From Gottschalkiaceae bacterium SANA (GTDB lineage Bacteria; Bacillota; Clostridia; Tissierellales; GPF-1): a stretch of DNA of 64,000 nt. The position numbers and the translations under genes were made by a program. This document shows positions 1-64,000 of this stretch, one piece after another. The DNA lies in assembly GCA_036323355.1 (NCBI GenBank), contig AP028876.1:2666001-2730000 (forward strand), read 5' to 3'. Positions within the stretch are counted from its first letter, which is position 1. Each line of letters begins with the position of its first letter. The notes under the pieces were generated by a model, which worked only from the letters and a program-made list of their open reading frames with translations, had not been told where the DNA came from and did no database searches.

Positions 1-149
1 CTATTCCCATTCAATCTCTTCATTTTTCATTACACCACATAAAGTAGCTTTCAGTTCATCTCATAGCTCAATTCCACATATTTTTTCTCCTTGATTTGCC
101 GCATCATGAATTCTTAGTATCATTCTAGTATCAAGCCTTCCTTGCTATT
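1..149. other. Left edge, no confident gene
   Basis: No intact gene is visible. The minus strand has one frame ending at a TAG at 1-3 that reads protein-like back to about 146 but is broken by a TGA at 61-63 and a further stop. It could be the decayed 3' end of a gene lying beyond the left edge, next to the direct repeat that follows. I do not recognise the family. Confidence 0.25.
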
Positions 150-276
150 GCCAGTTTATCAAACAGAATTTTTTTTATCATAATCAGTTGATTTTACTAT
201 ATTTCATGGCTCTATTTCACTAGTTTTCATGCCCGATTTATGGACTTCATAATTTTTTAGTACGTTTTTAATACGC
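150..276. repeat. Diverged direct repeat A (att-like)
   Basis: This block matches 6103-6230 in the same orientation and with nearly the same length (127 and 128 bp). Shared exact stretches include ATTTCATGGCTCTATT and AATCAGTTGATTT. Both copies end in two tandem 11-mers of the form TTTTTAGTACG, the sort of phased short repeat that tyrosine recombinases bind at attachment sites. The two copies enclose five genes (428-6054). No recombinase gene is present in the window, so the attachment-site role is an inference. Confidence 0.7.
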
Positions 277-340
277 CAAGCGTACCGTGCAGAAACAGCC
301 CAAATCATTAATGGATTAACAGTTAATATTGAAGAATAAC

Positions 341-389
341 AGAAAAAAACAGACAAGGCACTCTACGAAAATAAATGTAGTGTGCCTTG
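341..389 (-). terminator. Rho-independent terminator
   Basis: Arms at 354-366 and 377-389 pair over 13 positions with one mismatch around a 10-nt loop. Read on the minus strand the stem is followed by a T-rich tract (341-350). It sits about 40 bp after the stop of the minus-strand gene at 428, so it closes that transcription unit. Confidence 0.8.
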
Positions 390-427
390 CTTGTTTTCAA
401 TAATGCTACGTTATATAAAATTCACAT

Positions 428-1282
428 CTATACTTCATCAATATTTACAGTCGCTTCGACACGCATACCTTTGTGCAAGTAACCATAATGAACTTGTGCT
501 ATATCCTTCAAGCAACCTAATTCTATTGGAGCACTGTCTAGACGTTCAACAACTTCCTTTTTGTTAGTTTTAATGATAACTCGTGCTTCACTTTGCTCTT
601 CAAAGCGGATGCTTTTTACCAGCAATTCTTTAGGATATATTTGACAAAAATCCATCCAGCCATCGGAACCGTATGCCTCAAAATCAAAATATGAAACACC
701 CTCAATTATTATTTCAGAATCTTCCAAACCTACTTCTCTTAATGCTTTATATAGTCTATTTTTAAATTCCTCAAAGTCCCGAATTATTATTAATACAGGC
801 TGATCTTCTAACGGTAACTTATCAATATCTTCCGGCGAATAATTATCTGAAAAATCTCTAAAATATGATGCTGGTATCTCAGCGGGTATCCTGTGTTTCC
901 CTGCACTATCGGGACAGGGGAACAAGCTGTGCTTCATAATGTACACACAAAAGCATGGCAAGTTTAAACTTCGTTTGTCTTTCAATAACAGTCTTCTCTT
1001 GCAAATTTCCTTATGTAATGGTCTGGCATTCGTATTTAGGATGCAGATAGACTCGTATTTTTGAATTATTTCAGATATGCTTTTAACATCTAAACTATCA
1101 CAGAATGCCAGAGTTCCCTCATATCCATCTCCTCGCCCATCCCCATGTTGTTTGGAGTAATCAATCCACGATTGGGGGGTGTTGAATTTGATCGATCCTC
1201 TCTTTATAAAAGATTTAGCATATTTAGAACTCGTTAATCTAAAGGCACCAGAAAAAGTATTAGGTTTTTCCCAATCTCCCAT
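428..1282 (-). CDS. Hypothetical protein, possibly DUF2971-like
   Basis: This encodes a soluble protein of 284 residues that I do not recognise with certainty. The ATG at 1282 is chosen because a GAGAGGTG ribosome binding site precedes it; an ATG 30 nt further upstream has none. The N-terminal pattern (a segment around KFNTPQSW followed by a Gly/Asp-rich stretch) and a late segment around FEEQSEARVII recall DUF2971-type proteins, which carry a 'SSP..FNDP' motif and a late E.E.R motif; this is a weak resemblance. There is no signal peptide or membrane helix. It is the last gene of the island between the two direct repeats and is separated by about 520 bp from the PIN/ATPase pair, so it may have its own promoter. 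A role in defence is suggested only by context. Confidence 0.75.
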   Translation of the reverse strand: MGDWEKPNTFSGAFRLTSSKYAKSFIKRGSIKFNTPQSWIDYSKQHGDGRGDGYEGTLAFCDSLDVKSISEIIQKYESICILNTNARPLHKEICKRRLLLKDKRSLNLPCFCVYIMKHSLFPCPDSAGKHRIPAEIPASYFRDFSDNYSPEDIDKLPLEDQPVLIIIRDFEEFKNRLYKALREVGLEDSEIIIEGVSYFDFEAYGSDGWMDFCQIYPKELLVKSIRFEEQSEARVIIKTNKKEVVERLDSAPIELGCLKDIAQVHYGYLHKGMRVEATVNIDEV

Positions 1283-1803
1283 ATAACACCTCTCACTATA
1301 TTTGTCTGACATATTCTATCTACGATAGTTAGCCTATTGTTCCAACAACTTGTAAAGTAATTATACTGACCACTCGCCAAGCACCGACATCTAATCCGCT
1401 CTATACGGGTCTTTAATCCCCTCTTGGACTAATTCCCGCAGAGCATTAAATTTTTGTTTTTCTAACTAAAATATTTATCATCAAAAACCCAGAAAAGCTT
1501 ATTTCAAGCCATTTTGAGCACACTTATTTATTATCTTGACCTCCTTACTACAATCTCAACATGCATACTGTGTCGGTAATGGAAAATTACTAACTTCGAA
1601 CATGTATTTATGCGGCTTTCGTTCACTCTCAAATCAAATAAAACAATTGATGTGAACGTATATTGTGAAAGCAATTATCCTTCTTTTGTCTCAAATCATA
1701 TTTAACGACCTAAACATTTAAATGTATAATAACACATGATTTGTTCTCCCACTCTTATAAAACCATTTTTGAATTTAAGTAATACTTTTACGCTGAAAAT
1801 TAA
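1283..1803. other. Intergenic gap with a possible decayed frame
   Basis: There is no intact gene. On the minus strand, 1361-1460 reads as a protein-like stretch (around FNALRELVQEG and DPYRAD) with an in-frame TAG and then a short tail ending at 1361. It could be a gene remnant left between the PIN nuclease and the hypothetical protein. The rest is AT-rich and shows no strong hairpin. Confidence 0.3.
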
Positions 1804-2331
1804 TCAATAAGCCTGTCGAACATGATTTTCTACACAAATTGGTTTTATCTTCTTTCGGTCAATCAGTTCATGAGCCACAGGTGACCTTTTATTCCTAATT
1901 GTTATATTCCTGGTCTTAGAACTGCAATTTTTTTTTCGAGGATCAAAAAAATCAATATCCTCAGTTATTAAATAAATTGTTCTAGTGTCTGATTTTTCTT
2001 TTGCAACAAGCGCAGCACGAATATACCATTTATCTCTAGAATTCATATCAAAACCTTTTGATCGAAGTATTCTTTCAAAATCCGGATCAATTTTAGTTTT
2101 TGTTAGTCGCATTTTCCCCGAATTCAATAATTCAATTATCATCTCTTCAACAACTTGAGGATTGTCGACCGCTTTATATTCGTACTGCATTTGATCCCCA
2201 TCATCTATATACATAACATACTCTTCCTCTTGGAAAAGATAACTTGGAGAGCTAGTAAGTTTATGCTCAAGCCCAATAATACTCTCTCGGCAATATCCCT
2301 TAAATATATTAGCATCTATGATAACATTCAT
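1804..2331 (-). CDS. PIN-like domain ribonuclease, partner of AAA ATPase
   Basis: This encodes a 175-residue protein with the layout of a PIN-like nuclease: an N-terminal strand ending in an acidic residue (IIDANIF, Asp6), a central helix motif SRDKWYIRAA (Asp100), and a late acidic cluster ITEDIDFFD (Glu124, Asp125, Asp127). In PIN proteins these acids bind divalent metal for RNA cleavage. The start codon follows the stop of the upstream ATPase gene with no gap (TAAATG), so the two are translationally coupled and probably form one system. It resembles effector halves of two-gene defence modules in which an ABC/SMC-like ATPase controls a nuclease. The middle section (30-60), rich in Glu and Asp, is unusual. 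The nuclease call is from motif spacing only. Confidence 0.7.
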   Translation of the reverse strand: MNVIIDANIFKGYCRESIIGLEHKLTSSPSYLFQEEEYVMYIDDGDQMQYEYKAVDNPQVVEEMIIELLNSGKMRLTKTKIDPDFERILRSKGFDMNSRDKWYIRAALVAKEKSDTRTIYLITEDIDFFDPRKKNCSSKTRNITIRNKRSPVAHELIDRKKIKPICVENHVRQAY

Positions 2332-3648
2332 TTAAAGTACCCCATATCTTATTCTAGAAAGATCTTTAGCTGCTTTATACCGTTCTGGGAAAAATCCTCT
2401 AGGCCACTCATTAATGAATTGACCCTGCAAATCCATATTAATTCTTTTGATGTGTTTAGTTGTGCCCTCAGGCCAAATATAATATATTGCAACATCCTCC
2501 GGTGCTAATTCTTTTGCAGCAATCAATTGTTGCATTCTAATAATTAAATGTTCACTATGAGTTTCAACTAACGACTGTACCCCCTGGTTATATAAGTCTT
2601 TCAAATAATCTCCTATACAGAATTGTGCTTTCGGATGTAAATGAATCTCAGGTTCCTCAATAATAATTGCTTTCCCTTCATCAAGATTATATCCAGCAAC
2701 TAAAACAGGTAATATTTGACTATTACCGTACCCTACATCCGCATAATTTTCTAGCTCACCAGTTTCTTTATTCCTAATTTTTAATTCAAAATGTCTATCA
2801 GAAATTCTATGTATCACCAATTCTGATGCAATATCAGCAGCATTAAGCCACTGTTCAACCTTATGCTTGATACTTTTGGATTTATTGCCTTTTCGTAGCG
2901 TATCCATAGCTAATATATTTACAGAATGCTCACCACTACTACCCACAAATTTTCTGTTCTCACCAGTATACATAAACGTTCTTTGTGGGGGGATACGCAT
3001 CGCACCAATATATTCAATATTTCGTAATTCCTGCCGCATATTTTCGCTATGCCTGTTTAAAAACATAAGTTTCTTCATGTTCAGTTCATCAAGAAACCGT
3101 TGGGTTTGAGTAATCTCGTCATCACCGTAATAACGTCTTGAACGGAAAACCGGAATAAAATTATCAACTAATAAACCCTTACTAACTGTTGCTTTAATAC
3201 TTGCTGGAACTTCAACATTTGAAATCACATCCAATAAAAATTTATCACTATCCTCAGAATAACTCATTGACATGCATTGCCTGTTATCTTTAAAGTATAT
3301 ATTCTTAGCAATAATTTCTTGTCTTTTAGGTCGATATTTATATTTCAGGTCAAGATCAATTTTGTATATTGGTTTTTTTGGCATAACGGATATCCCGATT
3401 TCCATATGGCGCTTTGTAGAATTACCAAACACTATATCTTTATACGTGCCAAAATCACCATTCTTTCCTCGTAGCAACATAGATACATTAGGATCCGTAC
3501 TATTCAGCGTTTGGTTAAGGATTCTAATACCACTCAAAATGGAGGATTTGCCAGAATTATTAGGACCTAAAAATAGAGTTATTGGTGCCAAATCAATATT
3601 CAATTCGGAAAATGCTTTAAAATTTTTATATCTAATATTCGATATCAT
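2332..3648 (-). CDS. AAA family ATPase (DUF3696/COG4938-like)
   Basis: This encodes a 438-residue ABC/SMC-type ATPase. From the ATG at 3648 the Walker A is at residues 28-36 (GPNNSGKSS), a signature-like DVGYGNSQ lies at 304-311, the Walker B is around 327-334 (AIIIEEPE) followed by HLHP, and a switch motif ETHSEHL is at 362-368. The C-terminal NEWPRGFFPER segment is typical of the DUF3696 group of overcoming-lysogeny-like ATPases. The ATG is preferred over a TTG two codons upstream because AAGGAG lies 8 nt before it. The gene abuts the PIN-like gene, so the pair looks like sensor ATPase plus nuclease. Related ATPases occur in PARIS, Septu and Gabija, but the partner here is neither DUF4435, HNH nor UvrD. 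Function in phage defence is inferred. Confidence 0.88.
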   Translation of the reverse strand: MISNIRYKNFKAFSELNIDLAPITLFLGPNNSGKSSILSGIRILNQTLNSTDPNVSMLLRGKNGDFGTYKDIVFGNSTKRHMEIGISVMPKKPIYKIDLDLKYKYRPKRQEIIAKNIYFKDNRQCMSMSYSEDSDKFLLDVISNVEVPASIKATVSKGLLVDNFIPVFRSRRYYGDDEITQTQRFLDELNMKKLMFLNRHSENMRQELRNIEYIGAMRIPPQRTFMYTGENRKFVGSSGEHSVNILAMDTLRKGNKSKSIKHKVEQWLNAADIASELVIHRISDRHFELKIRNKETGELENYADVGYGNSQILPVLVAGYNLDEGKAIIIEEPEIHLHPKAQFCIGDYLKDLYNQGVQSLVETHSEHLIIRMQQLIAAKELAPEDVAIYYIWPEGTTKHIKRINMDLQGQFINEWPRGFFPERYKAAKDLSRIRYGVL

Positions 3649-3727
3649 TTTCAACTCTCCTTGATTATACTAACCTAAAATACATATTAGTTAAAATAAT
3701 GAAATTCTACCAAATATTCATCATCGC

Positions 3728-5122
3728 TCAATCATCATAGCAGCTAATAAACGTTCCCATACTATCATAGAGTTCTGCCGGGTCAGATTTATTATTGTTC
3801 CAGATCCCACGTCCATCTTCCCAAACCATATCAACTTTATTAATAGATTTATATCCACCAATCATCACTTGAGAATTTGCATTCAGTATAAATTTTGCGA
3901 ACTCATATTCCTGTGATCCAAGGACAGAAAGAATCTTCCAACCCGCAAGATCTATATCAGAATCTCCTGTGTTTTCAATGATAATATATTCGTTTACTTT
4001 GTCCAGGGCTTTAATTCTGATTGAGCTTATCTCTTTAGAATCATCCGCAGCTTCATTATCTGTCTCTAAAATAGTTGTAGTTTCTTCCGAAGCCGTAGAA
4101 TCACTAGCCATTTCTTTTTCTATTACAGGCGCATTAATTTCATCTGGATTCACATTATCAAAATCATCTTCGATCACATTCCCTTTTAAAGTGTACTTGT
4201 AACTATAGTGACTCGGTATCTGCGTTTCCGCATCTTGATAAGTAATAATAGCAACAAAATCAGTACAACCCCCAGCCTTACGAATTTGATCCTCCATATA
4301 AGCTTGATCACCATGTCGATTAAGTGTGCTGTCTTGGGGTGTAATGTTGTAAGCATTTGAAACACCACCCAACGAGTCAGCAATCACATGACCCTCATCT
4401 AGCACTGGACTTTCGACCCCCGGGACTTTTGCCTCATCTGAAAAATACCTACCCGTACTCAAAACTGGTTCAGTCGCATCATCCTGCAAAATAATTTCCT
4501 CTGCAACAACTTTTACCAATTGCCCGAATTCATTAGTAAATGCATAATATTCACGATCCCCAAAGCCAATATCTACAACCACATTAGATTCACGATGACC
4601 AGATAAATCTCGACCATCCACCTCAATAAGTCGATACCCATCAAATAATCCACTCTTTGATTGCTCTTTGGAGCCCTCAATAATCTCCGTATTCGCTCCA
4701 TCCGCTAACGAATTATTATCCGAATTATTGGTTTCCGGACTATCTCTAGCTTTATCAATTGCTTGTGATTCTGCTGACTCCATTGAAGCAGAAACCACTT
4801 CAGGCTCACCCGTTAAATCATTATCCTCCGAGCTTTGTGATTCCACAATTTCCTCTACTTCTGATAGGTTTTCTTCACCACTATCCTCTAATGGAACTTC
4901 TCTCGAATCTGACACCGCCTCACCTTGCTGCAACTCTCGCATATTCTGTCCCGCATTAACACCAGCACTGCCCGTATCAATCGAAGCAATCGTGATAAAT
5001 AGAACTGATAGTATAGCTCCCAGCACCATAACAAGCTTTTTTTTCCTCTTCCATCCCCAATATGTCAGCATAAATGGGAAAACAATAATCCACGCAAGAA
5101 TTTTCAATAGTTTTACAAGCAT
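3728..5122 (-). CDS. Membrane-anchored DNA/RNA non-specific endonuclease with lamin-tail domain
   Basis: This encodes a 464-residue protein in four parts. A hydrophobic N-terminus with a basic KRKKK stop gives one or two membrane helices (about 5-50). An acidic Ser/Glu/Asp-rich linker follows (about 65-150). The nuclease core has a DEGHVIADSLGG motif near 242-253 and a downstream Asn (NITPQDSTLN near 259-268), matching the DRGH-type His and metal-binding Asn of the NucA/EndA beta-beta-alpha-metal family. The last 100 residues form a lamin-tail-like beta domain (EYIIIENTGDSDIDLAGW). The start at 5122 has AAGGAG 7 nt upstream. EndA-type enzymes degrade extracellular DNA or act in DNA uptake; this one should face outward. 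Asp replaces the usual first Arg-containing motif residue, so activity is not assured. Confidence 0.82.
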   Translation of the reverse strand: MLVKLLKILAWIIVFPFMLTYWGWKRKKKLVMVLGAILSVLFITIASIDTGSAGVNAGQNMRELQQGEAVSDSREVPLEDSGEENLSEVEEIVESQSSEDNDLTGEPEVVSASMESAESQAIDKARDSPETNNSDNNSLADGANTEIIEGSKEQSKSGLFDGYRLIEVDGRDLSGHRESNVVVDIGFGDREYYAFTNEFGQLVKVVAEEIILQDDATEPVLSTGRYFSDEAKVPGVESPVLDEGHVIADSLGGVSNAYNITPQDSTLNRHGDQAYMEDQIRKAGGCTDFVAIITYQDAETQIPSHYSYKYTLKGNVIEDDFDNVNPDEINAPVIEKEMASDSTASEETTTILETDNEAADDSKEISSIRIKALDKVNEYIIIENTGDSDIDLAGWKILSVLGSQEYEFAKFILNANSQVMIGGYKSINKVDMVWEDGRGIWNNNKSDPAELYDSMGTFISCYDD

Positions 5123-5265
5123 CTTCATTCTCCTTATAAACGTAATCTATTACACATTATACTACAAAGCATTACCTTTTTTTAGTTTATAAGGATATTT
5201 TTGGATTCCTAGTTATATATTTCGTCTTTCTAATTTTTAGTTCCACCTCTCCCTATTTAATTAAC

Positions 5266-6054
5266 TCAATCCTCTTTACTTTCAACTCTAATCGAATGAG
5301 AAGCAGGGTGTTCACTATCAATAATATTTCGTCCACTCAAGTCAAAAATATCCTTGTTATTAACTCGATAACACCCCTGTCGTATAGCTTCAATTGAACA
5401 ATACTGTTTGATTTCCTTGGTCCATCCATTACTATTCCAGTAGACCAACACACCATTAATTGCCGTTTTATCTTCTAAGTACGAAAAAAACTCAATGTCT
5501 TTTTGTGGTAGTATCCATTCTACTCTTGAACCTTCCTGAAAATGACTTGGAATCTTTATATCACATTCTATAAAGAAAATCGTATAAATTGGTTTTGACT
5601 TCTCATCAAATTCAATTCGAATTCTTTCTTTATATGAATCCACTTTTGAATAGTGATCATCAAAAATTTCTCGAAAGTTCTCCATAAAATACTCATATTT
5701 AAACGGTGTTGAAACAATCTCAAAGGTTGACGATACAGAATTTTTTTTATTAATCATTTTTTTAGCCTTTTGATGCTTTTTATTGTAATAGTTCATATTG
5801 TATTTACATTTAAATTGAGATCCTTTTCTCGTTAGCTTCGATTGATCAATTATAAAATGTTCAATAGCCAAAATCATATTTGGCAATTCAATCACTAAAT
5901 CTGGGCAATCATAAGGGTAAATTTTTATGTTCTCTGGATCATCCTTACAATCCTCTATACACTTCATAATCTCTTCATATTCGATTGATCCACCATATTG
6001 AAGTTCTCCACTCAAAAAAACACTTTCAATTAATCTAGAATCTCTATTTCTCAT
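5266..6054 (-). CDS. Hypothetical island protein
   Basis: This encodes 262 residues starting at an ATG preceded by an AGGGGT ribosome binding site. I do not recognise the family. The most structured part is residues 50-70, CPDLVIELPNMILAIEHF, where acidic residues Asp52, Glu56 and Glu65 sit on predicted strands. This looks faintly like the acidic core of a restriction-type nuclease, but the expected Lys after the second acid is absent. A Lys-rich stretch follows (74-105). No membrane helix is present. It is the first gene of the minus-strand set bounded by the direct repeats; repeat B lies just upstream of its start. Confidence 0.7.
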   Translation of the reverse strand: MRNRDSRLIESVFLSGELQYGGSIEYEEIMKCIEDCKDDPENIKIYPYDCPDLVIELPNMILAIEHFIIDQSKLTRKGSQFKCKYNMNYYNKKHQKAKKMINKKNSVSSTFEIVSTPFKYEYFMENFREIFDDHYSKVDSYKERIRIEFDEKSKPIYTIFFIECDIKIPSHFQEGSRVEWILPQKDIEFFSYLEDKTAINGVLVYWNSNGWTKEIKQYCSIEAIRQGCYRVNNKDIFDLSGRNIIDSEHPASHSIRVESKED

Positions 6055-6102
6055 GCTATACCCCTTAATTAATGTTCGATTTTAATTCTATAAATTCTTA
6101 TA

Positions 6103-6230
6103 GCCAATTTATCAAACTGCATTATTCACCATCACAATCAGTTGATTTCAGTGCATTTCATGGCTCTATTCCCCCAATTTTCAGTCTTGATCTTCGGCTA
6201 CATGGTTTTTTTAGTACATTTTTAGTACGC
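6103..6230. repeat. Diverged direct repeat B (att-like)
   Basis: This is the second copy of the repeat at 150-276, in the same orientation, including the paired 11-mers TTTTTAGTACA/TTTTTAGTACG at its end. It lies between the start of the hypothetical gene at 6054 and the end of the HEPN gene at 6273. The HEPN gene is therefore outside the bounded module, which implies stepwise assembly of the island. Confidence 0.7.
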
Positions 6231-6272
6231 TTCATGTAAATCACAACACTTTTATGTCAATGCTGGATTACC

Positions 6273-7265
6273 TTATGTAATGCCTTCAAGCAGATCAGAA
6301 TAAACCAAATCTAATTTTCGAATATTAATGTCTGCAACTTCACTCATATTCAGTAACCCATTAAGATTTCCATGCATAATATCATGCCTATTATCAAGCA
6401 ACTCAGTGATGGCATCAACAAATACCGTTCTTTCAACATTTGGATGTATATAACCATTCGATATTAATTTATTAAGTTTTTTATACATTCCGTAATAATT
6501 GCCATTTTTCTTTTTTACATATACATCTGGGTCTAAAACATTACTTTCAATTATATCGGTAACCAAAGTTTCAATAACAATTGCAGAATAAACAATACTC
6601 TTGAAATGATCGCCAATTTTATGAGCATATTTCGATTCGCTATAGAAATACCTGCCTACATTAAAATTCTGATCTTTAAGCTCTTCAATGAACACATTAT
6701 TATCAGGGATTTTTTGATAACCATCTACATTAGGAGAAATATACATTCTCCCATTTTGTATCTGTCCAAATATGTCATAATAGACCACAGTGTTAATTGT
6801 ACTGCAATCATAATAAGTAGGTATAACGGCATGCTCACCACAAGTACTTATATTATATTTAAAGAAAAAATACTCTAAGTTAGCTTGAATAAAATCCGTC
6901 GCAAAATCTCTTCCATGCTCAATAAAACTTTTATCAATTTCGCTATATTCATCCGCAAATACTTCCACATTAATTATTAAACTAGAATTAAGAAATTCGA
7001 ATATAGGAGGGTTCGCACTAATATTAACCGAAACAGTTGAATGCCTAACGGAGATTAATTGGTCTTTAACCCAATCATCTTTAATCGAAACCATCACTTT
7101 CCTATTTCTATGGCTTAAATAATGAAAAATATTAGCTGAAACCTCATAAAAATAATGACCTTGACAAATACGTAAATAGGTTGGCAATGAAAAACTCGTG
7201 GATATAAACATTCTAATATTATTTTGTTTTCTAAACTTATTCATTTCTTTTGTTTCAATCACCAT
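6273..7265 (-). CDS. HEPN-domain protein
   Basis: This encodes a 330-residue soluble protein. The C-terminal third is helical and contains LLDNRHDIMHGN, giving an R-x4-H pair (Arg293, His298), the signature of HEPN domains, many of which are metal-independent RNases. The spacing and the conserved helix before it (SIVYSAIVIETLVTDII) resemble the Apea-like HEPN group. The N-terminal two thirds are unrecognised. A GAGGTG ribosome binding site lies 7 nt before the ATG. The gene stands alone, bounded by repeat B downstream and a long gene-poor stretch upstream. HEPN proteins are common in defence and toxin loci, which fits the neighbours, but no antitoxin partner is visible. Confidence 0.72.
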   Translation of the reverse strand: MVIETKEMNKFRKQNNIRMFISTSFSLPTYLRICQGHYFYEVSANIFHYLSHRNRKVMVSIKDDWVKDQLISVRHSTVSVNISANPPIFEFLNSSLIINVEVFADEYSEIDKSFIEHGRDFATDFIQANLEYFFFKYNISTCGEHAVIPTYYDCSTINTVVYYDIFGQIQNGRMYISPNVDGYQKIPDNNVFIEELKDQNFNVGRYFYSESKYAHKIGDHFKSIVYSAIVIETLVTDIIESNVLDPDVYVKKKNGNYYGMYKKLNKLISNGYIHPNVERTVFVDAITELLDNRHDIMHGNLNGLLNMSEVADINIRKLDLVYSDLLEGIT

Positions 7266-7428
7266 TTTATCACCTCTATAAACATAATACGCCTTATAGA
7301 AACTTTTTTCTATGATAAAGTCAAAAGAGTATCATTTACAATATCACTTTGCAATATTTTCTTGAAATCTCGTAAATTAATGAGCATACTATGTATATCC
7401 TTATTATTGAAATGCCACTTATATCGCC

Positions 7429-7466
7429 GCAAGAGAGTAGCCCTAAGGTCACGGCTACTCTCTTGC
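7429..7466. other. Strong hairpin
   Basis: A perfect 14-bp inverted repeat (7429-7442 with 7453-7466, 10-nt loop). Neither side has a convincing T-tract, so it may be a terminator without a U-run for the holin remnant or a structured element of the lost prophage. Confidence 0.5.
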
Positions 7467-7484
7467 TAGCTCTGAAAGAAAAAG

Positions 7485-7820
7485 CTACAACTGCTCTACT
7501 GCAGCTTCCAGCATCTCAGTTATCGTCTGCTCAGTAACATATAGCTTCACCACACTCGGAATCATCGAGAAATCCTTTCCAAGCACATAATTGTATTTCA
7601 TCTTGCCAGTTCCAGATCCATAGATCTGCTACGCCTCGATCCCCAATGAAAACAGGATCTTCTTCACTACTCCAATCTGCCCCATGTAGGTAAGTACCAG
7701 AAGAACTCCAAGGAATACTCCTGACACCACCACATTCATGTCCACTGCTATCGGACAATTGTCGGAACCCACCACATCATTGTGGATCTCCGCACCTATC
7801 ATATTCGAAAAGAGACTCAT
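7485..7820 (-). pseudogene. Phage holin remnant (LLH family) with in-frame TAG
   Basis: One minus-strand frame of 112 codons runs from an ATG at 7820 to a stop at 7485 with a single in-frame TAG at 7629-7631. The first part has one membrane helix (around VVVSGVFLGVLLVLTYMG). The part after the TAG reads IYGSGTGKMKYNYVL and ends TITEMLEAAVEQL, matching the 'GSG.GK.K' and terminal 'ALIEAAV..L' signature of LLH-type phage holins. Holins permeabilise the membrane so that endolysin can act. No endolysin or other phage gene is nearby, so this is a leftover of a prophage. The family call rests on these two motifs. Confidence 0.6.
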
Positions 7821-8375
7821 AGATACAAAAATCTAGTCAATTTGCCACCCTGTGATACTTTTCTGGTTGAGAACGTTAGCTCCATCAATAGCACTTCACC
7901 GCTTTCAACTCTAAGTGTTGCCAAGCGATCATCCAATCAAAAATACTTCTTCCCAAATAACTAAAATTACATTTATACACCATGAAATTATAAGCATATT
8001 TACATTCTTTTTCCATTCTGCTATCTCATATACCCAAAGGATATGAAAGAATTATAAACAACTTAAATTCCTTGTTTAATTAGTTGAACACGTGGTATTT
8101 ATATAGTACCAAATGATAGTTAAATTACCGAGTGGTAATTGAGTTATCAAATGGTATATCACTTAGCTAAAAGCTGAGTAGATAGCTTTTGATCTCAGAA
8201 GCCTGAGGTGGTTCCAGTTATCCGGAACAACCGACTGTCGATTGAATGCAAATCGGTTTTTACTTCGAATCAGTTGAGATGTCAACTGTACGAAAAGGGA
8301 AATTGAAATTCATGAGATGGCCTGCGACTGATCGATGACCCCATGAATTTGGAACAGAACCAAGATTTAGAAAAT
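7821..8375. other. Gene-poor stretch with small hairpins
   Basis: No gene is supported. Around 8108-8155 there is a small perfect hairpin (AATTACC, loop GAGT, GGTAATT) flanked by near-inverted ACCAAATGAT/ATCAAATGGT motifs. Near 8213-8252 a GTTCC/GGAAC hairpin is followed by AACCGA/TCGGTT and a short T-run, which could act as a weak plus-strand terminator. Confidence 0.3.
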
Positions 8376-8692
8376 GAAACATGTTAGTAGCAAATGAAAC
8401 ATGCAAGTGAACTGCGAAACATGCAAGTGATCCACGAAACATGCAAGTGAACCGTGAAACATGTAAATGATCCATGTAACATGCAAGTGAACCGCGAAAC
8501 ATGCTAATGATCCATGAAACATGTACGTGAACAACGAAACATGCTAATGAACCATGTAACATGCCAGGTAACACGAACATGCAAGTGAACCATGTAACAT
8601 GCCAGGTAACACGAAACATGCAAGTGAACCACGAAACATGTAAGCGATCCATGAAACATGCAAATGTAACACGAAACATGAACATTGAAAAT
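8376..8692. repeat. 20-bp tandem repeat array, 16 units
   Basis: Sixteen head-to-tail units of 20 bp (three of them 19 bp) with consensus GAAACATGCAAGTGAACCAC. Units differ at several positions, mostly after the conserved AACATG core, so the array is old. The period is not a multiple of three. The minus strand of the consensus contains no stop codon in any frame, so the long open frame across the array there is a composition effect and no evidence of coding. The period is close to two helical turns, so a protein-binding array is conceivable. Confidence 0.92.
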
Positions 8693-9102
8693 GAACCATC
8701 CAAATTCGCAAATGAGGTAGATCAGCCTGAGAAAAGAATTAAAAGGAGGGGAGTCCACCAAAAACTTCAAGTGAAATCAAAGCATGAGGGGCGTTGTCCA
8801 CGATTTATAATATGTTATCGGATAGCGTCCTTTGTGTATAAAAAAAACTTTTCCACAATATCTAGTATTCTGATTAGAATGAATATAAAGTGGTATATTA
8901 CAAGTACAAGGATGCTAGACATCCATGGAAGGGAGATGATTCCACCAAAAACGTTTAACCGAACATCCATAATTCTCCTGAAGAACGGCTGAGCTGATAA
9001 ACGGATCAAGGCTATTTGTGATCATTGAGTGAGAATACTAAATGCCTGTCGATCAACAGGAAGAACACCAAGGAGGAAATGTGAATACAATTAAAAACGA
9101 GT
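8693..9102. other. Gene-poor stretch after the repeat array
   Basis: No gene is supported. Two short related segments occur, near 8740-8770 and 8930-8955, each with a purine-rich GGAGGG-like run followed by CCACCAAAAAC. They may be eroded copies of one element. Confidence 0.3.
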
Positions 9103-9141
9103 AAAGTCCGCATCCTATATAATAGATAGAATGCGGACTTT
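9103..9141 (-). terminator. Terminator after ileS
   Basis: A perfect 11-bp inverted repeat (9103-9113 with 9131-9141) lies about 35 bp past the ileS stop. On the minus strand it is followed by ACTCGTTTTT. It also has T-rich sequence on the other side and could work in both directions. Confidence 0.8.
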
Positions 9142-9174
9142 CATTTTGCCCTAATACTTTTCTTTTAACGTATT

Positions 9175-12100
9175 TTAAACCCTTTCAACAGCAAGACCTG
9201 TCTCATGGCCGTTCAAATTCTGTTTTTCTTCCAAACCAGCTTTTGCTTCAATGGAAACCGCCAGGGTTTCTTTTTTAATATACGCCCCAAACGTCTCAAC
9301 AGCTGCTTGAATCTCTTCACTACCTTCAAAATAAATTCGAATCTGATCCACAACCTCAAATCCGCTGGTCTTTCTCAGGTTTTGCACCTTGGAAACCAAT
9401 TCTCGCGCATACCCTTCTTGAACCAACTCATCGGTAAGAACCGTATCCAGGATCAAGAACTGATTCTCTTCCATAGCAACATTAAAGCCATCCTTGGCTT
9501 GAATGGTTACCTGAACATCATCAGCTGTCGCAACAAACTCTTCTCCTGCAAGATCCACAGTAACCGACTCCCCTACTTCAAACTTCGGTGCATAAAGGCT
9601 TCCGTCAAGACCTGCCAATGCTTTTCCGAACAAGCCCATTTTCTTGCCCAATTTCGGACCAACAGCTCGGAAGTTTGGCTTGATTGTGAAATTCATAAAG
9701 CTTTGCAAGTCCCGCTCGAAAACAACATTCTTCACATTCAATTCTTCCTGAATCAATGGAACCAAATCACCAATCAATGCTTGGTAGTTACCATCTACCA
9801 TAACTTTGTTGATCGGTTGGCGAACCTTGATTTTCGCTTCTTCACGAGATGCACGGCCCAATGTAACTAAAGTTCGAACCAAATCCATTCGCTCTTCTAC
9901 ACGATCATCCATCAACTCCGGTTTCAGCTCTGGGTACATGGCAAGATGAACCGATTTTTCTCCCGTTAATTTTTGATACATTTCTTCTGCCAAGTACGGA
10001 GCAAAAGGTGCGATCATTCGTGCTAATCCTTCTAATACTTCATAAGTCGTATTGTATACGGCCTTCTTATCAAGATTCAATTCACCACCCCAGAAGCGGC
10101 GACGAGAACGTCTGATATACCAGTTAGATAGATCTTCATTGACAAAGTCTTGAATACGACGAACAACCTTGTTCATGTCGTAGCCATCCATTGCTGCCAA
10201 TACCTCTTTCAACACGCGTTGGAATTTAGAAAGAATCCAACGATCCAATTCAGGACGTTCTTCCACAGGAACAAAGAAGTCTTTTGGATCCACGTCGTCT
10301 GTGTTGGCGTACAGTGTAAAGAAGTTATATACATTCTGTGTAGTATTGAAGAACTTGCTTAACACTTCCTTCAAACCACTTTCATCAAACTTGGTTGGTG
10401 TCCATGCAGGTGATACATACAATAAGTACCATCGCAAAGCATCTGCGCCGTATTGTTCAAACATTTTAAAGGGATCAACGGCATTACCTTTGGACTTACT
10501 CATTTTCTTACCATCTTTATCAAGAATCAAGTCGTTGACCAAGACGCGCTTGTATGGTGATTTGCCTGTTACAAAAGTTGAGATTGCCAACAGTGAATAG
10601 AACCACCCACGGGTTTGATCAATCCCCTCACAGATAAAGTCTGCTGGGAAGTTTTGCTCAAAGGTGTCCTTGTTTTCAAATGGGTAGTGAAGCTGAGCAA
10701 ACGGCATTGCACCAGAATCAAACCAGCAGTCAATTACTTCTTTGACTCTTGTCATACGGCTGCCGCACTTCTCACAAGTGATATGCACGTCATCCACGTA
10801 GGGACGGTGCAATTCAATGGAGTCATCGATGTCTTCAATGGCACGTTCTGCCAATTCTTTACGGGACCCTACACTATCGGTATGATCACAAGAATCACAA
10901 CGCCAAACATTCAATGGTGTACCCCAGTAACGGCTTCTTGAAATCGCCCAGTCATTCAGGTTTTCCAGCCAGTTTCCAAATCGCTTCTCACCAACATAGC
11001 CTGGATACCATTCTACCCCATTGTTGTTTTCGATTAATTGATCTTTTAATTTTGTCATCTCGATGTACCAGCTTGGTTTTGCGTAGTACAACAAAGGTGT
11101 TTTACATCTCCAGCAATGCGGATAATTATGTTTCATCTTCTTACGCTTGAATAATTGATTTTTCGAAGCCAAGTACTTGACAATCTCAATCGCCAAATCA
11201 TCGTCAGTCACAGAACGACCTTCCCACGGCGTAGTCGTATACTTGCCCTTATCATCAACTGGTTGAAGAACCGGCAATTTGTAAGCTTTTCCGACTTGAT
11301 AATCATCCTCGCCAAATGCAGGCGCGATATGAACCAATCCAGTACCATCAGACATAGTAACATAGTCGGCAAGGGTAACATAAAATGCTTTTTTATCCGC
11401 TTTAACGAATGGCATCAATTGTTCGTATTCCATATACTCAAGATCCGTACCTGAAAGCGTTTCAAGGACTTCATACTCGCCCTCTACAACTTGATCTACC
11501 AAAGCTTTTCCAACATAGTAGACTTCATTCGCTTCCTTAGCAAGAACCTTCAAATAAGTTTCCTTTGGATTCACAGCGATCGCCACATTGGCAGCCAATG
11601 TCCAAGGCGTTGTTGTCCATACCAAGAAGTACTCATTGTCTGCTTTGGTATCCGTGCGCTTCATTTTTACAACAACGGTTTGAGATGTAATCTCTTCATA
11701 CCCTTGTGCAACTTCATGGGAAGCCAAACCCGTGCCGCAACGTGGGCAATAAGGTTGAATCTTATGTCCTTCGTAGATATATCCTTCTTTAAAGAACTTG
11801 TTTAAAATCCACCATTCCGTTTCAATGTAGTCATTTTCCAATGTGACATACGGATTATCAAGATCGATCAAATAAGCCATCTGCTTGGTCATCTCTCGCC
11901 ATTCACCTTCATATTTGAAGACAGACGTTTTACACTGCTCATTGAAATTATGGATGCCATAGGCTTCAATCTCGGTCTTGTCATTCAATCCCAAGTTTTT
12001 TTCCACTTCGATTTCAACCGGCAGACCGTGAGTATCCCAACCAGCTTTTCGCTTCACTTGATATCCCTGCATGGTCTTAAATCGACAAACGCCATCCTTT

Positions 12101-12294
12101 AAACTTCTGGCAATTACATGGTGAATGCCTGGATGTCCGTTCGCTGTCGGCGGACCCTCATAAAATACAAATTGTTCTTTTCCCTCACGGGTTTCAATAC
12201 TCTGCTTTAATAAATCCATTGCTTCCCAATTCGCTCGGATTTGGGCTTCTTTTTCCTTCACCGGCAATTTAGACAATGCTTCAAATTTAGCCAT
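9175..12294 (-). CDS. ileS: Isoleucyl-tRNA synthetase (long, eukaryote-like type)
   Basis: The cytoplasmic enzyme charges tRNA-Ile with isoleucine and edits valine. It has 1,039 residues, the length of the long bacterial/eukaryote-like class. The class I HIGH motif appears as HPGIHH (54-59) after GPPTANG, the editing domain has the WTTTPWTL motif (226-233), a zinc-like CPRC motif is at 183-186, and KMSKS is at 597-601. The C-terminal anticodon-binding part follows. A T-box leader upstream controls the gene in response to uncharged tRNA-Ile. It is a single-gene unit with its own terminator. The eukaryote-like class is often naturally resistant to mupirocin, a known family property I have not verified for this copy. 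Confidence 0.97.
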   Translation of the reverse strand: MAKFEALSKLPVKEKEAQIRANWEAMDLLKQSIETREGKEQFVFYEGPPTANGHPGIHHVIARSLKDGVCRFKTMQGYQVKRKAGWDTHGLPVEIEVEKNLGLNDKTEIEAYGIHNFNEQCKTSVFKYEGEWREMTKQMAYLIDLDNPYVTLENDYIETEWWILNKFFKEGYIYEGHKIQPYCPRCGTGLASHEVAQGYEEITSQTVVVKMKRTDTKADNEYFLVWTTTPWTLAANVAIAVNPKETYLKVLAKEANEVYYVGKALVDQVVEGEYEVLETLSGTDLEYMEYEQLMPFVKADKKAFYVTLADYVTMSDGTGLVHIAPAFGEDDYQVGKAYKLPVLQPVDDKGKYTTTPWEGRSVTDDDLAIEIVKYLASKNQLFKRKKMKHNYPHCWRCKTPLLYYAKPSWYIEMTKLKDQLIENNNGVEWYPGYVGEKRFGNWLENLNDWAISRSRYWGTPLNVWRCDSCDHTDSVGSRKELAERAIEDIDDSIELHRPYVDDVHITCEKCGSRMTRVKEVIDCWFDSGAMPFAQLHYPFENKDTFEQNFPADFICEGIDQTRGWFYSLLAISTFVTGKSPYKRVLVNDLILDKDGKKMSKSKGNAVDPFKMFEQYGADALRWYLLYVSPAWTPTKFDESGLKEVLSKFFNTTQNVYNFFTLYANTDDVDPKDFFVPVEERPELDRWILSKFQRVLKEVLAAMDGYDMNKVVRRIQDFVNEDLSNWYIRRSRRRFWGGELNLDKKAVYNTTYEVLEGLARMIAPFAPYLAEEMYQKLTGEKSVHLAMYPELKPELMDDRVEERMDLVRTLVTLGRASREEAKIKVRQPINKVMVDGNYQALIGDLVPLIQEELNVKNVVFERDLQSFMNFTIKPNFRAVGPKLGKKMGLFGKALAGLDGSLYAPKFEVGESVTVDLAGEEFVATADDVQVTIQAKDGFNVAMEENQFLILDTVLTDELVQEGYARELVSKVQNLRKTSGFEVVDQIRIYFEGSEEIQAAVETFGAYIKKETLAVSIEAKAGLEEKQNLNGHETGLAVERV

Positions 12295-12340
12295 TTTTAT
12301 CTTCCTCTCTTTTCTATGTTTTGTAAATATTATTCAGTTG

Positions 12341-12582
12341 AAATAAAAAAAGCCCCTAGATCAAAAGATCTAGGGACGAAAACTCCGCGGTACCACCCTA
12401 CTTACAAGACAATAAGTCTTGTCGCTTCAACAAGATAACGGCTTGGACCGGAACTTCCTACTCTGTTCAGAAATTCAAGCTCACAGGTGATTTGCTAAAG
12501 ATCGATTCGGATAACCTTTCAACCGGTGAATTATCTCTCTACACCATCGATTGCCTCTAACCGTCCTGCTCATTGCTATTCA
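12341..12582 (-). promoter_or_regulatory. T-box leader of ileS (Ile specifier)
   Basis: On the minus strand the leader contains the conserved T-box GGGTGGTACCGCGG (12385-12398), which pairs with the NCCA end of uncharged tRNA. Downstream is a terminator with 9-bp arms (12354-12362, 12367-12375), a four-base loop and a run of Ts ending near 12341. A likely AUC isoleucine specifier is at 12489-12491, in a CAAATCACC context close to the end of stem I. Uncharged tRNA-Ile should stabilise the antiterminator and let ileS be transcribed. The exact specifier position is a reading by eye; the rest is clear. Confidence 0.93.
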
Positions 12583-12588
12583 TCCCTT

Positions 12589-12617
12589 ATCCTACATGAC
12601 GAAATTTGGTTTGTCAA
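12589..12617 (-). promoter_or_regulatory. ileS promoter
   Basis: On the minus strand a consensus -35 TTGACA (12612-12617) is separated by 17 bp from a -10 TAGGAT (12589-12594). Transcription would start near 12582, immediately before stem I of the T-box leader. Confidence 0.8.
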
Positions 12618-12721
12618 GCAATCCGAGTCAAGGCACGAAATTCCACAAGAGACACACATCTTTCCCCTATTACTTACCACTATCTAGCTATTTATACGCA
12701 CATGAACGACACTTATTTAAA

Positions 12722-13486
12722 CTATAAACAGAGATCTCTTAAAAATACGGCAACCCCATCTTGGTCATTAGTAACCGTCACATGGTCTGCAAGAGCCTTT
12801 AACTCGTCGACGGCATTGCCCATGGCAACCCCCACTCCTGCATGTAGGATCATCTCCATATCATTAAAGTCGTCGCCGAAAGTGATCACATCGGAATGAC
12901 TCATCTCAAAACGATCCAGTACCCTTACAATACTATTCCATTTTGTAACCTCAGCATGCATGATTTGACACAATGTGCCATCATCCGTAACCACTCCTCT
13001 GCAGCCTTGAGGCAAATGGGAAGTAAACTCAATGGTTATTCTTTCATCCGCATAGATCATTACTTTAAACGCTTCTTTAAATTTGAATGTTTTCAAATCA
13101 ACTAATTCATATGGAATTTGGCCGAAAACATCCACAATATCAAAATTGGCGTACAATTTATCATTCACTTCCATGCATATATTGTTGAGGCCTTGTTTTT
13201 CTGCTAGCTCGATGATTTCTATAACCATATGTCGAGATATCTCTTGATTAAATATTACTTCAGCATCTCGATAAATAATTGCCCCATTGTAGCAGATCAC
13301 ATATTCGTTTTTTAATGCGTCGGGGATCAATCTGAATGCGTCTCTAGGCGGTCTCGCTGTTGCGAAAACCAATTGAATCCCTTTCTCCGCCATAGACCGT
13401 AGCACTTCTATCGAATGCGCCGAAACCGTTTTATCACTTCTTAGAAGTGTTCCGTCAAGATCTGAAACAATCATTTTCTTCACCAT
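12722..13486 (-). CDS. Cof-type HAD-IIB family phosphatase
   Basis: This encodes a 254-residue haloacid dehalogenase hydrolase that should dephosphorylate small metabolites such as sugar phosphates or flavin-type substrates in the cytoplasm. The nucleophile motif SDLDGTLL (Asp9, Asp11) is at the N-terminus, motif II is FATARP near 42-47, and motif III/IV is ITFGDDFNDMEMI near 204-216. The ATG at 13486 follows an AAGGTGG ribosome binding site; an upstream in-frame ATG at 13549 has none. It is monocistronic between the ileS leader and a terminator. The substrate cannot be assigned from sequence. Confidence 0.9.
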   Translation of the reverse strand: MVKKMIVSDLDGTLLRSDKTVSAHSIEVLRSMAEKGIQLVFATARPPRDAFRLIPDALKNEYVICYNGAIIYRDAEVIFNQEISRHMVIEIIELAEKQGLNNICMEVNDKLYANFDIVDVFGQIPYELVDLKTFKFKEAFKVMIYADERITIEFTSHLPQGCRGVVTDDGTLCQIMHAEVTKWNSIVRVLDRFEMSHSDVITFGDDFNDMEMILHAGVGVAMGNAVDELKALADHVTVTNDQDGVAVFLRDLCL

Positions 13487-13570
13487 GAATCCACCTTCTT
13501 TCGATTTATGCCTTTTAAATATACTTGTAATCGAGTATAACTCAATCAAGCTATAATTTCACTCAAATAT

Positions 13571-13611
13571 AAAAAAACATCTGCATTTCGAATTTCTTCG
13601 ATCAACAGATG
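13571..13611 (-). terminator. Terminator after flavodoxin gene
   Basis: Arms CATCTG (13578-13583) and CAGATG (13606-13611) enclose a partly self-complementary interior. On the minus strand seven Ts follow. It lies about 100 bp past the flavodoxin gene stop. Confidence 0.7.
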
Positions 13612-13710
13612 CTTCCAGATTCACTATTTTTTATTCTTCTACCAAAATTTCCATGATCCATGAAAGACCGCTATGTATGACTCAAAAAAGTACACTCTTG
13701 CTTTACCGAC

Positions 13711-14211
13711 TCACCCTTGCATAGAGTCCTTGAGCTTTCGTGCAAATCTTTGCGCATTCTCAAGATCAACTTGATTGGGTCTTCCCTTATTCATCCCCCC
13801 AAGATACTTAAGGAAACTATTTGTATTGTATCCTTTGCAGCTAAATTCACCTACGATTCTATATCCTTTTGCCTCCAGCTTTTCTCGTAGCAGTGCATAA
13901 TCCTCTTTCACTTTCTCTTTTCCTTGCACAGCACTTGTCGAAAAAATGAATCCCGCCTTCTTATCCACGTTCGGCAGTCTGTCTACAAAATCAAGCAAGG
14001 GCTTGTAGTGGCGTCCACTATCGATACCTGCTCCAAACCCGACCAGGTCATATGCCTGAAGTTCCTCCATAATAACCTGGTCTGGATTCTTTACTTCTGC
14101 TTGCAATACCTTTGAAAATTCACTTGCGATTTTAGCGGTATTGTTATGATGATACGAGTAAACGATAATAAGACTCCTTGCACCCATCGTATCTGCCTTT
14201 CCCTCCTGCAT
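13711..14211 (-). CDS. Flavodoxin family protein
   Basis: This encodes a 166-residue FMN-binding protein for cytoplasmic electron transfer. The phosphate-binding loop appears as SYHHNNTAKIA near residues 18-28, with YDLVGFGAGIDSGRHY (about 56-71) and a FIFSTSA strand-loop (about 90) forming the rest of the flavin site. A WrbA/flavodoxin-like C-terminal segment follows. The ATG at 14211 is chosen because GGAGGT precedes it; the frame is open for 48 more codons upstream but with no ribosome binding site and an odd composition. It is a single-gene unit. The redox partner is unknown. Confidence 0.85.
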   Translation of the reverse strand: MQEGKADTMGARSLIIVYSYHHNNTAKIASEFSKVLQAEVKNPDQVIMEELQAYDLVGFGAGIDSGRHYKPLLDFVDRLPNVDKKAGFIFSTSAVQGKEKVKEDYALLREKLEAKGYRIVGEFSCKGYNTNSFLKYLGGMNKGRPNQVDLENAQRFARKLKDSMQG

Positions 14212-14531
14212 TATTTTTACCTCCAATTGTATTGCTTTCACAGGCCTACCTATACCTCTGTACCTACAATAAAAAATCCGATCCATTGCTTCTATCCTTA
14301 TTATATTTACACACATTCTGATCAAACAAATCAGAAATACCAATATCTTCAGCAATCCTTAGCAATAAACAAATAAGAAAAAAGTCTTATCCTTTTAAAT
14401 GGAAATAACGTGGGTATTATTGGAAGTAACTAGTATCTTTATATTTGTACGTTTGTATTTGATGGCGTTTTACCATAAATTAAATCAAATTACTTGTCAA
14501 AGACACCAAAGAACTGAATGGAGGGATCACA
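14212..14531. other. Divergent promoter region
   Basis: This 320-bp gap separates the minus-strand flavodoxin gene from the plus-strand RND operon and should contain promoters for both. It is very AT-rich. I could not fix a convincing -35/-10 pair for either gene, and no riboswitch-like structure is apparent. Confidence 0.4.
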
Positions 14532-17500
14532 ATGAACCCAGAATTAAATGAAAAAAAAATTAAAATCAATATATTTGGCAAAGTCGCACATACTTTTATC
14601 AATCAGTTTCAGCTAACCGTTTTAATTATTCTCTTGATCATAAGTATTGGTGTTGCAGGAGCATTGAGTTTACCAAGAGAATCTCTGCCCGAAATTGTTT
14701 TTCCCGCCATCACCATCCAAACACTTTTTCCGGGTGCAAGTCCTGAAGATGTCGAATTTTTAGTCACCGAAAAAATTGAAAATAAGGTGAAAGAATTTGA
14801 TGATATTGAAACCATTGAATCTGAAACAAGTTTTGGTTTATCGATTGTAAGTATTCAATATGTCGAAGGAATCGATATCGATCAAAAGAAAATTGAAATT
14901 GATAACGCATTAAAAGAACTGCAATTATCCGATGGCGTTCAAGATCCACGCTCCTTTATCTTTTCTACATCTGAAATACCCTTAATGAATATTTCAGTCG
15001 CCGGAGATTACTCTCAAGATCAGTTAACCTTGATTGCCCAAGATATAGCAAATGAAATCGAAGGCGTCACTGGCGTTCAGGATGTCACCTTATCCGGTAA
15101 CGTAAATCGTGAAATAGAAATTGTTACCCATGAATTGCTTATGATGAAATACGGCGTCGATTACAACGCACTTCGAACCGCCATTTCCTCTCAGAACTAT
15201 AGTGCACCCATTGGAGAAGTCTCCTTAAATGGCGTTCGCTATAACCTACGTGTTGACGAACGTTTTAAAGCCGTAGAAGAAATCGCGAATACAAGAATCA
15301 ATGACCAGATCTATGTGAAAGATGTTGCTGATGTGATCGATGGGATCGAACCGATCCGGAGTTATAATCGAACCTTTATCAAAGGACTCAATGACCAGGC
15401 CTTACCTTCCATCTTCTTGTCCGTTAGCAGAAAAGTAGGCAGTGATGTCATTGGCACAAGCAAAGCGGTCCAAGAACTCTTACAGAAAGAAAAAGGGATT
15501 TTGTACCCAGAGGATGTCACCGTTTATGTGTCCAATGACCTGGCTGTTAATGTGTCCAACGATCTGGATAAAATACAAGGTTCAGCATTGTCTGGGCTCA
15601 TTGTGGTTATTATTGTTCTGTTTTTATTTATCGGTATTAAAGAATCCTTGATCGTATCGATTACGATTCCATTGAGTTTATTGGGAACCCTGGGCTTGCT
15701 AAGTATCTTTAATATTACTTTCAATACCTTTGCCATCCTTGGGTTGATTGTTGCCCTTGGCCTCTTGGTCGATAACTCCATTATCGTTATGGAAAATATT
15801 GATCGGCTGAAGAGGAAAGGCATGACCGCCAAGAATGCAGCTTATTATGGGACCAACCAGGTGGGCTTTCCCATTGTTTCATCCACCTTCACCACTTTGG
15901 CCGCTTTTTTCCCCTTGGCTATTTTGCCCGGTATCTTGGGTGCCTTTATCTCAACAATCCCTTTGACCATTATGATTACCATCAGTGTTGCCTTGGTCGT
16001 ATCGATTGTGATTACTCCAAGTATTGCAGCCAAAATATTAAACGATAAAAAGAAAAAACAAATAAACCCTTGGATCAAAGGAATACTTTCCATTGTGATT
16101 GTCGCTGCATTGAGCTTTTATGCTTTCTATGATGGCGGTGAAAATCTTCTGTTGGCACTGATCATGATGGCGATTTTCACAAGCTTAATGGCGCTTAAGG
16201 TGATCTTCTTAAGGAATCAAGGATTGGAAGAATCAAAACTAACCAAGGTATACAGTCATTTTATTGGATGGATTGTCACTAAGAAGCGTCGTGCAATCAC
16301 TGTTGTTTTAATCGGAGTGATTGTTTTATTTGGTAGCTTTACAACCTTCGGTTCAGGATTGCTAAAAATTGCATTCTTTCCAAATGGTGAACCGACCTCC
16401 CTGAATATAAATGTCGACACAGTTGGCGGTATGACCTTGGATTCAACCGATGAAGTTGTTAAAGAAATTGAAGCCTTGCTGGTCAAAACAGAAGCGGTTT
16501 CTCAATTTAACTCAACAATTGGCGGAAATGAAATCGACTCAGCAAGCATATCTGTAGAATTTGATACTTCACAAAAAAATGGTTTTGACATTCTAAATGA
16601 CATTGATGAACAAATTAAAAATATTCCTGGTGCAAAGATCTCCATCCAAACCTTGGTTTCAGGACCACCGGTTGGCAAACCAATCGACCTGCGTATTCAA
16701 GGTGATGATTTGGAATCAAGTACCCTATTCGCTACCGAGTTAGAATCCGCCCTTCAAGGGATCAAGGGTGTATATAATATTGAGTCATCGTCAACACAAG
16801 GTGTCCCTCAATTACTCATCGATATCAATAAAAACAAAAGCCTAGGCTATGGGCTTTCCCCACAACAAATTACCAATCAATTACGGGGTGAAATCAATGG
16901 GATCACCGCAACAACCATAAGAGATGGGAAAAATGAAATTGATGTCGTAATTAGAAAAGATATCGAATTAATCAAAAGTGTAAACGAAGTCAAAAACCTT
17001 TTTGTTGCAACACCCACACAGAATATGCTGACCTTGTCTAGCCTTGCAGACCTTGTTGAACAATCTGGCATCTCGAATATCTCTCGAAAAGATGGAGAAC
17101 GAGTCATTTCGATTACCGCCGACTTAAAAGAAGGCTTTAATGTGAATGATGTGGTTTCAACATTGCAGAACAAGTACACGGAAGATGCCATTCCAAGCGG
17201 AGTGATTTTGCAGTATTCCGGCGATGTCGAAGGGATTTCTCAAAACTTCGGCAATCTATTTCAAAGTATGATCTTGGCAATTTTCTTGGTCTTTATCATC
17301 TTAACGCTGCAGTTCAAATCAATCACGCAACCGTTTATCATTTTAACAACCATTCCCATGGCCCTAATTGGAGTCATTTGGGGCTTGATTATTACCGGCA
17401 ATGAATTTGGCTTTTATGCTTTTATGGGCTTGGTTGCTCTAGTCGGAATTGCTGTAAATGACGCCATTGTTTTGATCGACTACATCAATTATCTTCGTTC

Positions 17501-17750
17501 AGAAAACAAGTCCTTGGTAGAAGCGATCAAAGAAGCTGGGAAAACAAGGTTCAATCCGGTTTTGGCAACAACACTTACCACCATTAGCGGTGTGCTACCT
17601 CTTGCTTTTAAAGAAGCTTATTACGCTCAATTCAGTTATGCCCTCATCTTTGGTTTGATGATGACAACGATTTTAACACTTATTTTCATACCAACTATCT
17701 ATGGGTTGTTTGCAGGTTTATCAAAAAATAGAAAGGCGGTGTCATTGTGA
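14532..17750 (+). CDS. RND family efflux transporter permease
   Basis: This encodes a 1,072-residue AcrB/MMPL-superfamily pump that uses the ion gradient to expel drugs, lipids or other amphiphiles. It has the two-fold layout: TM1 near residue 25, a large extracytoplasmic loop with SLPRESLPEIVFPAI, TM2-6 (about 340-500), a short cytosolic linker, TM7, a second loop, and TM8-12 (about 890-1060). The ion-relay helix reads GLLVDNSIIVMENI, keeping the first Asp with Asn in place of the second. The ATG has GGAGGG at good spacing. The adaptor gene overlaps its stop by 4 bp, so the two are coupled. Pump before adaptor is the reverse of most proteobacterial operons. No outer-membrane channel gene is present. 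Confidence 0.92.
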   Translation: MNPELNEKKIKINIFGKVAHTFINQFQLTVLIILLIISIGVAGALSLPRESLPEIVFPAITIQTLFPGASPEDVEFLVTEKIENKVKEFDDIETIESETSFGLSIVSIQYVEGIDIDQKKIEIDNALKELQLSDGVQDPRSFIFSTSEIPLMNISVAGDYSQDQLTLIAQDIANEIEGVTGVQDVTLSGNVNREIEIVTHELLMMKYGVDYNALRTAISSQNYSAPIGEVSLNGVRYNLRVDERFKAVEEIANTRINDQIYVKDVADVIDGIEPIRSYNRTFIKGLNDQALPSIFLSVSRKVGSDVIGTSKAVQELLQKEKGILYPEDVTVYVSNDLAVNVSNDLDKIQGSALSGLIVVIIVLFLFIGIKESLIVSITIPLSLLGTLGLLSIFNITFNTFAILGLIVALGLLVDNSIIVMENIDRLKRKGMTAKNAAYYGTNQVGFPIVSSTFTTLAAFFPLAILPGILGAFISTIPLTIMITISVALVVSIVITPSIAAKILNDKKKKQINPWIKGILSIVIVAALSFYAFYDGGENLLLALIMMAIFTSLMALKVIFLRNQGLEESKLTKVYSHFIGWIVTKKRRAITVVLIGVIVLFGSFTTFGSGLLKIAFFPNGEPTSLNINVDTVGGMTLDSTDEVVKEIEALLVKTEAVSQFNSTIGGNEIDSASISVEFDTSQKNGFDILNDIDEQIKNIPGAKISIQTLVSGPPVGKPIDLRIQGDDLESSTLFATELESALQGIKGVYNIESSSTQGVPQLLIDINKNKSLGYGLSPQQITNQLRGEINGITATTIRDGKNEIDVVIRKDIELIKSVNEVKNLFVATPTQNMLTLSSLADLVEQSGISNISRKDGERVISITADLKEGFNVNDVVSTLQNKYTEDAIPSGVILQYSGDVEGISQNFGNLFQSMILAIFLVFIILTLQFKSITQPFIILTTIPMALIGVIWGLIITGNEFGFYAFMGLVALVGIAVNDAIVLIDYINYLRSENKSLVEAIKEAGKTRFNPVLATTLTTISGVLPLAFKEAYYAQFSYALIFGLMMTTILTLIFIPTIYGLFAGLSKNRKAVSL

Positions 17751-18844
17751 TCCGTAAAAAAACAGCTGTAACCATGTTGATTCTACTGACTTCTATCTTA
17801 CTCATCGGGTGCAATGCTGATGATTCAGAAGTAGAGTCCACAAATATCGTTGTCCCAGTCAAGCTAGGTGTTGTGGTAAAAGATACCGTTGAAGAGACCT
17901 ATGTGACAATCGGGAAAGTTATTCCCAGCAATCAACTGGATGTTTATTTGAATTCCATTGGCAAAATAGAGACCATCTTTATTAAGCCTGGGGATTTCAT
18001 CGAAAAGGACATGCCAATGATTCAATTAATTAATGATACAAGCAAGACCACCTTTAACTCGACCGAGAGCCAGTTGAGAACCATCAGAGATAACCTGGCT
18101 GTTCAATACAATGCCGCCCTAGAAAACTACAATCTGCAAAAGGTCTTGTTCGATACAGCCACAATCAGCCAGAACACCCTAGATGCATCGCATGACCAAT
18201 TAGAGATTACCCAGAGGCAATATCGAGATGCACAAATAACCTATAATAATCAGGTAAGCAATCTTCAGTCTTCCCTTGATGACTTATTGGTAAAGAGCCC
18301 AATTGATGGACAAATTGCTTCACTCAATGTGAAAATTGGCGAAGCAGCAAGAAACCAACTTGCAGCAACCATCATTGATAATTCAACCCTCTATGTTCAA
18401 ACCATGGTCTCCGGTGAGTTAAAAAAATCCCTAAGCTTGGACCAAGATGTGAAACTCGCCTTAGAAGGCGTTGATCAAGTGATTCACGGTAAGGTAAGTG
18501 TCATCAATGAGATCCCTGATATAAACAACAAGCTCTTTGAAGTGGATATTATAATTATTGAAGATGTCAATGTGGGTGTCGGCGATTTTGCAGAAGTTGA
18601 GTTTATTACAAAATCCTATGAAGCTAATCGGCTTCCATCGACAGCCATTGTGAGAAAAGGCATCGAAAAATATGTATTCACTTATGACAATGGAATTTTG
18701 AAGAAAGTGGTTTTAGAAACGGGTCTTTCAAATGGTAAATGGATTGAAGTCTTATCAGACGAACTTAATGAGTCGTCAATCATTGTCATCCGTGGGCAAA
18801 ACGATCTGCGTGTTGATGATGTCATTCAAATCATCGAAGACTAA
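17747..18844 (+). CDS. RND efflux periplasmic-adaptor-like lipoprotein
   Basis: This encodes a 365-residue membrane-fusion protein that would link the RND pump to the cell exterior. It starts at a GTG overlapping the pump stop (GTGA). The N-terminus is a lipoprotein signal with lipobox LIGC near residues 18-21, so it is tethered by lipid. A coiled-coil hairpin (about 95-180, around STESQLRTIRDNL) is embedded in a biotinyl-lipoyl-like domain (SPIDGQIASLNVKIGEAARN), followed by beta-barrel and membrane-proximal domains. It forms a two-gene unit with the pump and ends at a strong terminator. The exported substrate cannot be told. Confidence 0.92.
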   Translation: MIRKKTAVTMLILLTSILLIGCNADDSEVESTNIVVPVKLGVVVKDTVEETYVTIGKVIPSNQLDVYLNSIGKIETIFIKPGDFIEKDMPMIQLINDTSKTTFNSTESQLRTIRDNLAVQYNAALENYNLQKVLFDTATISQNTLDASHDQLEITQRQYRDAQITYNNQVSNLQSSLDDLLVKSPIDGQIASLNVKIGEAARNQLAATIIDNSTLYVQTMVSGELKKSLSLDQDVKLALEGVDQVIHGKVSVINEIPDINNKLFEVDIIIIEDVNVGVGDFAEVEFITKSYEANRLPSTAIVRKGIEKYVFTYDNGILKKVVLETGLSNGKWIEVLSDELNESSIIVIRGQNDLRVDDVIQIIED

Positions 18845-18861
18845 CACAAAAAGAAAGGCCT

Positions 18862-18891
18862 AGAGAATCGCTTTTAGCGATTCTCTTTTTT
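18862..18891 (+). terminator. Terminator of RND operon
   Basis: An 11-bp perfect hairpin (18862-18872 with 18875-18885, loop TT) is followed by TTTTTT, about 17 bp past the adaptor stop. Confidence 0.92.
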
Positions 18892-18967
18892 CATTCTAAA
18901 GGTAGCGTCATACTACTTTACAGATTATGCTATGCGTGATATAGTATAAGGCGAGAGGGGGTATTCT

Positions 18968-19270
18968 ATGGATGCTCAACTTAGACGTGGATTATTAGAG
19001 GTCTGCGTATTGAAGCTTTTAACAAAAGGTGACTCCTATGGTTATCGAATCGTTAAAGATGTTTCCGAGATTATTGACATATCCGAATCAACACTTTATC
19101 CAATACTGAAAAGACTGGAAGCCAGCAAATGTCTTGAAGTATACTCAGAGGAGCATAAAAGCCGATTGCGTAAGTACTATCGAATAACCGATGTGGGTTT
19201 GCAGCGTATCGAAGATTTTATCAGTGAATGGGAAAAAGCCATGAAAGTATTTGACTTTATTAAGGAGTGA
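18968..19270 (+). CDS. PadR family transcriptional regulator
   Basis: This encodes a 100-residue winged-helix protein. The first helix LRRGLLEVCVLKLL, the GYRIVKDV recognition segment and ESTLYPILKRLE are hallmark PadR features; a short C-terminal dimerisation helix follows. It precedes a DUF1700 and a DUF4097 gene in tight order (its stop is 5 bp before the next ATG), a common Firmicute arrangement for envelope-stress or antimicrobial sensing in which PadR represses its own operon. The promoter region upstream contains ATACTA and TAGTAT half sites that could be an operator. The ATG follows GAGAGGGGG. Confidence 0.93.
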   Translation: MDAQLRRGLLEVCVLKLLTKGDSYGYRIVKDVSEIIDISESTLYPILKRLEASKCLEVYSEEHKSRLRKYYRITDVGLQRIEDFISEWEKAMKVFDFIKE

Positions 19271-19275
19271 AATAT

Positions 19276-19878
19276 ATGAATAAGAGCGAGTTCTTGGGTA
19301 AATTGACTAATCGGTTAGCGCATTTACCCAATCATGAAATAAGTAAAATAATTTCTTATTATGACGAGAGTATTGACGACAGAATCGAAGATGGAATGAC
19401 CGAGGAAGTATCCATTCAGTCCCTAGGCAGTCTAGATAATATTGTAATCAATATTGAAAATGAAATACCAATAACCAGTATGGTAAAAGACCAGGTTATG
19501 AAAAAAGTAGAAAAGAACAGCAGCAAAAAGGTGCTACTTGCATTCACGATCATTGGGTCTCCCTTGTGGCTTCCCTTATTGCTTGCTGCAGTTTGCCTTG
19601 TCCTTTCACTCGTACTTGCCGGATGGGCGGTCTATGCTGGTGGAGTTGTGACTTACCTAAGTTTGGCCATTGTTGCAGTAACTGGAGTAGGCTTTGGCTT
19701 TATAAGGGTCTTCACCGTCAGCATCACTACAGGCCTTGCATATATAGGTGTAGGCATACTTTCAGCCGGTATCATGCTCTTGCTGTTCTACCCTTGTCTT
19801 TGGTTGACAAGACAATGGGTTAAGCTAAATGTTTTACCTTTTAAAAAACTTAGGCAGCGGCTCGTCCGAAAGGAGTAA
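19276..19878 (+). CDS. DUF1700 family membrane protein
   Basis: This encodes 200 residues. The N-terminal cytoplasmic part (1-75) has the DUF1700 pattern: EFLGKLTNRLAHLP, then ISKIISYYDESIDDRIEDG and a later SLGS. Four membrane helices follow between about 85 and 180. The ATG at 19276 has AAGGAG 9 nt upstream; a GTG three codons earlier overlaps the padR stop and is less likely. Proteins of this family pair with PadR and DUF4097 proteins and may act as membrane regulators or anti-sigma-like partners, which is inference from the fixed gene order. Confidence 0.88.
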   Translation: MNKSEFLGKLTNRLAHLPNHEISKIISYYDESIDDRIEDGMTEEVSIQSLGSLDNIVINIENEIPITSMVKDQVMKKVEKNSSKKVLLAFTIIGSPLWLPLLLAAVCLVLSLVLAGWAVYAGGVVTYLSLAIVAVTGVGFGFIRVFTVSITTGLAYIGVGILSAGIMLLLFYPCLWLTRQWVKLNVLPFKKLRQRLVRKE

Positions 19879-19882
19879 TGGG

Positions 19883-20728
19883 ATGAAAAAAATAAGTGTA
19901 ACGGGCGCTATATTACTTGTAATCGGATTTGCTTTGGTGATCTTTGCCATGACAACCAGCGACAATCCTTTTGACATCAGTAAAGCGAGAGAGGAAAAAA
20001 ACTATACATTTGAAGTAGATGACATCAATGGTGGTATTTATATCGATGAAAAATCTGCAGATATTTCCATCTCATTGTCCACAGATGACCAAATACATTT
20101 GAAGACATTCGAGAACGAAGAAGACTATTATGAAATAACAAACAATCATGATTTAACTATTGCCTATCAGCGAGAGTTAAAATGGTTTCAAAAAATTATT
20201 GATCTTTCAATTATTGGAAATGAGCTCAAATATACTTTGGAGTTAAGTGTACCTGAAGAGTTGATCACCAACATTAAAATTGATGCAACTAATGGTCAAT
20301 TAACGATTGATGACATTACCGTCCAGGCCTTAGCTATTGCTAAAACAAATGGAAATGTGAGCATAAACAATATCATCTCAATAAAAGATATTGACATTGA
20401 CACGAGTAATGGTGACATCGAACTAAATCATGTAAATGCCAAAGAGGAACTAGAAATCCACTCCACAAATGGTTCGATCAAACTAAATTCCACTGATTTT
20501 GGTGACCTTGCTTTCATAGAAACAGAAAATGGTGATGTAATTGCTTATTTTGATGACCATGGAGACAACTATACCTTTGATATTTCTAGCGTCAACAAAA
20601 AAAATAGTATTGAATACGGCCATGTTGATAAAAAAGGAAAATCAATCATCTACGGAAACGGAGACAAACTGTTCATCGTGGATACGACAAATGGCAAGGT
20701 TCAGGTAACATGTGAACCTGCACACTAA
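19883..20728 (+). CDS. DUF4097 family beta-repeat protein
   Basis: This encodes 281 residues: one N-terminal membrane helix (VTGAILLVIGFALVIFAM) followed by an extracytoplasmic right-handed beta-helix-like region of short repeats with TSNGDI and TNGSIKL turns, typical of DUF4097 (putative adhesin/envelope) proteins. The ATG at 19883 follows AAGGAG at 7 nt and lies 5 bp after the DUF1700 stop, so it is the last gene of the PadR operon. An upstream in-frame ATG at 19829 would overlap the preceding gene by 50 bp and lacks a ribosome binding site. The role is probably envelope stress response or surface sensing. Confidence 0.88.
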   Translation: MKKISVTGAILLVIGFALVIFAMTTSDNPFDISKAREEKNYTFEVDDINGGIYIDEKSADISISLSTDDQIHLKTFENEEDYYEITNNHDLTIAYQRELKWFQKIIDLSIIGNELKYTLELSVPEELITNIKIDATNGQLTIDDITVQALAIAKTNGNVSINNIISIKDIDIDTSNGDIELNHVNAKEELEIHSTNGSIKLNSTDFGDLAFIETENGDVIAYFDDHGDNYTFDISSVNKKNSIEYGHVDKKGKSIIYGNGDKLFIVDTTNGKVQVTCEPAH

Positions 20729-20744
20729 AGCAAGTCGATCAATA

Positions 20745-20793
20745 AAAAGACCCCAAAAGATTAGAATTTTTTCTAACCTTACTGGGGTCTTTT
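20745..20793 (+). terminator. Bidirectional terminator
   Basis: An 11-bp perfect inverted repeat (AAAAGACCCCA at 20745-20755, complement at 20783-20793) encloses a second small hairpin. T-rich sequence follows on both strands. It serves the PadR operon and could also stop transcription from the minus-strand metal operon. Confidence 0.88.
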
Positions 20794-20919
20794 CTTTATC
20801 AATCGCTTAAAAACTTCGATGATCTGATTACTTTTCTATTTATGCCATACAAACAAAAGTCCTTCCTAACCAACTCGATAACGAATAAAAGGGGAATTTC
20901 TCAGCTTTCGGCGTCTTTC

Positions 20920-21153
20920 TTATAAAGACCTCTCTTGAGACTTCTTGATTTCATAACCCAATCGATTTATCACATTTTCAATATCCGCAATGGAAACCTT
21001 GTCGTCATCAAAAGTTAGTTTCACTTTACTGGAGTTAAAGAGTACGCGTACACTTTCCTTATTAACACCCTCCAAAGATTTCACTCCATTTTCAATCTTT
21101 TGCATACACGACGGGCAAGTCAACGTTTCCGTTTGAATCATGGCTTTTTTCAT
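20920..21153 (-). CDS. Heavy-metal-associated (CopZ-like) domain protein
   Basis: This encodes a 77-residue single HMA domain that should carry a soft metal ion to the adjacent ATPase. The metal site is TCPSCMQKIE (Cys12, Cys15 from this start), followed by the VNKESVRVLFNSSKVKLTFDD and NRLGYEI elements of the ferredoxin-like fold. GGAGGAG lies 8 nt before the ATG at 21153. The 5' end overlaps the P-type ATPase 3' end by about 60 bp, so translation is coupled. Usually the loop reads MxCxxC; here Met is replaced (LTCPSC), so metal preference may differ from copper chaperones. Confidence 0.9.
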   Translation of the reverse strand: MKKAMIQTETLTCPSCMQKIENGVKSLEGVNKESVRVLFNSSKVKLTFDDDKVSIADIENVINRLGYEIKKSQERSL

Positions 21154-23023
21154 TTTTATCACTCCTCCATTTAATTTTGTAACGCATAAGTCTCATCCCA
21201 TTTAAAATTACAACCAATATACTTGCTTCATGTACCAACATACCGAGCGACATACTCATCCATTCGCTAAAGAATACGCCCGCAAGTAGAATCCATACAA
21301 CACCAACTGCGATGACTATGTTTTGACGCATGTTATTAACAGTCGCTTTTGCTAAACCCAAGACGTGGATTAAGTGAGAAAAATCTGAATGCATTAAAAC
21401 AACATCCGACGTCTCGATCGCAACATCGGTTCCACTTCCCATTGCAATGCCAATCTGCGCTAATGCTAGTGAGGGACTATCATTGACTCCATCTCCAACA
21501 AATGCTACGATTTGACCTTCTGCCTGCAGTGCCTCAATATAGGCTTGTTTCTGTTCTGGCAGCATATGTCCATACGCTTCAGAAAGTCCAAGTTCTCTTG
21601 CGACTAAATCCACTGTTCCCTGATTATCTCCAGAAAGAACCACTAAATTTTTTATGCCTAACTTTTTAAATTTATTAAGCCCCTCTTTCACGCCTAAACG
21701 GATTGGATCACGAATACCCAGTAGTGCATTCAATTCCCCGTCAACCGCTACTAAAACCAAGGAGTTTCCACCGGCTTCCATTCTTTTTATATCGCCACTC
21801 ATCTTTTCATTAAAAGTAACATTTTCCTTTTCCATCAAGGCCACATTTCCAACAACCACTCGGTGCCCATCCAGGTGAGAGATAATCCCTCCCCCCTTAA
21901 CAACATCCGTTCTTTCCACCAGATAATTTTTACATTCGCCAATGTATTCGACAACTGCCTGGGCCAGTGGATGGTCCGATTCCTTCTCAACATTGGCTAA
22001 ATAAGCAAATATCTCTTCCGGATGGTCGGTATAAATTTCCTCTTCTGCAACTCTAGGATTTCCCTGTGTCAAAGTGCCTGTTTTGTCAAACACGATCGTA
22101 TCAAGTCTGCTGAAATCACTAATCACTTCACTGCCCTTTAATAGAATGCCGTTTTTGGCTCCATTCCCGATACCTGCAACGTTTGAAACAGGCACCCCAA
22201 TCACCAATGCACCTGGGCATCCCAAGACCAATATCGTAATTGCCAGTTCGATATCTCTCGATACCATCCATACGATCAAGGATAGAAGCAAAACTGCCGG
22301 TGTGTAGTACTTTGAAAATTTATCAATGAAACGCTCTGCTTCTGATTTTGAATCCTGCGCCTCTTCAACCAATTCAATAATCTTTCCAAAGGTGGTGTCT
22401 TCGCCTACCCGCTCAGCAATGATTTGCATGGTTCCATTTTCTAGCATGGTGCCAGCAAACACCTTATGATTTTTCTTTTTATGAACGGGAAGGGATTCAC
22501 CCGTTATACTCGCTTCATTTATATAGCTCTCACCATGTAAAACAAAACCATCCACGGGTACTTTCGCGCCAGTTTTCACAAGCAAAATATCTCCAACGTC
22601 AACCTCGTCTACTTCAACCCTTTCGAATGTATCATTCTCCATCATTTTCAAAGCGCTTTCGGGTGCCATTTCTGCCAATGCCATGATTGCAGAACGTGTC
22701 TTATTCAGTGTTCTTTGTTCAAGATAAGCACCAAAGAGAAATAAAAATGTTACAATAGCGGATTCTTCATAGTTTCGAATGAATAAAGCCCCAACAACTG
22801 CAAGCGTAACCAAAACCTCTATGCTAACCACTTTAACCCTTAAGGCCTGGTATGCTTGTATTGCAATCGGTGCAAGCCCTATGAAAGAAGCGATTACCAA
22901 TGTCCAAATGGACAATTCTTCATTCCCAAAACTTCGTTTACTGATAAAAGCAGTTCCAATTAATAGGCCACTAAATAGTGCAATGAGCTTTTTTTTACTT
23001 AATATGAATTTTCGCAAATTCAT
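21092..23023 (-). CDS. Heavy-metal translocating P-type ATPase (CPG motif)
   Basis: This encodes a 643-residue P1B-type ATPase that pumps a soft or transition metal across the membrane. It has TGES (174-177), the membrane metal motif CPG at 269-271 (LGCPGALVIGVPVS), the phosphorylation motif DKTGTLT at 313-319, an SDHP nucleotide-binding motif, and GDGVNDSP in the hinge. No HMA domain is attached; the separate HMA protein downstream probably supplies that function. Eight helices are expected. CPG in place of CPC or CPH is found in a subset of Firmicute ATPases whose metal is not well settled, so I leave the ion open. Confidence 0.93.
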   Translation of the reverse strand: MNLRKFILSKKKLIALFSGLLIGTAFISKRSFGNEELSIWTLVIASFIGLAPIAIQAYQALRVKVVSIEVLVTLAVVGALFIRNYEESAIVTFLFLFGAYLEQRTLNKTRSAIMALAEMAPESALKMMENDTFERVEVDEVDVGDILLVKTGAKVPVDGFVLHGESYINEASITGESLPVHKKKNHKVFAGTMLENGTMQIIAERVGEDTTFGKIIELVEEAQDSKSEAERFIDKFSKYYTPAVLLLSLIVWMVSRDIELAITILVLGCPGALVIGVPVSNVAGIGNGAKNGILLKGSEVISDFSRLDTIVFDKTGTLTQGNPRVAEEEIYTDHPEEIFAYLANVEKESDHPLAQAVVEYIGECKNYLVERTDVVKGGGIISHLDGHRVVVGNVALMEKENVTFNEKMSGDIKRMEAGGNSLVLVAVDGELNALLGIRDPIRLGVKEGLNKFKKLGIKNLVVLSGDNQGTVDLVARELGLSEAYGHMLPEQKQAYIEALQAEGQIVAFVGDGVNDSPSLALAQIGIAMGSGTDVAIETSDVVLMHSDFSHLIHVLGLAKATVNNMRQNIVIAVGVVWILLAGVFFSEWMSMSLGMLVHEASILVVILNGMRLMRYKIKWRSDKNEKSHDSNGNVDLPVVYAKD

Positions 23024-23067
23024 TCACCTCTCTTTTTAACGTTCCCTACCCTTAGATTTGTGTCGCA

Positions 23068-23367
23068 CTAAGAATGATAGGCTTGGTCTAGTTCCGCCAA
23101 CATCTTATAAACCTCTTCATAACTCTCACATACATCAATAGGTACAGAGTAATCGTCTGTGATTTGGCGTAATCTTTGGAATTCAGTATCCAAGCCTACA
23201 GGTTCTCCCTCTGCTGCTTTGTTTTTTTCAACGATCAAATCATACACTTCCCGAACATGATGAAACTCGGGATGACTACCACCATGAACCCGTGCTACAA
23301 TAGCTACATATTGGTCTAGTTTCTTGAAATATTTTTTCTTTGCTTGCATAAATAATTGATTTGACAT
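23068..23367 (-). CDS. Small helical protein upstream of metal ATPase
   Basis: This encodes a 99-residue soluble, mostly helical protein with a His/Glu cluster, VHGGSHPEFHHVREVYD (about 28-44), that could bind metal. I recall similar small proteins near RIC/ScdA-type iron-sulfur repair and hemerythrin-like genes, but I cannot name the family firmly. A GAGGGAGA ribosome binding site precedes the ATG. The gene is 44 bp upstream of the ATPase on the same strand and is probably the first gene of a three-gene metal operon. Confidence 0.75.
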   Translation of the reverse strand: MSNQLFMQAKKKYFKKLDQYVAIVARVHGGSHPEFHHVREVYDLIVEKNKAAEGEPVGLDTEFQRLRQITDDYSVPIDVCESYEEVYKMLAELDQAYHS

Positions 23368-23794
23368 TGCATCTCCCTCTTTCTCATTTAATACGTTCCT
23401 TCTTGTAGCCTCATATTATCGGATATGTAAAAACATTTCTGTGATTCTAATCACTATGCCCGTCTTTTCATTTTTATCCAATATAATTATAACTCCCTGA
23501 TCTAAAAGTTAGAAATCAGGGCTTCTATTCTATGCTTCTATTGAACCATCTAAAAAAGGGTATCTGTCCATCGATGGTATAAGCATAAAATCTTCGTGAA
23601 AACTCGTGGCATGCATGTATTTATATGAGATTTGTCATGAACAACACATTGATCAAAAAAATACTTATTTGCTTCAAATTCCCTAATCAAGCGGAACGCA
23701 ACCACTGGTTGACAGATTAATAAGCCCACTTGATAGCCTGCAACCAAGCATTAAGATATGCTCATCATATCAAAGAAAGAAAGGACGGAAATTT
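23368..23794. other. Divergent intergenic region
   Basis: This 427-bp gap separates the metal operon (minus) from the XRE regulator (plus). An imperfect hairpin lies at 23494-23521 (CCCTGATCT against ATCAGGG). A minus-strand open frame at 23550-23747 has no ribosome binding site and an unlikely composition, so I do not call it a gene. Confidence 0.4.
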
Positions 23795-24772
23795 ATGATA
23801 CTTGCAGATAAAATCATTAAATTAAGAAAACAGTTTGGATGGTCACAAGAGGCGCTAGCAGAGAGAATGAATGTTTCCAGACAGTCTGTATCAAAATGGG
23901 AAAGTGCCAACAGCATACCTGATCTTAACAAAATAATCATGCTCAGTGAAATTTTTGGAGTATCTACAGACTATCTTCTACTCGATGAAATTGAAGAAAC
24001 GGAGGCTCTTGTAGGTGACAACGAACCAGGCCTTGCTCTTATGACTTTAGACGATGCAGCTTATTATATGAACTGTAAAAGAGAGAATCTCCGATATCTT
24101 GTCAAGGGTGTTCTATTGGCCGTGTTTTCTGTTGTGCCACTTTTTATTTTACTGGCTCTTGCAGAAGATAAGATCCTTGATATTACAACAAGTACAGCGG
24201 CGGTAATTGGCCTTGTATCCCTATTGCTTATAATCTCCCTTGGGGTAAGTTTGCTGATTCGTACGAGTCAATTCACAGATATATTCGAAAGGTTTGAAAA
24301 GAACGAGTTTGAACTCGCTTATGGTGTGAGGAGTATTTATAAAGAAAGACTTGAAGCTTATAAAAGAACCTATTTTGGCAGGATGTCAATCAGCATCACA
24401 TTGTTCATTACAAGTTGTGTGCCCTTGATTATAACAGCCTTTATGTCCGGTTCGGCAATGCTTTTGCTGTTGATGATCGTAGTCATGATGCTAATGATAG
24501 GAATTGGAATCGCATTGCTTTTGCCCGCATCGACCATCTATAATGCTTACAATTGCATTCTGGGAGAGGGCGATTACTCGTCTAGGAATAGGAAACAACT
24601 TAGAAAAGCAGAAAAACTTGCCTTATTTTACTGGCCTCTAGTCACCGCAGTTTATATCGGCTGGAGTTTGTGGACCATGGCATGGGGAATCACCTGGATC
24701 ATCTGGCCTGTTGCTGCAATTGCCTATGCTGCTGTCCTTGGTCTGATGGGGCTGTTTGAGAAAGTTGAATAA
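23795..24772 (+). CDS. XRE-family regulator with C-terminal membrane domain
   Basis: This encodes 325 residues. The first 65 form a helix-turn-helix of the Xre/Cro type (FGWSQEALAERMNVSRQSVSKWE) with the SIPDLNKIIMLSEIFGVSTDYLL extension typical of the family. Five or so membrane helices follow: near 105-125, 135-155, 205-225, 228-250 and 285-320. Membrane-tethered XRE proteins of this type often sit beside ABC exporters and respond to membrane or peptide signals. A convergent ABC exporter operon lies 270 bp downstream. The ATG follows AAAGGACGG. Confidence 0.9.
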   Translation: MILADKIIKLRKQFGWSQEALAERMNVSRQSVSKWESANSIPDLNKIIMLSEIFGVSTDYLLLDEIEETEALVGDNEPGLALMTLDDAAYYMNCKRENLRYLVKGVLLAVFSVVPLFILLALAEDKILDITTSTAAVIGLVSLLLIISLGVSLLIRTSQFTDIFERFEKNEFELAYGVRSIYKERLEAYKRTYFGRMSISITLFITSCVPLIITAFMSGSAMLLLLMIVVMMLMIGIGIALLLPASTIYNAYNCILGEGDYSSRNRKQLRKAEKLALFYWPLVTAVYIGWSLWTMAWGITWIIWPVAAIAYAAVLGLMGLFEKVE

Positions 24773-24888
24773 GTAAATGCACTACATCATTTGGCAAATC
24801 CTTATTGCTCTAAAACTTCTAAGAATGCCATAGCCACATAATCGCGTAATCATATTAATAGTCGGATTCACATCTTTCCCACAAGTCA

Positions 24889-24928
24889 AAAAAAACGATT
24901 TTCTCTATCACGAGAAAATCGTTTTTTT
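24889..24928 (+). terminator. Bidirectional terminator
   Basis: A 17-bp perfect inverted repeat (24889-24905 with 24912-24928) whose outer parts are A- and T-runs, so it works on both strands. It separates the XRE gene from the convergent ABC exporter operon. Confidence 0.92.
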
Positions 24929-25038
24929 ATTCGCCTCTTTCAACTACAATTCTTTAATACTTTTTTCCAAACTAGCTTTACAAGCATGCTAATGACTGGC
25001 TTCTGCTATGTACCACTTTAGACCCGTCAATATTCACC

Positions 25039-25236
25039 TTATTTAGTTAATAGCCAAACGCCCAGCACAAGAAAAAGCAGTGCCCATATATAAAAGAATA
25101 TTTCTGTGCCCTTTTCACCCAAAACTTTTTCGAACCACTGGATTTTTTTTATTTTCCAGACCGCCTCCGGCTTAAGTACAGCAAGAATAACCACGATCAC
25201 TGCATACACGATTGCTAGGATTGCCCATACTTTCAT
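25039..25236 (-). CDS. Small two-helix membrane protein (DUF6199-like)
   Basis: This encodes 65 residues with two membrane helices (about 3-22 and 45-63) joined by a charged loop, KPEAVWKIKKIQWFEK. The loop resembles the DUF6199 family of small Firmicute membrane proteins. AAGGAGAG precedes the ATG. It is the last gene of the ABC/HlyD exporter operon, 24 bp after the permease stop, and may be an accessory subunit. The function is unknown. Confidence 0.8.
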   Translation of the reverse strand: MKVWAILAIVYAVIVVILAVLKPEAVWKIKKIQWFEKVLGEKGTEIFFYIWALLFLVLGVWLLTK

Positions 25237-25260
25237 AATCGTCTCTCCTTCTTTTTTTAT

Positions 25261-26265
25261 TTATTCCAACCCTTTTCTTATCCTTGGTGCCAATACCAAG
25301 AATACCACAACACTGATTCCGAATACGATGCCCGAATATCCGATGATATCGATCCATGATCCCCGGTTTGATAGAACAAGATCATTGCCCTTGTAGGTCC
25401 AGTAAAATGGAATCCAGTAAAATAAAGGCTGCCACTTGTCCGCCAGAAGTTCTTCTGCCGCAATGGCTCCAAACATCGGTAAGAAGAGCATTTTCATATT
25501 GCCCGCTGCATTCATAACATCGTCATTGTTGATTCCTTCAATGAAGCCGACGAGTATGCTGATAATGCAGGAGGTCGCCACCATAAGAAGCGCATGGAAA
25601 AAATTGACATCTCTAAATCCCGTTATGATCAGAATCAACAAGGTGCCCACCACAGGAATAACGACACCGATCATGCTCTTTCCTGCTATAAATCCAATCC
25701 TTGAAACCGGTGACAAGTTAATTGCACTAATGGTGTTGTCTGTTTTCTCCTCAACGATATTGAGTGCTATGATCATGCCGCCTAAAACAGAGGTAAACAT
25801 GATTGCAGCATTGACCATAAGTTTCTTCAACGGAGGAATTTCCCGGCCATAATCCACAATTTCAACCATTGAATCTTCCATCCCAATCTCAAAGTGGTCA
25901 AAGGCTGCCAAATTCCTTACATAATCCACAACGTAATCAGGCTCATTCCCCTGTGTCAAAACAAAATATTCATCATTCTGATCTGGGAGTACGGCTACGA
26001 TGTTGTCCCTTTTTTTCACCCTATTCTCAACATCCTCAAGAGTTTCTAACAATTCAACCTTGGCAAACTGCTTGAAATATTCACTTTGCTGAATATTTTC
26101 GCCTTCCAGCAAGACAATCTCAACCGTGGTATCATTGATACCTGGTGAAAAAACGTTGATAACAACAGCAAAAATAACCGGTACAACAATAATGTACAGG
26201 GTGATAAAATTCCTTATGCTTGTTTTCAAATCTCGCTGAAATATGATGAATATCTTTTTTATCAT
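25261..26265 (-). CDS. ABC-2 type transporter permease
   Basis: This encodes a 334-residue inner-membrane subunit: one N-terminal helix (about 20-40), a long extracytoplasmic domain (45-150), then five helices to the C-terminus. This is the ABC2_membrane_3 topology of export permeases. AAGGAG precedes the ATG. It pairs with the permease encoded just upstream (14-bp gap) and the ATPase before that to form a heteromeric exporter with the HlyD-like adaptor. The substrate is unknown; such sets export lipids, peptides or antimicrobials. Confidence 0.9.
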   Translation of the reverse strand: MIKKIFIIFQRDLKTSIRNFITLYIIVVPVIFAVVINVFSPGINDTTVEIVLLEGENIQQSEYFKQFAKVELLETLEDVENRVKKRDNIVAVLPDQNDEYFVLTQGNEPDYVVDYVRNLAAFDHFEIGMEDSMVEIVDYGREIPPLKKLMVNAAIMFTSVLGGMIIALNIVEEKTDNTISAINLSPVSRIGFIAGKSMIGVVIPVVGTLLILIITGFRDVNFFHALLMVATSCIISILVGFIEGINNDDVMNAAGNMKMLFLPMFGAIAAEELLADKWQPLFYWIPFYWTYKGNDLVLSNRGSWIDIIGYSGIVFGISVVVFLVLAPRIRKGLE

Positions 26266-26279
26266 TTCCTAACACTCCT

Positions 26280-27395
26280 TCACAAGGACAGTGTCTTTTT
26301 AAACCTGTAATTTGCAAGAATAAAAATTTCCAAACCCAGCACCGCAAAAGCAAGAGATGCCAGCATCACATAAGCCATATTTCCATCAACCGAGATGATT
26401 TCCTTAAAGCTCTGCAACATCACATAGCTAGGGATGACCTTAACCCAATTGGGATCCCAGCTAGGCACAAAGTAAGAAATATTTGGCATAATCATAATCA
26501 CAATGACAATGTACAGAACGCCAAAAGCTTCAACAATATCGTCGTAAAAGCTTGTAATCAATAGTCCCAATGAGGCTGCAAAAAATCCTGAAGAAACTAG
26601 AAATAGCAGCATGGCCAGGTAGTTCGGCTGAAGACCCATGATCGGCACGGTTATGATCAGGGTTGTCACGATACTCGTCACAATAATAACCCCGATCTTA
26701 CTTAAGAGATAATGCCAGACTGAAGATGCCGTAATTGCATATGCCTTGACAATTCCCTCGTTCTTATCCAGGAAAATATAAGCCGCAATAACAAATAAAC
26801 TCATCAACGATCCATTGAAGGTCAAGAACACAGGAATAATATTTTCTTTGTCACTTAAGGGCTTTGCATCCTGAAAAAGCTTTCTCACCTCAATATTGTC
26901 TGAATACTCTTCAATGACGTCATGTCCGGCCAACCGGTTGTGGTAAACCATAATCAAATTTCGAAGCTTGCTGGTTTCATAACCTTGCAAATAGTAGGTA
27001 CTAATAATCTGACCATCCTCATTGACATGAACATGGACGACAGGGATCCTTTCCGCCTCAGATACAGCATCAAGCGCCTCTTTCGAATTCAACAAGTAAA
27101 TCTTGGATTCCTCTGTTTCATAAAGGGAAGCAAGAAAAATTCGACCGTCCTCTTCCAATTCGACCTGCTCAACAGTCTCATCCAGATCCTCTTCCAACAT
27201 GCTTTTCTCATAACGTTCCCTCACAACCTGAGGCAAGTCAAGATAGATATATTCCTTTCCATTGCTTTCAAAATTATCAGGAACCACAAATAGAAGAATC
27301 AGTAAAAGCACGACCGCCATTCCTATTTCAATATAGAAGTACCAACTTTTTGAGGAAAGGCTCAGTTCCTTTGAAAAACTATACCACAGTTTCAT
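26280..27395 (-). CDS. ABC-2 type transporter permease
   Basis: This encodes a 371-residue permease with one N-terminal helix, a large external loop (about 45-175) and about five C-terminal helices. It shares architecture with the next permease in the operon. Its start codon directly follows the ATPase stop (TAAATG), so expression is coupled. It should form the membrane dimer of the exporter together with the second permease. Confidence 0.9.
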   Translation of the reverse strand: MKLWYSFSKELSLSSKSWYFYIEIGMAVVLLLILLFVVPDNFESNGKEYIYLDLPQVVRERYEKSMLEEDLDETVEQVELEEDGRIFLASLYETEESKIYLLNSKEALDAVSEAERIPVVHVHVNEDGQIISTYYLQGYETSKLRNLIMVYHNRLAGHDVIEEYSDNIEVRKLFQDAKPLSDKENIIPVFLTFNGSLMSLFVIAAYIFLDKNEGIVKAYAITASSVWHYLLSKIGVIIVTSIVTTLIITVPIMGLQPNYLAMLLFLVSSGFFAASLGLLITSFYDDIVEAFGVLYIVIVIMIMPNISYFVPSWDPNWVKVIPSYVMLQSFKEIISVDGNMAYVMLASLAFAVLGLEIFILANYRFKKTLSL

Positions 27396-28250
27396 TTAGA
27401 CCAGTCCCCTTCCGGTTACCTTGATAAATATTTCTTCAAGAGTCGCTTCTTTGGTATGCATGGTCTGAATATCATATTTACTGATCACTTCCACCAGTCT
27501 GTTTTTTTCCTCTTTGATCACGGTAGAGAAACTGTCCTTAATGAGTTCCCCATCTTTAATATATTCGACGTCCACAAGTTTCTCACCGTATTTGAGCTTT
27601 AATGCTTTTGGCGAATCAATCAGCCTGATCGCTCCATCTACGATAAACGCAACTCGGTCACAGAGTTCATCGGCGATGTACATGTTATGAGTTGTCAAAA
27701 AGATCGTGACGCCCTTTTCATTTTCCTGCCTAATGATGTCCTTGATTTCTGATGCAATGGCAGGGTCCAATCCAGTAGTCGGTTCATCGAGAAACCACAT
27801 CTCCGGGTTATTGATCATGGATCTAGCAAAGGTCAGCCTGTGCTTCATCCCCTTCGAATACTTACCGGCCTTAATGTTTTCCTTGCCGTCAAGTCCCACC
27901 AGTTTGATCAGATCCATAGGATCTCTTGTTTCCACATCGAATAATTTTCTGTAGAATTGAAGATTTTCAAGTCCTGACATTTTGTTATAAACATTAGACT
28001 GTTCGAAAGACATTCCTATCTTATTGAACATTTTATTCTTAATATGCTTGACATCATAACCCGCAACCTCAACATTACCCTGCTGAAGTTGAAGAAGACC
28101 GACAAGAATATTTTGGGTGGTTGATTTACCAGCACCTGAAGGGCCCAAGAATCCAAAAATCTCACCCTTCTGAATTTCAAAGCTGACATCTTTAACCGCA
28201 TAATTGTCATCATTGCTGTATGAATGGTAAAGGTTACTCACTTTTATCAT
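27396..28250 (-). CDS. ABC transporter ATP-binding protein
   Basis: This encodes a 284-residue ATPase that drives the export pair. Walker A is GPSGAGKST (about 37-45), the signature motif appears as YSKGMKHRL in place of LSGGQ, Walker B is MWFLDEPTTGLDP, and the H-loop is LTTHNM. A C-terminal extension follows, as is usual in ABC-2 exporters. The ATG at 28250 is preferred since GAAGGG lies upstream; two earlier in-frame ATGs (28259, 28271) lack one. It is second in the adaptor-ATPase-permease-permease operon. Confidence 0.93.
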   Translation of the reverse strand: MIKVSNLYHSYSNDDNYAVKDVSFEIQKGEIFGFLGPSGAGKSTTQNILVGLLQLQQGNVEVAGYDVKHIKNKMFNKIGMSFEQSNVYNKMSGLENLQFYRKLFDVETRDPMDLIKLVGLDGKENIKAGKYSKGMKHRLTFARSMINNPEMWFLDEPTTGLDPAIASEIKDIIRQENEKGVTIFLTTHNMYIADELCDRVAFIVDGAIRLIDSPKALKLKYGEKLVDVEYIKDGELIKDSFSTVIKEEKNRLVEVISKYDIQTMHTKEATLEEIFIKVTGRGLV

Positions 28251-28295
28251 TTTATTCATCCCTTCATTCATATTCTAACTCACTAGTCATTCTGC

Positions 28296-29501
28296 TTATT
28301 CTTCCTGATAATTCAATATGACCAGTTCCCCTTCTTCCAATCCATCTTTTACCTCAATACTTCCGTTCATTTTAATTCCAGTGGTGATTTGACGTTCAAC
28401 AACGTCATTGTCTTCAAGAACCTCAACATATTGTTTCGAATTTTTTTGATAGACAGTGCCTGTAGGGATCAGAAGAACTTCTCTTGGCGCCTCAATCATA
28501 ACCCTCGTTTCCACCTCTAGATCATAAGCAAGTTCATCAGAGGATTTCGGTAGACCAATCTCTACGGTCTGTCGGTTTTCTTCCACACCGAGCTCCGATA
28601 AGGTTACAAAAGCCTTTGGATACACCTTATCCACCTTCAAGCCATTCATCTGAACATCAAGCTTCCAGTCCTGAATTTCAGCCTCCATCTTCGCTTCTAT
28701 GAGTCTTGCATCCTCCACCATAAAATCAACGAGAATTACTTTTTCTGTCGGATCCTGAATTTCTATAACTAGCATCCCCGGAGATGGCATATCGCCCTCA
28801 AAGGTGTTTATTTCTGTCACAATCCCTTCGATATCTGCAACAATCCTATAGTTGTCTCGATTTTCTTCGAGTATATCTAAAGTGAGAAGCAGCACATCGA
28901 TTTCCGCTTCATATCTCTCTCTGATATTTCCTGAAATGCCTTTGGTGAGCCGATTATATGTGTTCTGGGCAATTCCAAGGCTACTCTTAAGCTGTTCCAC
29001 TTGACTTTCTGCCTGCTCGAGCTCAATAAGAGATGCAGATCCAATCTTGTAAAGCGACTCGGTTATATCCTTGCTTTTGGTTGCCAGCTCCATATTTTTT
29101 TTAATTCTTGATACTTCGATCCAGGCGCTATTCACACTCTCCATATCCGTTCCTGAAAGGGCTTCATTATATCCAGCCTTTAAGGCTTTGATCTGCTTCT
29201 CAACTTTTTGAACTTCCAGATCCAGATTGTCTTCATATTTAATCAGAACTTGTCCTTTTTCCACATGGTCCCCCAGCTGCAGGGTCATTTCCTCTATCTT
29301 GCCTGTGCCACTACCATAATATCGTCTGATATTTCTTGAACTGATCTTACCTACATCCTCAACGTATTTTCCCACTTCTCCCCGTGTTACTTCTGCTGTA
29401 TTGTATTTCGCTCCGATGTTGCCCATTGTTAATAAATAAAATAGTCCAACTCCTATTACTGACAAAACAACGATGGCGATGATCAATTTTTTCGTTTTCA
29501 T
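28296..29501 (-). CDS. HlyD/RND-type adaptor of ABC exporter
   Basis: This encodes a 401-residue membrane-fusion protein with one N-terminal helix (IIAIVVLSVIGVGLFYLL), a split lipoyl-like domain (GKIEEMTLQLGDHVEKGQVLI), a long coiled-coil hairpin (about 105-215), and beta-barrel domains ending with a EGELVILNY-like strand. The ATG at 29501 follows GGAGGTCACT; an upstream in-frame ATG at 29573 has no ribosome binding site. It is the first gene of the exporter operon. In Gram-positive bacteria such adaptors assist MacB/ABC-2 pumps in exporting peptides or drugs. Confidence 0.92.
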   Translation of the reverse strand: MKTKKLIIAIVVLSVIGVGLFYLLTMGNIGAKYNTAEVTRGEVGKYVEDVGKISSRNIRRYYGSGTGKIEEMTLQLGDHVEKGQVLIKYEDNLDLEVQKVEKQIKALKAGYNEALSGTDMESVNSAWIEVSRIKKNMELATKSKDITESLYKIGSASLIELEQAESQVEQLKSSLGIAQNTYNRLTKGISGNIRERYEAEIDVLLLTLDILEENRDNYRIVADIEGIVTEINTFEGDMPSPGMLVIEIQDPTEKVILVDFMVEDARLIEAKMEAEIQDWKLDVQMNGLKVDKVYPKAFVTLSELGVEENRQTVEIGLPKSSDELAYDLEVETRVMIEAPREVLLIPTGTVYQKNSKQYVEVLEDNDVVERQITTGIKMNGSIEVKDGLEEGELVILNYQEE

Positions 29502-29633
29502 AGTGACCTCCAATTTCAGCTGACATGTCTTTTTGATATTATTCATGCTCAACCAGATGCTCCATATCTTCAAGAGAATTCAGTTCCTTACTATTACTGT
29601 TATTATTACCCAATTAAACATGTCTGTAAAGCC

Positions 29634-29969
29634 CTATTGATTAAACGCGTCCTTCCGACTAAGCCATGCTTCCAAAATCATCCCATACACGATTCCCGCT
29701 AAAAAACTGACAGGATCTTCAAATCCCGTGGAGCTGTAAAAAGCAAAAGAAACTACAAGACCCAACAAGGCGCCACGCATCAAGCTCTTTCTTCTGTTGG
29801 CCCTACTCCAAGGCGCGCCTACAACCAGACCAATGATCACGCGGTTGTACCATAGGGAGAACACAAAACCGGGGGAGGCGGTGAATCCAGATCGAACATA
29901 GGCCCCGACTACACAAACAAGTCCCAGCAGGACGCCACCTATCAGCGACTCTTTCAATCTTTTTTTCAT
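29634..29969 (-). CDS. Hypothetical small membrane protein
   Basis: This encodes 111 residues with about four short Gly-rich membrane helices, arranged as two similar halves: KRLKESLIGGVLLGLVCVVG and RRKSLMRGALLGLVVSFAF look like an internal duplication. The ATG overlaps the TspO-like gene stop by 4 bp (ATGA), so the two are co-translated. I do not recognise the family. Confidence 0.8.
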   Translation of the reverse strand: MKKRLKESLIGGVLLGLVCVVGAYVRSGFTASPGFVFSLWYNRVIIGLVVGAPWSRANRRKSLMRGALLGLVVSFAFYSSTGFEDPVSFLAGIVYGMILEAWLSRKDAFNQ

Positions 29970-30775
29970 CGGTTTGATTCCCCCTCGTTGCCTGAAAGAT
30001 CCGGCATAACTTGATAACCGTTTTTATACAATTGAATGGTAGACAATCCAATCAATAGAACCATTCCGATCAATGCAACATTCTGCAGCAAATCAAACCT
30101 TCCTTGAAAGCCTTGGGGTGCCAATAGATTTTGATAGATGCCAAAATATGCCCAAGCGATGGGAATCGGAAAAATTGCATTTTTTGTACTTGTCAACACC
30201 ATGAATGTCAATCCGACTGCCACAAAGAGAATGATAACACTCCAAATCTCCGAAGAAATTCCAAATCGATTCCAGTCGATTTTAACTAGCCACGCTGAAA
30301 TATTAACAAGAGTCGCAATAAATAGCCATCCCGAATACAGCCCAAAGGCCACGGGAAGCAACCAGCGCCCTTTTCTTTGAATTTTTCCAATTTGTTGAAT
30401 CAGCAAGACCATGACGATCAGAAATGCAAAGATAAAAATGGTGGACAAGCCAATCAAGTTGTATGAAAAGCTGATAATCCACACAATGTTAAGCACACAG
30501 GAAAGCCAAAAGAGAGGGCTGATTGCATCGAGTGCATGTTCATAATACGGTTCCTTGCTTTTGACAATTAACACAATGATCGAGAGAATCAAGAAGGTAT
30601 AAATCACACTCCATATACTAAATGTTGAAGGCGAAGGCGTGATCAAGGTCGGATACATATCCGACACTTCTTTTTGTGAAAGCCCATTGATCAAACCAAA
30701 GGCCCCCATGCCGTTGATTATTAAAGTAAATACCAATAATATTGCATTGATCCAAGCTTTTGTTTTTCCTTTCAT
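29966..30775 (-). CDS. TspO/MBR-related tryptophan-rich membrane protein
   Basis: This encodes a 269-residue integral membrane protein with six to eight helices. The segment TPSPSTFSIWSVIYTFL (about 50-66) and the later SGWLFIATLVNISAWL and IAWAYFGIY match the Trp/Pro-rich pattern of bacterial TspO-like proteins, but it is longer than classic TspO (about 160). The ATG at 30775 follows GAGGAGG; an earlier ATG at 30862 lacks a ribosome binding site. TspO proteins bind tetrapyrroles and act in stress signalling; the role here is unknown. Confidence 0.82.
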   Translation of the reverse strand: MKGKTKAWINAILLVFTLIINGMGAFGLINGLSQKEVSDMYPTLITPSPSTFSIWSVIYTFLILSIIVLIVKSKEPYYEHALDAISPLFWLSCVLNIVWIISFSYNLIGLSTIFIFAFLIVMVLLIQQIGKIQRKGRWLLPVAFGLYSGWLFIATLVNISAWLVKIDWNRFGISSEIWSVIILFVAVGLTFMVLTSTKNAIFPIPIAWAYFGIYQNLLAPQGFQGRFDLLQNVALIGMVLLIGLSTIQLYKNGYQVMPDLSGNEGESNR

Positions 30776-30920
30776 TTTTTCCTCCTCACGAAACATTTTA
30801 TAGCTTGATTGAAATAATTTCCTTACCGAACCCACAAAAGATATGGGTCCATCTTTTAACATCCACAGACTTGATCACTTCAATCAATCTTTACCCATAA
30901 AATCCCAATCATCCCCCAAA

Positions 30921-30965
30921 CCAAAAGAAAACGACTCCCTCAATCATGAGAAAATCGAATTCACT
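30921..30965. repeat. Dispersed hairpin repeat, copy 1
   Basis: This is a partial copy of a family with core ACTCCCTCAATCATGAGAAAATCGAAT, seen again at 34667-34728 and 36448-36536. It forms an imperfect hairpin and may act as terminator for the LysR gene, whose stop is inside or next to it. Confidence 0.6.
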
Positions 30966-31863
30966 TTATTCTATGATTCTGTAAATGCCTTTTCAGCTCT
31001 TTGGCAATTGGTGGTAATGCTCTATTCTTATGATACACAAAGAAGAATTCTCTATTCAGACTTAAATTCTTTATATTATGTGTTTTAATTTTCTTTAATT
31101 GAACTTCGTTTTGTATTGCCATTTCTGAGATAAAGCTCACACCCATCTCAAGAGTTACCATTTGTTTAATTGTCTCGTTGCTTTCAATTGTAGAAACAAT
31201 ATTTAACTCCTTAGCCGATACCCCCATTTCGCTCAATGCACTTTCTAGTATACGCCTTGTTCCAGAGCCCTCTTCTCTCATGATCATGGGTAGTTGTTTT
31301 AAGAAGTTAATATCTAAGTCTTCTTCATTAAGCCATGAAAAATCCTTATTATTTGGCGCAGCAAGAACCAATCGATCCTGACAAAACTCAATATATTCTA
31401 ATCCATCTTCGTCATACCTCGCACCGACGATACCACACCCTATTTGATCATTTAATAACTCTCTAATCACTTGTTTTGAATCCCTGTGCTTTACGTTAAA
31501 GATAATCCCTGGATATAATTCCTGAAATTCCTTCATAATCTTTGGTAAAATATATTGCTCTGGAATAGAACTAGCTGCAATATTTAAAACACCTTCAATC
31601 TTCCCCTCATGTTTACCAATTTCGTACACGGCCTGGTCTCTAGTGTTTATAATCTTCTTCGCATATGTGTAGAGAATCTCTCCAGATTCAGTTAGTGTTA
31701 TATTTCTATTCTTCCTGTTAATTAGAAGCGTTTGCAATTCTTTTTCTAAGTTCATAATATTATTAGAAATTGTTGGTTGAGTCACAAACATTTTTTTTGC
31801 AGCATTTGAAAAACTTTTCAGCTCTATTATGTGTACGAAACTTTCTAATTGATGCATTTCCAT
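30961..31863 (-). CDS. LysR family transcriptional regulator
   Basis: This encodes a 300-residue regulator: an N-terminal winged helix (QLESFVHIIELKSFSNAAKKM, TQPTISNNIMNLE) and a periplasmic-binding-like effector domain (about 90-295). The arrangement and sequence resemble the CysB/YeiE-type and selenium-metabolism-associated LysR proteins of clostridia, without a clear assignment. It is divergent from the ECF S-component gene, with a 127-bp shared promoter region, so that gene is the most likely target. Confidence 0.92.
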   Translation of the reverse strand: MEMHQLESFVHIIELKSFSNAAKKMFVTQPTISNNIMNLEKELQTLLINRKNRNITLTESGEILYTYAKKIINTRDQAVYEIGKHEGKIEGVLNIAASSIPEQYILPKIMKEFQELYPGIIFNVKHRDSKQVIRELLNDQIGCGIVGARYDEDGLEYIEFCQDRLVLAAPNNKDFSWLNEEDLDINFLKQLPMIMREEGSGTRRILESALSEMGVSAKELNIVSTIESNETIKQMVTLEMGVSFISEMAIQNEVQLKKIKTHNIKNLSLNREFFFVYHKNRALPPIAKELKRHLQNHRIK

Positions 31864-31990
31864 AAGATTTGTCTATCCTTCCATTAGTTTAACCTATCTC
31901 ACTTCCTCCTATTATAAGTATTTTCAATTTCCATTACAAACAAAAGATGGCTATACTGACTAAGGTTTATTAAAATTCTGGAGGTACGCT

Positions 31991-32557
31991 ATGAACAACT
32001 CATTTTTTGACACACCTAAGGCCATGATTTTTGCATCAATTGGTATTACAATCAACATCGTATTGGGGACTATCGCTCAAATGATTCATCTGCCCCTATT
32101 ATTTCTTGACACCATCGGAACTATTCTTGTATCCGTAGTTCTAGGTCCCCTAGCTGGTGCCTTAACTGGTGGTTTAACGAATGTCATCCAAGGTTTCATA
32201 ACAAATCCCAAAGACATTCCATTCGCACTTGTTAATATTGCTATTGGTCTAATCGTTGGTTTCATTGCTAAAAAACAAGGTTTTGAACTGAAAACAGCTG
32301 TCATAACTGGGTTGATCTTAGCTGTTGTTGCACCATTAATCGGTACACCTATTGCCATACTTATCTACGGGGGCATTACCGGAAGCGGAACTGATCTAAT
32401 TTTTGCTTGGTTACGTGCTACTGGTTCTAGCATCTTTACAGCAACATTTATTCCTAGAATAACAGGCAATATCATTGACAAATTAGCTAGTTGCTTACTT
32501 GTTTATGTATTGCTCAAGCGTATTCCGTCAGCTTTACTAAAAAGTATTAAAGCATAA
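31991..32557 (+). CDS. ECF transporter S component (CD3073-like)
   Basis: This encodes a 188-residue membrane protein with five to six helices that should bind a vitamin or micronutrient and dock to the shared ECF ATPase/T-component module encoded elsewhere. The LDTIGTILVSVVLGPLAG segment (about 39-56) followed by GGLTNVIQGFI is the signature of this S-component group. GGAGGT precedes the ATG. The substrate is not known; the divergent LysR regulator may report on it. No riboswitch is visible upstream. Confidence 0.88.
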   Translation: MNNSFFDTPKAMIFASIGITINIVLGTIAQMIHLPLLFLDTIGTILVSVVLGPLAGALTGGLTNVIQGFITNPKDIPFALVNIAIGLIVGFIAKKQGFELKTAVITGLILAVVAPLIGTPIAILIYGGITGSGTDLIFAWLRATGSSIFTATFIPRITGNIIDKLASCLLVYVLLKRIPSALLKSIKA

Positions 32558-32564
32558 TAAAAAA

Positions 32565-32885
32565 AAGTCGCTCCAGCTGGTTTCGGATTCGGCAACGCTG
32601 AAACCTAGTATTACGTGTTTGCCATCTTCACGGAAACCAAAGCAGAGAGCAAACTTTTTGACCGCACACGGCTATTTTCACGCACTTTAGTGTAGGTGAA
32701 TCGACGGTAACGAATGAATATTTGTTAGTCAGTTTTCGGAATCTAGGGTAACATAAAATGAGTCATTTGGTATTTCGTCCTCAGGTTGATGGTTTTTCGA
32801 CAAATCTATCTTATCCGAGGTGAAGCCCAGTGGCTCATTTTTTCATTTTCCGAATTCACACCATTGTACGTCCTTTATCATGAAA
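32565..32885 (-). mobile_element. IS256 family remnant (minus orientation)
   Basis: On the minus strand this starts with an IS256-type left end nearly identical to that at 35440-35570 (TGGTGTGAATTCGG and a leader with GAGGACGAAATACCAAATGACTCA), then jumps through an internal deletion into the transposase core: a frameshifted stretch that reads FGFREDGKHVILGF and AESETSWSDFF, the region around a catalytic Asp of DDE IS256 transposases. It has stops and frameshifts and ends abruptly beside the ECF gene. It is inactive. Confidence 0.85.
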
Positions 32886-32987
32886 ATTACGCACTTTTAA
32901 GGACTGGGCTATATTTTTAAGCTGCCTTTTACGAATACATTAATGAATCAACTTAAGCACTTGCATATTCATCTTGTATAATAAAAC

Positions 32988-33024
32988 AAATCCACCATCT
33001 TCTCTTTCGAAAAGTGGTGGATTT
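32988..33024 (-). terminator. Terminator after DsrE-like gene
   Basis: A perfect 10-bp hairpin (AAATCCACCA at 32988-32997 with 33015-33024) is followed on the minus strand by GTTTTATTA, about 75 bp past the DsrE-like gene stop. Confidence 0.75.
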
Positions 33025-33097
33025 GACTCGTGGAGGTAAGGCGCCAATATCTTAATCCACGCTCCTATCACCATGAACCTTAGAATTTTATACATCT

Positions 33098-33436
33098 CTA
33101 AAATGTAAGTACATAATATCCTTTGTCAACATAGGTCTTGATCCCTGCATGACCATTCATATCCTTAATTAGTGGATAATCTAATCCTTGATTAAATTCT
33201 AATACATCAAGTTGGACAGAACATGCATAGCAAACACCTGCAAAAAGATTTTTTTCTTTTGCTTTTAGGTAAAGACCAAATTTTTCTTCCTCTAATTGTA
33301 TAGGCAGTTTTACTGATTCTCCTTCAAAAATAATTTTAACTTCGTTTCCAGCCTCTGCTAAATCAAGTGCATTTAATAATACATGTACAAAGCACATTTT
33401 TTGACCACGCATAACATAAAATAAATATTTTTCCAT
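33098..33436 (-). CDS. DsrE family-like protein
   Basis: This encodes a 112-residue cytoplasmic protein with the DsrE/F fold pattern: MRGQKMCFVHVLLNALDLAEAGNEVKIIFEGES, then a Cys pair in GVCYACSVQL (Cys69, Cys72) and a glycine-containing tail. DsrE-like proteins relay sulfur or bind small thiol metabolites. AGGAGAG precedes the ATG. It is a single-gene unit between IS256 fragments, so it may belong to a transferred block. Confidence 0.85.
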   Translation of the reverse strand: MEKYLFYVMRGQKMCFVHVLLNALDLAEAGNEVKIIFEGESVKLPIQLEEEKFGLYLKAKEKNLFAGVCYACSVQLDVLEFNQGLDYPLIKDMNGHAGIKTYVDKGYYVLTF

Positions 33437-34092
33437 AATTTTCTCTCCTTATTTTAACAATCATAGTTTTTTATCATAAATATAGTATATCGTTAAACAA
33501 ATTTTCAAACAAGTGAGGTCATCGGAATTCGAATTGAACAGTGAAAGAACTCATGATCTATAGACAATCTACTGTAGTAGCCGGTACAAGCGGATAATAG
33601 CAATATGTACTTTGTGACTTCTATTAATCTTTTCTTAGAATACCTTAAAATTTCCTATCTTTTTGCTATTTTTATTCGTGTATGAGCACGCCCATAAGAA
33701 GATTCCCTGTACTATTTATACGACTAGCCAGCCAAATGAAAGTACGCTTTTTTTCTAATTTGACTCTGCATTCTTTGCTACAGACTCACCAGCGCAAGCG
33801 AAATTAATAGAAATTTCAGTCACTTCAATCCCATGCTATGATAATATGTTACTGAACTGACTTGTTTACCGTACATATTCTTTCGAAAAAATTCTTACCC
33901 GAATAAGATCATTTAGTGAAAAATGCTTAGGTAGAATATGTTTAACGCCACTAATCAGTACATGACCCTTGTGAGGATTTTTTCAGGATGACATGTAGTG
34001 CTATCAGGCTGTTCACACCGCAAACTTGCAAAACGTTAGATAAACACACGACTAACAGCATCTTACAAATTAGATAAGGAGTTGAGAAGGCA
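33437..34092. other. Gap of about 650 bp without a gene
   Basis: I see no supported gene here. It is AT-rich, lies inside the region bounded by IS256 fragments and may be eroded sequence. No strong hairpin or consensus promoter was found. Confidence 0.4.
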
Positions 34093-34530
34093 ATGGATGA
34101 ATTTACAAGAGAATGGTTTACATGGTTCGAAGAAGGCATGGAAGCTATTGATAAGAAGCAAAAGTCACTGTTCTTTTCTATATGCGCTAAGAATTGTGTT
34201 AAAAAAGGTGTACTAAAAATGTATCAAGAGTTTTACAAAGAATGTGGTAAAGATTTAGATGTTTTTTATAGCAGCTTATCAACGAAAGGTTATGGAGACG
34301 GTCTAGTCATTGAATCTCAAAGGGTATATGAACTTGCATTTTCAAAATGCACCTGCGAATTAAGTAAGCGCGGATATGTTAAAACGAATCAAATCTGTGA
34401 ATGTTCTCGTCAAAGTATATTACATATAATGCAAAGTTTAAGAGATGATATAACGTTTGAAGTTGAGACCTTATCAACAATACTTGACGGAAGTGAAGAG
34501 TGTAGATTTCTTATAAAGATTGTTGCTTAA
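34093..34530 (+). CDS. V4R/DUF6144-like cysteine-rich protein
   Basis: This encodes a 145-residue soluble protein. The second half has the pattern KCTCELSKRGYVKTNQICECS (Cys pairs near 91-93 and 107-109) followed by FEVETLSTILDGSEECRFLI, close to small-molecule or metal-binding proteins of the DUF6144/4-vinyl-reductase type. The N-terminus (REWFTWFEEGMEAIDKK, CAKNCVKKG) fits that group. AAGGAG precedes the ATG. The function is unknown; the late Cys suggests metal or hydrophobic ligand binding. Confidence 0.75.
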   Translation: MDEFTREWFTWFEEGMEAIDKKQKSLFFSICAKNCVKKGVLKMYQEFYKECGKDLDVFYSSLSTKGYGDGLVIESQRVYELAFSKCTCELSKRGYVKTNQICECSRQSILHIMQSLRDDITFEVETLSTILDGSEECRFLIKIVA

Positions 34531-34547
34531 ATGGCGGATAAATATAA

Positions 34548-34663
34548 TGAATATACATGATGAAGCATCTCTTCTTCGTTTGGCCGGCACACTTTTATCA
34601 ATAAAAGGAAATGGTCATCCGGCAAAAGTACCTCTTCATGGAAGAATACTAGCTATTCCGATC
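34548..34663 (+). mobile_element. IS256 family 3' fragment
   Basis: This sequence aligns with 35885-36005, the 3' end of the IS256 transposase remnant: GATGAAGCATCTCTTCTTCG and AAATGGTCATCCGGCAAAAG are shared with small changes. It is out of frame and truncated on both sides. Confidence 0.75.
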
Positions 34664-34666
34664 AGC

Positions 34667-34728
34667 ACGTACTTTAGCCAACCCTAAAAAGAAATTCGAC
34701 TTCCTCAATCACGAGAAAATCGAATTTA
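34667..34728. repeat. Dispersed hairpin repeat, copy 2
   Basis: This contains ACGTACTTTAGCCAACCCTAAAAA and a near-palindrome with arms AAATTCGACTT and its partner ending AATCGAATTT (34692-34727), matching copies at 30921 and 36448. It may terminate the convergent GNAT gene. Confidence 0.65.
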
Positions 34729-34796
34729 CCTTGTATCACAACTGCAATTTTTACTAGCAAAGAGTGTTATTAAATTCGGTTGTACTTAAAATAAAA

Positions 34797-35324
34797 TCAC
34801 TTATTAAAATTTTGCTTCAACAAACGCATTACAATTATTTTTTTATACAAAGCTTGAGCATCTTCATCAATGATTTCATTTTCAACCCTAAACCCTAACT
34901 TTTTATACAGCGAGATACCTCTTTCATTGAATGGAAACACCTCTAAATCTACAGATTCAAGATTCAATTCATCAAAAGCATACTCTAGGATTTTTATTGT
35001 TGCCTTGTAGCCAATCCCTTTCGAAAAATTTTCCTTCTTAAATATACAAATTCTATAATGACAGTTTTTTTCTTCAATATCACTTAACACAACCTCTCCA
35101 ATAATTTCATCATTTTCACTTATAATAAAATCATAACGAGAAGTAGTATTAGATATTTTCTGAATATAGGAATAGATCTGATTTTTCGTGTAACCATCAG
35201 GTGTTCCAGTATAGTATTTTGCCTCTTTATCAGATTCTTTAAAACCATACTTATAATATGCATCAATATCATTTACACTAATTAATCTCATTTTATAACT
35301 ATCAAATTCAAAATTTTTACTCAC
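34797..35324 (-). CDS. GNAT family N-acetyltransferase (RimJ/RimL-like)
   Basis: This encodes a 175-residue acetyl-CoA-dependent acetyltransferase. The RimL-type layout is clear: MRLISVNDIDAYYKYGF at the start, ENDEIIGEVVLSDIE strand, a degenerate pyrophosphate loop KENFSKGIGYKATIKILEYAF (about 97-117), then EVFPFNERGISLYKKLGF. It starts at GTG with GAAGGAG upstream. The acceptor (protein N-terminus, antibiotic or small molecule) cannot be told. It stands alone between IS256 pieces. Confidence 0.9.
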   Translation of the reverse strand: MSKNFEFDSYKMRLISVNDIDAYYKYGFKESDKEAKYYTGTPDGYTKNQIYSYIQKISNTTSRYDFIISENDEIIGEVVLSDIEEKNCHYRICIFKKENFSKGIGYKATIKILEYAFDELNLESVDLEVFPFNERGISLYKKLGFRVENEIIDEDAQALYKKIIVMRLLKQNFNK

Positions 35325-35429
35325 GATACACTCCTTCGCAAAAATAGTTCTATGTTTTCACATACAATAAAACAAATTTCTATATCTCATATTTACTTAA
35401 TTATATATCATTCATGAATATATTATAAA

Positions 35430-36045
35430 CGCAAAAACAATTTTCGATAAAGTACGTATAATGGTGTAAATTCGGAAAACGAAAAAATGAGCCACTTGGG
35501 TTCAACCTCGGATAAAATAGAGTTGTCGAAAAACCATCAACCCGAGGAGGAAATACCAAATGACTCAGATTAATGTTACCCTAGATTCCGAAATCTTGCA
35601 CGGACTTTTTTCATCTAACGGCAGAGATGAATCTTTTTCCAAACTATTAGAATGCATTCTTAACTAGGTTTTGAATGCCCAGGCAGCCGAACAAGTTGGA
35701 GCTGAACGTTATGTACGATCTGAGGATCGTAGCGGATATCGAAATTGATTCCGTCTGCGTTCGATGACCACACGAGTTGGAACCATCGAATTACAGGTTC
35801 CAAGATTACGTGATGGTAAGTTTTCAACGGCACTTTTTCACCGCTACCAACGTAGTGAACAAGCCTTGGTCCTCGCCATGATGGAGAATGAAGCATCGCT
35901 TCTTCGGTTAATCGGTGCACTATTGATTGAGCAAGGTGAGAAATGGTCATCTGGCAAGAAGTACCTCTCAATGGAGGAGTACTACCAGTTCCGATCCACT
36001 CATCAAATCACTGCTGTTGCTTAATTGAATACCCGAGGGAAAGTA
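35430..36045 (+). mobile_element. IS256 family element, internally deleted
   Basis: The left end (GTGTAAATTCGG near 35464) and leader are the same as in the inverted fragment at 32565-32885. The element retains the start and end of a transposase gene but has lost the DDE catalytic core, giving a total of about 0.6 kb where a full IS256 is about 1.3 kb. The right end lies near 36045, where it abuts a truncated ATPase gene. It cannot move by itself. Confidence 0.85.
35560..36024 (+). pseudogene. IS256 transposase, deleted and stop-interrupted
   Basis: From the ATG at 35560 the frame reads 35 codons (TQINVTLDSEILHGLFSSNG), then a TAG, then AQAAEQVGAERY and a TGA, then TTRVGTIELQVPRLRDGKF, and passes from ALVLAMME directly into NEASLLRLIGALL, the C-terminal end of the family. 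The central half with the Asp-Asp-Glu triad is missing. One frame is preserved throughout, so the deletion was a multiple of three, followed by point decay. Confidence 0.88.
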
Positions 36046-36211
36046 CACACTTTTCGGACTTGACTTTCTTCGACACCTTGATCAAGAAGGTATTTTTTTA
36101 CAAAACAAGTAAAGATGATTTGCCTGAACGTCTAACACCCGTAATCACCTTAACAAAATCATTGTTTCTAATTTGAATTAGTTTATCTACATACCTATTT
36201 CGATTAATCAT
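36046..36211 (-). pseudogene. AAA_14/DUF4143 ATPase, truncated
   Basis: On the minus strand an ATG at 36211, with GGAGGAG upstream, opens a frame containing FVKVITGVRRSGKSSLL, the Walker A of the large DUF4143-type ATPases. A TAA follows soon after; a shift of one frame resumes as YLLDQGVEESQV, then the gene ends at the IS256 remnant. The IS insertion and a frameshift therefore destroyed a gene normally about 400 codons long. These ATPases are mostly of unknown function. Confidence 0.75.
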
Positions 36212-36447
36212 AAGCTCCTCCTTTTATAATAGAAAAATTTATGCTAATCAACATTTATTCGATTTCTAATAGGAAAATTTTTGATTGCGTTGCTTTTTTC
36301 GACGGAAAAATGATATCCTGATACTTTCTGCTACACTTTTCTAGTAATAGAAGGGATTAGAATAAATGTCAATGAGAAATGCATTCTCCATCATCGCCAT
36401 ACATCCTAAACTCACTGTTCATCTGTTCATTTTTCCATTTACTTACA
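36212..36447. other. AT-rich gap
   Basis: No gene is supported. The stretch probably holds the old promoter of the broken ATPase gene on the minus strand. Confidence 0.35.
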
Positions 36448-36536
36448 CGTTGGTTACTTATTATATAGTTCACCGTACTTTACCCAATCCTTAAAATAAA
36501 TTCGTCTTCCTCACTCATGAGAAAGTCGAATTTTCT
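36448..36536. repeat. Dispersed hairpin repeat, copy 3
   Basis: This is the longest copy: GTTGGTTACTTATTATATAG, then TTCACCGTACTTTACCCAATCC and a hairpin core (AATTCGTCTTCCTCACTC paired imperfectly with ATGAGAAAGTCGAATT). The first half matches 49981-50037; the hairpin half matches 30921-30965 and 34667-34728. Confidence 0.7.
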
Positions 36537-36699
36537 ATAGTTTATAGTCCCATATCTTAATGCCCTTGGAGAAGTCTTGTCCGTTCAATACTACTTATCA
36601 AATTCACCGCTTTTACATAAGTAAATAACCGAGTGCAATCACACACACTTTCAGCTTTGATTCTACTTTTCCCCTTTAATCCTAAGATTAGTACAATTG

Positions 36700-37350
36700 T
36701 CAATCAAAAAAAAGCTTCGTCAAAAGACACTGCGTAAGTTCATTGACATGCGCTAGCATATATCGAGTCATCTCCTTACTAGCATTTTCTGAATCTCTTC
36801 GCGATATTGCCTTTGTTATTGAAACTAAAGCATTGATCATTCGTTCTGACAAGTGTTTTTCATATTGAACATAATTGACGAATCTTAATATCTTGGAATT
36901 TAGTTCCTGAAGGTACTCTTCCACATATACATTCTTAGATGCTGAAGCAATCATATTCAAAAACTCATACTCTTCCTTTACACACTCTCGGTATCTCGCC
37001 TGATCATTAAGGGATTTAATCTGTTCTACAACCGAAAATAGTTTTTGACTCTGCTCTTCCGTCGATCTCATAATTGCTAACTCACATGCTAGTATTTCCA
37101 GTGTTTTTCTCACTTCAAATATGCTGATCATTTCTCGAGCATCGATTTCGGACACATACGTCCCCACTCGTGGCATCAACTTGACAAAACCCTTCTCTGA
37201 TAATTTTATCAAAATCTCCCGGATTGGCGTTCTACTTATGCCAAACTCTTCTGCTAGTGAATTCTCGCTCAACAATTCTCCCGGCACATATTCAATTTCA
37301 ATAATTCTTTTTAATATGATCGAATAAATTCTCCAACTTTCCTCAGTCAT
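36700..37350 (-). CDS. GntR family regulator (FCD subgroup)
   Basis: This encodes a 216-residue regulator. Residues 1-70 form the GntR winged helix (YVPGELLSENSLAEEFGISRTPIREILIKLSEKGFV), and the rest is an all-helical FCD ligand domain (FEVRKTLEILACELA). FCD domains bind organic acids, often with metal. The ATG at 37350 follows AAGGAG; an ATG 11 codons earlier lacks one. It points away from the aconitase-X operon across the IS110 insertion, and is the natural candidate for local control of that operon, as such dehydratases are often under GntR or IclR control. Confidence 0.9.
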   Translation of the reverse strand: MTEESWRIYSIILKRIIEIEYVPGELLSENSLAEEFGISRTPIREILIKLSEKGFVKLMPRVGTYVSEIDAREMISIFEVRKTLEILACELAIMRSTEEQSQKLFSVVEQIKSLNDQARYRECVKEEYEFLNMIASASKNVYVEEYLQELNSKILRFVNYVQYEKHLSERMINALVSITKAISRRDSENASKEMTRYMLAHVNELTQCLLTKLFFD

Positions 37351-37439
37351 AGTTTTCTCCTTGTATAGTGAACTTGTAGTCAAACTACGAGTTCAAGATT
37401 TTTTCTTATATACTGAATATAGTGTTGTGGATTGGTGTG

Positions 37440-37596
37440 TTCTCCTATAGCTTTGACTATTTTTTTAAGGCTCCAACCACATATCTATGTTCTTTTGTTT
37501 ATGAGTTAGATAACGCTAGACGTTTTATCTCGGGCAAGGATACATAACATAGAATCATGTGGAACCACAACTCAAATAATGAAAGGATGTGTTTTT
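37440..37596 (+). ncRNA. Candidate IS110 bridge RNA region
   Basis: IS110 elements encode in their 5' non-coding end a bispecific bridge RNA that guides the recombinase to donor and target DNA. This 157-nt leader is long enough and has pairing segments, such as CCACAT with ATGTGG and GATAACG with CGTTTTATC. I could not fix the two guide loops by eye. Confidence 0.45.
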
Positions 37597-38763
37597 ATGA
37601 TTTATGTTGGCATCGATGTTGCCAAAGACAAGCACGATTGCTTTATCGTAAACTCGGATGGTGAAGTTATCAAAGATGTTTTTACTTTCAAGAACAATTT
37701 GGAAGGTTTCACGCAGTTTTTCTCTGCGATCCCCGATGTTCCTTTGGACAAAATAAAGGTGGGACTAGAAGCTACTGGTCATTACAGCATTAATCTCACG
37801 AATTTCATTAGCAATCATCACCTACCACTAGTAATTCTCAATCCGCTTCAAACCAACCTTTTCAGAAAAGCTCAAACGCTTAGAAAAAGCAAAACGGACA
37901 AGATCGATGCTAAACTTATCGCTTTAATGTTGCAAACGGGTAACTTCGAATCCCACACAAATTTATCATACCATCTGGCAGAATTAAAGTCACTCACTCG
38001 ACATAAATCTAGAATTAAAGAAAATCTCTCCAAGTATAAAATTTCACTGGTACGAATGACAGATATTATGTTTCCAGAACTTGCTTCGGTTGTTTATTCG
38101 ATCAATCAAACGTCGACCTATGCGATTCTAAGAGCTTTCCCGTCTACACAAGCGATTGCTTCTGCTCACCTTACCAAACTCACAACCCTACTGCATCATG
38201 CGTCTCATGGCAAATATGGCAAAATTAAGGCACTTGAAATCCGACAAGCTGCGAGAATATCCATTGGCTCTGAGAGCCGTGCACTCAGCTTTGAACTCAT
38301 CCAGATCGTGCACTTTATCGAATACTACAAGCAAGAAATTGCTCAGATTGATAAAGAGATCAAATCTATCATGGATGAATTGGAAAGCCCGATCCTGAGC
38401 TTCCCAGGTATCTCTTATGGATTGGGATCTGTCATCCTAGCTGAGGTTGGCGATATTCGAAGATTCTCTTCTCCAGCTAAGCTGCTAGCCTTTGCTGGTC
38501 TGGAGCCCTCCACTCATGAATCAGGAAAATTTGTGGGATCGAACATGAGAATGGTAAAACGCGGGTCACCATATTTGCGATGGGCACTTCTTGAAGCTGC
38601 TAGACTCGTTGCTATGAGAGACCAAACTTTTAAAGACTATTATCAGAAAAAGAAAGCTGAAGGTAAGCATCATTATGTTGCTCTGTCTCATGTCGCAAAA
38701 AAACTTGTCCGTGTTCTTTACCACATTTTAGTCAATAATCTAACTTTTCAACCTCAAATTTAG
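37597..38763 (+). CDS. IS110 family transposase
   Basis: This encodes a 388-residue DEDD recombinase. The RuvC-like N-terminus starts YVGIDVAKDKHDCFIV (first acidic Asp6), continues with GLEATGHYS (Glu near 60) and SKTDKIDAKLIALM (Asp102 and Asp105 region). A coiled-coil follows, and the C-terminal Tnp domain has SFPGISYGLGSVILAEVGD, FAGLEPSTHESGKFVG and a Ser-containing segment KRGSPYLRWALLEAA. The ATG at 37597 is preferred over one six codons upstream since an AAAGG site precedes it. The frame is complete, so the element may be active. Confidence 0.93.
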   Translation: MIYVGIDVAKDKHDCFIVNSDGEVIKDVFTFKNNLEGFTQFFSAIPDVPLDKIKVGLEATGHYSINLTNFISNHHLPLVILNPLQTNLFRKAQTLRKSKTDKIDAKLIALMLQTGNFESHTNLSYHLAELKSLTRHKSRIKENLSKYKISLVRMTDIMFPELASVVYSINQTSTYAILRAFPSTQAIASAHLTKLTTLLHHASHGKYGKIKALEIRQAARISIGSESRALSFELIQIVHFIEYYKQEIAQIDKEIKSIMDELESPILSFPGISYGLGSVILAEVGDIRRFSSPAKLLAFAGLEPSTHESGKFVGSNMRMVKRGSPYLRWALLEAARLVAMRDQTFKDYYQKKKAEGKHHYVALSHVAKKLVRVLYHILVNNLTFQPQI

Positions 38764-38963
38764 TTATACCCATCGTCAATCTCATCCAGGAGTAGTTTGC
38801 TACTTCTAATTTGGTGTGCAAATTTTCTTGTTTCAATTCTTATGATAAATTACTCGAATTCTACTTGACTTCATATAGTTAGTCTTATTCCTAAATGATC
38901 CTCTTCACATCTGTAATGCTCTTTTATAAACATCATCACTTTTTACCATCAACTAAACAGTAA

Positions 38964-39004
38964 AAATGGCGTGCCTTCTCGCATATCCGAAAGGCACGCC
39001 ATTT
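38964..39004 (-). terminator. Terminator of aconitase-X operon
   Basis: A perfect 14-bp hairpin (38964-38977 with 38991-39004) is followed on the minus strand by TTTTTAC. It lies 13 bp after the stop of the small-subunit gene. Confidence 0.9.
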
Positions 39005-39016
39005 CTCCATTCACTC

Positions 39017-39442
39017 TTACATCGTTACTTCAATGTAGTCTGCACCTTCAAAAAACTCGATTACTTTCGCATTTTCAAGCTTTTTAAAATCTTCTTCGCT
39101 AACATTTGCGACAGGAATGTTAACACCATAAAAGCTATTCGCTATTAGTGGACCTGTCAGGATCACTGGATCGGTAATAATATTGATCATTGCCGCTGGC
39201 GCTGTCCCTAGCCGAGCCATTTCCATAATCATTGTACCGGCACCACTACTACCTCGACCAAACGGAAACATAAAAACTTTTCCAGCCATGGTCTTTCCAA
39301 AACCGCTGTGTCGTCGATCAGTAATCACACCATCGTTTACGTCAACACCACCCCAAAAACTGAATGAATCGGTTGCATAAAGAACCTCCGCCTTCGCACT
39401 ACCTTTCAGTGCATAACTACAATTAATTCTTATTGTCTCCAT
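39017..39442 (-). CDS. Aconitase X swivel (small) subunit, DUF126
   Basis: This encodes a 141-residue swivel domain that completes the active site of the AcnX dehydratase. The motifs SFWGGVDVNDGVITDRRHSGFGKTMAGKV and PFGRGSSGAGTM (about residues 80-92) are the signature; the second Ser of GRGSS is the expected catalytic base. AAGGAGG precedes the ATG, and the gene overlaps the large-subunit gene by 13 bp. Known two-subunit AcnX enzymes are cis-3-hydroxy-L-proline dehydratase in bacteria and phosphomevalonate dehydratase in archaea. Confidence 0.92.
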   Translation of the reverse strand: METIRINCSYALKGSAKAEVLYATDSFSFWGGVDVNDGVITDRRHSGFGKTMAGKVFMFPFGRGSSGAGTMIMEMARLGTAPAAMINIITDPVILTGPLIANSFYGVNIPVANVSEEDFKKLENAKVIEFFEGADYIEVTM

Positions 39443-40695
39443 GGTTTTGCCTCCTTAACAAGATATCCCGCAATTCCTGTTTCAATGCATTCCTTCAAAC
39501 TTCCAAATACAGGTTGTATACCGGTAAGCCCAAAGCTATATGTTCCAAATTTACCGGAGTTCGACATCATCGTCTCAACACCTCGTTTTTTTGCTCTAAA
39601 TTCAAGAGCACAGCCTTCCTTATATAACTTGATTCCAGCACGTCCTAATTCCTCATGTAACCCTGTATCATGAAGGCGATCTGCGGTATCTCTTCCGACC
39701 GTAATCCAAAATTCCATATTCTCATGAACACGTCTACCATTGAATAACTCAAGCACAAGTCTACAATCGTCATATGAGAAATGTGGACAACCAAGTGTCA
39801 CAATATCAATCTCATGCGTTACCTCGTTATTGGTAAGTTGTTTCTCAGCCTTCACAAGATCCTCAAGTGTAATTGTTTTTACCTCTTTAGGTTCTTTACC
39901 GCCAAATGCCATTTCCATTGTTTGCGCCTCTGGCGTAATACCAATCAAATGAACCAATGCAATACCTCCTGAAGAGGCTGCTGTGGCACAGAAATCTCGA
40001 AGATTTTCATTTCTGTATTTTTTTGGCATGCCTTCCAGTGCCCACACTTTATCGCCTACAATAGAACCATACGCATATGCAACAAGAGCAAACATGCTAT
40101 CATCCTCAAACCATTCCATTTTAATATCATCACCAAGCTTAACAAGACCCTCGGCATATCGATTTTCCTTGATATGCAATCCCGAGTAAGGCACTCGGCC
40201 AGCAATGCCACCAAGCAATTCCAATGGACCAGCATAACGATTTGTACGTGCGCCAATGATTGAGTTATAGTAGCAAATGACATTGGATTCCGCCGAAACA
40301 ATTTGCTGTCCAAAAGAAGGCATATAGCATGATTGATATGGTGCACAAGTCCAAGTTGGAATAGCGCCCAAACACGTATGCGCTGACTCCATGCGCTTGA
40401 TTGCATTCATGATTTTCGGTTCAAAACCTTGTTCATGCCATTTCTCCATGTCAATAGAACATGCATTGGTTGTCGTAGGCACAGCCATCTTGGCTCCCGA
40501 ATTACCTAGCATCTCTACGAAAGCAGCTTGAGCCTCACCCATGTAAACAGCGTTGTCGCTATGACACAAGGTTACTTCAACAAATTCTTCAACACCTTGA
40601 TGTTCCGCCAAGCCCATAAGAACTTCCAAGGCTTTTCTCTTCATTTCACCATGTTTGCCTTCAAGCATTTCTTGTTCATACTTTGTTAGTTTCAT
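39430..40695 (-). CDS. Aconitase X catalytic (large) subunit, DUF521
   Basis: This encodes a 421-residue iron-sulfur dehydratase subunit. Residues KLTKYEQEMLEGKHG at the start, PTTTNACSID, HTCLGAIPTWTCAPYQ and SAESNVICYYNSIIGARTNR are hallmark AcnX motifs, including Cys ligands for the cluster. Late motifs TLGCPHFSYDD and MMSNSGKFGTYS complete the site. The ATG at 40695 has GGAGG just upstream. With the DUF126 protein it should remove water from a beta-hydroxy acid; near RidA and a BCCT transporter, cis-3-hydroxyproline or a related amino or betaine-like compound is the best guess. This is inference. Confidence 0.93.
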   Translation of the reverse strand: MKLTKYEQEMLEGKHGEMKRKALEVLMGLAEHQGVEEFVEVTLCHSDNAVYMGEAQAAFVEMLGNSGAKMAVPTTTNACSIDMEKWHEQGFEPKIMNAIKRMESAHTCLGAIPTWTCAPYQSCYMPSFGQQIVSAESNVICYYNSIIGARTNRYAGPLELLGGIAGRVPYSGLHIKENRYAEGLVKLGDDIKMEWFEDDSMFALVAYAYGSIVGDKVWALEGMPKKYRNENLRDFCATAASSGGIALVHLIGITPEAQTMEMAFGGKEPKEVKTITLEDLVKAEKQLTNNEVTHEIDIVTLGCPHFSYDDCRLVLELFNGRRVHENMEFWITVGRDTADRLHDTGLHEELGRAGIKLYKEGCALEFRAKKRGVETMMSNSGKFGTYSFGLTGIQPVFGSLKECIETGIAGYLVKEAKPWRQ

Positions 40696-40929
40696 ATTTC
40701 CCTCCATCATTCAGTTTCCTGTTATACTAACTTGCATAACTTAAAGTTCAATTATCTAACACATCTCATCATTGTCTCAGAATAACTTGTAATTTTGCGA
40801 TCAGTCACCACAAAGCTCGATTAAGTTCGATTATCCCTTAATACAAACCGTTCGCTTTGCATTTCTTATCTCTACCGTGTCTTTCACTATCTATTCCCAA
40901 GCAATTTATAGATGCCAATAACCACTCGT

Positions 40930-42519
40930 TTAACTCACCTTTTCAATCCGTGCACTCTTTAGTTCTTCCAATTCTTTACGTAAATCTGCCTCGGTTTCAG
41001 CACTCTCTAAATAACACTCCTTCTGCCCTTTAAACGCTGCAATAAAGCACATGATCATAACAAAGGAAATCGGAAGTCCGACAATTACATATAACCCTTT
41101 AACAGAATTGACGCCCCCAGACGCAACTAGCAAGTATGCTGTCACTGCCATAATTAGGCCCATCACAATTTTAATGTTTTTTGGTGCCTCGTCTTCAACA
41201 GTCAAACCTCTCGTGCTAACAGTAGCAAGAACTGCAGCCATTGGATCAGCAAGTGTACTAAAGGATCCGAAAATTGCAACAAGGAATACAACTATCAAGA
41301 CCTTACCAAAAGGTAGCGCGCCAAGAATTTGGAAAACCGCTGCCTGCATACCGAACTCATTTACAGCGCCAATAACATCTACCGCTCCTGAGTATTGCAA
41401 GCTGATTGTCATGCCACCAAAAACCATAATCCAAACCCAACAGAACAATGAAGGAACAACTACGTTTACCGCTACGAATTGTTTTACCGTTCTCCCCTTG
41501 GATAATCTGCTTAAAAACATACCGATAACCGGTGCATAGACAATAAACGATGCCCAGTACTGTACGATCCAATCTGCATACCATGTATCTTGAGGAGCCA
41601 TTGCATTCATCATGAGTGTCTTAGAACCCCAATTATCAATGATACTTCCAACCGCTTCCGTACCGATCTTTGTAATAAATGCTGTATCGCCAAAAATAAA
41701 GACATATACCAACATTCCTATAAATACAGTGATTGTAAACGTAGAAACTCGTTTCAACCCTTTTGCAAGACCTGATACACAGGATAAAATGAAAATGACC
41801 GCTATAATGCTAGCAACGACAAACCAAACAATTGGAGACTGCTTAATGCCAAAAACCGATTCAACACCAGCCCCTATCTGCATAAGTCCAACACCCATCG
41901 AGTTCGCAACTGCACCAGTCAAACAAAATATTGTAAACCCATGGATCACCGTTTCAAGCCAAGGTATTTTTCGCCCAAATGAACTCTCAATAATTGTACC
42001 AAATGATAATTCTTTCTTCTTATTATAAACTGCAAGCGCAAATGCTACCGCACAAATACTATACATAGAATATTGGATAAACGACCAGTTCCACATAGCT
42101 TGAGATACTGCAAATATGCCTGCTTCTCTCGACATCGCTTCTACGCCAGCCGCAACCGGAGGTGAAGTGAAATGATAAATTGGTTCTCCCATTGCCCAGA
42201 ATAATAAGCCGGTGCCAATACCTCCACAAATCGACATAGCAATCCAATGGAACATGCTAAATTCAGGTTTAGCATCAGATCCACCAATTTTAACATCACC
42301 ATATTTCATCACTAGAATCACGAGCACTATCAAGACCGATAGCATTGCCAAAATATTGAAGTACCAACCTACATTTCCTGCCATGGCATAAAGCGTTTTA
42401 TGTAAAAAAGACCCAACTTGTTCTTGAAAAAATACGCCACTTCCAATAAATAAAACTAACGCGACAAATGCCGGCCAGAATGCAGCTTTATTCAACGTTC
42501 CTTTTTTGTTACTTTGCAT
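40930..42519 (-). CDS. BCCT family transporter
   Basis: This encodes a 529-residue symporter or antiporter for quaternary-ammonium or zwitterionic compounds, with 12 membrane helices. The TM3 motif reads GGIGTGLLFWAMGEPIYHF (about 95-113), and the Trp-rich TM8 box is WYADWIVQYWASFIVYAPVIGMFLSRLSKGRT-like, with residues near 315-345. The C-terminus is short with an amphipathic helix and lacks a long osmosensory tail, so a nutritional role is likelier than osmotic. It is 42 bp after the RidA gene and 219 bp before the AcnX genes on the same strand. The glycine pattern differs from sodium-coupled BetP. Confidence 0.93.
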   Translation of the reverse strand: MQSNKKGTLNKAAFWPAFVALVLFIGSGVFFQEQVGSFLHKTLYAMAGNVGWYFNILAMLSVLIVLVILVMKYGDVKIGGSDAKPEFSMFHWIAMSICGGIGTGLLFWAMGEPIYHFTSPPVAAGVEAMSREAGIFAVSQAMWNWSFIQYSMYSICAVAFALAVYNKKKELSFGTIIESSFGRKIPWLETVIHGFTIFCLTGAVANSMGVGLMQIGAGVESVFGIKQSPIVWFVVASIIAVIFILSCVSGLAKGLKRVSTFTITVFIGMLVYVFIFGDTAFITKIGTEAVGSIIDNWGSKTLMMNAMAPQDTWYADWIVQYWASFIVYAPVIGMFLSRLSKGRTVKQFVAVNVVVPSLFCWVWIMVFGGMTISLQYSGAVDVIGAVNEFGMQAAVFQILGALPFGKVLIVVFLVAIFGSFSTLADPMAAVLATVSTRGLTVEDEAPKNIKIVMGLIMAVTAYLLVASGGVNSVKGLYVIVGLPISFVMIMCFIAAFKGQKECYLESAETEADLRKELEELKSARIEKVS

Positions 42520-42561
42520 GGAATTCCCTCCAATTCTAATTTCCCATTCATTACTAAAAAA

Positions 42562-42939
42562 CTACTCGATAAATGCAGTCATAGCCGCTTCGAGTGGTAC
42601 ATCTTTTGGTAAAGCCTCGACTTGAACAAGTACTCTTGTTGGCTTAAGGTCCCCGAAGAATTCAGAATATACCTCGTTTATTGCTGCAAAATCTGAAAGA
42701 TCATTCACAAAAATATCAACCTTTGCGATATTTCCCTTCGTTCCTCCCCCTGCTTCGACAATTGACAGTAAATTATCTAATACAAGCTGCGTGGCTGCCT
42801 TAATTTCATAAACAAATTCACCATCTTTAGTCAGTGGAATTTGTCCTGAAGTGATAATCATATTGCCGAATTTCTTACCATGGCAATATGGTCCCAAAGC
42901 CGGCGATGCAGTTTTACTTGTGATCTGTTCTAATTTCAT
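42562..42939 (-). CDS. RidA family protein
   Basis: This encodes a 125-residue Rid protein that hydrolyses reactive enamines and imines. The pattern ALGPYCHGKKFGNMIITSGQIPL near the start, a Lys/Gly-rich middle and KPTRVLVQVEALPKDVPLEA near the end fit; the usual RidA Arg appears as Arg102 (PTRVLVQ). AAGGAGG precedes the ATG. It leads the RidA-BCCT pair and matches a dehydratase that yields a cyclic imine or enamine. A cre-like site lies about 150 bp upstream. Confidence 0.92.
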   Translation of the reverse strand: MKLEQITSKTASPALGPYCHGKKFGNMIITSGQIPLTKDGEFVYEIKAATQLVLDNLLSIVEAGGGTKGNIAKVDIFVNDLSDFAAINEVYSEFFGDLKPTRVLVQVEALPKDVPLEAAMTAFIE

Positions 42940-43093
42940 TTTTTTGCCTCCTTATTCTTCTATTTCGTCTCATCTCATTTACCATATTTTTTACTCATTT
43001 AACCCCCCTCCCATTAAATACACGTCCAACCGTGATGGATCTACGATAACAATCACTCGAAACGATTTAAATTTTATCTTTAAAAGCTAGCTT

Positions 43094-43107
43094 TGAAAAC
43101 GTTTACC
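43094..43107. promoter_or_regulatory. cre-like site (CcpA)
   Basis: TGAAAACGTTTACC matches the catabolite-responsive consensus TGWAARCGYTWNCW at 13 of 14 positions. It lies about 155 bp before the RidA start and implies glucose repression of the RidA-BCCT and possibly AcnX genes. The real promoter was not fixed. Confidence 0.6.
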
Positions 43108-43119
43108 ATTTGATGTGTT

Positions 43120-43151
43120 TTTTGCGGCTTGATATAATCACAAGCCGCAAA
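43120..43151. other. Hairpin between YitT gene and RidA promoter
   Basis: TTTTGCGGCTT pairs with AAGCCGCAAA across an 11-nt loop. It follows the minus-strand YitT gene by about 85 bp and is followed by As on that strand, so it would be a weak terminator at best. Confidence 0.45.
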
Positions 43152-43236
43152 GAATTTCTTGCAGTTTCATTGCTATATGAATAAAGGGGTATTCATCCAT
43201 TTATTATCTTCAATTTGTTAATTTTCTACTTCTGGC

Positions 43237-44055
43237 CTATTTGATCTCACCAAAAGAGTAATCCAAATCAAAGGTTGCACAACTTGCTTGCTCATCATAT
43301 TTCTCTGCAAGCCGTTGCAGTTTGCTTACGTCTGTCTTACGTGTAATAAACACCAATGTTCTTGAATCTGCACTCTCTTCTTGCCAGATTCGACCTTGAA
43401 GCATTTCCTTAGCAGCATTTTCAAGCTCCGCCTTCTTTTCTGTAACAATGATCGAGAGACTGTCCACCTTGAATCCATACATCACTTTATTAATGACAAT
43501 CACACAAATATAAAGATTGATCAAAGAATACAGCAATAGCTCCCAATTGCGTAAGAGCATCGATCCCACCAAAATAATTATAAAATCTCCAATTAATAAA
43601 ATGTTTCCCATTGGAATATGTGGATATTTCTTTAGAATTAAGCGCCCCACAACGGTTGTCCCACCTGTCGTTCCACCGGCATCAAGCAACAAACCTAAAC
43701 CAAGACCCATGACAACTGCGCCAAAAATCGATGCAAGCATCACATTTTCAGTAAATGGCTTCATGAAAGACCAGGCGTCAATTAATACAGATGAAAGAAA
43801 AACGGAATAGCCTGTATAAATAAGCAACTTTTTACCAATAACAATGGTTCCAATAATAACAAGCGGTACATTGATAATAATACTGAGCATGCCAATTGGA
43901 AAACCTGTTAACGCTTTTACTACAACTCCTATTCCCGTAACGCTACCGGGGATAATGTGCACTGGATCTATAAAGAGTACCACCGAAAGAGCATACAGTA
44001 CACAACCAATTGTTAATTTTATTAATTCAATGCCTGTATTTTTATTAAATTGCAT
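43237..44055 (-). CDS. YitT family membrane protein (DUF2179)
   Basis: This encodes 272 residues: five membrane helices in the first 175 with GSVTGIGVVVKALTGFPIGMLS (about 36-57) and LLDAGGTTGGTTVVGRLI (about 122-139), then a cytoplasmic DUF2179 domain (RTLVFITRKTDVSKLQRLAEK). Members are widespread in Firmicutes, with unknown transport or regulatory roles. It follows the acyl-CoA synthetase gene by 62 bp on the same strand and may be part of the catabolic operon. Confidence 0.9.
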   Translation of the reverse strand: MQFNKNTGIELIKLTIGCVLYALSVVLFIDPVHIIPGSVTGIGVVVKALTGFPIGMLSIIINVPLVIIGTIVIGKKLLIYTGYSVFLSSVLIDAWSFMKPFTENVMLASIFGAVVMGLGLGLLLDAGGTTGGTTVVGRLILKKYPHIPMGNILLIGDFIIILVGSMLLRNWELLLYSLINLYICVIVINKVMYGFKVDSLSIIVTEKKAELENAAKEMLQGRIWQEESADSRTLVFITRKTDVSKLQRLAEKYDEQASCATFDLDYSFGEIK

Positions 44056-44117
44056 TTTGAACCATCCTGTTTTAAATTTGCTAATCCCTCAAATCGATAC
44101 GAGCTTAAACTTTTTTT

Positions 44118-46199
44118 CTATCCTTCGTATGCGATTAACAAGCCGTCTGCAATGGACACACCATTTTCAGTAACGAATACGGGATTAATATCAAGTTCTT
44201 TTAGATACTCCTTGCCATTTGCTGCCATCTCACTTATATCGACCAGTAGCTTTCCAAGATCATCAACCTTACATACTGGTTTGCCACGATAACCGTTTAA
44301 TAACGGATATGCTTTCAGCTCTTTAATCATAGCCATTGCTTGGTCATGAGATAAAGGTGCTGGTGCAAGCTGAATATCCTCAAAGAGTTCAACAAAAACA
44401 CCACCCATGCCAACCATAATCATCGGTCCAAAATCTTCGTCATTGTTGACACCAATAATCATTTCCGCACCAGCGTCAAGCATTGGTTTTAACAATACGC
44501 CCTCAAGTTTAGCACCTGGCACATTCTTAGAACAGTTTGCAATAATCTCAGTGAATGCCGTTCTTAAATCATCATCGTCCTTAATATTCAGTTTTACGCC
44601 ACCGACATCCGACTTATGAAGGATATCTACAGAGTTGATTTTCACTGACAATGGATAGCCAAGTTCCTTTGCCTTTTCCACCGCTTCTTCCTCGGTTGCT
44701 GCTACTGCCATTGGTGGCACTTCAACACCGTTTTCCTTGAGATAACAAAGACTGTCATACTCACTCATAGCACTGCTAGCAGGGTATTTTCTCACAGGAA
44801 TTGCTGCTACCATATCCTCAAAGTCGAGGGTTGAAAAATCAAAAACATGCTTCATAATCTTGCACGCATAGTGACCAGTTGGCAATAATGGAACTCCTGC
44901 ACGACACAAAATATTGGCAGACTCAACGTGACGAGTATGTTCAACAAATGGCATCCAAAAAATCGGTTTCATATTCTCTTCGGCGCGAACAATTTGTACA
45001 GCCTCAACCATATGTGTAATTGTATCATCCCAAATTTCCGGGGTAATCGTATAGTTCATGCAGATGGCATCAACATTTTCATCCTTAGAAATCGCACGAA
45101 TTGCTTCACAAAGAACCGGTGTGTTGTAGCCAATGCCGGCGGTCATGTCAAAAGGATTATTAACCGAACCATATTCAGGAAGAAGGGCTTTCAAATACGC
45201 CTTTGTTTCCGCTTTATACTCTGCGAGATGCAGACCGTATTCTTCAGCCAAATCAGCTGTAACACCAGCCTCACCACCAGATACATTCATAAAAACAGTA
45301 CGTTTACCTTTTGGCAACTCGTCTAGCCATGAAAGCGCAGCAGCCGTGCCCATTAATTCTTCTAAGTCCCCTACTTCAATAACCCCATAGCGTTTGAACA
45401 TCGCTCTTATTACTCTATCTGAACCAGAAAGACTGCCCGTATGAGATGCCGCAATCTGTTGCGATTTATTGGACTTTCCCGTTTTTAAAATAACAATGGG
45501 CTTTTTCTTCTTTGCTGCCTTGCGGAAGGTTTCGATCAGCTGTGCAGGTTTAGTTACACCCTCCATATATGCTGCAATAACCGTAGTATCCTCATCATCA
45601 ACAAGGAAATCGAGATAATCCTCAATCTTTACATTACAACTATTTCCAGAAGAAATTGCATAGCTAAAACCCATATTGGGACTATCCAGTCCACTGAGGA
45701 CAATCTGTCCACTCTGCGAAATAAATCCGATATTACCCTTCCGATCACGTTCTTCAAAAGGAAATGCAAATGCAAAAACGCCGCTGATATAGTTTGCAAA
45801 TCCAGCACAGTTAGGTCCCATAATTGCAATACCAAGCTTATTTGCTTCTTCTATAAGCTCTTGCTGACGTACCTGACCCTCTGCTCCAACTTCACTGTAT
45901 CCACTGGCGAAAACGACCGCCCCGCCACAGTTTTTCTGTGCCGCATCCCGTAACAACGGTACAATTGTTTTCTGAGGTGTGCACAGAATAACCAGATCGA
46001 TATCGTTATTAATATCTAGAAGAGAGCGATATGCCTTTCGGCCATATATCTCGTCACGTTTGGGATTCACAAGGTAAAGCTTATCTAAATTATTGGAAAA
46101 CTTCAAATAGTTTCTTGTGGTGTCACCACCAAAACCGGCATTCTCACTTGCTCCTACAATCGCAATCGTGCGTGGTTTAATCAGTTTCGTAATATTCAA
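44118..46199 (-). CDS. Acyl-CoA synthetase (ADP/NDP-forming), fused alpha-beta
   Basis: This encodes a 693-residue enzyme converting acyl-CoA, ADP and phosphate to free acid, CoA and ATP. The CoA-binding Rossmann domain (IVGASENAGFGG, 14-25) comes first, then the succinyl-CoA-ligase-like domain with the phospho-histidine in IAASHTGSLSGS (His253), then an ATP-grasp domain (about 470-690; YPLSVKINSVDILHKSDVGGVKLN). It starts at a TTG with GGGAGG about 10 nt upstream. It follows the 2-oxoacid oxidoreductase genes with a 15-bp gap, making a substrate-level phosphorylation module: 2-oxoacid to acyl-CoA to acid plus ATP. Confidence 0.93.
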   Translation of the reverse strand: MNITKLIKPRTIAIVGASENAGFGGDTTRNYLKFSNNLDKLYLVNPKRDEIYGRKAYRSLLDINNDIDLVILCTPQKTIVPLLRDAAQKNCGGAVVFASGYSEVGAEGQVRQQELIEEANKLGIAIMGPNCAGFANYISGVFAFAFPFEERDRKGNIGFISQSGQIVLSGLDSPNMGFSYAISSGNSCNVKIEDYLDFLVDDEDTTVIAAYMEGVTKPAQLIETFRKAAKKKKPIVILKTGKSNKSQQIAASHTGSLSGSDRVIRAMFKRYGVIEVGDLEELMGTAAALSWLDELPKGKRTVFMNVSGGEAGVTADLAEEYGLHLAEYKAETKAYLKALLPEYGSVNNPFDMTAGIGYNTPVLCEAIRAISKDENVDAICMNYTITPEIWDDTITHMVEAVQIVRAEENMKPIFWMPFVEHTRHVESANILCRAGVPLLPTGHYACKIMKHVFDFSTLDFEDMVAAIPVRKYPASSAMSEYDSLCYLKENGVEVPPMAVAATEEEAVEKAKELGYPLSVKINSVDILHKSDVGGVKLNIKDDDDLRTAFTEIIANCSKNVPGAKLEGVLLKPMLDAGAEMIIGVNNDEDFGPMIMVGMGGVFVELFEDIQLAPAPLSHDQAMAMIKELKAYPLLNGYRGKPVCKVDDLGKLLVDISEMAANGKEYLKELDINPVFVTENGVSIADGLLIAYEG

Positions 46200-46214
46200 A
46201 AAATCATCCTCCCG

Positions 46215-46751
46215 CTAAATCTTCAATGCCCTTTCATAGCCCTTGTTGTAGCACTCTAGATTTTGCGCACTCGCTTTGCCTTTTTTTGCGAAATACTGAT
46301 CTAAAGTTTCACCAAATTTCTTTTTATCCATCATTCCTGTTCCCTTGATCATGGCACCAAGTAAAGCCAGGTTTGCACCACGAGAATTTCCCATTTCATT
46401 TGCAATACCACTCGCCTCAACACCATAAACTTCAATATTTTCTGGAAACTCACATGTCGAGAACAAAGATTGATTAACAATAACCTTGCCACCATCTCGC
46501 ATATCCCCAATGTATTTCTTGTAAGCATCTTCAGTCATTGCAAACAAGATATCAAATTTATCAGGATATGGCGTTCCAATTTCATCTTCCGAAACTACAA
46601 CGCAACAAGCTGCTGTCCCACCGCGCATTTCAGCACTGTAAAACGAAGTCCATGAAACATTTTTATCATCAGCTGCTGCAATATCAATTAAAATTTTCCC
46701 AGCCGTCAAGACACCTTGACCTCCGGTACCCGCCATAATAATATCAGCCAT
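46215..46751 (-). CDS. 2-oxoacid:ferredoxin oxidoreductase gamma subunit
   Basis: This encodes a 178-residue gamma subunit. The start MAGTGGQGVLTAGKIL with a glycine-rich loop and SWTSFYSAEMRGG are typical. Its start overlaps the beta-subunit stop (TAATG). With the other three subunits it oxidises a 2-oxoacid to acyl-CoA and CO2 and reduces ferredoxin, in the cytoplasm of anaerobes. Confidence 0.92.
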   Translation of the reverse strand: MADIIMAGTGGQGVLTAGKILIDIAAADDKNVSWTSFYSAEMRGGTAACCVVVSEDEIGTPYPDKFDILFAMTEDAYKKYIGDMRDGGKVIVNQSLFSTCEFPENIEVYGVEASGIANEMGNSRGANLALLGAMIKGTGMMDKKKFGETLDQYFAKKGKASAQNLECYNKGYERALKI

Positions 46752-47491
46752 TATTTTTCACCTCCCCGATCCTTATAAACACGTACAGGGAAAATCAACT
46801 CATTTTCTTTCTCAAGCTTGATCATTGAGTCAACTGGAGACATCTTCCAGTTTGTCGGGCAAGGAGAAAGAATTTCGATAATGGAAAAACCTTTCCCATC
46901 GCGTTGATTTTCAAAGCCCTTCTTCAACATCTTCTTTGTCTGATTAATATGCTTTGTGTCATATAATGCGCCACGCGCTGCATATTCAATATCAAAAGTT
47001 TCAATTATTTTCAACATATCGAACGGTTTACCAGCAGTCTTTTCGTCACGTCCCTTTACCGAACTGACCGTTTTGTCGCCTAGAAGAGTTGTTGCAGGGT
47101 TCATCTGGCCACCTGTCATACCAAAAATACCATTGTTAACAACAATCATTGTAATGGGAATATCCCGCATTGCCGTGTAGCAAGTTTCAGCTAGCCCGAT
47201 CACGTATGAACAGCCATCCCCTGCGTGAACATATACATTTGCTTCAGGACGAACCTTCTTAATTCCAGTTGCAACAGCAGCACAACGACCATGAGGTCCT
47301 GCGATGCCATCACAGTTTAACGTGTCAATCGACCAATATGCACATGCAATATCGACAACCTGTACCGTCTTTTCAACAAGACCAAGCTCCTCGCAACATT
47401 CTGCAATCAATCTTTGGACAATCCCGTGGCCGCAGCCACCGCACCAGCCCACTTGCTGATTTATCATTTCAGGTTTCTTACGAATAGCCAT
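46751..47491 (-). CDS. 2-oxoacid:ferredoxin oxidoreductase beta subunit (TPP)
   Basis: This encodes a 246-residue thiamine-pyrophosphate-binding subunit. The cysteine motif WCGGCGHG near residues 17-24, the TPP motif HAGDGCSYVIGLAE and VNNGIFGMTGGQMNPATTLLG are conserved. The start directly follows the alpha-subunit stop. It is the catalytic half that decarboxylates the 2-oxoacid. Confidence 0.94.
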   Translation of the reverse strand: MAIRKKPEMINQQVGWCGGCGHGIVQRLIAECCEELGLVEKTVQVVDIACAYWSIDTLNCDGIAGPHGRCAAVATGIKKVRPEANVYVHAGDGCSYVIGLAETCYTAMRDIPITMIVVNNGIFGMTGGQMNPATTLLGDKTVSSVKGRDEKTAGKPFDMLKIIETFDIEYAARGALYDTKHINQTKKMLKKGFENQRDGKGFSIIEILSPCPTNWKMSPVDSMIKLEKENELIFPVRVYKDRGGEK

Positions 47492-48577
47492 TTAATACAC
47501 CTCCAAAGCATTTTCGTTTCCAGCAAGTACACTCTTACAATACGCAACGAGCTCCTCGGTCTTGGGAACGTATAATGTAGAAAGATAACCATAAAGTGGT
47601 TTCGAAAATTTCGAAGCCATTTGAATATCGGGTGCCATTTGAGAAGAAATACTCATCTCAACCGTTACAAGTGCCTTGACGCTTTCAGGTATATTTTGAA
47701 AGGCTTGATCCGGATAAGGCCAAACGGTAATCGGTCGAATCAGACCTAGCTTAACGCCCTGAGCTCTCGCAGAACGAACCGCGGATTTACATACACGTGC
47801 AGATATTCCATAAGCAACTAAGATGAGTTCTGCATCCTCAACCATAAAGTCTTCCCAACGTTGCTCATTGTCGTAAATAGTCTTGAACTTATTGCGCATA
47901 AGTTCATTCCAAGCTTCATGACCGATTGTACGATCCATGTTCGTCACTTTAACCTTGGTCGCATTTTTCTCTTTATATCCAGTAATAGCCCAATCATATT
48001 TATCTTTGTCATGTTCAAGCGCATCAGGCAAATAACATTTTTCAATCATCTGGCTAATCGCACCGTCAGAAAGAATAATGGCTACCGTATTATATTTATC
48101 GGCTAATTCAAATGCTAAATAAGTAAGATCCGCACATTCTTGAACTGAACTAGGAGTCAAAACAATCTGCCTGCTATCGCCATGTCCTCCACCCTTTGTT
48201 GCTTCCCAATAACTGTCTTGACCTTCTGTGATTTCACCATCTCCAAGGCCGTAACGCATAACATCTGCCAACACTGCAGGTAGGTTATATGATGCCAAGT
48301 AGGAAATACCCTCTTGCTTCAAGTCATAACCCGGACCCGAAGAACTTGACATAACACGCTCACCGCAAGCAGCAGCGCCCCAAATCATACTCATACTTGC
48401 AATCTCAGACTCACCTTGGATAAATACTCCGCCTCGTTCCTCCATATGTGTCGACATATATTCCAAAATCTCACTCTGTGGCGTAATCGGGTAACCAGCA
48501 TAAAAGCGGCAGCCTGCACGGAGTGCTCCTTCGGCAATTGCCTCGTTACCTTTCATTAGCGAATAATCTTTATTCAT
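47492..48577 (-). CDS. 2-oxoacid:ferredoxin oxidoreductase alpha subunit (VorB/KorA-like)
   Basis: This encodes a 361-residue alpha subunit. GNEAIAEGALRAGCRFYAGYPITPQSEILEYM and VFIQGESEIASMSMIWGAAACGER are the family core; the length and the absence of the gamma domain fit the VorB/KorA group acting on branched-chain or 2-oxoglutarate-type substrates. GAAGGGAGG precedes the ATG. The exact 2-oxoacid cannot be read from the sequence. Confidence 0.92.
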   Translation of the reverse strand: MNKDYSLMKGNEAIAEGALRAGCRFYAGYPITPQSEILEYMSTHMEERGGVFIQGESEIASMSMIWGAAACGERVMSSSSGPGYDLKQEGISYLASYNLPAVLADVMRYGLGDGEITEGQDSYWEATKGGGHGDSRQIVLTPSSVQECADLTYLAFELADKYNTVAIILSDGAISQMIEKCYLPDALEHDKDKYDWAITGYKEKNATKVKVTNMDRTIGHEAWNELMRNKFKTIYDNEQRWEDFMVEDAELILVAYGISARVCKSAVRSARAQGVKLGLIRPITVWPYPDQAFQNIPESVKALVTVEMSISSQMAPDIQMASKFSKPLYGYLSTLYVPKTEELVAYCKSVLAGNENALEVY

Positions 48578-48595
48578 ATTTTCCTCCCTTCCGTT

Positions 48596-48793
48596 TTATT
48601 CAACCGTAAATACATAGTCTGGACACATTACATAACACATGCCACAACCGATACACTTGTCTTCATCAATTCGAATAATTTCGTATCCCTTTTTGTTCAC
48701 TTCGTGTAAAGGTTCAATGGCGTCGACAGGACAAACCCCAACGCACAACCGGCAACCTTTGCACAAACTAATATCCGCTTTTGCTATAGCCAT
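48596..48793 (-). CDS. Ferredoxin-type delta subunit, 2x[4Fe-4S]
   Basis: This encodes a 65-residue protein with two CxxCxxCxxxCP motifs (CKGCRLCVGVCP near 10-21 and CIGCGMCYVMCP near 48-59). It is the electron-carrying subunit of the 2-oxoacid oxidoreductase and the first gene of the operon. The ATG at 48793 is taken with AAGGG upstream; a GTG three codons earlier is possible. Confidence 0.92.
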   Translation of the reverse strand: MAIAKADISLCKGCRLCVGVCPVDAIEPLHEVNKKGYEIIRIDEDKCIGCGMCYVMCPDYVFTVE

Positions 48794-48861
48794 TTTTTCC
48801 ACCCTTTCAAAAATATTTTAATTATATAAGCGTTTCAAAATCCGTACTTTAAGCTCGTATT

Positions 48862-48905
48862 CTGTAATACTGTTACAGTTTATGCTTATGTATTACAAAA
48901 GTCAA
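48862..48905 (-). promoter_or_regulatory. Promoter of oxidoreductase operon with dyad operator
   Basis: On the minus strand -35 TTGACT (48900-48905) and -10 TAAACT (48877-48882) are 17 bp apart. A perfect dyad CTGTAA-TACTG-TTACAG (48862-48878) overlaps the end of the -10 and the expected start of transcription, so a bound protein would block initiation. The divergent IclR regulator is the nearest candidate, though GntR or a global regulator could bind. Confidence 0.65.
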
Positions 48906-49047
48906 GAATAAAATTTCATTATTTGTTCAAATATTTCAAAATTAACTTATATATTTTTGTTATTGCAGAATTCATTTCAAAATTATATAATTAGTTATGA
49001 ATATAGGTATGAAAAATTACAGAAACCTATTTCTTCCGGAGGTATAT

Positions 49048-49839
49048 ATGAATAAAGAAACCACAAAATCTGATACAATACAATCTGTTGATCGCACTTT
49101 TCTAGTGCTTGAAACCTTATCCCGTATGGGGTCTCTCAGTTTAAATGATCTGCACAATGAACTTAAACTAAACAAAGCCTCGCTTTCACGACTAACACAT
49201 ACACTTGTCACAAACGGATATATTGAAAAGAATTCCGTTAACGGTAACTTTTCGCTTACCTTAAAGTCTTATGAGGTTGGTATCAGTGCAATTCAAAATC
49301 TTGATCAGATAAACTTAGTTAACTCGATTCTTGTCGATTTACACAAGGAAACTGGTCTTATTGCCCAATTTTCCGTTGAAGACAAGAACGAACTAATCTG
49401 TTTACAGAGCATCGGTCAAAAAAACTCCGCCTTCTCCGTCTATACAAATGTCGGTAAGCGATCTCCCCTCTACTGCACAAGTGCAGGAAAAGCTCTCTTA
49501 GCAACTTATTCGAATAGTGAAGTTATCGAAAAATGGGAGCAATTTAATGTAAAAGCATTTACCGAACACACCCACACGAATGTTCAAAGCCTCTTGCAAG
49601 ATATTGGTGAAATCCGTCAAAATAACTATGCACTTGATATGGAAGAGAATGAATATGGTGTTTTTTGCATGGGTACCGTTGTAATAAAGCATACTCGCAC
49701 ACCATTAGGTGCAATTAGTATCAGTGGTACTAGTATGTCTACAGATGAAGAGAAACGACTAAGTTCTATTCTTCTTTCCTATTCACAAAGGCTGTCAGGG
49801 TTGCTTGGATATGTAAGTCATTCAGATATTTCAAGGTAA
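49048..49839 (+). CDS. IclR family transcriptional regulator
   Basis: This encodes a 263-residue regulator. An N-terminal winged helix (QSVDRTFLVLETLSRMGSLSLNDLHNELKLNKASLSRLTHTLV) is followed by the GAF-like effector domain with GKRSPLYCTSAGKALLA and a late YALDMEENEYGVFCMGTVV, both classic IclR motifs. The ATG at 49048 follows GGAGG; an upstream ATG at 48997 lacks one. It is divergent from the 2-oxoacid oxidoreductase operon and probably controls it in response to a pathway acid. Confidence 0.93.
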   Translation: MNKETTKSDTIQSVDRTFLVLETLSRMGSLSLNDLHNELKLNKASLSRLTHTLVTNGYIEKNSVNGNFSLTLKSYEVGISAIQNLDQINLVNSILVDLHKETGLIAQFSVEDKNELICLQSIGQKNSAFSVYTNVGKRSPLYCTSAGKALLATYSNSEVIEKWEQFNVKAFTEHTHTNVQSLLQDIGEIRQNNYALDMEENEYGVFCMGTVVIKHTRTPLGAISISGTSMSTDEEKRLSSILLSYSQRLSGLLGYVSHSDISR

Positions 49840-49905
49840 TCAATAGTCTATATTTACAAAATAATCAGGATTCACCTTTAGTAACTTCATAAACGATAAG
49901 AAAAC

Positions 49906-49943
49906 AAAAAACAGAGATCATCCATAGATGATCTCTGTTTTTT
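49906..49943 (+). terminator. Terminator of IclR gene
   Basis: A 17-bp perfect inverted repeat (49906-49922 with 49927-49943) ending in TTTTTT, about 65 bp after the stop. Confidence 0.93.
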
Positions 49944-49980
49944 GTTTATTCTCATTAACTGTCTAAAAGTAATAATAATT

Positions 49981-50037
49981 ACTTGGTTGCTTATGATACA
50001 GTTCACCGTACTTTACCTAACCCTAAAAAATTCGACC
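49981..50037. repeat. Dispersed repeat, copy 4 (5' half)
   Basis: ACTTGGTTGCTTATGATACA, then TTCACCGTACTTTACCTAACCC and AAAAATTCGACC, match the first half of copy 3 at 36448-36536. The hairpin half is replaced here by other sequence. Confidence 0.6.
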
Positions 50038-50092
50038 GCTCCTTGCATAATTCTTCCAGAAAGCTATCTTTACCTTTTTGCTCTTTTAAAAA

Positions 50093-50132
50093 CCTGTATC
50101 ATGACTAAGAAACAACTCAGCCACGATACAGG
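50093..50132 (-). terminator. Terminator of serine dehydratase operon
   Basis: CCTGTATCATG (50093-50103) pairs with CACGATACAGG (50122-50132) with one G-T wobble. On the minus strand TTTTT follows. It lies about 17 bp after the dehydratase stop. Confidence 0.8.
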
Positions 50133-50148
50133 TTTTATTAAATTCATA

Positions 50149-51777
50149 CTATTTATTCTTGCTTTTTTCAAGTTCTTCTAAAGCAATTTGATTTAGATTT
50201 TTTAATTTAAGTGCTGTTGGTGTTAAGCACAATCCACCACGAGCTGTACATCTAAGATCACTAGGTATCTTGCTACCGACAGATGCTGCAGTATCCACTA
50301 CTTCATGAAATGGAATCACAGGATTGATACCGACAGTAGCTAACTCTGAAAATACGATCCCCATCCCTACAGCCACAAACATTCTTGATTGGCATGGGTT
50401 CTCATCTCCACCCGGAAAATAATCACATACAATACCAATAAATGACTGTAAGGCTAACGAGCAAGCCCATTCTACTTGTTTTGGTGTTCCACCCATCATT
50501 TCAGTTAATCCCGCCGCAATGAAGGAGCAAACCATTCCTGCATCACCTGCACATCCAATTGCCTCAGCAGTTGGATCGCAATTAGAATATGCAGTGGAAC
50601 CTACTGCTGCAGCAACAAATAAACCTCTTAGTAGATCTTCATTAGAATAACCATGAATTTCTTTAACTGCTGATAAAGCCGCATATACATACCCACCTCC
50701 TGAACCTTGTGGTCCTGGTACGTAAAGCAATCCCGGGACAAACGGCTTACCTCCTAGCAAATACTTGTAAGCCAATCCAATCGTTGGTCCCGCTAAAAGG
50801 TCATTCCCTTTATTCACTCTAAATTCTTCGTACATTTTATAGTAGTCCGTTAGATAAGGGCGATAAAAGGATTCCATCTCCTCCTCATAAATTGCATGCG
50901 TTCTTCGATGCATTGTTGCAGCAACCGTTTTCTCCATGTATTCAATAACGTCTTCCCGACTCCAGCAAGAAGAATTCATTTCGTATTCAATAGCAATCTC
51001 CGACATCCTTTTATTTTGAGACTCAGCGAGCTTTCGCATGCCTTCTACAGTATTGAATAATTGTTCTTTCTTCTCACGTCTTGTCACTACCGGCAATACT
51101 GGATACATCACCGAAAACTCTAGATCACCAACAACATTCTTAATTTCCTTCTTATCTGGATTATAAGATGTACGGAACCAAAGCATCTTCCCTTTACTTT
51201 CTGCTCTTGAAATATCATGAGCATATATATCGAATTTCTCAATCATTGATCTTTCTAGTTCACTACCCTCTAGTTTGTCTTCTTTGTCAAACACACAAAT
51301 TACAAAAGACTCACCAATTGAATGGAAGGGATAATCATTTACAATAACCGTTTCAATCATACCCCCACCTGTTGAATTTGCAACTAACGATACTACTCTG
51401 CCGCTTTTTCCCTTTAAAACAAATTTAATAGCATTTGGATGAGTACTTTCTTTCATGTCACTAAAACTAAAATTGAATTTGACACCTTTTTCTTCACAAA
51501 CCTCTTTTGCTTCAAATAAAAACTCCCAATCTGGCAAATGACCCAAAGCTCCTGTCAATATTCCCAAATCTTCAGTCATCATACCAAACGTTCCACAAAA
51601 AGATCCATCTGGATCCATAATAGCGAGAATCTCACTCACTTCATCTTCCTCACCTAACAACGAATTACACATGTAACCCATTCTAGCTGGTCCAGCAGTA
51701 TGCGTACTAGAACCAGGCTGCATAATTGGTCCAAATACATTGTTGAAAAAATCCGGATAATTTTTTACGTTCATCAT
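50149..51777 (-). CDS. L-serine dehydratase-like protein, iron-sulfur, fused beta-alpha
   Basis: This encodes a 542-residue enzyme, likely converting L-serine or a related beta-hydroxy amino acid to 2-oxoacid and ammonia with a [4Fe-4S] cluster. The beta domain starts near PGSSTHTAGPARMGY (21-35), a variant of the canonical PSSSHTAGP. The alpha domain (about 340-525) has Cys451 and Cys462 in IVCDYFPGGDENPCQSR and Cys510 in RCTARGGL, the expected cluster ligands, plus GCAGDAG (Cys409). The cluster makes it oxygen-sensitive. It ends the RidA-NhaC-dehydratase operon. Sequence departs from the classic SdaA/SdaB, so the substrate may differ from serine. Confidence 0.85.
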   Translation of the reverse strand: MMNVKNYPDFFNNVFGPIMQPGSSTHTAGPARMGYMCNSLLGEEDEVSEILAIMDPDGSFCGTFGMMTEDLGILTGALGHLPDWEFLFEAKEVCEEKGVKFNFSFSDMKESTHPNAIKFVLKGKSGRVVSLVANSTGGGMIETVIVNDYPFHSIGESFVICVFDKEDKLEGSELERSMIEKFDIYAHDISRAESKGKMLWFRTSYNPDKKEIKNVVGDLEFSVMYPVLPVVTRREKKEQLFNTVEGMRKLAESQNKRMSEIAIEYEMNSSCWSREDVIEYMEKTVAATMHRRTHAIYEEEMESFYRPYLTDYYKMYEEFRVNKGNDLLAGPTIGLAYKYLLGGKPFVPGLLYVPGPQGSGGGYVYAALSAVKEIHGYSNEDLLRGLFVAAAVGSTAYSNCDPTAEAIGCAGDAGMVCSFIAAGLTEMMGGTPKQVEWACSLALQSFIGIVCDYFPGGDENPCQSRMFVAVGMGIVFSELATVGINPVIPFHEVVDTAASVGSKIPSDLRCTARGGLCLTPTALKLKNLNQIALEELEKSKNK

Positions 51778-51795
51778 TACTCTCCTTAAAGTTTA

Positions 51796-53229
51796 TTATA
51801 AACCTGCTGCCTCATTATTTTCGACTACCTCATCTGTTAATTTCACAAAACCATTTGGCAACATTGAAACCAAGACCGCAAAGATCGGGGTTACCCATAA
51901 GAAAAATGCAAATGGTGCATATTTTAATACCGGAACACCCGTCACTTGTGACATGTAGATAGCAGTACTTGTCCATGGAATAATACCCATGATTAAAGCC
52001 CCTACTGATTGAGACACGGCCGCAACATTTATAGATGCATATCCACTATCGTTATACTTCTTCTTCATCAGATCACATGGTAGTATCAGTGTCATATATG
52101 AATCACTAGTTGCTAGAGCTGTTACCAATCCTGTTGAAACTGTAGCAAGTGCCAGGCCGCCTTTTGATTTGATCTTCGAAAATAACGTTTCCACAATAAC
52201 TTGAAGTGCACCAATCTTAATAATTGCCCCAGCAAAAGCCAATGCCGTAAACATCATTACAATTGCGCCAGACATCATCATCATCCCACCACGATTTGTT
52301 AAAGATTGAAGGATTGGTGACACCTCTGCTGTAGCTATCGTTGAAATATTAAATCCTCTATACATCGTATTAATCGCAAATGAGAGATCAAAATTATTCA
52401 TTATCATGCCAATCATCACTGCTGTCAATCCAGAAAGAATCATTGTAGGTAAAACGGCAATCTTTTTAATACTCAAGAAAACAAGTAGCACTAATGGCAA
52501 TAAAACTAATGGACTTGTATTGAAATACTCAGCGATTTGATTTTTAATTCCACTTACCTGCTCTAACGATGATACACCTGCACTACCAGTAAATCCGAAA
52601 AGCGTATAGACAACAATACAAAATAGTATTGTTGGTGCCGCATATCTCATACATCTTCTTATAACAGACATTACATCCGTATTTCCTTCTGTTGTTGCCA
52701 AGTTTGACATATCTGACATCGGTGATAAAATTTGGCCAATATGAACGCCCGATACAACCGCACCTGCAACCATAGGCATTGATACACCTTGAGCATTCGC
52801 TAAACTGATCATTACAACACCCACTGTACCTGCAGTCCCCCATGAAGTCCCAATAATTGCTGCAACAACTGCACTAATAATAAATGATAAAACAATAATG
52901 AATGAAGGATTAATAATGTTTAGCAAATAATATACCATGACTGGTATTGTTCCTGAAAACATCCATGTTCCAATAATAAAACCAATTGTTATCAATATAT
53001 ACGTTGTTCCAGCAAGAGTCTTTGCTTTTTCTACCATTCCCTCTTCTAATTCATTCCAAGAGTATCCGCATCTTAGCCCAATTAGACATACCCAAACTGT
53101 AGAAATCATTAAAAACGGTATCGCACTTAATCCCTTCATTGCTCCAAAACCAACTGAAGCTAGTAATATTAGCATTGTTGAAAAGGCTTCAATTTTACTT
53201 GGCGCTCGTTTTCCCATCTGTTTCTTCAT
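51796..53229 (-). CDS. NhaC-family Na+/H+ antiporter-like transporter
   Basis: This encodes a 477-residue membrane protein with about 11 helices. Motifs IGTSWGTAGTVGVVMI (about 126-141) and SPMSDMSNLATTEGNTD (about 170-186) are typical of the NhaC superfamily. AAGGAGG precedes the ATG. Members of this group next to amino-acid catabolic genes are likely substrate transporters or antiporters for the amino acid or its product. Here it sits between RidA and the serine-dehydratase-like gene. Confidence 0.88.
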   Translation of the reverse strand: MKKQMGKRAPSKIEAFSTMLILLASVGFGAMKGLSAIPFLMISTVWVCLIGLRCGYSWNELEEGMVEKAKTLAGTTYILITIGFIIGTWMFSGTIPVMVYYLLNIINPSFIIVLSFIISAVVAAIIGTSWGTAGTVGVVMISLANAQGVSMPMVAGAVVSGVHIGQILSPMSDMSNLATTEGNTDVMSVIRRCMRYAAPTILFCIVVYTLFGFTGSAGVSSLEQVSGIKNQIAEYFNTSPLVLLPLVLLVFLSIKKIAVLPTMILSGLTAVMIGMIMNNFDLSFAINTMYRGFNISTIATAEVSPILQSLTNRGGMMMMSGAIVMMFTALAFAGAIIKIGALQVIVETLFSKIKSKGGLALATVSTGLVTALATSDSYMTLILPCDLMKKKYNDSGYASINVAAVSQSVGALIMGIIPWTSTAIYMSQVTGVPVLKYAPFAFFLWVTPIFAVLVSMLPNGFVKLTDEVVENNEAAGL

Positions 53230-53255
53230 TATACATCCTCCTTTTTCTCGTTAAA

Positions 53256-53603
53256 TCATTTCACAATTATTGCTGAAATTTCCACTAAATACTTCGGATC
53301 AACTAACGTTGCGCCTACTGTGACTCTACATGGTTTATTCCCCTCAAGCATTCCAGAGTATACTTCGTTCATCTTTTCAAAATCGGATACTATGTCCTGC
53401 AAATATACATTTACAAACATAATATCCGATTTTGCTGCTCCCATTTGTTCTACCGCAGCGAACAGGTTATTCAATGCAGCTTTTGTCTGTGAAGAAATGT
53501 CATTCCCAACTAATTCATCCTCGCTGTCGATTGCCAACTGCCCTGAAACAAATCCAATACTATTATTCATCAATGTTTTAGAATATGGTAGTTCTTTTCC
53601 CAT
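53256..53603 (-). CDS. RidA family protein
   Basis: This encodes a 115-residue Rid protein. The pattern PYSKTLMNNSIGFVSGQLAID at the N-terminus and KPCRVTVGATLVDPKYLVEI at the end fit; the catalytic Arg is Arg95 (PCRVTVG). It would hydrolyse the 2-aminoacrylate-type imine released by the dehydratase in the same operon, a natural pairing. The ATG at 53603 is preferred over the adjacent ATG for spacing to GAGGAG. Confidence 0.88.
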   Translation of the reverse strand: MGKELPYSKTLMNNSIGFVSGQLAIDSEDELVGNDISSQTKAALNNLFAAVEQMGAAKSDIMFVNVYLQDIVSDFEKMNEVYSGMLEGNKPCRVTVGATLVDPKYLVEISAIIVK

Positions 53604-53751
53604 CATATCTCCTCACCTCTCATCCATCAAGCATACTCATCCTTCTTCTATTAACGGTTAGTCAGCCATTCAGCAGATTATTTTACATAGATTTTGGCAG
53701 TTGCCGCATCAAAATATCCTCTATAGATCTGCTAGATAAGATCTCATCCAC

Positions 53752-53787
53752 TTATCCTGAATTAAAATTCGAACATTCCTTTCTCAT
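53752..53787 (-). CDS. Possible 11-residue leader peptide
   Basis: An ATG at 53787 has an extended AGGAGGTGGTGAT ribosome binding site and encodes an 11-residue peptide (MRKECSNFNSG) ending at TAA. The frame continues past the TAA for 22 codons (protein-like, ending at 53683). It lies about 15 nt after the predicted transcription start of the RidA-NhaC-dehydratase operon and 150 bp before RidA, so it could be a regulatory leader or the start of a broken small gene. Confidence 0.45.
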   Translation of the reverse strand: MRKECSNFNSG

Positions 53788-53808
53788 ATCACCACCTCCT
53801 GTATTTTT

Positions 53809-53837
53809 ACTATATTTCCCGCAAATACTTCCGTCAA
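53809..53837 (-). promoter_or_regulatory. Sigma-70-type promoter of RidA-NhaC-dehydratase operon
   Basis: On the minus strand -35 TTGACG (53832-53837) and -10 TATAGT (53809-53814) are 17 bp apart. I found no GG-N10-GC sigma-54 element in the region, which matters because the adjacent regulator looks like a sigma-54 activator. Confidence 0.7.
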
Positions 53838-53889
53838 AATTTCCATCGAACACAGTACTCTAAATTTTTTTCGTATTTTCCCTAAAAAA

Positions 53890-53928
53890 GAAGCAAGAAG
53901 CGCAAAATATTTTTGCGCTTCTTGCTTC
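53890..53928 (-). terminator. Terminator after AAA/Fis regulator
   Basis: An 18-bp perfect hairpin (53890-53907 with 53911-53928, 3-nt loop). The right side is followed by TTTTT on the plus strand and the left by CTTTTTTAGG on the minus strand, so it works in both directions. It separates the regulator gene from the operon promoter. Confidence 0.92.
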
Positions 53929-53962
53929 TTTTTATTCTCCTAGAACACTAACACAACTCTCA

Positions 53963-55648
53963 TTATGCCTCACGACTACCATTCACTTTTTTAATTCTAT
54001 ATTGCAAATTTTGTCTCTTAATACCTAGCAGTTCAGCCGCTTTAGAAATGTTCCCGCCTGATAATTGTAAAGCGTGCTTTATCATTAATTGTTCTGTTTC
54101 ACAAAGTGCAGATTTTAAAGATTGTTCCATATTTATTCCACCCTTTGTATTTTCATCCTCAAATTCTATGCGTTCCAAAATATATTGTGGAAGAAATTCT
54201 GCTTGAATATAAGTTCCCGATAGAACTATAGGAAACACAGAATCAAGTACATGATTCAATTCATCGTCATTTCCCGGCCAATTGTACTTCTGAATTGCCC
54301 TTATGAATGACTCATCAAACCCTTTCACTTTAATAGAATTTTTCTCATTACTTTTCTTAAGACAATAATTACAAATTTCAATAATATCTCCAAGACGTTC
54401 TCTTAATGGCGGTATATGCAAAATATACGAAAATCCTTGATAAATAAGCTTAGGCAATAGCTTATTTTCTTCTACCATGGTTATAGGGTTCACAATTGTG
54501 GAGTAAATAATACGCACATTTGACATCGTCTTTTTGCTTGCACCCATGCGGTAATAGGTTTGATATTTCATAAACATATAAAGCTTTTTCTGTATTTTCA
54601 TTGGTAAAACATGAATATTATACAGGATCAGCGTTCCATTTTTCGCTTCGTCTAAAACGCCATGTTCAATCACTTTTTTTTCATTTTTTATTATCTCAAA
54701 ACCAAATAATAACTTTTCTACAATTTCTAGTGGACATTCTTCTAAATCAATTGTATACACTTGATTTTTAAGTTGCTTTGTTTTCTTTGTTAGCGTATCG
54801 ATCAACAAATCCTTTTGTGTCCCCATCTCACCATACACACACACATTCTGATTACTAGGTATCTCTTTTGCAAGCTTATACACTCTTAAAACTTTAGTAT
54901 CTTTTGTCTTAAACTTTCTATCAGGTTTACCTTCATTTATAGAGTCACTATTATTCTGCAACAGTATGCGTTTCGACCAACTACTGGCATATTCAAACTC
55001 GTTTACAAATGAAAAAGCACCGATTATTTCTCCATTATCAACCAACGGATAAGTATCTTTAACTACATCACATATTTTTTTATCAATCGTGCTATACTCT
55101 TGACGATAAGCAAGCATTGGTTGTTTAGTATCCATAACATGCTTTAGCGTACTGCCATCATCTCCTAAACAATAAACATCTTTCAAATATTTATTAAGTA
55201 CTCTTCTCTTACTCAATTCATCTAGTTTGGAGTATGCATTATTATATAATACAATTTTTGACTCTTTATCGATTGCAATAATACCTTTTGGTATTGATTC
55301 TAAAATCAAATCCCTAACTTGAGTTGAAACATAAGCTTCTCGAAATACTTCTTCAGCTAAAAAAACAAAACAATCATCGAACTTACATCCAAAAACCTGT
55401 AGTTCTTCCCCATCATCTCTTTGCAATATCGTTACTTTTCCAACATATTCAGCTAATTCTTGGGAAAAATACTTCCTGATACTATCCACGTCAAGATATT
55501 TTAACCCGTAGAAAAACTTATAAAACCTTGGACCGCTTAATTTAATAGCCTTATATGAATCATTAATAATTAATAAATTGTCAAACACATTTGTTCTTTC
55601 TTTACTTTTAATTAACGAAAAAAAACTTACCAATTCCTTGCTGTCCAT
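53963..55648 (-). CDS. Degenerate sigma-54-activator-like regulator (PAS-AAA-Fis)
   Basis: This encodes a 561-residue regulator. An unknown N-terminal domain (1-105) precedes a PAS domain (about 112-215), a AAA+ domain (about 250-490) and a Fis-type helix-turn-helix (NISKAAELLGIKRQNLQYRIKK, 533-554). The AAA+ core is altered: Walker A is GEMGTQKD (273-280), the GAFTGA loop that contacts sigma-54 is missing after LFGFE (314-318), and Walker B reads GTLILYNI (338-345), losing the acidic pair. PPLRERLGDI and WPGN are kept. It therefore probably cannot hydrolyse ATP or open sigma-54 complexes, and may act on the sigma-70-type promoter downstream. The ATG at 55648 follows GGAGGT. Confidence 0.88.
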   Translation of the reverse strand: MDSKELVSFFSLIKSKERTNVFDNLLIINDSYKAIKLSGPRFYKFFYGLKYLDVDSIRKYFSQELAEYVGKVTILQRDDGEELQVFGCKFDDCFVFLAEEVFREAYVSTQVRDLILESIPKGIIAIDKESKIVLYNNAYSKLDELSKRRVLNKYLKDVYCLGDDGSTLKHVMDTKQPMLAYRQEYSTIDKKICDVVKDTYPLVDNGEIIGAFSFVNEFEYASSWSKRILLQNNSDSINEGKPDRKFKTKDTKVLRVYKLAKEIPSNQNVCVYGEMGTQKDLLIDTLTKKTKQLKNQVYTIDLEECPLEIVEKLLFGFEIIKNEKKVIEHGVLDEAKNGTLILYNIHVLPMKIQKKLYMFMKYQTYYRMGASKKTMSNVRIIYSTIVNPITMVEENKLLPKLIYQGFSYILHIPPLRERLGDIIEICNYCLKKSNEKNSIKVKGFDESFIRAIQKYNWPGNDDELNHVLDSVFPIVLSGTYIQAEFLPQYILERIEFEDENTKGGINMEQSLKSALCETEQLMIKHALQLSGGNISKAAELLGIKRQNLQYRIKKVNGSREA

Positions 55649-55661
55649 TAGTACCTCCATT

Positions 55662-55688
55662 TTTGCACTTCGTCCGAGCAAGTGCAAA
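55662..55688. promoter_or_regulatory. Hairpin/dyad just upstream of the regulator start
   Basis: TTTGCACTT (55662-55670) and AAGTGCAAA (55680-55688) form a perfect 9-bp dyad with a 9-nt spacer, 14 bp before the regulator ATG. It could be an autoregulatory operator or an mRNA hairpin that limits ribosome access. Confidence 0.55.
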
Positions 55689-56575
55689 TTTTTTTTGCGG
55701 TTTTACATTTTTTTCAATCTGATAATTGAAAATAAAATTTTTTTCTAAGAACATTCTACATGAAAAATGAATAAATCGCATCTCTAGCTTGAATTATAAA
55801 AAAAATATTATCGAAAACTGCTCTTTCTGCTTTAAATATACACACAGGATCAAATACATCTTCTAGAAAATACGACCATAAATAAGACAAGAAGAAAAGG
55901 AACTTCTTGTAAACAAAATCAACGGACTGACAATGTGAATTGATCGTGCTATCATGCTCAACAGCAAACTATAAACTTGTTGAAATCAAGCCCTCAAAAG
56001 ATGAGATTGTAATTAAAATGCCTTAGGCAAAATTCATGCAAACAAACAAAGCAATCGACAACCTATTCTTACTTGCTGCTGCCTCTTAATATCAACTGAC
56101 ACAATCAAGTAAGGTCCACCGAACAACCGCACAAATATACCATAATTTCAATGTGCTTCAGCAAAATTTTACAAAAATAGATTTATTAGCATATCTAAAT
56201 TTGAGTCTTGACAAGCGTGTAAATTACACTCTGTGCAAACTCCTTGAGACATAATTTTTACTGATTCAATAGCCATAAAATTTATCGACGTTCCCGGATA
56301 ACAACTATTCTGTCCACAAACTTTCATTCCTCATTTCAACTTACCACTTCATTAGTGCTATTGTTCACCGGCATTGATCCGAAACATACCCTCACATGAT
56401 AGTACGTTAATCTTCAAGATTCATTCTCCCACTTCTGTGAACCCGTGTCGTCAGTCGATTGTCTCATGCAAAATGACATACAAAAAAACACAAAACCAAT
56501 CGCTTGGTTTTGTGCCTTAAACGATTTCTATCATTTTCATTTCCTAACTCGATTCACCGTTAGAAAAGATCTTAT
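55689..56575. other. Long intergenic region (about 890 bp)
   Basis: No gene is supported. It holds the promoter of the regulator gene and the end of the thrC-thrB unit. A perfect 13-bp palindrome GTGTAAATTACAC lies at 56217-56229, directly after a TTGACA at 56208-56213, without a -10 at the right distance. A short protein-like frame near 55940-56025 (plus strand) ends in a stop and is too short to name. Confidence 0.4.
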
Positions 56576-57475
56576 TTACTTTCTTTCATTTTTCACCCAC
56601 GCGCCATGCTGTTGCACGGTCCATGGAAAGACGTCCCACGGCTCATATGCTTGCTGCATCCACTTTTCTGCTTTCTCTTCAAAACCCGTATTCTTTTCAA
56701 ACACGACCAAGAGAGTTGGACCAGCACCGCTGATTACGGTTCGTACGGCACCAAGCTCATCCATCTTTTCTCTGATTTCTTCCGCTCCTTTGATTAAAGG
56801 AAAGCGGTATGGTTCATGCAATCGATCCTCAAGAGCCATGGCTAATTTGTCCATCTCACCAGAAGCCAAGGCCTGAGTCAAAAGCATCCCCCGCCCCACA
56901 TTGTAGACCGCCTGCTTGTGTTGCACTTGTTCCGGGATGGCTCCCCTAGATATTTTAGTCGACAATTCAAAGGGAGGTATCAAGGCCATCAGACCAATAC
57001 TCTCATGAACTGCAATTGGTTGAAGCACAATTTGTGCTTCTGCCATCAAGCTTAAGATACAACCACCCATCAAAGCAGGTGCCACATTGTCGGGGTGGCC
57101 TTCCATTTTGGTGGCTAGGCCTACCATCATTTCCATATCCATTTCTTTGCCCGCTTCTTTCGCCGCTTCCTTTGCAATCATCAATCCTGCAACAATGCAG
57201 ACTGCCGAGCTACCAAGACCACGCGCAATGGGTGGCATGGACAAAAAATCCAAGATCAGTCCTCTGAGAGGCAAACCGATGGTTTCCATCCCCAGCCGAT
57301 AGGCTCTCAATAAAAGATGATTGTCATTTTTATATTTTTTAGCACATCCGTGAAATGTGACCCCTGCCTCTTGCCATTCTACCGAAATCCGTGCTTCAGC
57401 GGAAAGGGCGAGCCCAATACAATCAAAACCGGGACCCAGATTAGCTGTGGTATAAGGAACATTAACCTCAAACAT
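56576..57475 (-). CDS. thrB: Homoserine kinase
   Basis: This encodes a 299-residue GHMP kinase that phosphorylates homoserine for threonine synthesis. The start VNVPYTTANLGPGFDCIGLAL is typical, the ATP loop is PPIARGLGSSAVCIVAG (about 83-99), and the late ISGAGPTLLVVF is the third GHMP motif. The ATG at 57475 has AGGAGG upstream and lies 11 bp after the thrC stop. thrC and thrB form one unit. Confidence 0.95.
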   Translation of the reverse strand: MFEVNVPYTTANLGPGFDCIGLALSAEARISVEWQEAGVTFHGCAKKYKNDNHLLLRAYRLGMETIGLPLRGLILDFLSMPPIARGLGSSAVCIVAGLMIAKEAAKEAGKEMDMEMMVGLATKMEGHPDNVAPALMGGCILSLMAEAQIVLQPIAVHESIGLMALIPPFELSTKISRGAIPEQVQHKQAVYNVGRGMLLTQALASGEMDKLAMALEDRLHEPYRFPLIKGAEEIREKMDELGAVRTVISGAGPTLLVVFEKNTGFEEKAEKWMQQAYEPWDVFPWTVQQHGAWVKNERK

Positions 57476-57486
57476 AGCCTTTCCTC

Positions 57487-58953
57487 CTAACAAGATGCAA
57501 AAATAAAGGCAAGCATCTCATCAATCGCGCAGGATTTGCTGTGGATCTCTACGCGTGAAGCAATATCCTTCAAAGAATAAGGGACCGGACAATTTGTCTT
57601 CCTCGCCAACTGACTCAATAATTCAAAGTCATGTTCGTCCGATTCACCGAAGATCGCTGTGTAAACTGCGCGAGAGAACTTATAAGGGCTTGCGGTAGAA
57701 ACCACAACCATAGGACGAAAATCATTAATTTCCCGCTGATAATCCTCCGCTACTTTCCGTGCAACTGCCGTATGAGGATCAATCAACTCATTGCTTTCTT
57801 TATAGACACGCGCAATGGTTTGAGCCGTTTCTTCTTCCGTGCAGTATCCACCATAAAAATCGGCGAAGGTTGCTTTCATATCTTCAGTTGCTTCAAAGAC
57901 ACGTTTTTCCTGGAAGGCTTCCATCATCTTTGCAACAACTTCTGGGTCCCGTCCACATGCTTCATACAAAAGACGTTCCAGGTTACTGGAAATCAAGATG
58001 TCCATAGAAGGCGAACTAGTGCGGAAAAATTCGCGGTTGCCATCATAAATACCAGTTTTAAAGAAATCGTACAAAATTTTATTTTCATTAGAAGCGCAGA
58101 TTAGACGACCAATGGGCAAGCCCATTTGCTTGGCATAGAATCCCGCTAGAATATTCCCGAAGTTTCCTGTCGGCACGGCAAAATTCACCTGATCTCCAGT
58201 TTGAATCTCGCCCTGATCTACCATCATTCGATAGGCTTGATAATAGTAGGCAATTTGCGGCAACAATCTACCAATGTTAATTGAGTTTGCCGAAGAAAGG
58301 CGAATGCCTCTATCTTTTAATGTTCTGCGCACATCGTCATCAACAAAAATTTCTTTCACCCGAGTCTGCACATCGTCAAAGTTTCCGTCAACGCCATAAA
58401 CGAAGGTATTGTATCCCTTCTGGCTGGTCATCTGACGCTTCTGCACCTCGCTGACACCATCTTTTGGATAGAAGACTACGATGGATGTTCCCTCCGCGTA
58501 GGCGAATCCTTCCAATGCCGCTTTACCGGTATCACCCGATGTTGCAGTTAAAATCATGATTTTTTCTTTTGCCATTAACACATCTTCCGACCCCTTCATT
58601 AAATGAGGGAGGATCGATAATGCCATATCCTTAAACGCAGCCGTTCTACCATGGAAGAGTTCCAGGTGCTTCATGCTCCCGATTCCACGAAGCGGGGTAA
58701 TTTCCTCCACCTCGAATCCATGTCCGTAGGCCTTGTGAATCATCTTCCTTAATGTCTCTTCAGAAAACTCCGCTAAAAATGGAGACAATACTTTATATGC
58801 TGTTTCTTCATAAGAAAGTCCGGTCCAAGAATCTACATCCAACTTAGGAAATTCTACCGGTACATAGAGACCGCGATCCGGTGCAATACCCTGCAAAATC
58901 GCCTCTGCCGCTGTCATCTGAATTGTATTGTTTCGTGTACTTTCATATCGCAT
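57487..58953 (-). CDS. thrC: Threonine synthase
   Basis: This encodes a 488-residue PLP enzyme that makes threonine from O-phosphohomoserine. The N-terminal MRYESTRNNT, the PLP lysine in HGRTAAFKDMAL (Lys108) and the phosphate loop TATSGDTGKAALEGF (about 136-150) are conserved; the length is that of the longer class (E. coli/yeast type). Its start is divergent from hom with a 143-bp shared region. Confidence 0.96.
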   Translation of the reverse strand: MRYESTRNNTIQMTAAEAILQGIAPDRGLYVPVEFPKLDVDSWTGLSYEETAYKVLSPFLAEFSEETLRKMIHKAYGHGFEVEEITPLRGIGSMKHLELFHGRTAAFKDMALSILPHLMKGSEDVLMAKEKIMILTATSGDTGKAALEGFAYAEGTSIVVFYPKDGVSEVQKRQMTSQKGYNTFVYGVDGNFDDVQTRVKEIFVDDDVRRTLKDRGIRLSSANSINIGRLLPQIAYYYQAYRMMVDQGEIQTGDQVNFAVPTGNFGNILAGFYAKQMGLPIGRLICASNENKILYDFFKTGIYDGNREFFRTSSPSMDILISSNLERLLYEACGRDPEVVAKMMEAFQEKRVFEATEDMKATFADFYGGYCTEEETAQTIARVYKESNELIDPHTAVARKVAEDYQREINDFRPMVVVSTASPYKFSRAVYTAIFGESDEHDFELLSQLARKTNCPVPYSLKDIASRVEIHSKSCAIDEMLAFIFASC

Positions 58954-58986
58954 GCTCTCGACACCTTTCTTTTTTCATATTTGGGC

Positions 58987-59014
58987 TTGTATTTTTCTTT
59001 CTCTATGTTATAAT
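58987..59014 (+). promoter_or_regulatory. Likely hom-lysC promoter
   Basis: TTGTAT (58987-58992) and TATAAT (59009-59014) are 16 bp apart, 83 bp before the hom start. The -10 is perfect and the -35 weak. No T-box or lysine riboswitch is seen in the short leader. Confidence 0.6.
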
Positions 59015-59096
59015 GTTTTCAAACGAAAAACAAGTGTTTTTTATAGAAATACAATTCTTTTTTTCTTGTCATATTTGACCGAAAGGAGCACACTAG

Positions 59097-60323
59097 ATGA
59101 AAATTGGTTTATTGGGACTTGGGACAGTTGGAGCAGGTGCCTATGAAATTATTGAGAATCAAAAAGGAAGATTGCAGGAATTCTATCAAGAGGAACTAAC
59201 CGTTGAACGGATCTTGGTTCGAAATTTGAATAAAAAGAGACCCGTCGAAGTTCCAGACGGCAAGCTGACATGCGATGCTGATGATATTTTAAACGATCCA
59301 AGCATAGACGTCATTCTTTCCGTGATGGGTGGCATGGAACCTGCTAAATCTTATATACTGAAGGCACTTCAAAACGGCAAGCATGTCATTACTTCCAATA
59401 AAGCAGTTGTGGCAGCAAATCTTTCCCTCTTTTTAAATGAAGCAAAGAAATCAAATGTCGCCTTTCTATTTGAAGGTGCCGTCGGTGGTGGAATTCCTAT
59501 TATCAAGCCCCTCAAACAACAGCGACGCTTGAATCAAATTCAAGCTATCGAAGGCATTTTAAATGGAACAACCAATTTCATCCTAACACAAATGATGGAA
59601 AACAAGTTAGAATTTGATACCGTTCTTGCAGACGCACAAGCCCGAGGCTATGCCGAGGCTGATCCATCTGCAGATATCGACGGATTTGATGTACAAAGAA
59701 AAATTGCAATCCTATCCTCCCTCGCCTACGGACAAGAGATTCCAACGGAAAAAGTGTATACCCGGGGAATTCGATCAATTCGCGGCATAGATACGGATTA
59801 CTTTCAATCAAAGAACCTTGATGTTAAGCTTGTTGCTTCGTCAGCACAACAGAACGATGCCATTTCCATCTGGGTGGAACCATGTATCGTCGATCCTTCC
59901 CATCGCTTCTACGCCATCAAGAACAGCGACAACGTGGTTTCCTTTATCGGTCACCTCTCCGGTCGTCTTGATTTTGTCGGCGCCGGTGCGGGCATGGATC
60001 CAACAGCCAACGCAGTCATCAGTGACTTGATGGATATTTTGGACAACCATTACCAAGCAGATATCATTCCATTGGCTCTTGCTGAAAATGTGGGTCCAAC
60101 CCATGCTTCTCAAGACTACTATTTGCGGGTCGATCTTCTTTCTTGCACAAAATCCGAGCAAGCTCGATTGGCAGAGCAATTACTCAATCTGGGACTTGCC
60201 AACAATCAAAAAATCTACCAAGGTATGATTGAAGGAATTGAAGCAAGTGTGATGCGGGCGATCGTTTCTGATGTAGAAAAAGAATGCGGATCCATCTTCT
60301 ACGCAAGGAGGTTGAAAGGGTAA
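59097..60323 (+). CDS. hom: Homoserine dehydrogenase
   Basis: This encodes a 408-residue NAD(P)H enzyme reducing aspartate semialdehyde to homoserine. GLLGLGTVGAGAYEII (4-19) is the nucleotide site, TSNKAVVA and FEGAVGGGIPIIKPL are catalytic regions, ILNGTTNFILT and a C-terminal ACT domain (about 330-405) for feedback control by threonine follow. AAGGAG precedes the ATG. The stop overlaps the lysC start (TAATG). Confidence 0.96.
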   Translation: MKIGLLGLGTVGAGAYEIIENQKGRLQEFYQEELTVERILVRNLNKKRPVEVPDGKLTCDADDILNDPSIDVILSVMGGMEPAKSYILKALQNGKHVITSNKAVVAANLSLFLNEAKKSNVAFLFEGAVGGGIPIIKPLKQQRRLNQIQAIEGILNGTTNFILTQMMENKLEFDTVLADAQARGYAEADPSADIDGFDVQRKIAILSSLAYGQEIPTEKVYTRGIRSIRGIDTDYFQSKNLDVKLVASSAQQNDAISIWVEPCIVDPSHRFYAIKNSDNVVSFIGHLSGRLDFVGAGAGMDPTANAVISDLMDILDNHYQADIIPLALAENVGPTHASQDYYLRVDLLSCTKSEQARLAEQLLNLGLANNQKIYQGMIEGIEASVMRAIVSDVEKECGSIFYARRLKG

Positions 60324-61546
60324 TGAGCCTGATCGTACAAAAATACGGCGGAAGCAGCGTCGGCAATATAAAACGCATCAAATGCGTAGCGGCAAGGATC
60401 ACAAAAACAGCCGAGCAAGGCAATAAAGTTGTTGTTGCCGTATCAGCAATGGGCGATACCACCGACGAATTGGTCAGTTTGGCTCGCGCCATTCATCCAG
60501 ACCCCCCTCATCGAGAATTTGACATGCTCTTGTCAACAGGAGAACAGGTCTCCATTTCTCTGTTAGCCATGGCCATTCAGGCACAAGGACACGATGTCAT
60601 TTCCCTTACTGGGGCTCAATGTGGAATTCAAACGACACAAATTCATAAAAAAGCACGGATCGAATCAGTTCAGACCGAACGATTGAATCAAGAACTTGGC
60701 AACAATAAGATTGTCATTGTTGCCGGATTCCAAGGCATTAATGCAGACAATGACATCACCACCCTGGGACGAGGAGGTTCCGATACCACAGCCGTTGCTT
60801 TGGCAGCTGCATTGGAAGCCGACAAGTGCGAGATCTACACCGATGTGGACGGCATATATACCGCCGATCCAAGAAAAGTAGAGACAGCGAGGAAACTAGA
60901 CGCAATCTCCTACGACGAGGTCTTAGAAATGGCCAGTCTCGGCGCGCAAGTGCTTCATCCGCGATCCATCGAGCTCGCGAGAAAATATCAAGTTCCTTTG
61001 GTTGTCCGCTCAAGTTTCTCTGACAACCCCGGAACAGAAATCATCGAGGTGAATCAATTGGAAAAAGTATCCGTTCGAGGAATTTCTATCGACGACAATA
61101 TCGCTAAAATTACAATCGTAGAGGTGCCGGATAAACCCGGTGTTGCCTTTTCACTCTTTTCAAGGTTGGCGCAGAAACACGTTCGCGTCGACACCATTAT
61201 TCAGAGCGCCCACCGCGATACGGTCAATGATATATCCTTTACTGTCAATGACGAGGACAAGGAGCAAGCCCTTTCCATCACGACGGCTTATGCGGCTGAA
61301 ATCGGCGCAAATCGGGTTCTTCATGATCCTGATGTATCCAAGCTGTCCGTTGTCGGCACCGGCATTGCCGGTAATACAGATGTTGCTGCAAAACTATTTG
61401 GAAGCCTTTCTGATCTTGGAATTAATATTCAAATGATCTCAACTTCAGAAATCAAGATCTCTTGTATCATTTCAAATGTAGACGGTCTAAAAGCCATGCA
61501 ACACCTACACGATGTCTTTGAACTGGGTTCCTCAAGCCCGGTATAA
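60323..61546 (+). CDS. lysC: Aspartate kinase
   Basis: This encodes a 407-residue kinase for the first step of the aspartate family pathway. The motif VQKYGGSSVGN (5-15), TLGRGGSDTTAVALAAAL and EIYTDVDGIYTADPRKV are conserved. Two ACT domains occupy the last 150 residues (KITIVEVPDKPGVAFSLFSRL and SVVGTGIAGNTDVAAKLF) and bind lysine and/or threonine. The ATG overlaps the hom stop, so the two are co-translated. A separate lysine-biosynthetic isozyme may exist elsewhere. Confidence 0.96.
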   Translation: MSLIVQKYGGSSVGNIKRIKCVAARITKTAEQGNKVVVAVSAMGDTTDELVSLARAIHPDPPHREFDMLLSTGEQVSISLLAMAIQAQGHDVISLTGAQCGIQTTQIHKKARIESVQTERLNQELGNNKIVIVAGFQGINADNDITTLGRGGSDTTAVALAAALEADKCEIYTDVDGIYTADPRKVETARKLDAISYDEVLEMASLGAQVLHPRSIELARKYQVPLVVRSSFSDNPGTEIIEVNQLEKVSVRGISIDDNIAKITIVEVPDKPGVAFSLFSRLAQKHVRVDTIIQSAHRDTVNDISFTVNDEDKEQALSITTAYAAEIGANRVLHDPDVSKLSVVGTGIAGNTDVAAKLFGSLSDLGINIQMISTSEIKISCIISNVDGLKAMQHLHDVFELGSSSPV

Positions 61547-61570
61547 GAGCAATAACATACACCCAAATCA

Positions 61571-61597
61571 AAAACCGTGCACAATTCGCACGGTTTT
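61571..61597 (+). terminator. Terminator of hom-lysC
   Basis: AAAACCGTGC (61571-61580) pairs with GCACGGTTTT (61588-61597) and Ts follow. A very similar hairpin recurs at 62043-62080, after adhE. Confidence 0.9.
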
Positions 61598-61612
61598 TAT
61601 TTAGAAAAAAGA

Positions 61613-61648
61613 AAGTGCCAATCATCGTTCTTCACGAAATTGGCACTT
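61613..61648 (-). terminator. Terminator of the 30-residue gene
   Basis: AAGTGCCAAT (61613-61622) pairs with ATTGGCACTT (61639-61648). On the minus strand CTTTTTTC follows. It is about 60 bp after the stop of the small gene, supporting it as an independent unit. Confidence 0.85.
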
Positions 61649-61707
61649 CTTCTCTGTTCATATGATCGAAACTCGTCTATTAAAACCTACTTCTTCACTC
61701 GAGTTCG

Positions 61708-61800
61708 TTATTTATTCAATGCTTCCAATTCTTGCTTTACATACTTGTCGATTATTTTTTGCGCATTCGCAAGTTTCAATTCTTTCTCTTCATTTGTCAT
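61708..61800 (-). CDS. Small 30-residue charged protein
   Basis: An ATG at 61798-61800 with AAGGAG 8 nt upstream opens a 30-codon frame ending in TAA. The peptide starts MTNEEKELKLANAQKIID and ends EALNK; it is amphipathic, with alternating acidic and basic residues, and should form one helix. It has its own terminator. I do not know the family. Its position between hom-lysC and adhE does not give a clear partner. Confidence 0.7.
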   Translation of the reverse strand: MTNEEKELKLANAQKIIDKYVKQELEALNK

Positions 61801-62042
61801 AAGATCACTCCTTACCAATTATTTTTAAATTTCAGAAGATAAAGTCATAATAGCATTGTTAATTTATTGACACAAGCGTGAAAATACCCAGTTTCCTTGT
61901 TTATAAGAAAAGGAAAACATTTATTTCCCACCATTTACTTCTTATTTCAGCCTTTTACTCACATTTCCTCCCTTTTTCAAGTTAGGATATTAGATTCTTC
62001 AACATGTATTGAATGTTCCATTAAATCCTGTACATTTTACCT
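61801..62042. other. Intergenic region before adhE terminator
   Basis: This probably contains the minus-strand promoter for the 30-residue gene. Otherwise nothing recognisable was found. Confidence 0.4.
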
Positions 62043-62080
62043 AAATCAAAAACCGTGCAGATTTCACACGGTCTTGATTT
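62043..62080 (-). terminator. Terminator of adhE
   Basis: AAATCAAAAACCGTG pairs with CACGGTCTTGATTT, with one mismatch and one bulge; on the minus strand T-rich sequence is within the second arm. It lies about 35 bp after the adhE stop. Confidence 0.8.
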
Positions 62081-62113
62081 GGAGTTTATAGAGTTAAGAT
62101 GGAGTTCTTGAGG

Positions 62114-64000
62114 CTATTTAAGTCCGTAGTAGGCCTCTTTATAAACAGCAGCCAGTTCCTTCACCAACGGTAGTTTTGGATTGGCTGTTGTACACTGATC
62201 TTCAAAAGCTTTGTCCGCCAGTAGGTCAACGGTATCCATAAAGATTTTTTCATCGATACCGTAGGCTTGAATAGACGGTTCCAGGCCAACTTCTTTTGAC
62301 AAAACTTGAATAGCTTCAATCAAGCTTTGTACCCCTTGAGCTGTTGTATTGGCTTTCAAGCCAAGGCTTCTTGCAATTTCTGCGTATTTTTCATCGGCCA
62401 CAAAGGTGCCGTATTTGGGGAAGCTTGCAAATTTTGTCGGTTTCATTGCATTATATCGGATCACAGCCGGCAATAGGAAGGCATTGGCACGGCCATGAGA
62501 GATATGATACTCTCCACCTAACTTATGTGCTAAGGAGTGATTAATGCCCAGAAAAGCATTGGTAAAGGCCATCCCCGCCATACAAGACGCATTATGCATT
62601 TTCTCTCTTGCCAATCGGTTTGATCCATTCTCATAAGCCTGCGGCAAGAATTTAAATACCAATTTAATGGCTTGAAGCGCCAAGGCATCGGTATAATCCG
62701 TTGCCATCACAGACACATAAGCTTCAATTGCATGGGTCAATACATCCAGTCCCGTATCGGCCGTAACCGTTTTCGGTACCGTCATGACAAAATCAGGGTC
62801 AAGAATTGCAACATCCGGTGTCAGCGCGTAATCCGCTAAGGGATACTTCACATTCCTTTTCTTATCGGTAATGACAGCAAAAGCCGTCACTTCAGATCCA
62901 GTTCCAGAAGTTGTTGGAATACAGACCAATTTCGCTTTCTTGCCCAATTCCTTCAGCTTGTAGGTTCTCTTTCGAATATCAAAGAATTTTAATCGAAGCC
63001 CATTAAAGTCAAGGTTTGGCTGTTCGTAAAACAACCACATGCCCTTGGCTGCATCCATGGCCGATCCGCCACCCAAGGCGATGATCGTATCTGGATTAAA
63101 TCGCTTCATCATTTCAGCACCCGCCATAACCGTCTCTACAGATGGATCAGGCTCAACGCTATTAAATACTTCGATCATTACCGGAGCATTGCGTCGTGCA
63201 AGATGATATCGGAGCTTCTCCACATATCCCAATTCTTCCATCATCCTGTCAGTTACAATAATCACACGACGCACGTTCGGCATTTTTTGAAGATATTGTA
63301 CGGAACCGAATTCATGATAAATTCGCTCCGGTACTTTAAACCACTGCATATTTGTTCGTCTCATGGCAACCCGCTTCACATTAATTAAGTTGATTGCTGA
63401 AACGTTGTCTGTTGTAGAATTGTTTCCCATAGAACCACATCCCAAGGTTAAAGACGGCATATTCGTATTATACAAATCTCCAATGGCCCCTTGGCTTGAT
63501 GGTGAGTTTACCAATAATCGCCCGGTTCTCAGGGTTTCAGAGAATGCCTGAATCACTTGGTCATCATCGCTATGAATGACTGCCGAGTGGCCAAGTCCGC
63601 CAAACTCTGTCATTTCCTTGGCCCGTTGAATGCCTTCTTCTGCACCCTTCACCTTGTAGCAAGCGAGAATAGGGCTTAGTTTTTCTCGAGATAATGGGTA
63701 CTTTGGACCGACCCCTGCCAATTCAGCAATCAAAATTTTGGTATCTTCCGGTACATCAATCCCTGCTAGTTTTGCAATTTTCGCTGCCGGCTGACCCACA
63801 ACTGCCGGGCTCATAGACATACGCTTGGCATCGATGGCCACAGCTTCTAGCTTTTTGATCTCGTCTTTCTTCAAAAAGTAGCATCCATGATATTTCATCA
63901 AATCTGTTACATACTTATATGCCTTCTCATCAATAATCACCGCTTGTTCCGATGCACAAACCGTTCCATTGTCAAAGGTTTTTGAAAGAATCAAATCGGT
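62114..64000 (-). CDS. adhE: Bifunctional aldehyde-alcohol dehydrogenase (5' end outside window)
   Basis: This is the C-terminal 628 or so residues of an enzyme normally near 870, cut by the right edge. It reduces acetyl-CoA to acetaldehyde and then ethanol with NADH, regenerating NAD+ in fermentation. The visible part begins at the aldehyde dehydrogenase catalytic Cys region (DNGTVCASEQ). The iron-alcohol-dehydrogenase half has GGGSAMDAAKGMW, PTTSGTGSEVT, and the iron ligands in DVLTHAIEAYVS and NHSLAHKLGGEYHISHGRANA. AdhE assembles into spirosomes. It is the last gene on this strand before its terminator. An ATG at 63994 is internal and not the true start. Confidence 0.95.
   Translation of the reverse strand, partial: TDLILSKTFDNGTVCASEQAVIIDEKAYKYVTDLMKYHGCYFLKKDEIKKLEAVAIDAKRMSMSPAVVGQPAAKIAKLAGIDVPEDTKILIAELAGVGPKYPLSREKLSPILACYKVKGAEEGIQRAKEMTEFGGLGHSAVIHSDDDQVIQAFSETLRTGRLLVNSPSSQGAIGDLYNTNMPSLTLGCGSMGNNSTTDNVSAINLINVKRVAMRRTNMQWFKVPERIYHEFGSVQYLQKMPNVRRVIIVTDRMMEELGYVEKLRYHLARRNAPVMIEVFNSVEPDPSVETVMAGAEMMKRFNPDTIIALGGGSAMDAAKGMWLFYEQPNLDFNGLRLKFFDIRKRTYKLKELGKKAKLVCIPTTSGTGSEVTAFAVITDKKRNVKYPLADYALTPDVAILDPDFVMTVPKTVTADTGLDVLTHAIEAYVSVMATDYTDALALQAIKLVFKFLPQAYENGSNRLAREKMHNASCMAGMAFTNAFLGINHSLAHKLGGEYHISHGRANAFLLPAVIRYNAMKPTKFASFPKYGTFVADEKYAEIARSLGLKANTTAQGVQSLIEAIQVLSKEVGLEPSIQAYGIDEKIFMDTVDLLADKAFEDQCTTANPKLPLVKELAAVYKEAYYGLK

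Follow-up and report, generated by a model that had tools for sequence, protein, structure and literature searches.

A PAS-AAA-Fis regulator with a heavily altered AAA+ domain, probably a repurposed pseudo-ATPase, beside a ridA-nhaC-dehydratase operon

Introduction

Sigma-54 activators are a textbook case of ATP-powered transcription. Departures from the GAFTGA motif of these proteins have been described repeatedly: the accessible sections of PMC3162934 give about 110 homologues with GAFTGA deviations, and those of PMC6615313 list, for Clostridiales, 490 bEBPs, of which 355 carry the exact motif and 100 carry variants. As such, the loss of GAFTGA alone is no novelty.

Several regulators of this kind are known to work at sigma-70 promoters. 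E. coli DhaR, a bEBP paralogue, is reported to be sigma-70 dependent (PMC3162934), and E. coli TyrR is a sigma-70 regulator (PMC6375630, PMC3162934) whose loop has been deleted, its relatives having nine extra residues (PMC6375630). Alphaproteobacterial NtrC proteins that lack GAFTGA, namely those of Caulobacter and R. capsulatus, act at sigma-70 promoters as we propose here for our regulator, and the accessible text of PMC10274813 indicates that ATP binding is still important in R. capsulatus, and the residues of Walker A and Walker B in Caulobacter. VpsR of Vibrio cholerae likewise lacks GAFTGA and acts at sigma-70 promoters (PMC10274813, where it is spelt VspR), has a deleted loop (PMC3162934) and, according to the title of structure entry 7v2b, binds c-di-GMP. 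In the literature accessible to our search, which mostly lay outside subscription journals, we found neither a description of the protein analysed here nor of a pseudo-ATPase bEBP of such a kind.

Results and Discussion

We analysed a stretch of DNA of 64,000 nucleotides (64 kb; the window) from Gottschalkiaceae bacterium SANA, in which a PAS-AAA-Fis regulator gene lies at 53963..55648 on the minus strand, exactly where, and in the frame in which, an original prediction had placed it. The gene starts with an ATG at 55648 that has GGAGGT upstream, ends with a stop at 53963 and encodes 561 aa in an intact reading frame; its 562 codons are open up to the final one, which is the stop, and neither a frameshift nor a truncation is present. 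A perfect 23-bp inverted repeat with a T-run at 53885..53933, able to form a hairpin, is probably the terminator of the gene.

The predicted PAS-AAA-Fis architecture agrees with the Pfam domains, which are PAS at residues 113-205, Sigma54_activat at 252-403 (77.1 bits, cut-off 20.2), AAA_lid_14 at 416-498 and HTH_8 at 517-554 (45.9 bits, cut-off 22); the bEBP domains PF00158, PF25601 and PF02954 all score above their cut-offs, and the fold matches too. In the AlphaFold2 model, the means of 10-residue blocks reach 82-95 pLDDT at residues 251-450 and 92-93 at 521-550, whereas confidence is low for the PAS domain and the N-terminal part, residues 1-92 and 161-197 being below 50 pLDDT. The modelled AAA part matches NtrC1 (1ny5; Z 23.8, rmsd 4.4, 250 aligned) and VpsR (7v2b; Z 20.0, rmsd 5.1, 238 aligned), the latter being a comparison of fold. 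None of the 25 NCBIfam matches listed reaches its cut-off, and the best over PAS-AAA-Fis is PrdR, the proline reductase regulator, with 175.7 bits against a cut-off of 795.

The AAA+ domain itself is altered in all of its ATP-handling motifs and in loop 1, each given here on the minus strand. The Walker A remnant GEMGTQKD (54809..54832; aa 273-280) keeps the Lys and two Gly, the third Gly having become Gln, the Walker B remnant GTLILYNI (54614..54637; aa 338-345) has Tyr-Asn for Asp-Glu, and the loop 1 region (54659..54700; aa 317-330), which forms two beta strands in the predicted model, reads FEIIKNEKKVIEHG instead of GAFTGA. The original prediction had named these three changes, and alignment supports each of them, as it does the retention of WPGN (residues 457-460). 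It had also counted the R-finger region as kept, which is wrong: where canonical proteins have FREDLYYRL, the regulator reads LLPKLIYQG (54434..54460; aa 397-405), with both Arg and the Asp lost, and the PPLRER retained near this region is not the R-finger. Three further losses had gone unmentioned, namely the sensor II Arg, replaced by Asp in WPGNDDEL (54257..54280; aa 457-464; canonical WPGNxREL), and those of two Asn, at sensor I, where ATN has become STI, and at the switch, where INC has become IDL. Judged from the alignment, loop 1 is replaced in sequence and not cut out: L009 and L115, which are its nearest relatives, have a loop of equal length, and that of the remaining canonical rows aligned is longer by two residues (the row of L001, an unsuitable ORF of that locus, was left out of the motif table).

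In PspF, the residues E108, N64, R162, R168, D164 and R227 have roles in the nucleotide switch and the protomer interface, according to the accessible sections of PMC4132715. The residue changes in our regulator suggest that ATP hydrolysis has been lost, and this is the firmest step in reading the protein as a pseudo-ATPase; the retained Walker A Lys makes nucleotide binding without hydrolysis possible.

Among the described systems, TyrR, which the original prediction had offered for comparison, is a weaker parallel than claimed. It shares with our regulator homologous AAA and Fis domains and the missing GAFTGA, but it keeps the ATPase motifs, that is, Walker A, Walker B (LLDEI), FREDLYYRL and the sensor II Arg, with only the sensor I Asn changed to Gln, and its loop is deleted whereas that of the regulator is replaced. 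Deleted loops also distinguish the alphaproteobacterial NtrC proteins (PMC10274813) from the regulator. The closest parallel is DhaR, which has homologous AAA and Fis domains, a replaced loop 1 and a broken Walker B (LEKI), and has lost the R-finger Arg (FSRQLYYAL), the sensor I Asn (TTT) and the sensor II Arg (WPGNDFEL); unlike the regulator, DhaR keeps the Walker A GxGK and the switch Asn.

Family assignments to either protein were rejected, as the NCBIfam DhaR model gives 116.9 bits against a cut-off of 551 and the TyrR model 91.8 bits against 576. By eye, no dha-kinase-like gene is seen among the ORFs at 43-62 kb, five of which were searched against families. In trees built with and without the catalytic columns, the regulator groups with L115, and without these columns also with L009, both of them activators with a PAS domain that come from the same genome and order, and DhaR falls elsewhere. 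Local supports run from about 0.6 upwards for the groups of the regulator (0.63-1.0) and from 0.0 to 0.94 for the nearest groups of DhaR, so that the placement of DhaR is loose. From these trees, the regulator looks like an independent arrival at the DhaR solution and not like a DhaR.

A bolder version of this idea, which we hold to be doubtful, is that the whole nucleotide switch has been rebuilt. With the Asp-Glu of Walker B turned into Tyr-Asn and the switch Asn into Asp, the Glu-Asn pair has become Asn-Asp, and the R-finger and sensor II Arg are replaced as well. The AAA part could then be a nucleotide-free scaffold fixed in a single state, with the PAS domain, or a partner enzyme encoded in its own operon, acting as the toggle, which would make the regulator a second, independent DhaR-type invention at a great distance from E. 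coli.

The genome contains rpoN, and 12 of 15 other activator loci in it, used as a control, have a -24/-12 site of at least 11/13, with 14 sites in total against a letter-shuffle mean of 1.38 and a maximum of 5. These scores are out of 13 against the -24/-12 consensus, and the main shuffles are of single letters, the two intergenic tests having been repeated with a dinucleotide model. No -24/-12 site is recognisable between the regulator gene and ridA, where the best score, 8/13, is equalled in 1726 of 2000 letter shuffles and in 872 of 1000 dinucleotide-model sequences, and no site scoring at least 12 occurs in the 64-kb window. Upstream of the regulator gene, the best -24/-12-like site scores 10/13 (position 56249) and is equalled in 136 of 1000 dinucleotide-model sequences. 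The proposal that the protein is still sigma-54 dependent, with residual ATP use and a non-canonical loop driving a diverged -24/-12 promoter, could draw on this upstream site, on the P-loop Lys and PPLRER that have been kept and on the AAA fold that is intact in the model. However, given that Walker B, the R-fingers, sensor II, the switch Asn and GAFTGA have all been replaced and that nothing better than 8/13 stands before the operon, we consider it highly improbable.

A candidate sigma-70-type operon promoter, TTGACG-17-TATAGT, is present at 53809..53837 on the minus strand, matches at 10/12 positions and is well placed. The original prediction overstated it as clear, since the 16 sigma-70-type sites in the region are not above chance (13.7 +/- 4.0 in shuffles). 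Directly behind the candidate promoter, at 53752-53787, lies an open frame of 11 codons (MRKECSNFNSG) that has a strong ribosome-binding site. The operon leader RNA folds no better than its shuffles (z = +1.4) and contains no Rfam element above the gathering score; of the weak Rfam matches, those at 53883-54018 are consistent with the long hairpin, and two near 49900 fall outside the leader.

The presumed target operon lies on the minus strand. Its first full-length gene is presumed to be a ridA-like gene (Ribonuc_L-PSP; 53256..53606, 116 aa), followed by an NhaC/ArcD-type antiporter gene identified in family searches (51796..53229, 477 aa) and an iron-sulfur L-serine dehydratase-like gene with SDH_alpha in its C-terminal part (50149..51777, 542 aa). 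Judged by these families, the operon may encode a deamination pathway in which RidA would clear a reactive enamine.

Distant counterparts of the operon differ in their control. In G410, which belongs to the same order, a canonical PAS-AAA-Fis activator (GAFSGA, LDE, FRQDLYYRL) precedes a dehydratase gene (38% identical) and a ridA gene, and a -24/-12 site of 12/13, as good as which none was seen in 2000 shuffles or in 1000 dinucleotide-model sequences, separates the activator from the dehydratase and ridA genes. This activator was rejected as an orthologue of our regulator, being 26% identical over the AAA-Fis part and placed apart in the tree; it is therefore evidence that sigma-54 can control an operon of this type, and not that it ever controlled the present one. 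Nor is such control general for the operon type, because G494, which has the closest dehydratase (51%), has no activator beside it and a best -24/-12 score of 8/13; to our reading, the gene downstream of that dehydratase looks GntR-type by sequence. In G465, covered by the tblastn screen only, there is a dehydratase match and no regulator match. The tblastn setting also misses the ridA of G410, which Pfam finds, so its silence on ridA elsewhere is uninformative.

Some neighbouring observations may be added. A 28-codon stretch just before the full dehydratase gene of G410 (L188, 9631-9714) is 61% identical to the N-terminal part of the dehydratase, and is perhaps the remnant of a duplicate. In G400, a canonical-looking but unusual activator is found near a dehydratase gene. 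An unusual activator type at L015 and L189 (3541-4935) has a GAYTGS loop and LDEA, is missing the first R-finger Arg and, by eye, has no obvious Fis-type end; in G400, an activator of the L015/L189 type adjoins oxoacid oxidoreductase-like genes.

Walker A, Walker B and GAFTGA (counted as kept with at least four of six letters) are all retained in 133 of 137 non-self homologous ORFs, a set that includes two identical pairs and that was drawn from 139 ORFs with an AAA match, two of these being the regulator itself. The four exceptions all come from two SAR116 contigs (L097 and L098), each of which encodes two activator-type proteins without GAFTGA, one per pair being also without the Walker B Asp-Glu.

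The search for orthologues covered two congeners, 249 genomes of the order, 391 of the class and 398 of the phylum, in overlapping draws that each include the own genome, with scores for the top 3-5 candidates of each genome where the draw was large, and with one draw made at a cut-off of 1e-60, at which weaker matches are invisible. No orthologue was found among them, the best other match having 201 bits and 30% identity, and the best match in the congeners 28% identity. Neither did one appear among the viral contigs, among plasmids (top match 28%, all 2065 matches below 60% identity) or in a scan of genome_contigs by exact 8-residue patterns, which a moderately diverged orthologue could escape and in which the 80 of 83 relatives that were kept are all 23-35% identical. 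When the N-terminal part alone was the query, the best other match had 69 bits and 31% identity over residues 103-233, and most matches fell in the PAS region, with one in G400:C56 extending back to residue 49; all of these were rejected as orthologues. The original prediction had held that homologues with an intact GAFTGA would point to a decaying gene; homologues do keep the motif (133/137), which goes half of the way towards refuting its reading, and no orthologue sharing the losses turned up.

Decay would mean that the operon lost its sigma-54 control and that the regulator has since been drifting, its frame open by chance. Besides the retention of the motifs elsewhere, it is favoured by the lack of an orthologue in the searches above, with the gene seen in neither congener, by the low G+C content of 31% in 54001-56000 and by a terminal branch that is the longest of 94 sequences (2.5 substitutions per site against a median of 0.6-0.7). 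No other terminal branch exceeds it when the catalytic columns are removed (1.9); the trees leave out self copies, gappy rows and rows above 85% identity. The statement on length concerns the terminal branch, since with midpoint rooting the root-to-tip distances of other tips are nearly equal (2.66; one is equal by construction).

The same branch also argues against decay. By our own mutation weights and stop arithmetic, about 0.09 stop-making changes are available per nonsynonymous change in the regulator gene, so that long neutral drift along such a branch would have produced tens of stops, whereas none is present, nor any frameshift, in 562 codons. In addition, the losses are concentrated in catalytic columns: of 70 columns at least 80% conserved in 80 non-redundant homologues, 19 count as functional and 51 do not, and the regulator has lost 14 of the former and 17 of the latter (Fisher p = 0.003); the functional columns are our choice from motif knowledge that was later confirmed in part by PMC4132715. 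Excluded from this test were both copies of the regulator itself, L097 and L098 (the SAR116 loci), any row in which gaps numbered more than 60, and sequences that nearly duplicate another at 80% identity. HTH_8 scores more than twice its cut-off, the core is predicted to be well folded, and the branch next in length belongs to DhaR, which is a working regulator. Taken together, the uninterrupted frame, the fold of the model and the fact that the losses do not fall at random make decay unlikely in our view and favour a repurposed pseudo-ATPase; a recent loss of constraint on the gene is possible.

The genome also encodes canonical activators, among them a paralogue (G000:C1:199134-200540) that is 29% identical to the regulator over residues 91-555. 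This, together with an AAA core that is predicted to fold, leaves room for a dominant-negative or regulatory subunit that forms complexes with a paralogue still competent as an ATPase, and in this way modulates a sigma-54 activator in trans. Yet the protomer-interface residues, namely the R-fingers and the Asp, are lost, and the gene, which has no companion activator gene beside it, encodes a Fis HTH of its own and is followed by a metabolic operon that has no -24/-12 site, and we judge such a role to be less probable still than decay.

We therefore return to the pseudo-ATPase, the reading that fits the evidence best and that we consider rather probable: a sigma-54-independent local regulator of the neighbouring operon. 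It is close to what the original prediction had proposed, with the reservation that homologues keep GAFTGA and that the searches gave no orthologue sharing the losses. We infer that the regulator descends from a PAS-AAA-Fis sigma-54 activator, and that its AAA+ domain would no longer hydrolyse ATP or engage sigma-54 and would have a structural role or one in oligomerisation, with a PAS-type sensor on one side of it and a Fis-type DNA-binding domain on the other. The regulator would most likely bind close to the gene that encodes it and to the ridA-nhaC-dehydratase operon downstream, and might there tune transcription by sigma-70-type RNA polymerase, either as a repressor or as an activator, in response to a metabolite or a partner protein. 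A regulator without the motor, the switch and the sigma contact, but with the fold, would be a natural case of how regulators leave the sigma-54 system, all the more so as the distant counterpart operon in G410 still has a sigma-54 promoter and a canonical activator. In addition, proteins of this kind are probably mislabelled when automatic annotation calls them sigma-54-dependent Fis family regulators.

Possible sites of action were sought upstream of the regulator gene. A perfect 9-bp inverted repeat, TTTGCACTT-N9-AAGTGCAAA, lies at 55662-55688 just upstream of the ribosome-binding site, and its core, TTTGCAC-N13-GTGCAAA, has no other exact copy in the genome. This repeat could serve as an operator for autoregulation or form a hairpin in the mRNA; it has no copy at the operon, and no operator common to the upstream regions of regulator and operon was found. 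Farther upstream, at 55712-55731, there is an exact TTTCAAT-N6-ATTGAAA inverted repeat, the sole exact copy in the window.

Between the regulator gene and thrB, about 890 bases (55689-56575) contain no convincing gene, and neither blastn nor tblastx, the latter shown to work, gave a match of this region to the congener and G410 stretches L162, L163 and L188. The dehydratase is absent from both congeners at E up to 1e-45. In G001, the contig ends about 7.5 kb past thrB, with no operon match in the part fetched, and in G002 thrB is followed by other genes. These (L162, 4592-18930), as named from their sequences and from tblastn with window proteins rather than from a family search, encode a transporter, two IclR-type regulators, an NhaC-type antiporter, a kinase, a phosphotransferase and oxoacid oxidoreductase subunits.
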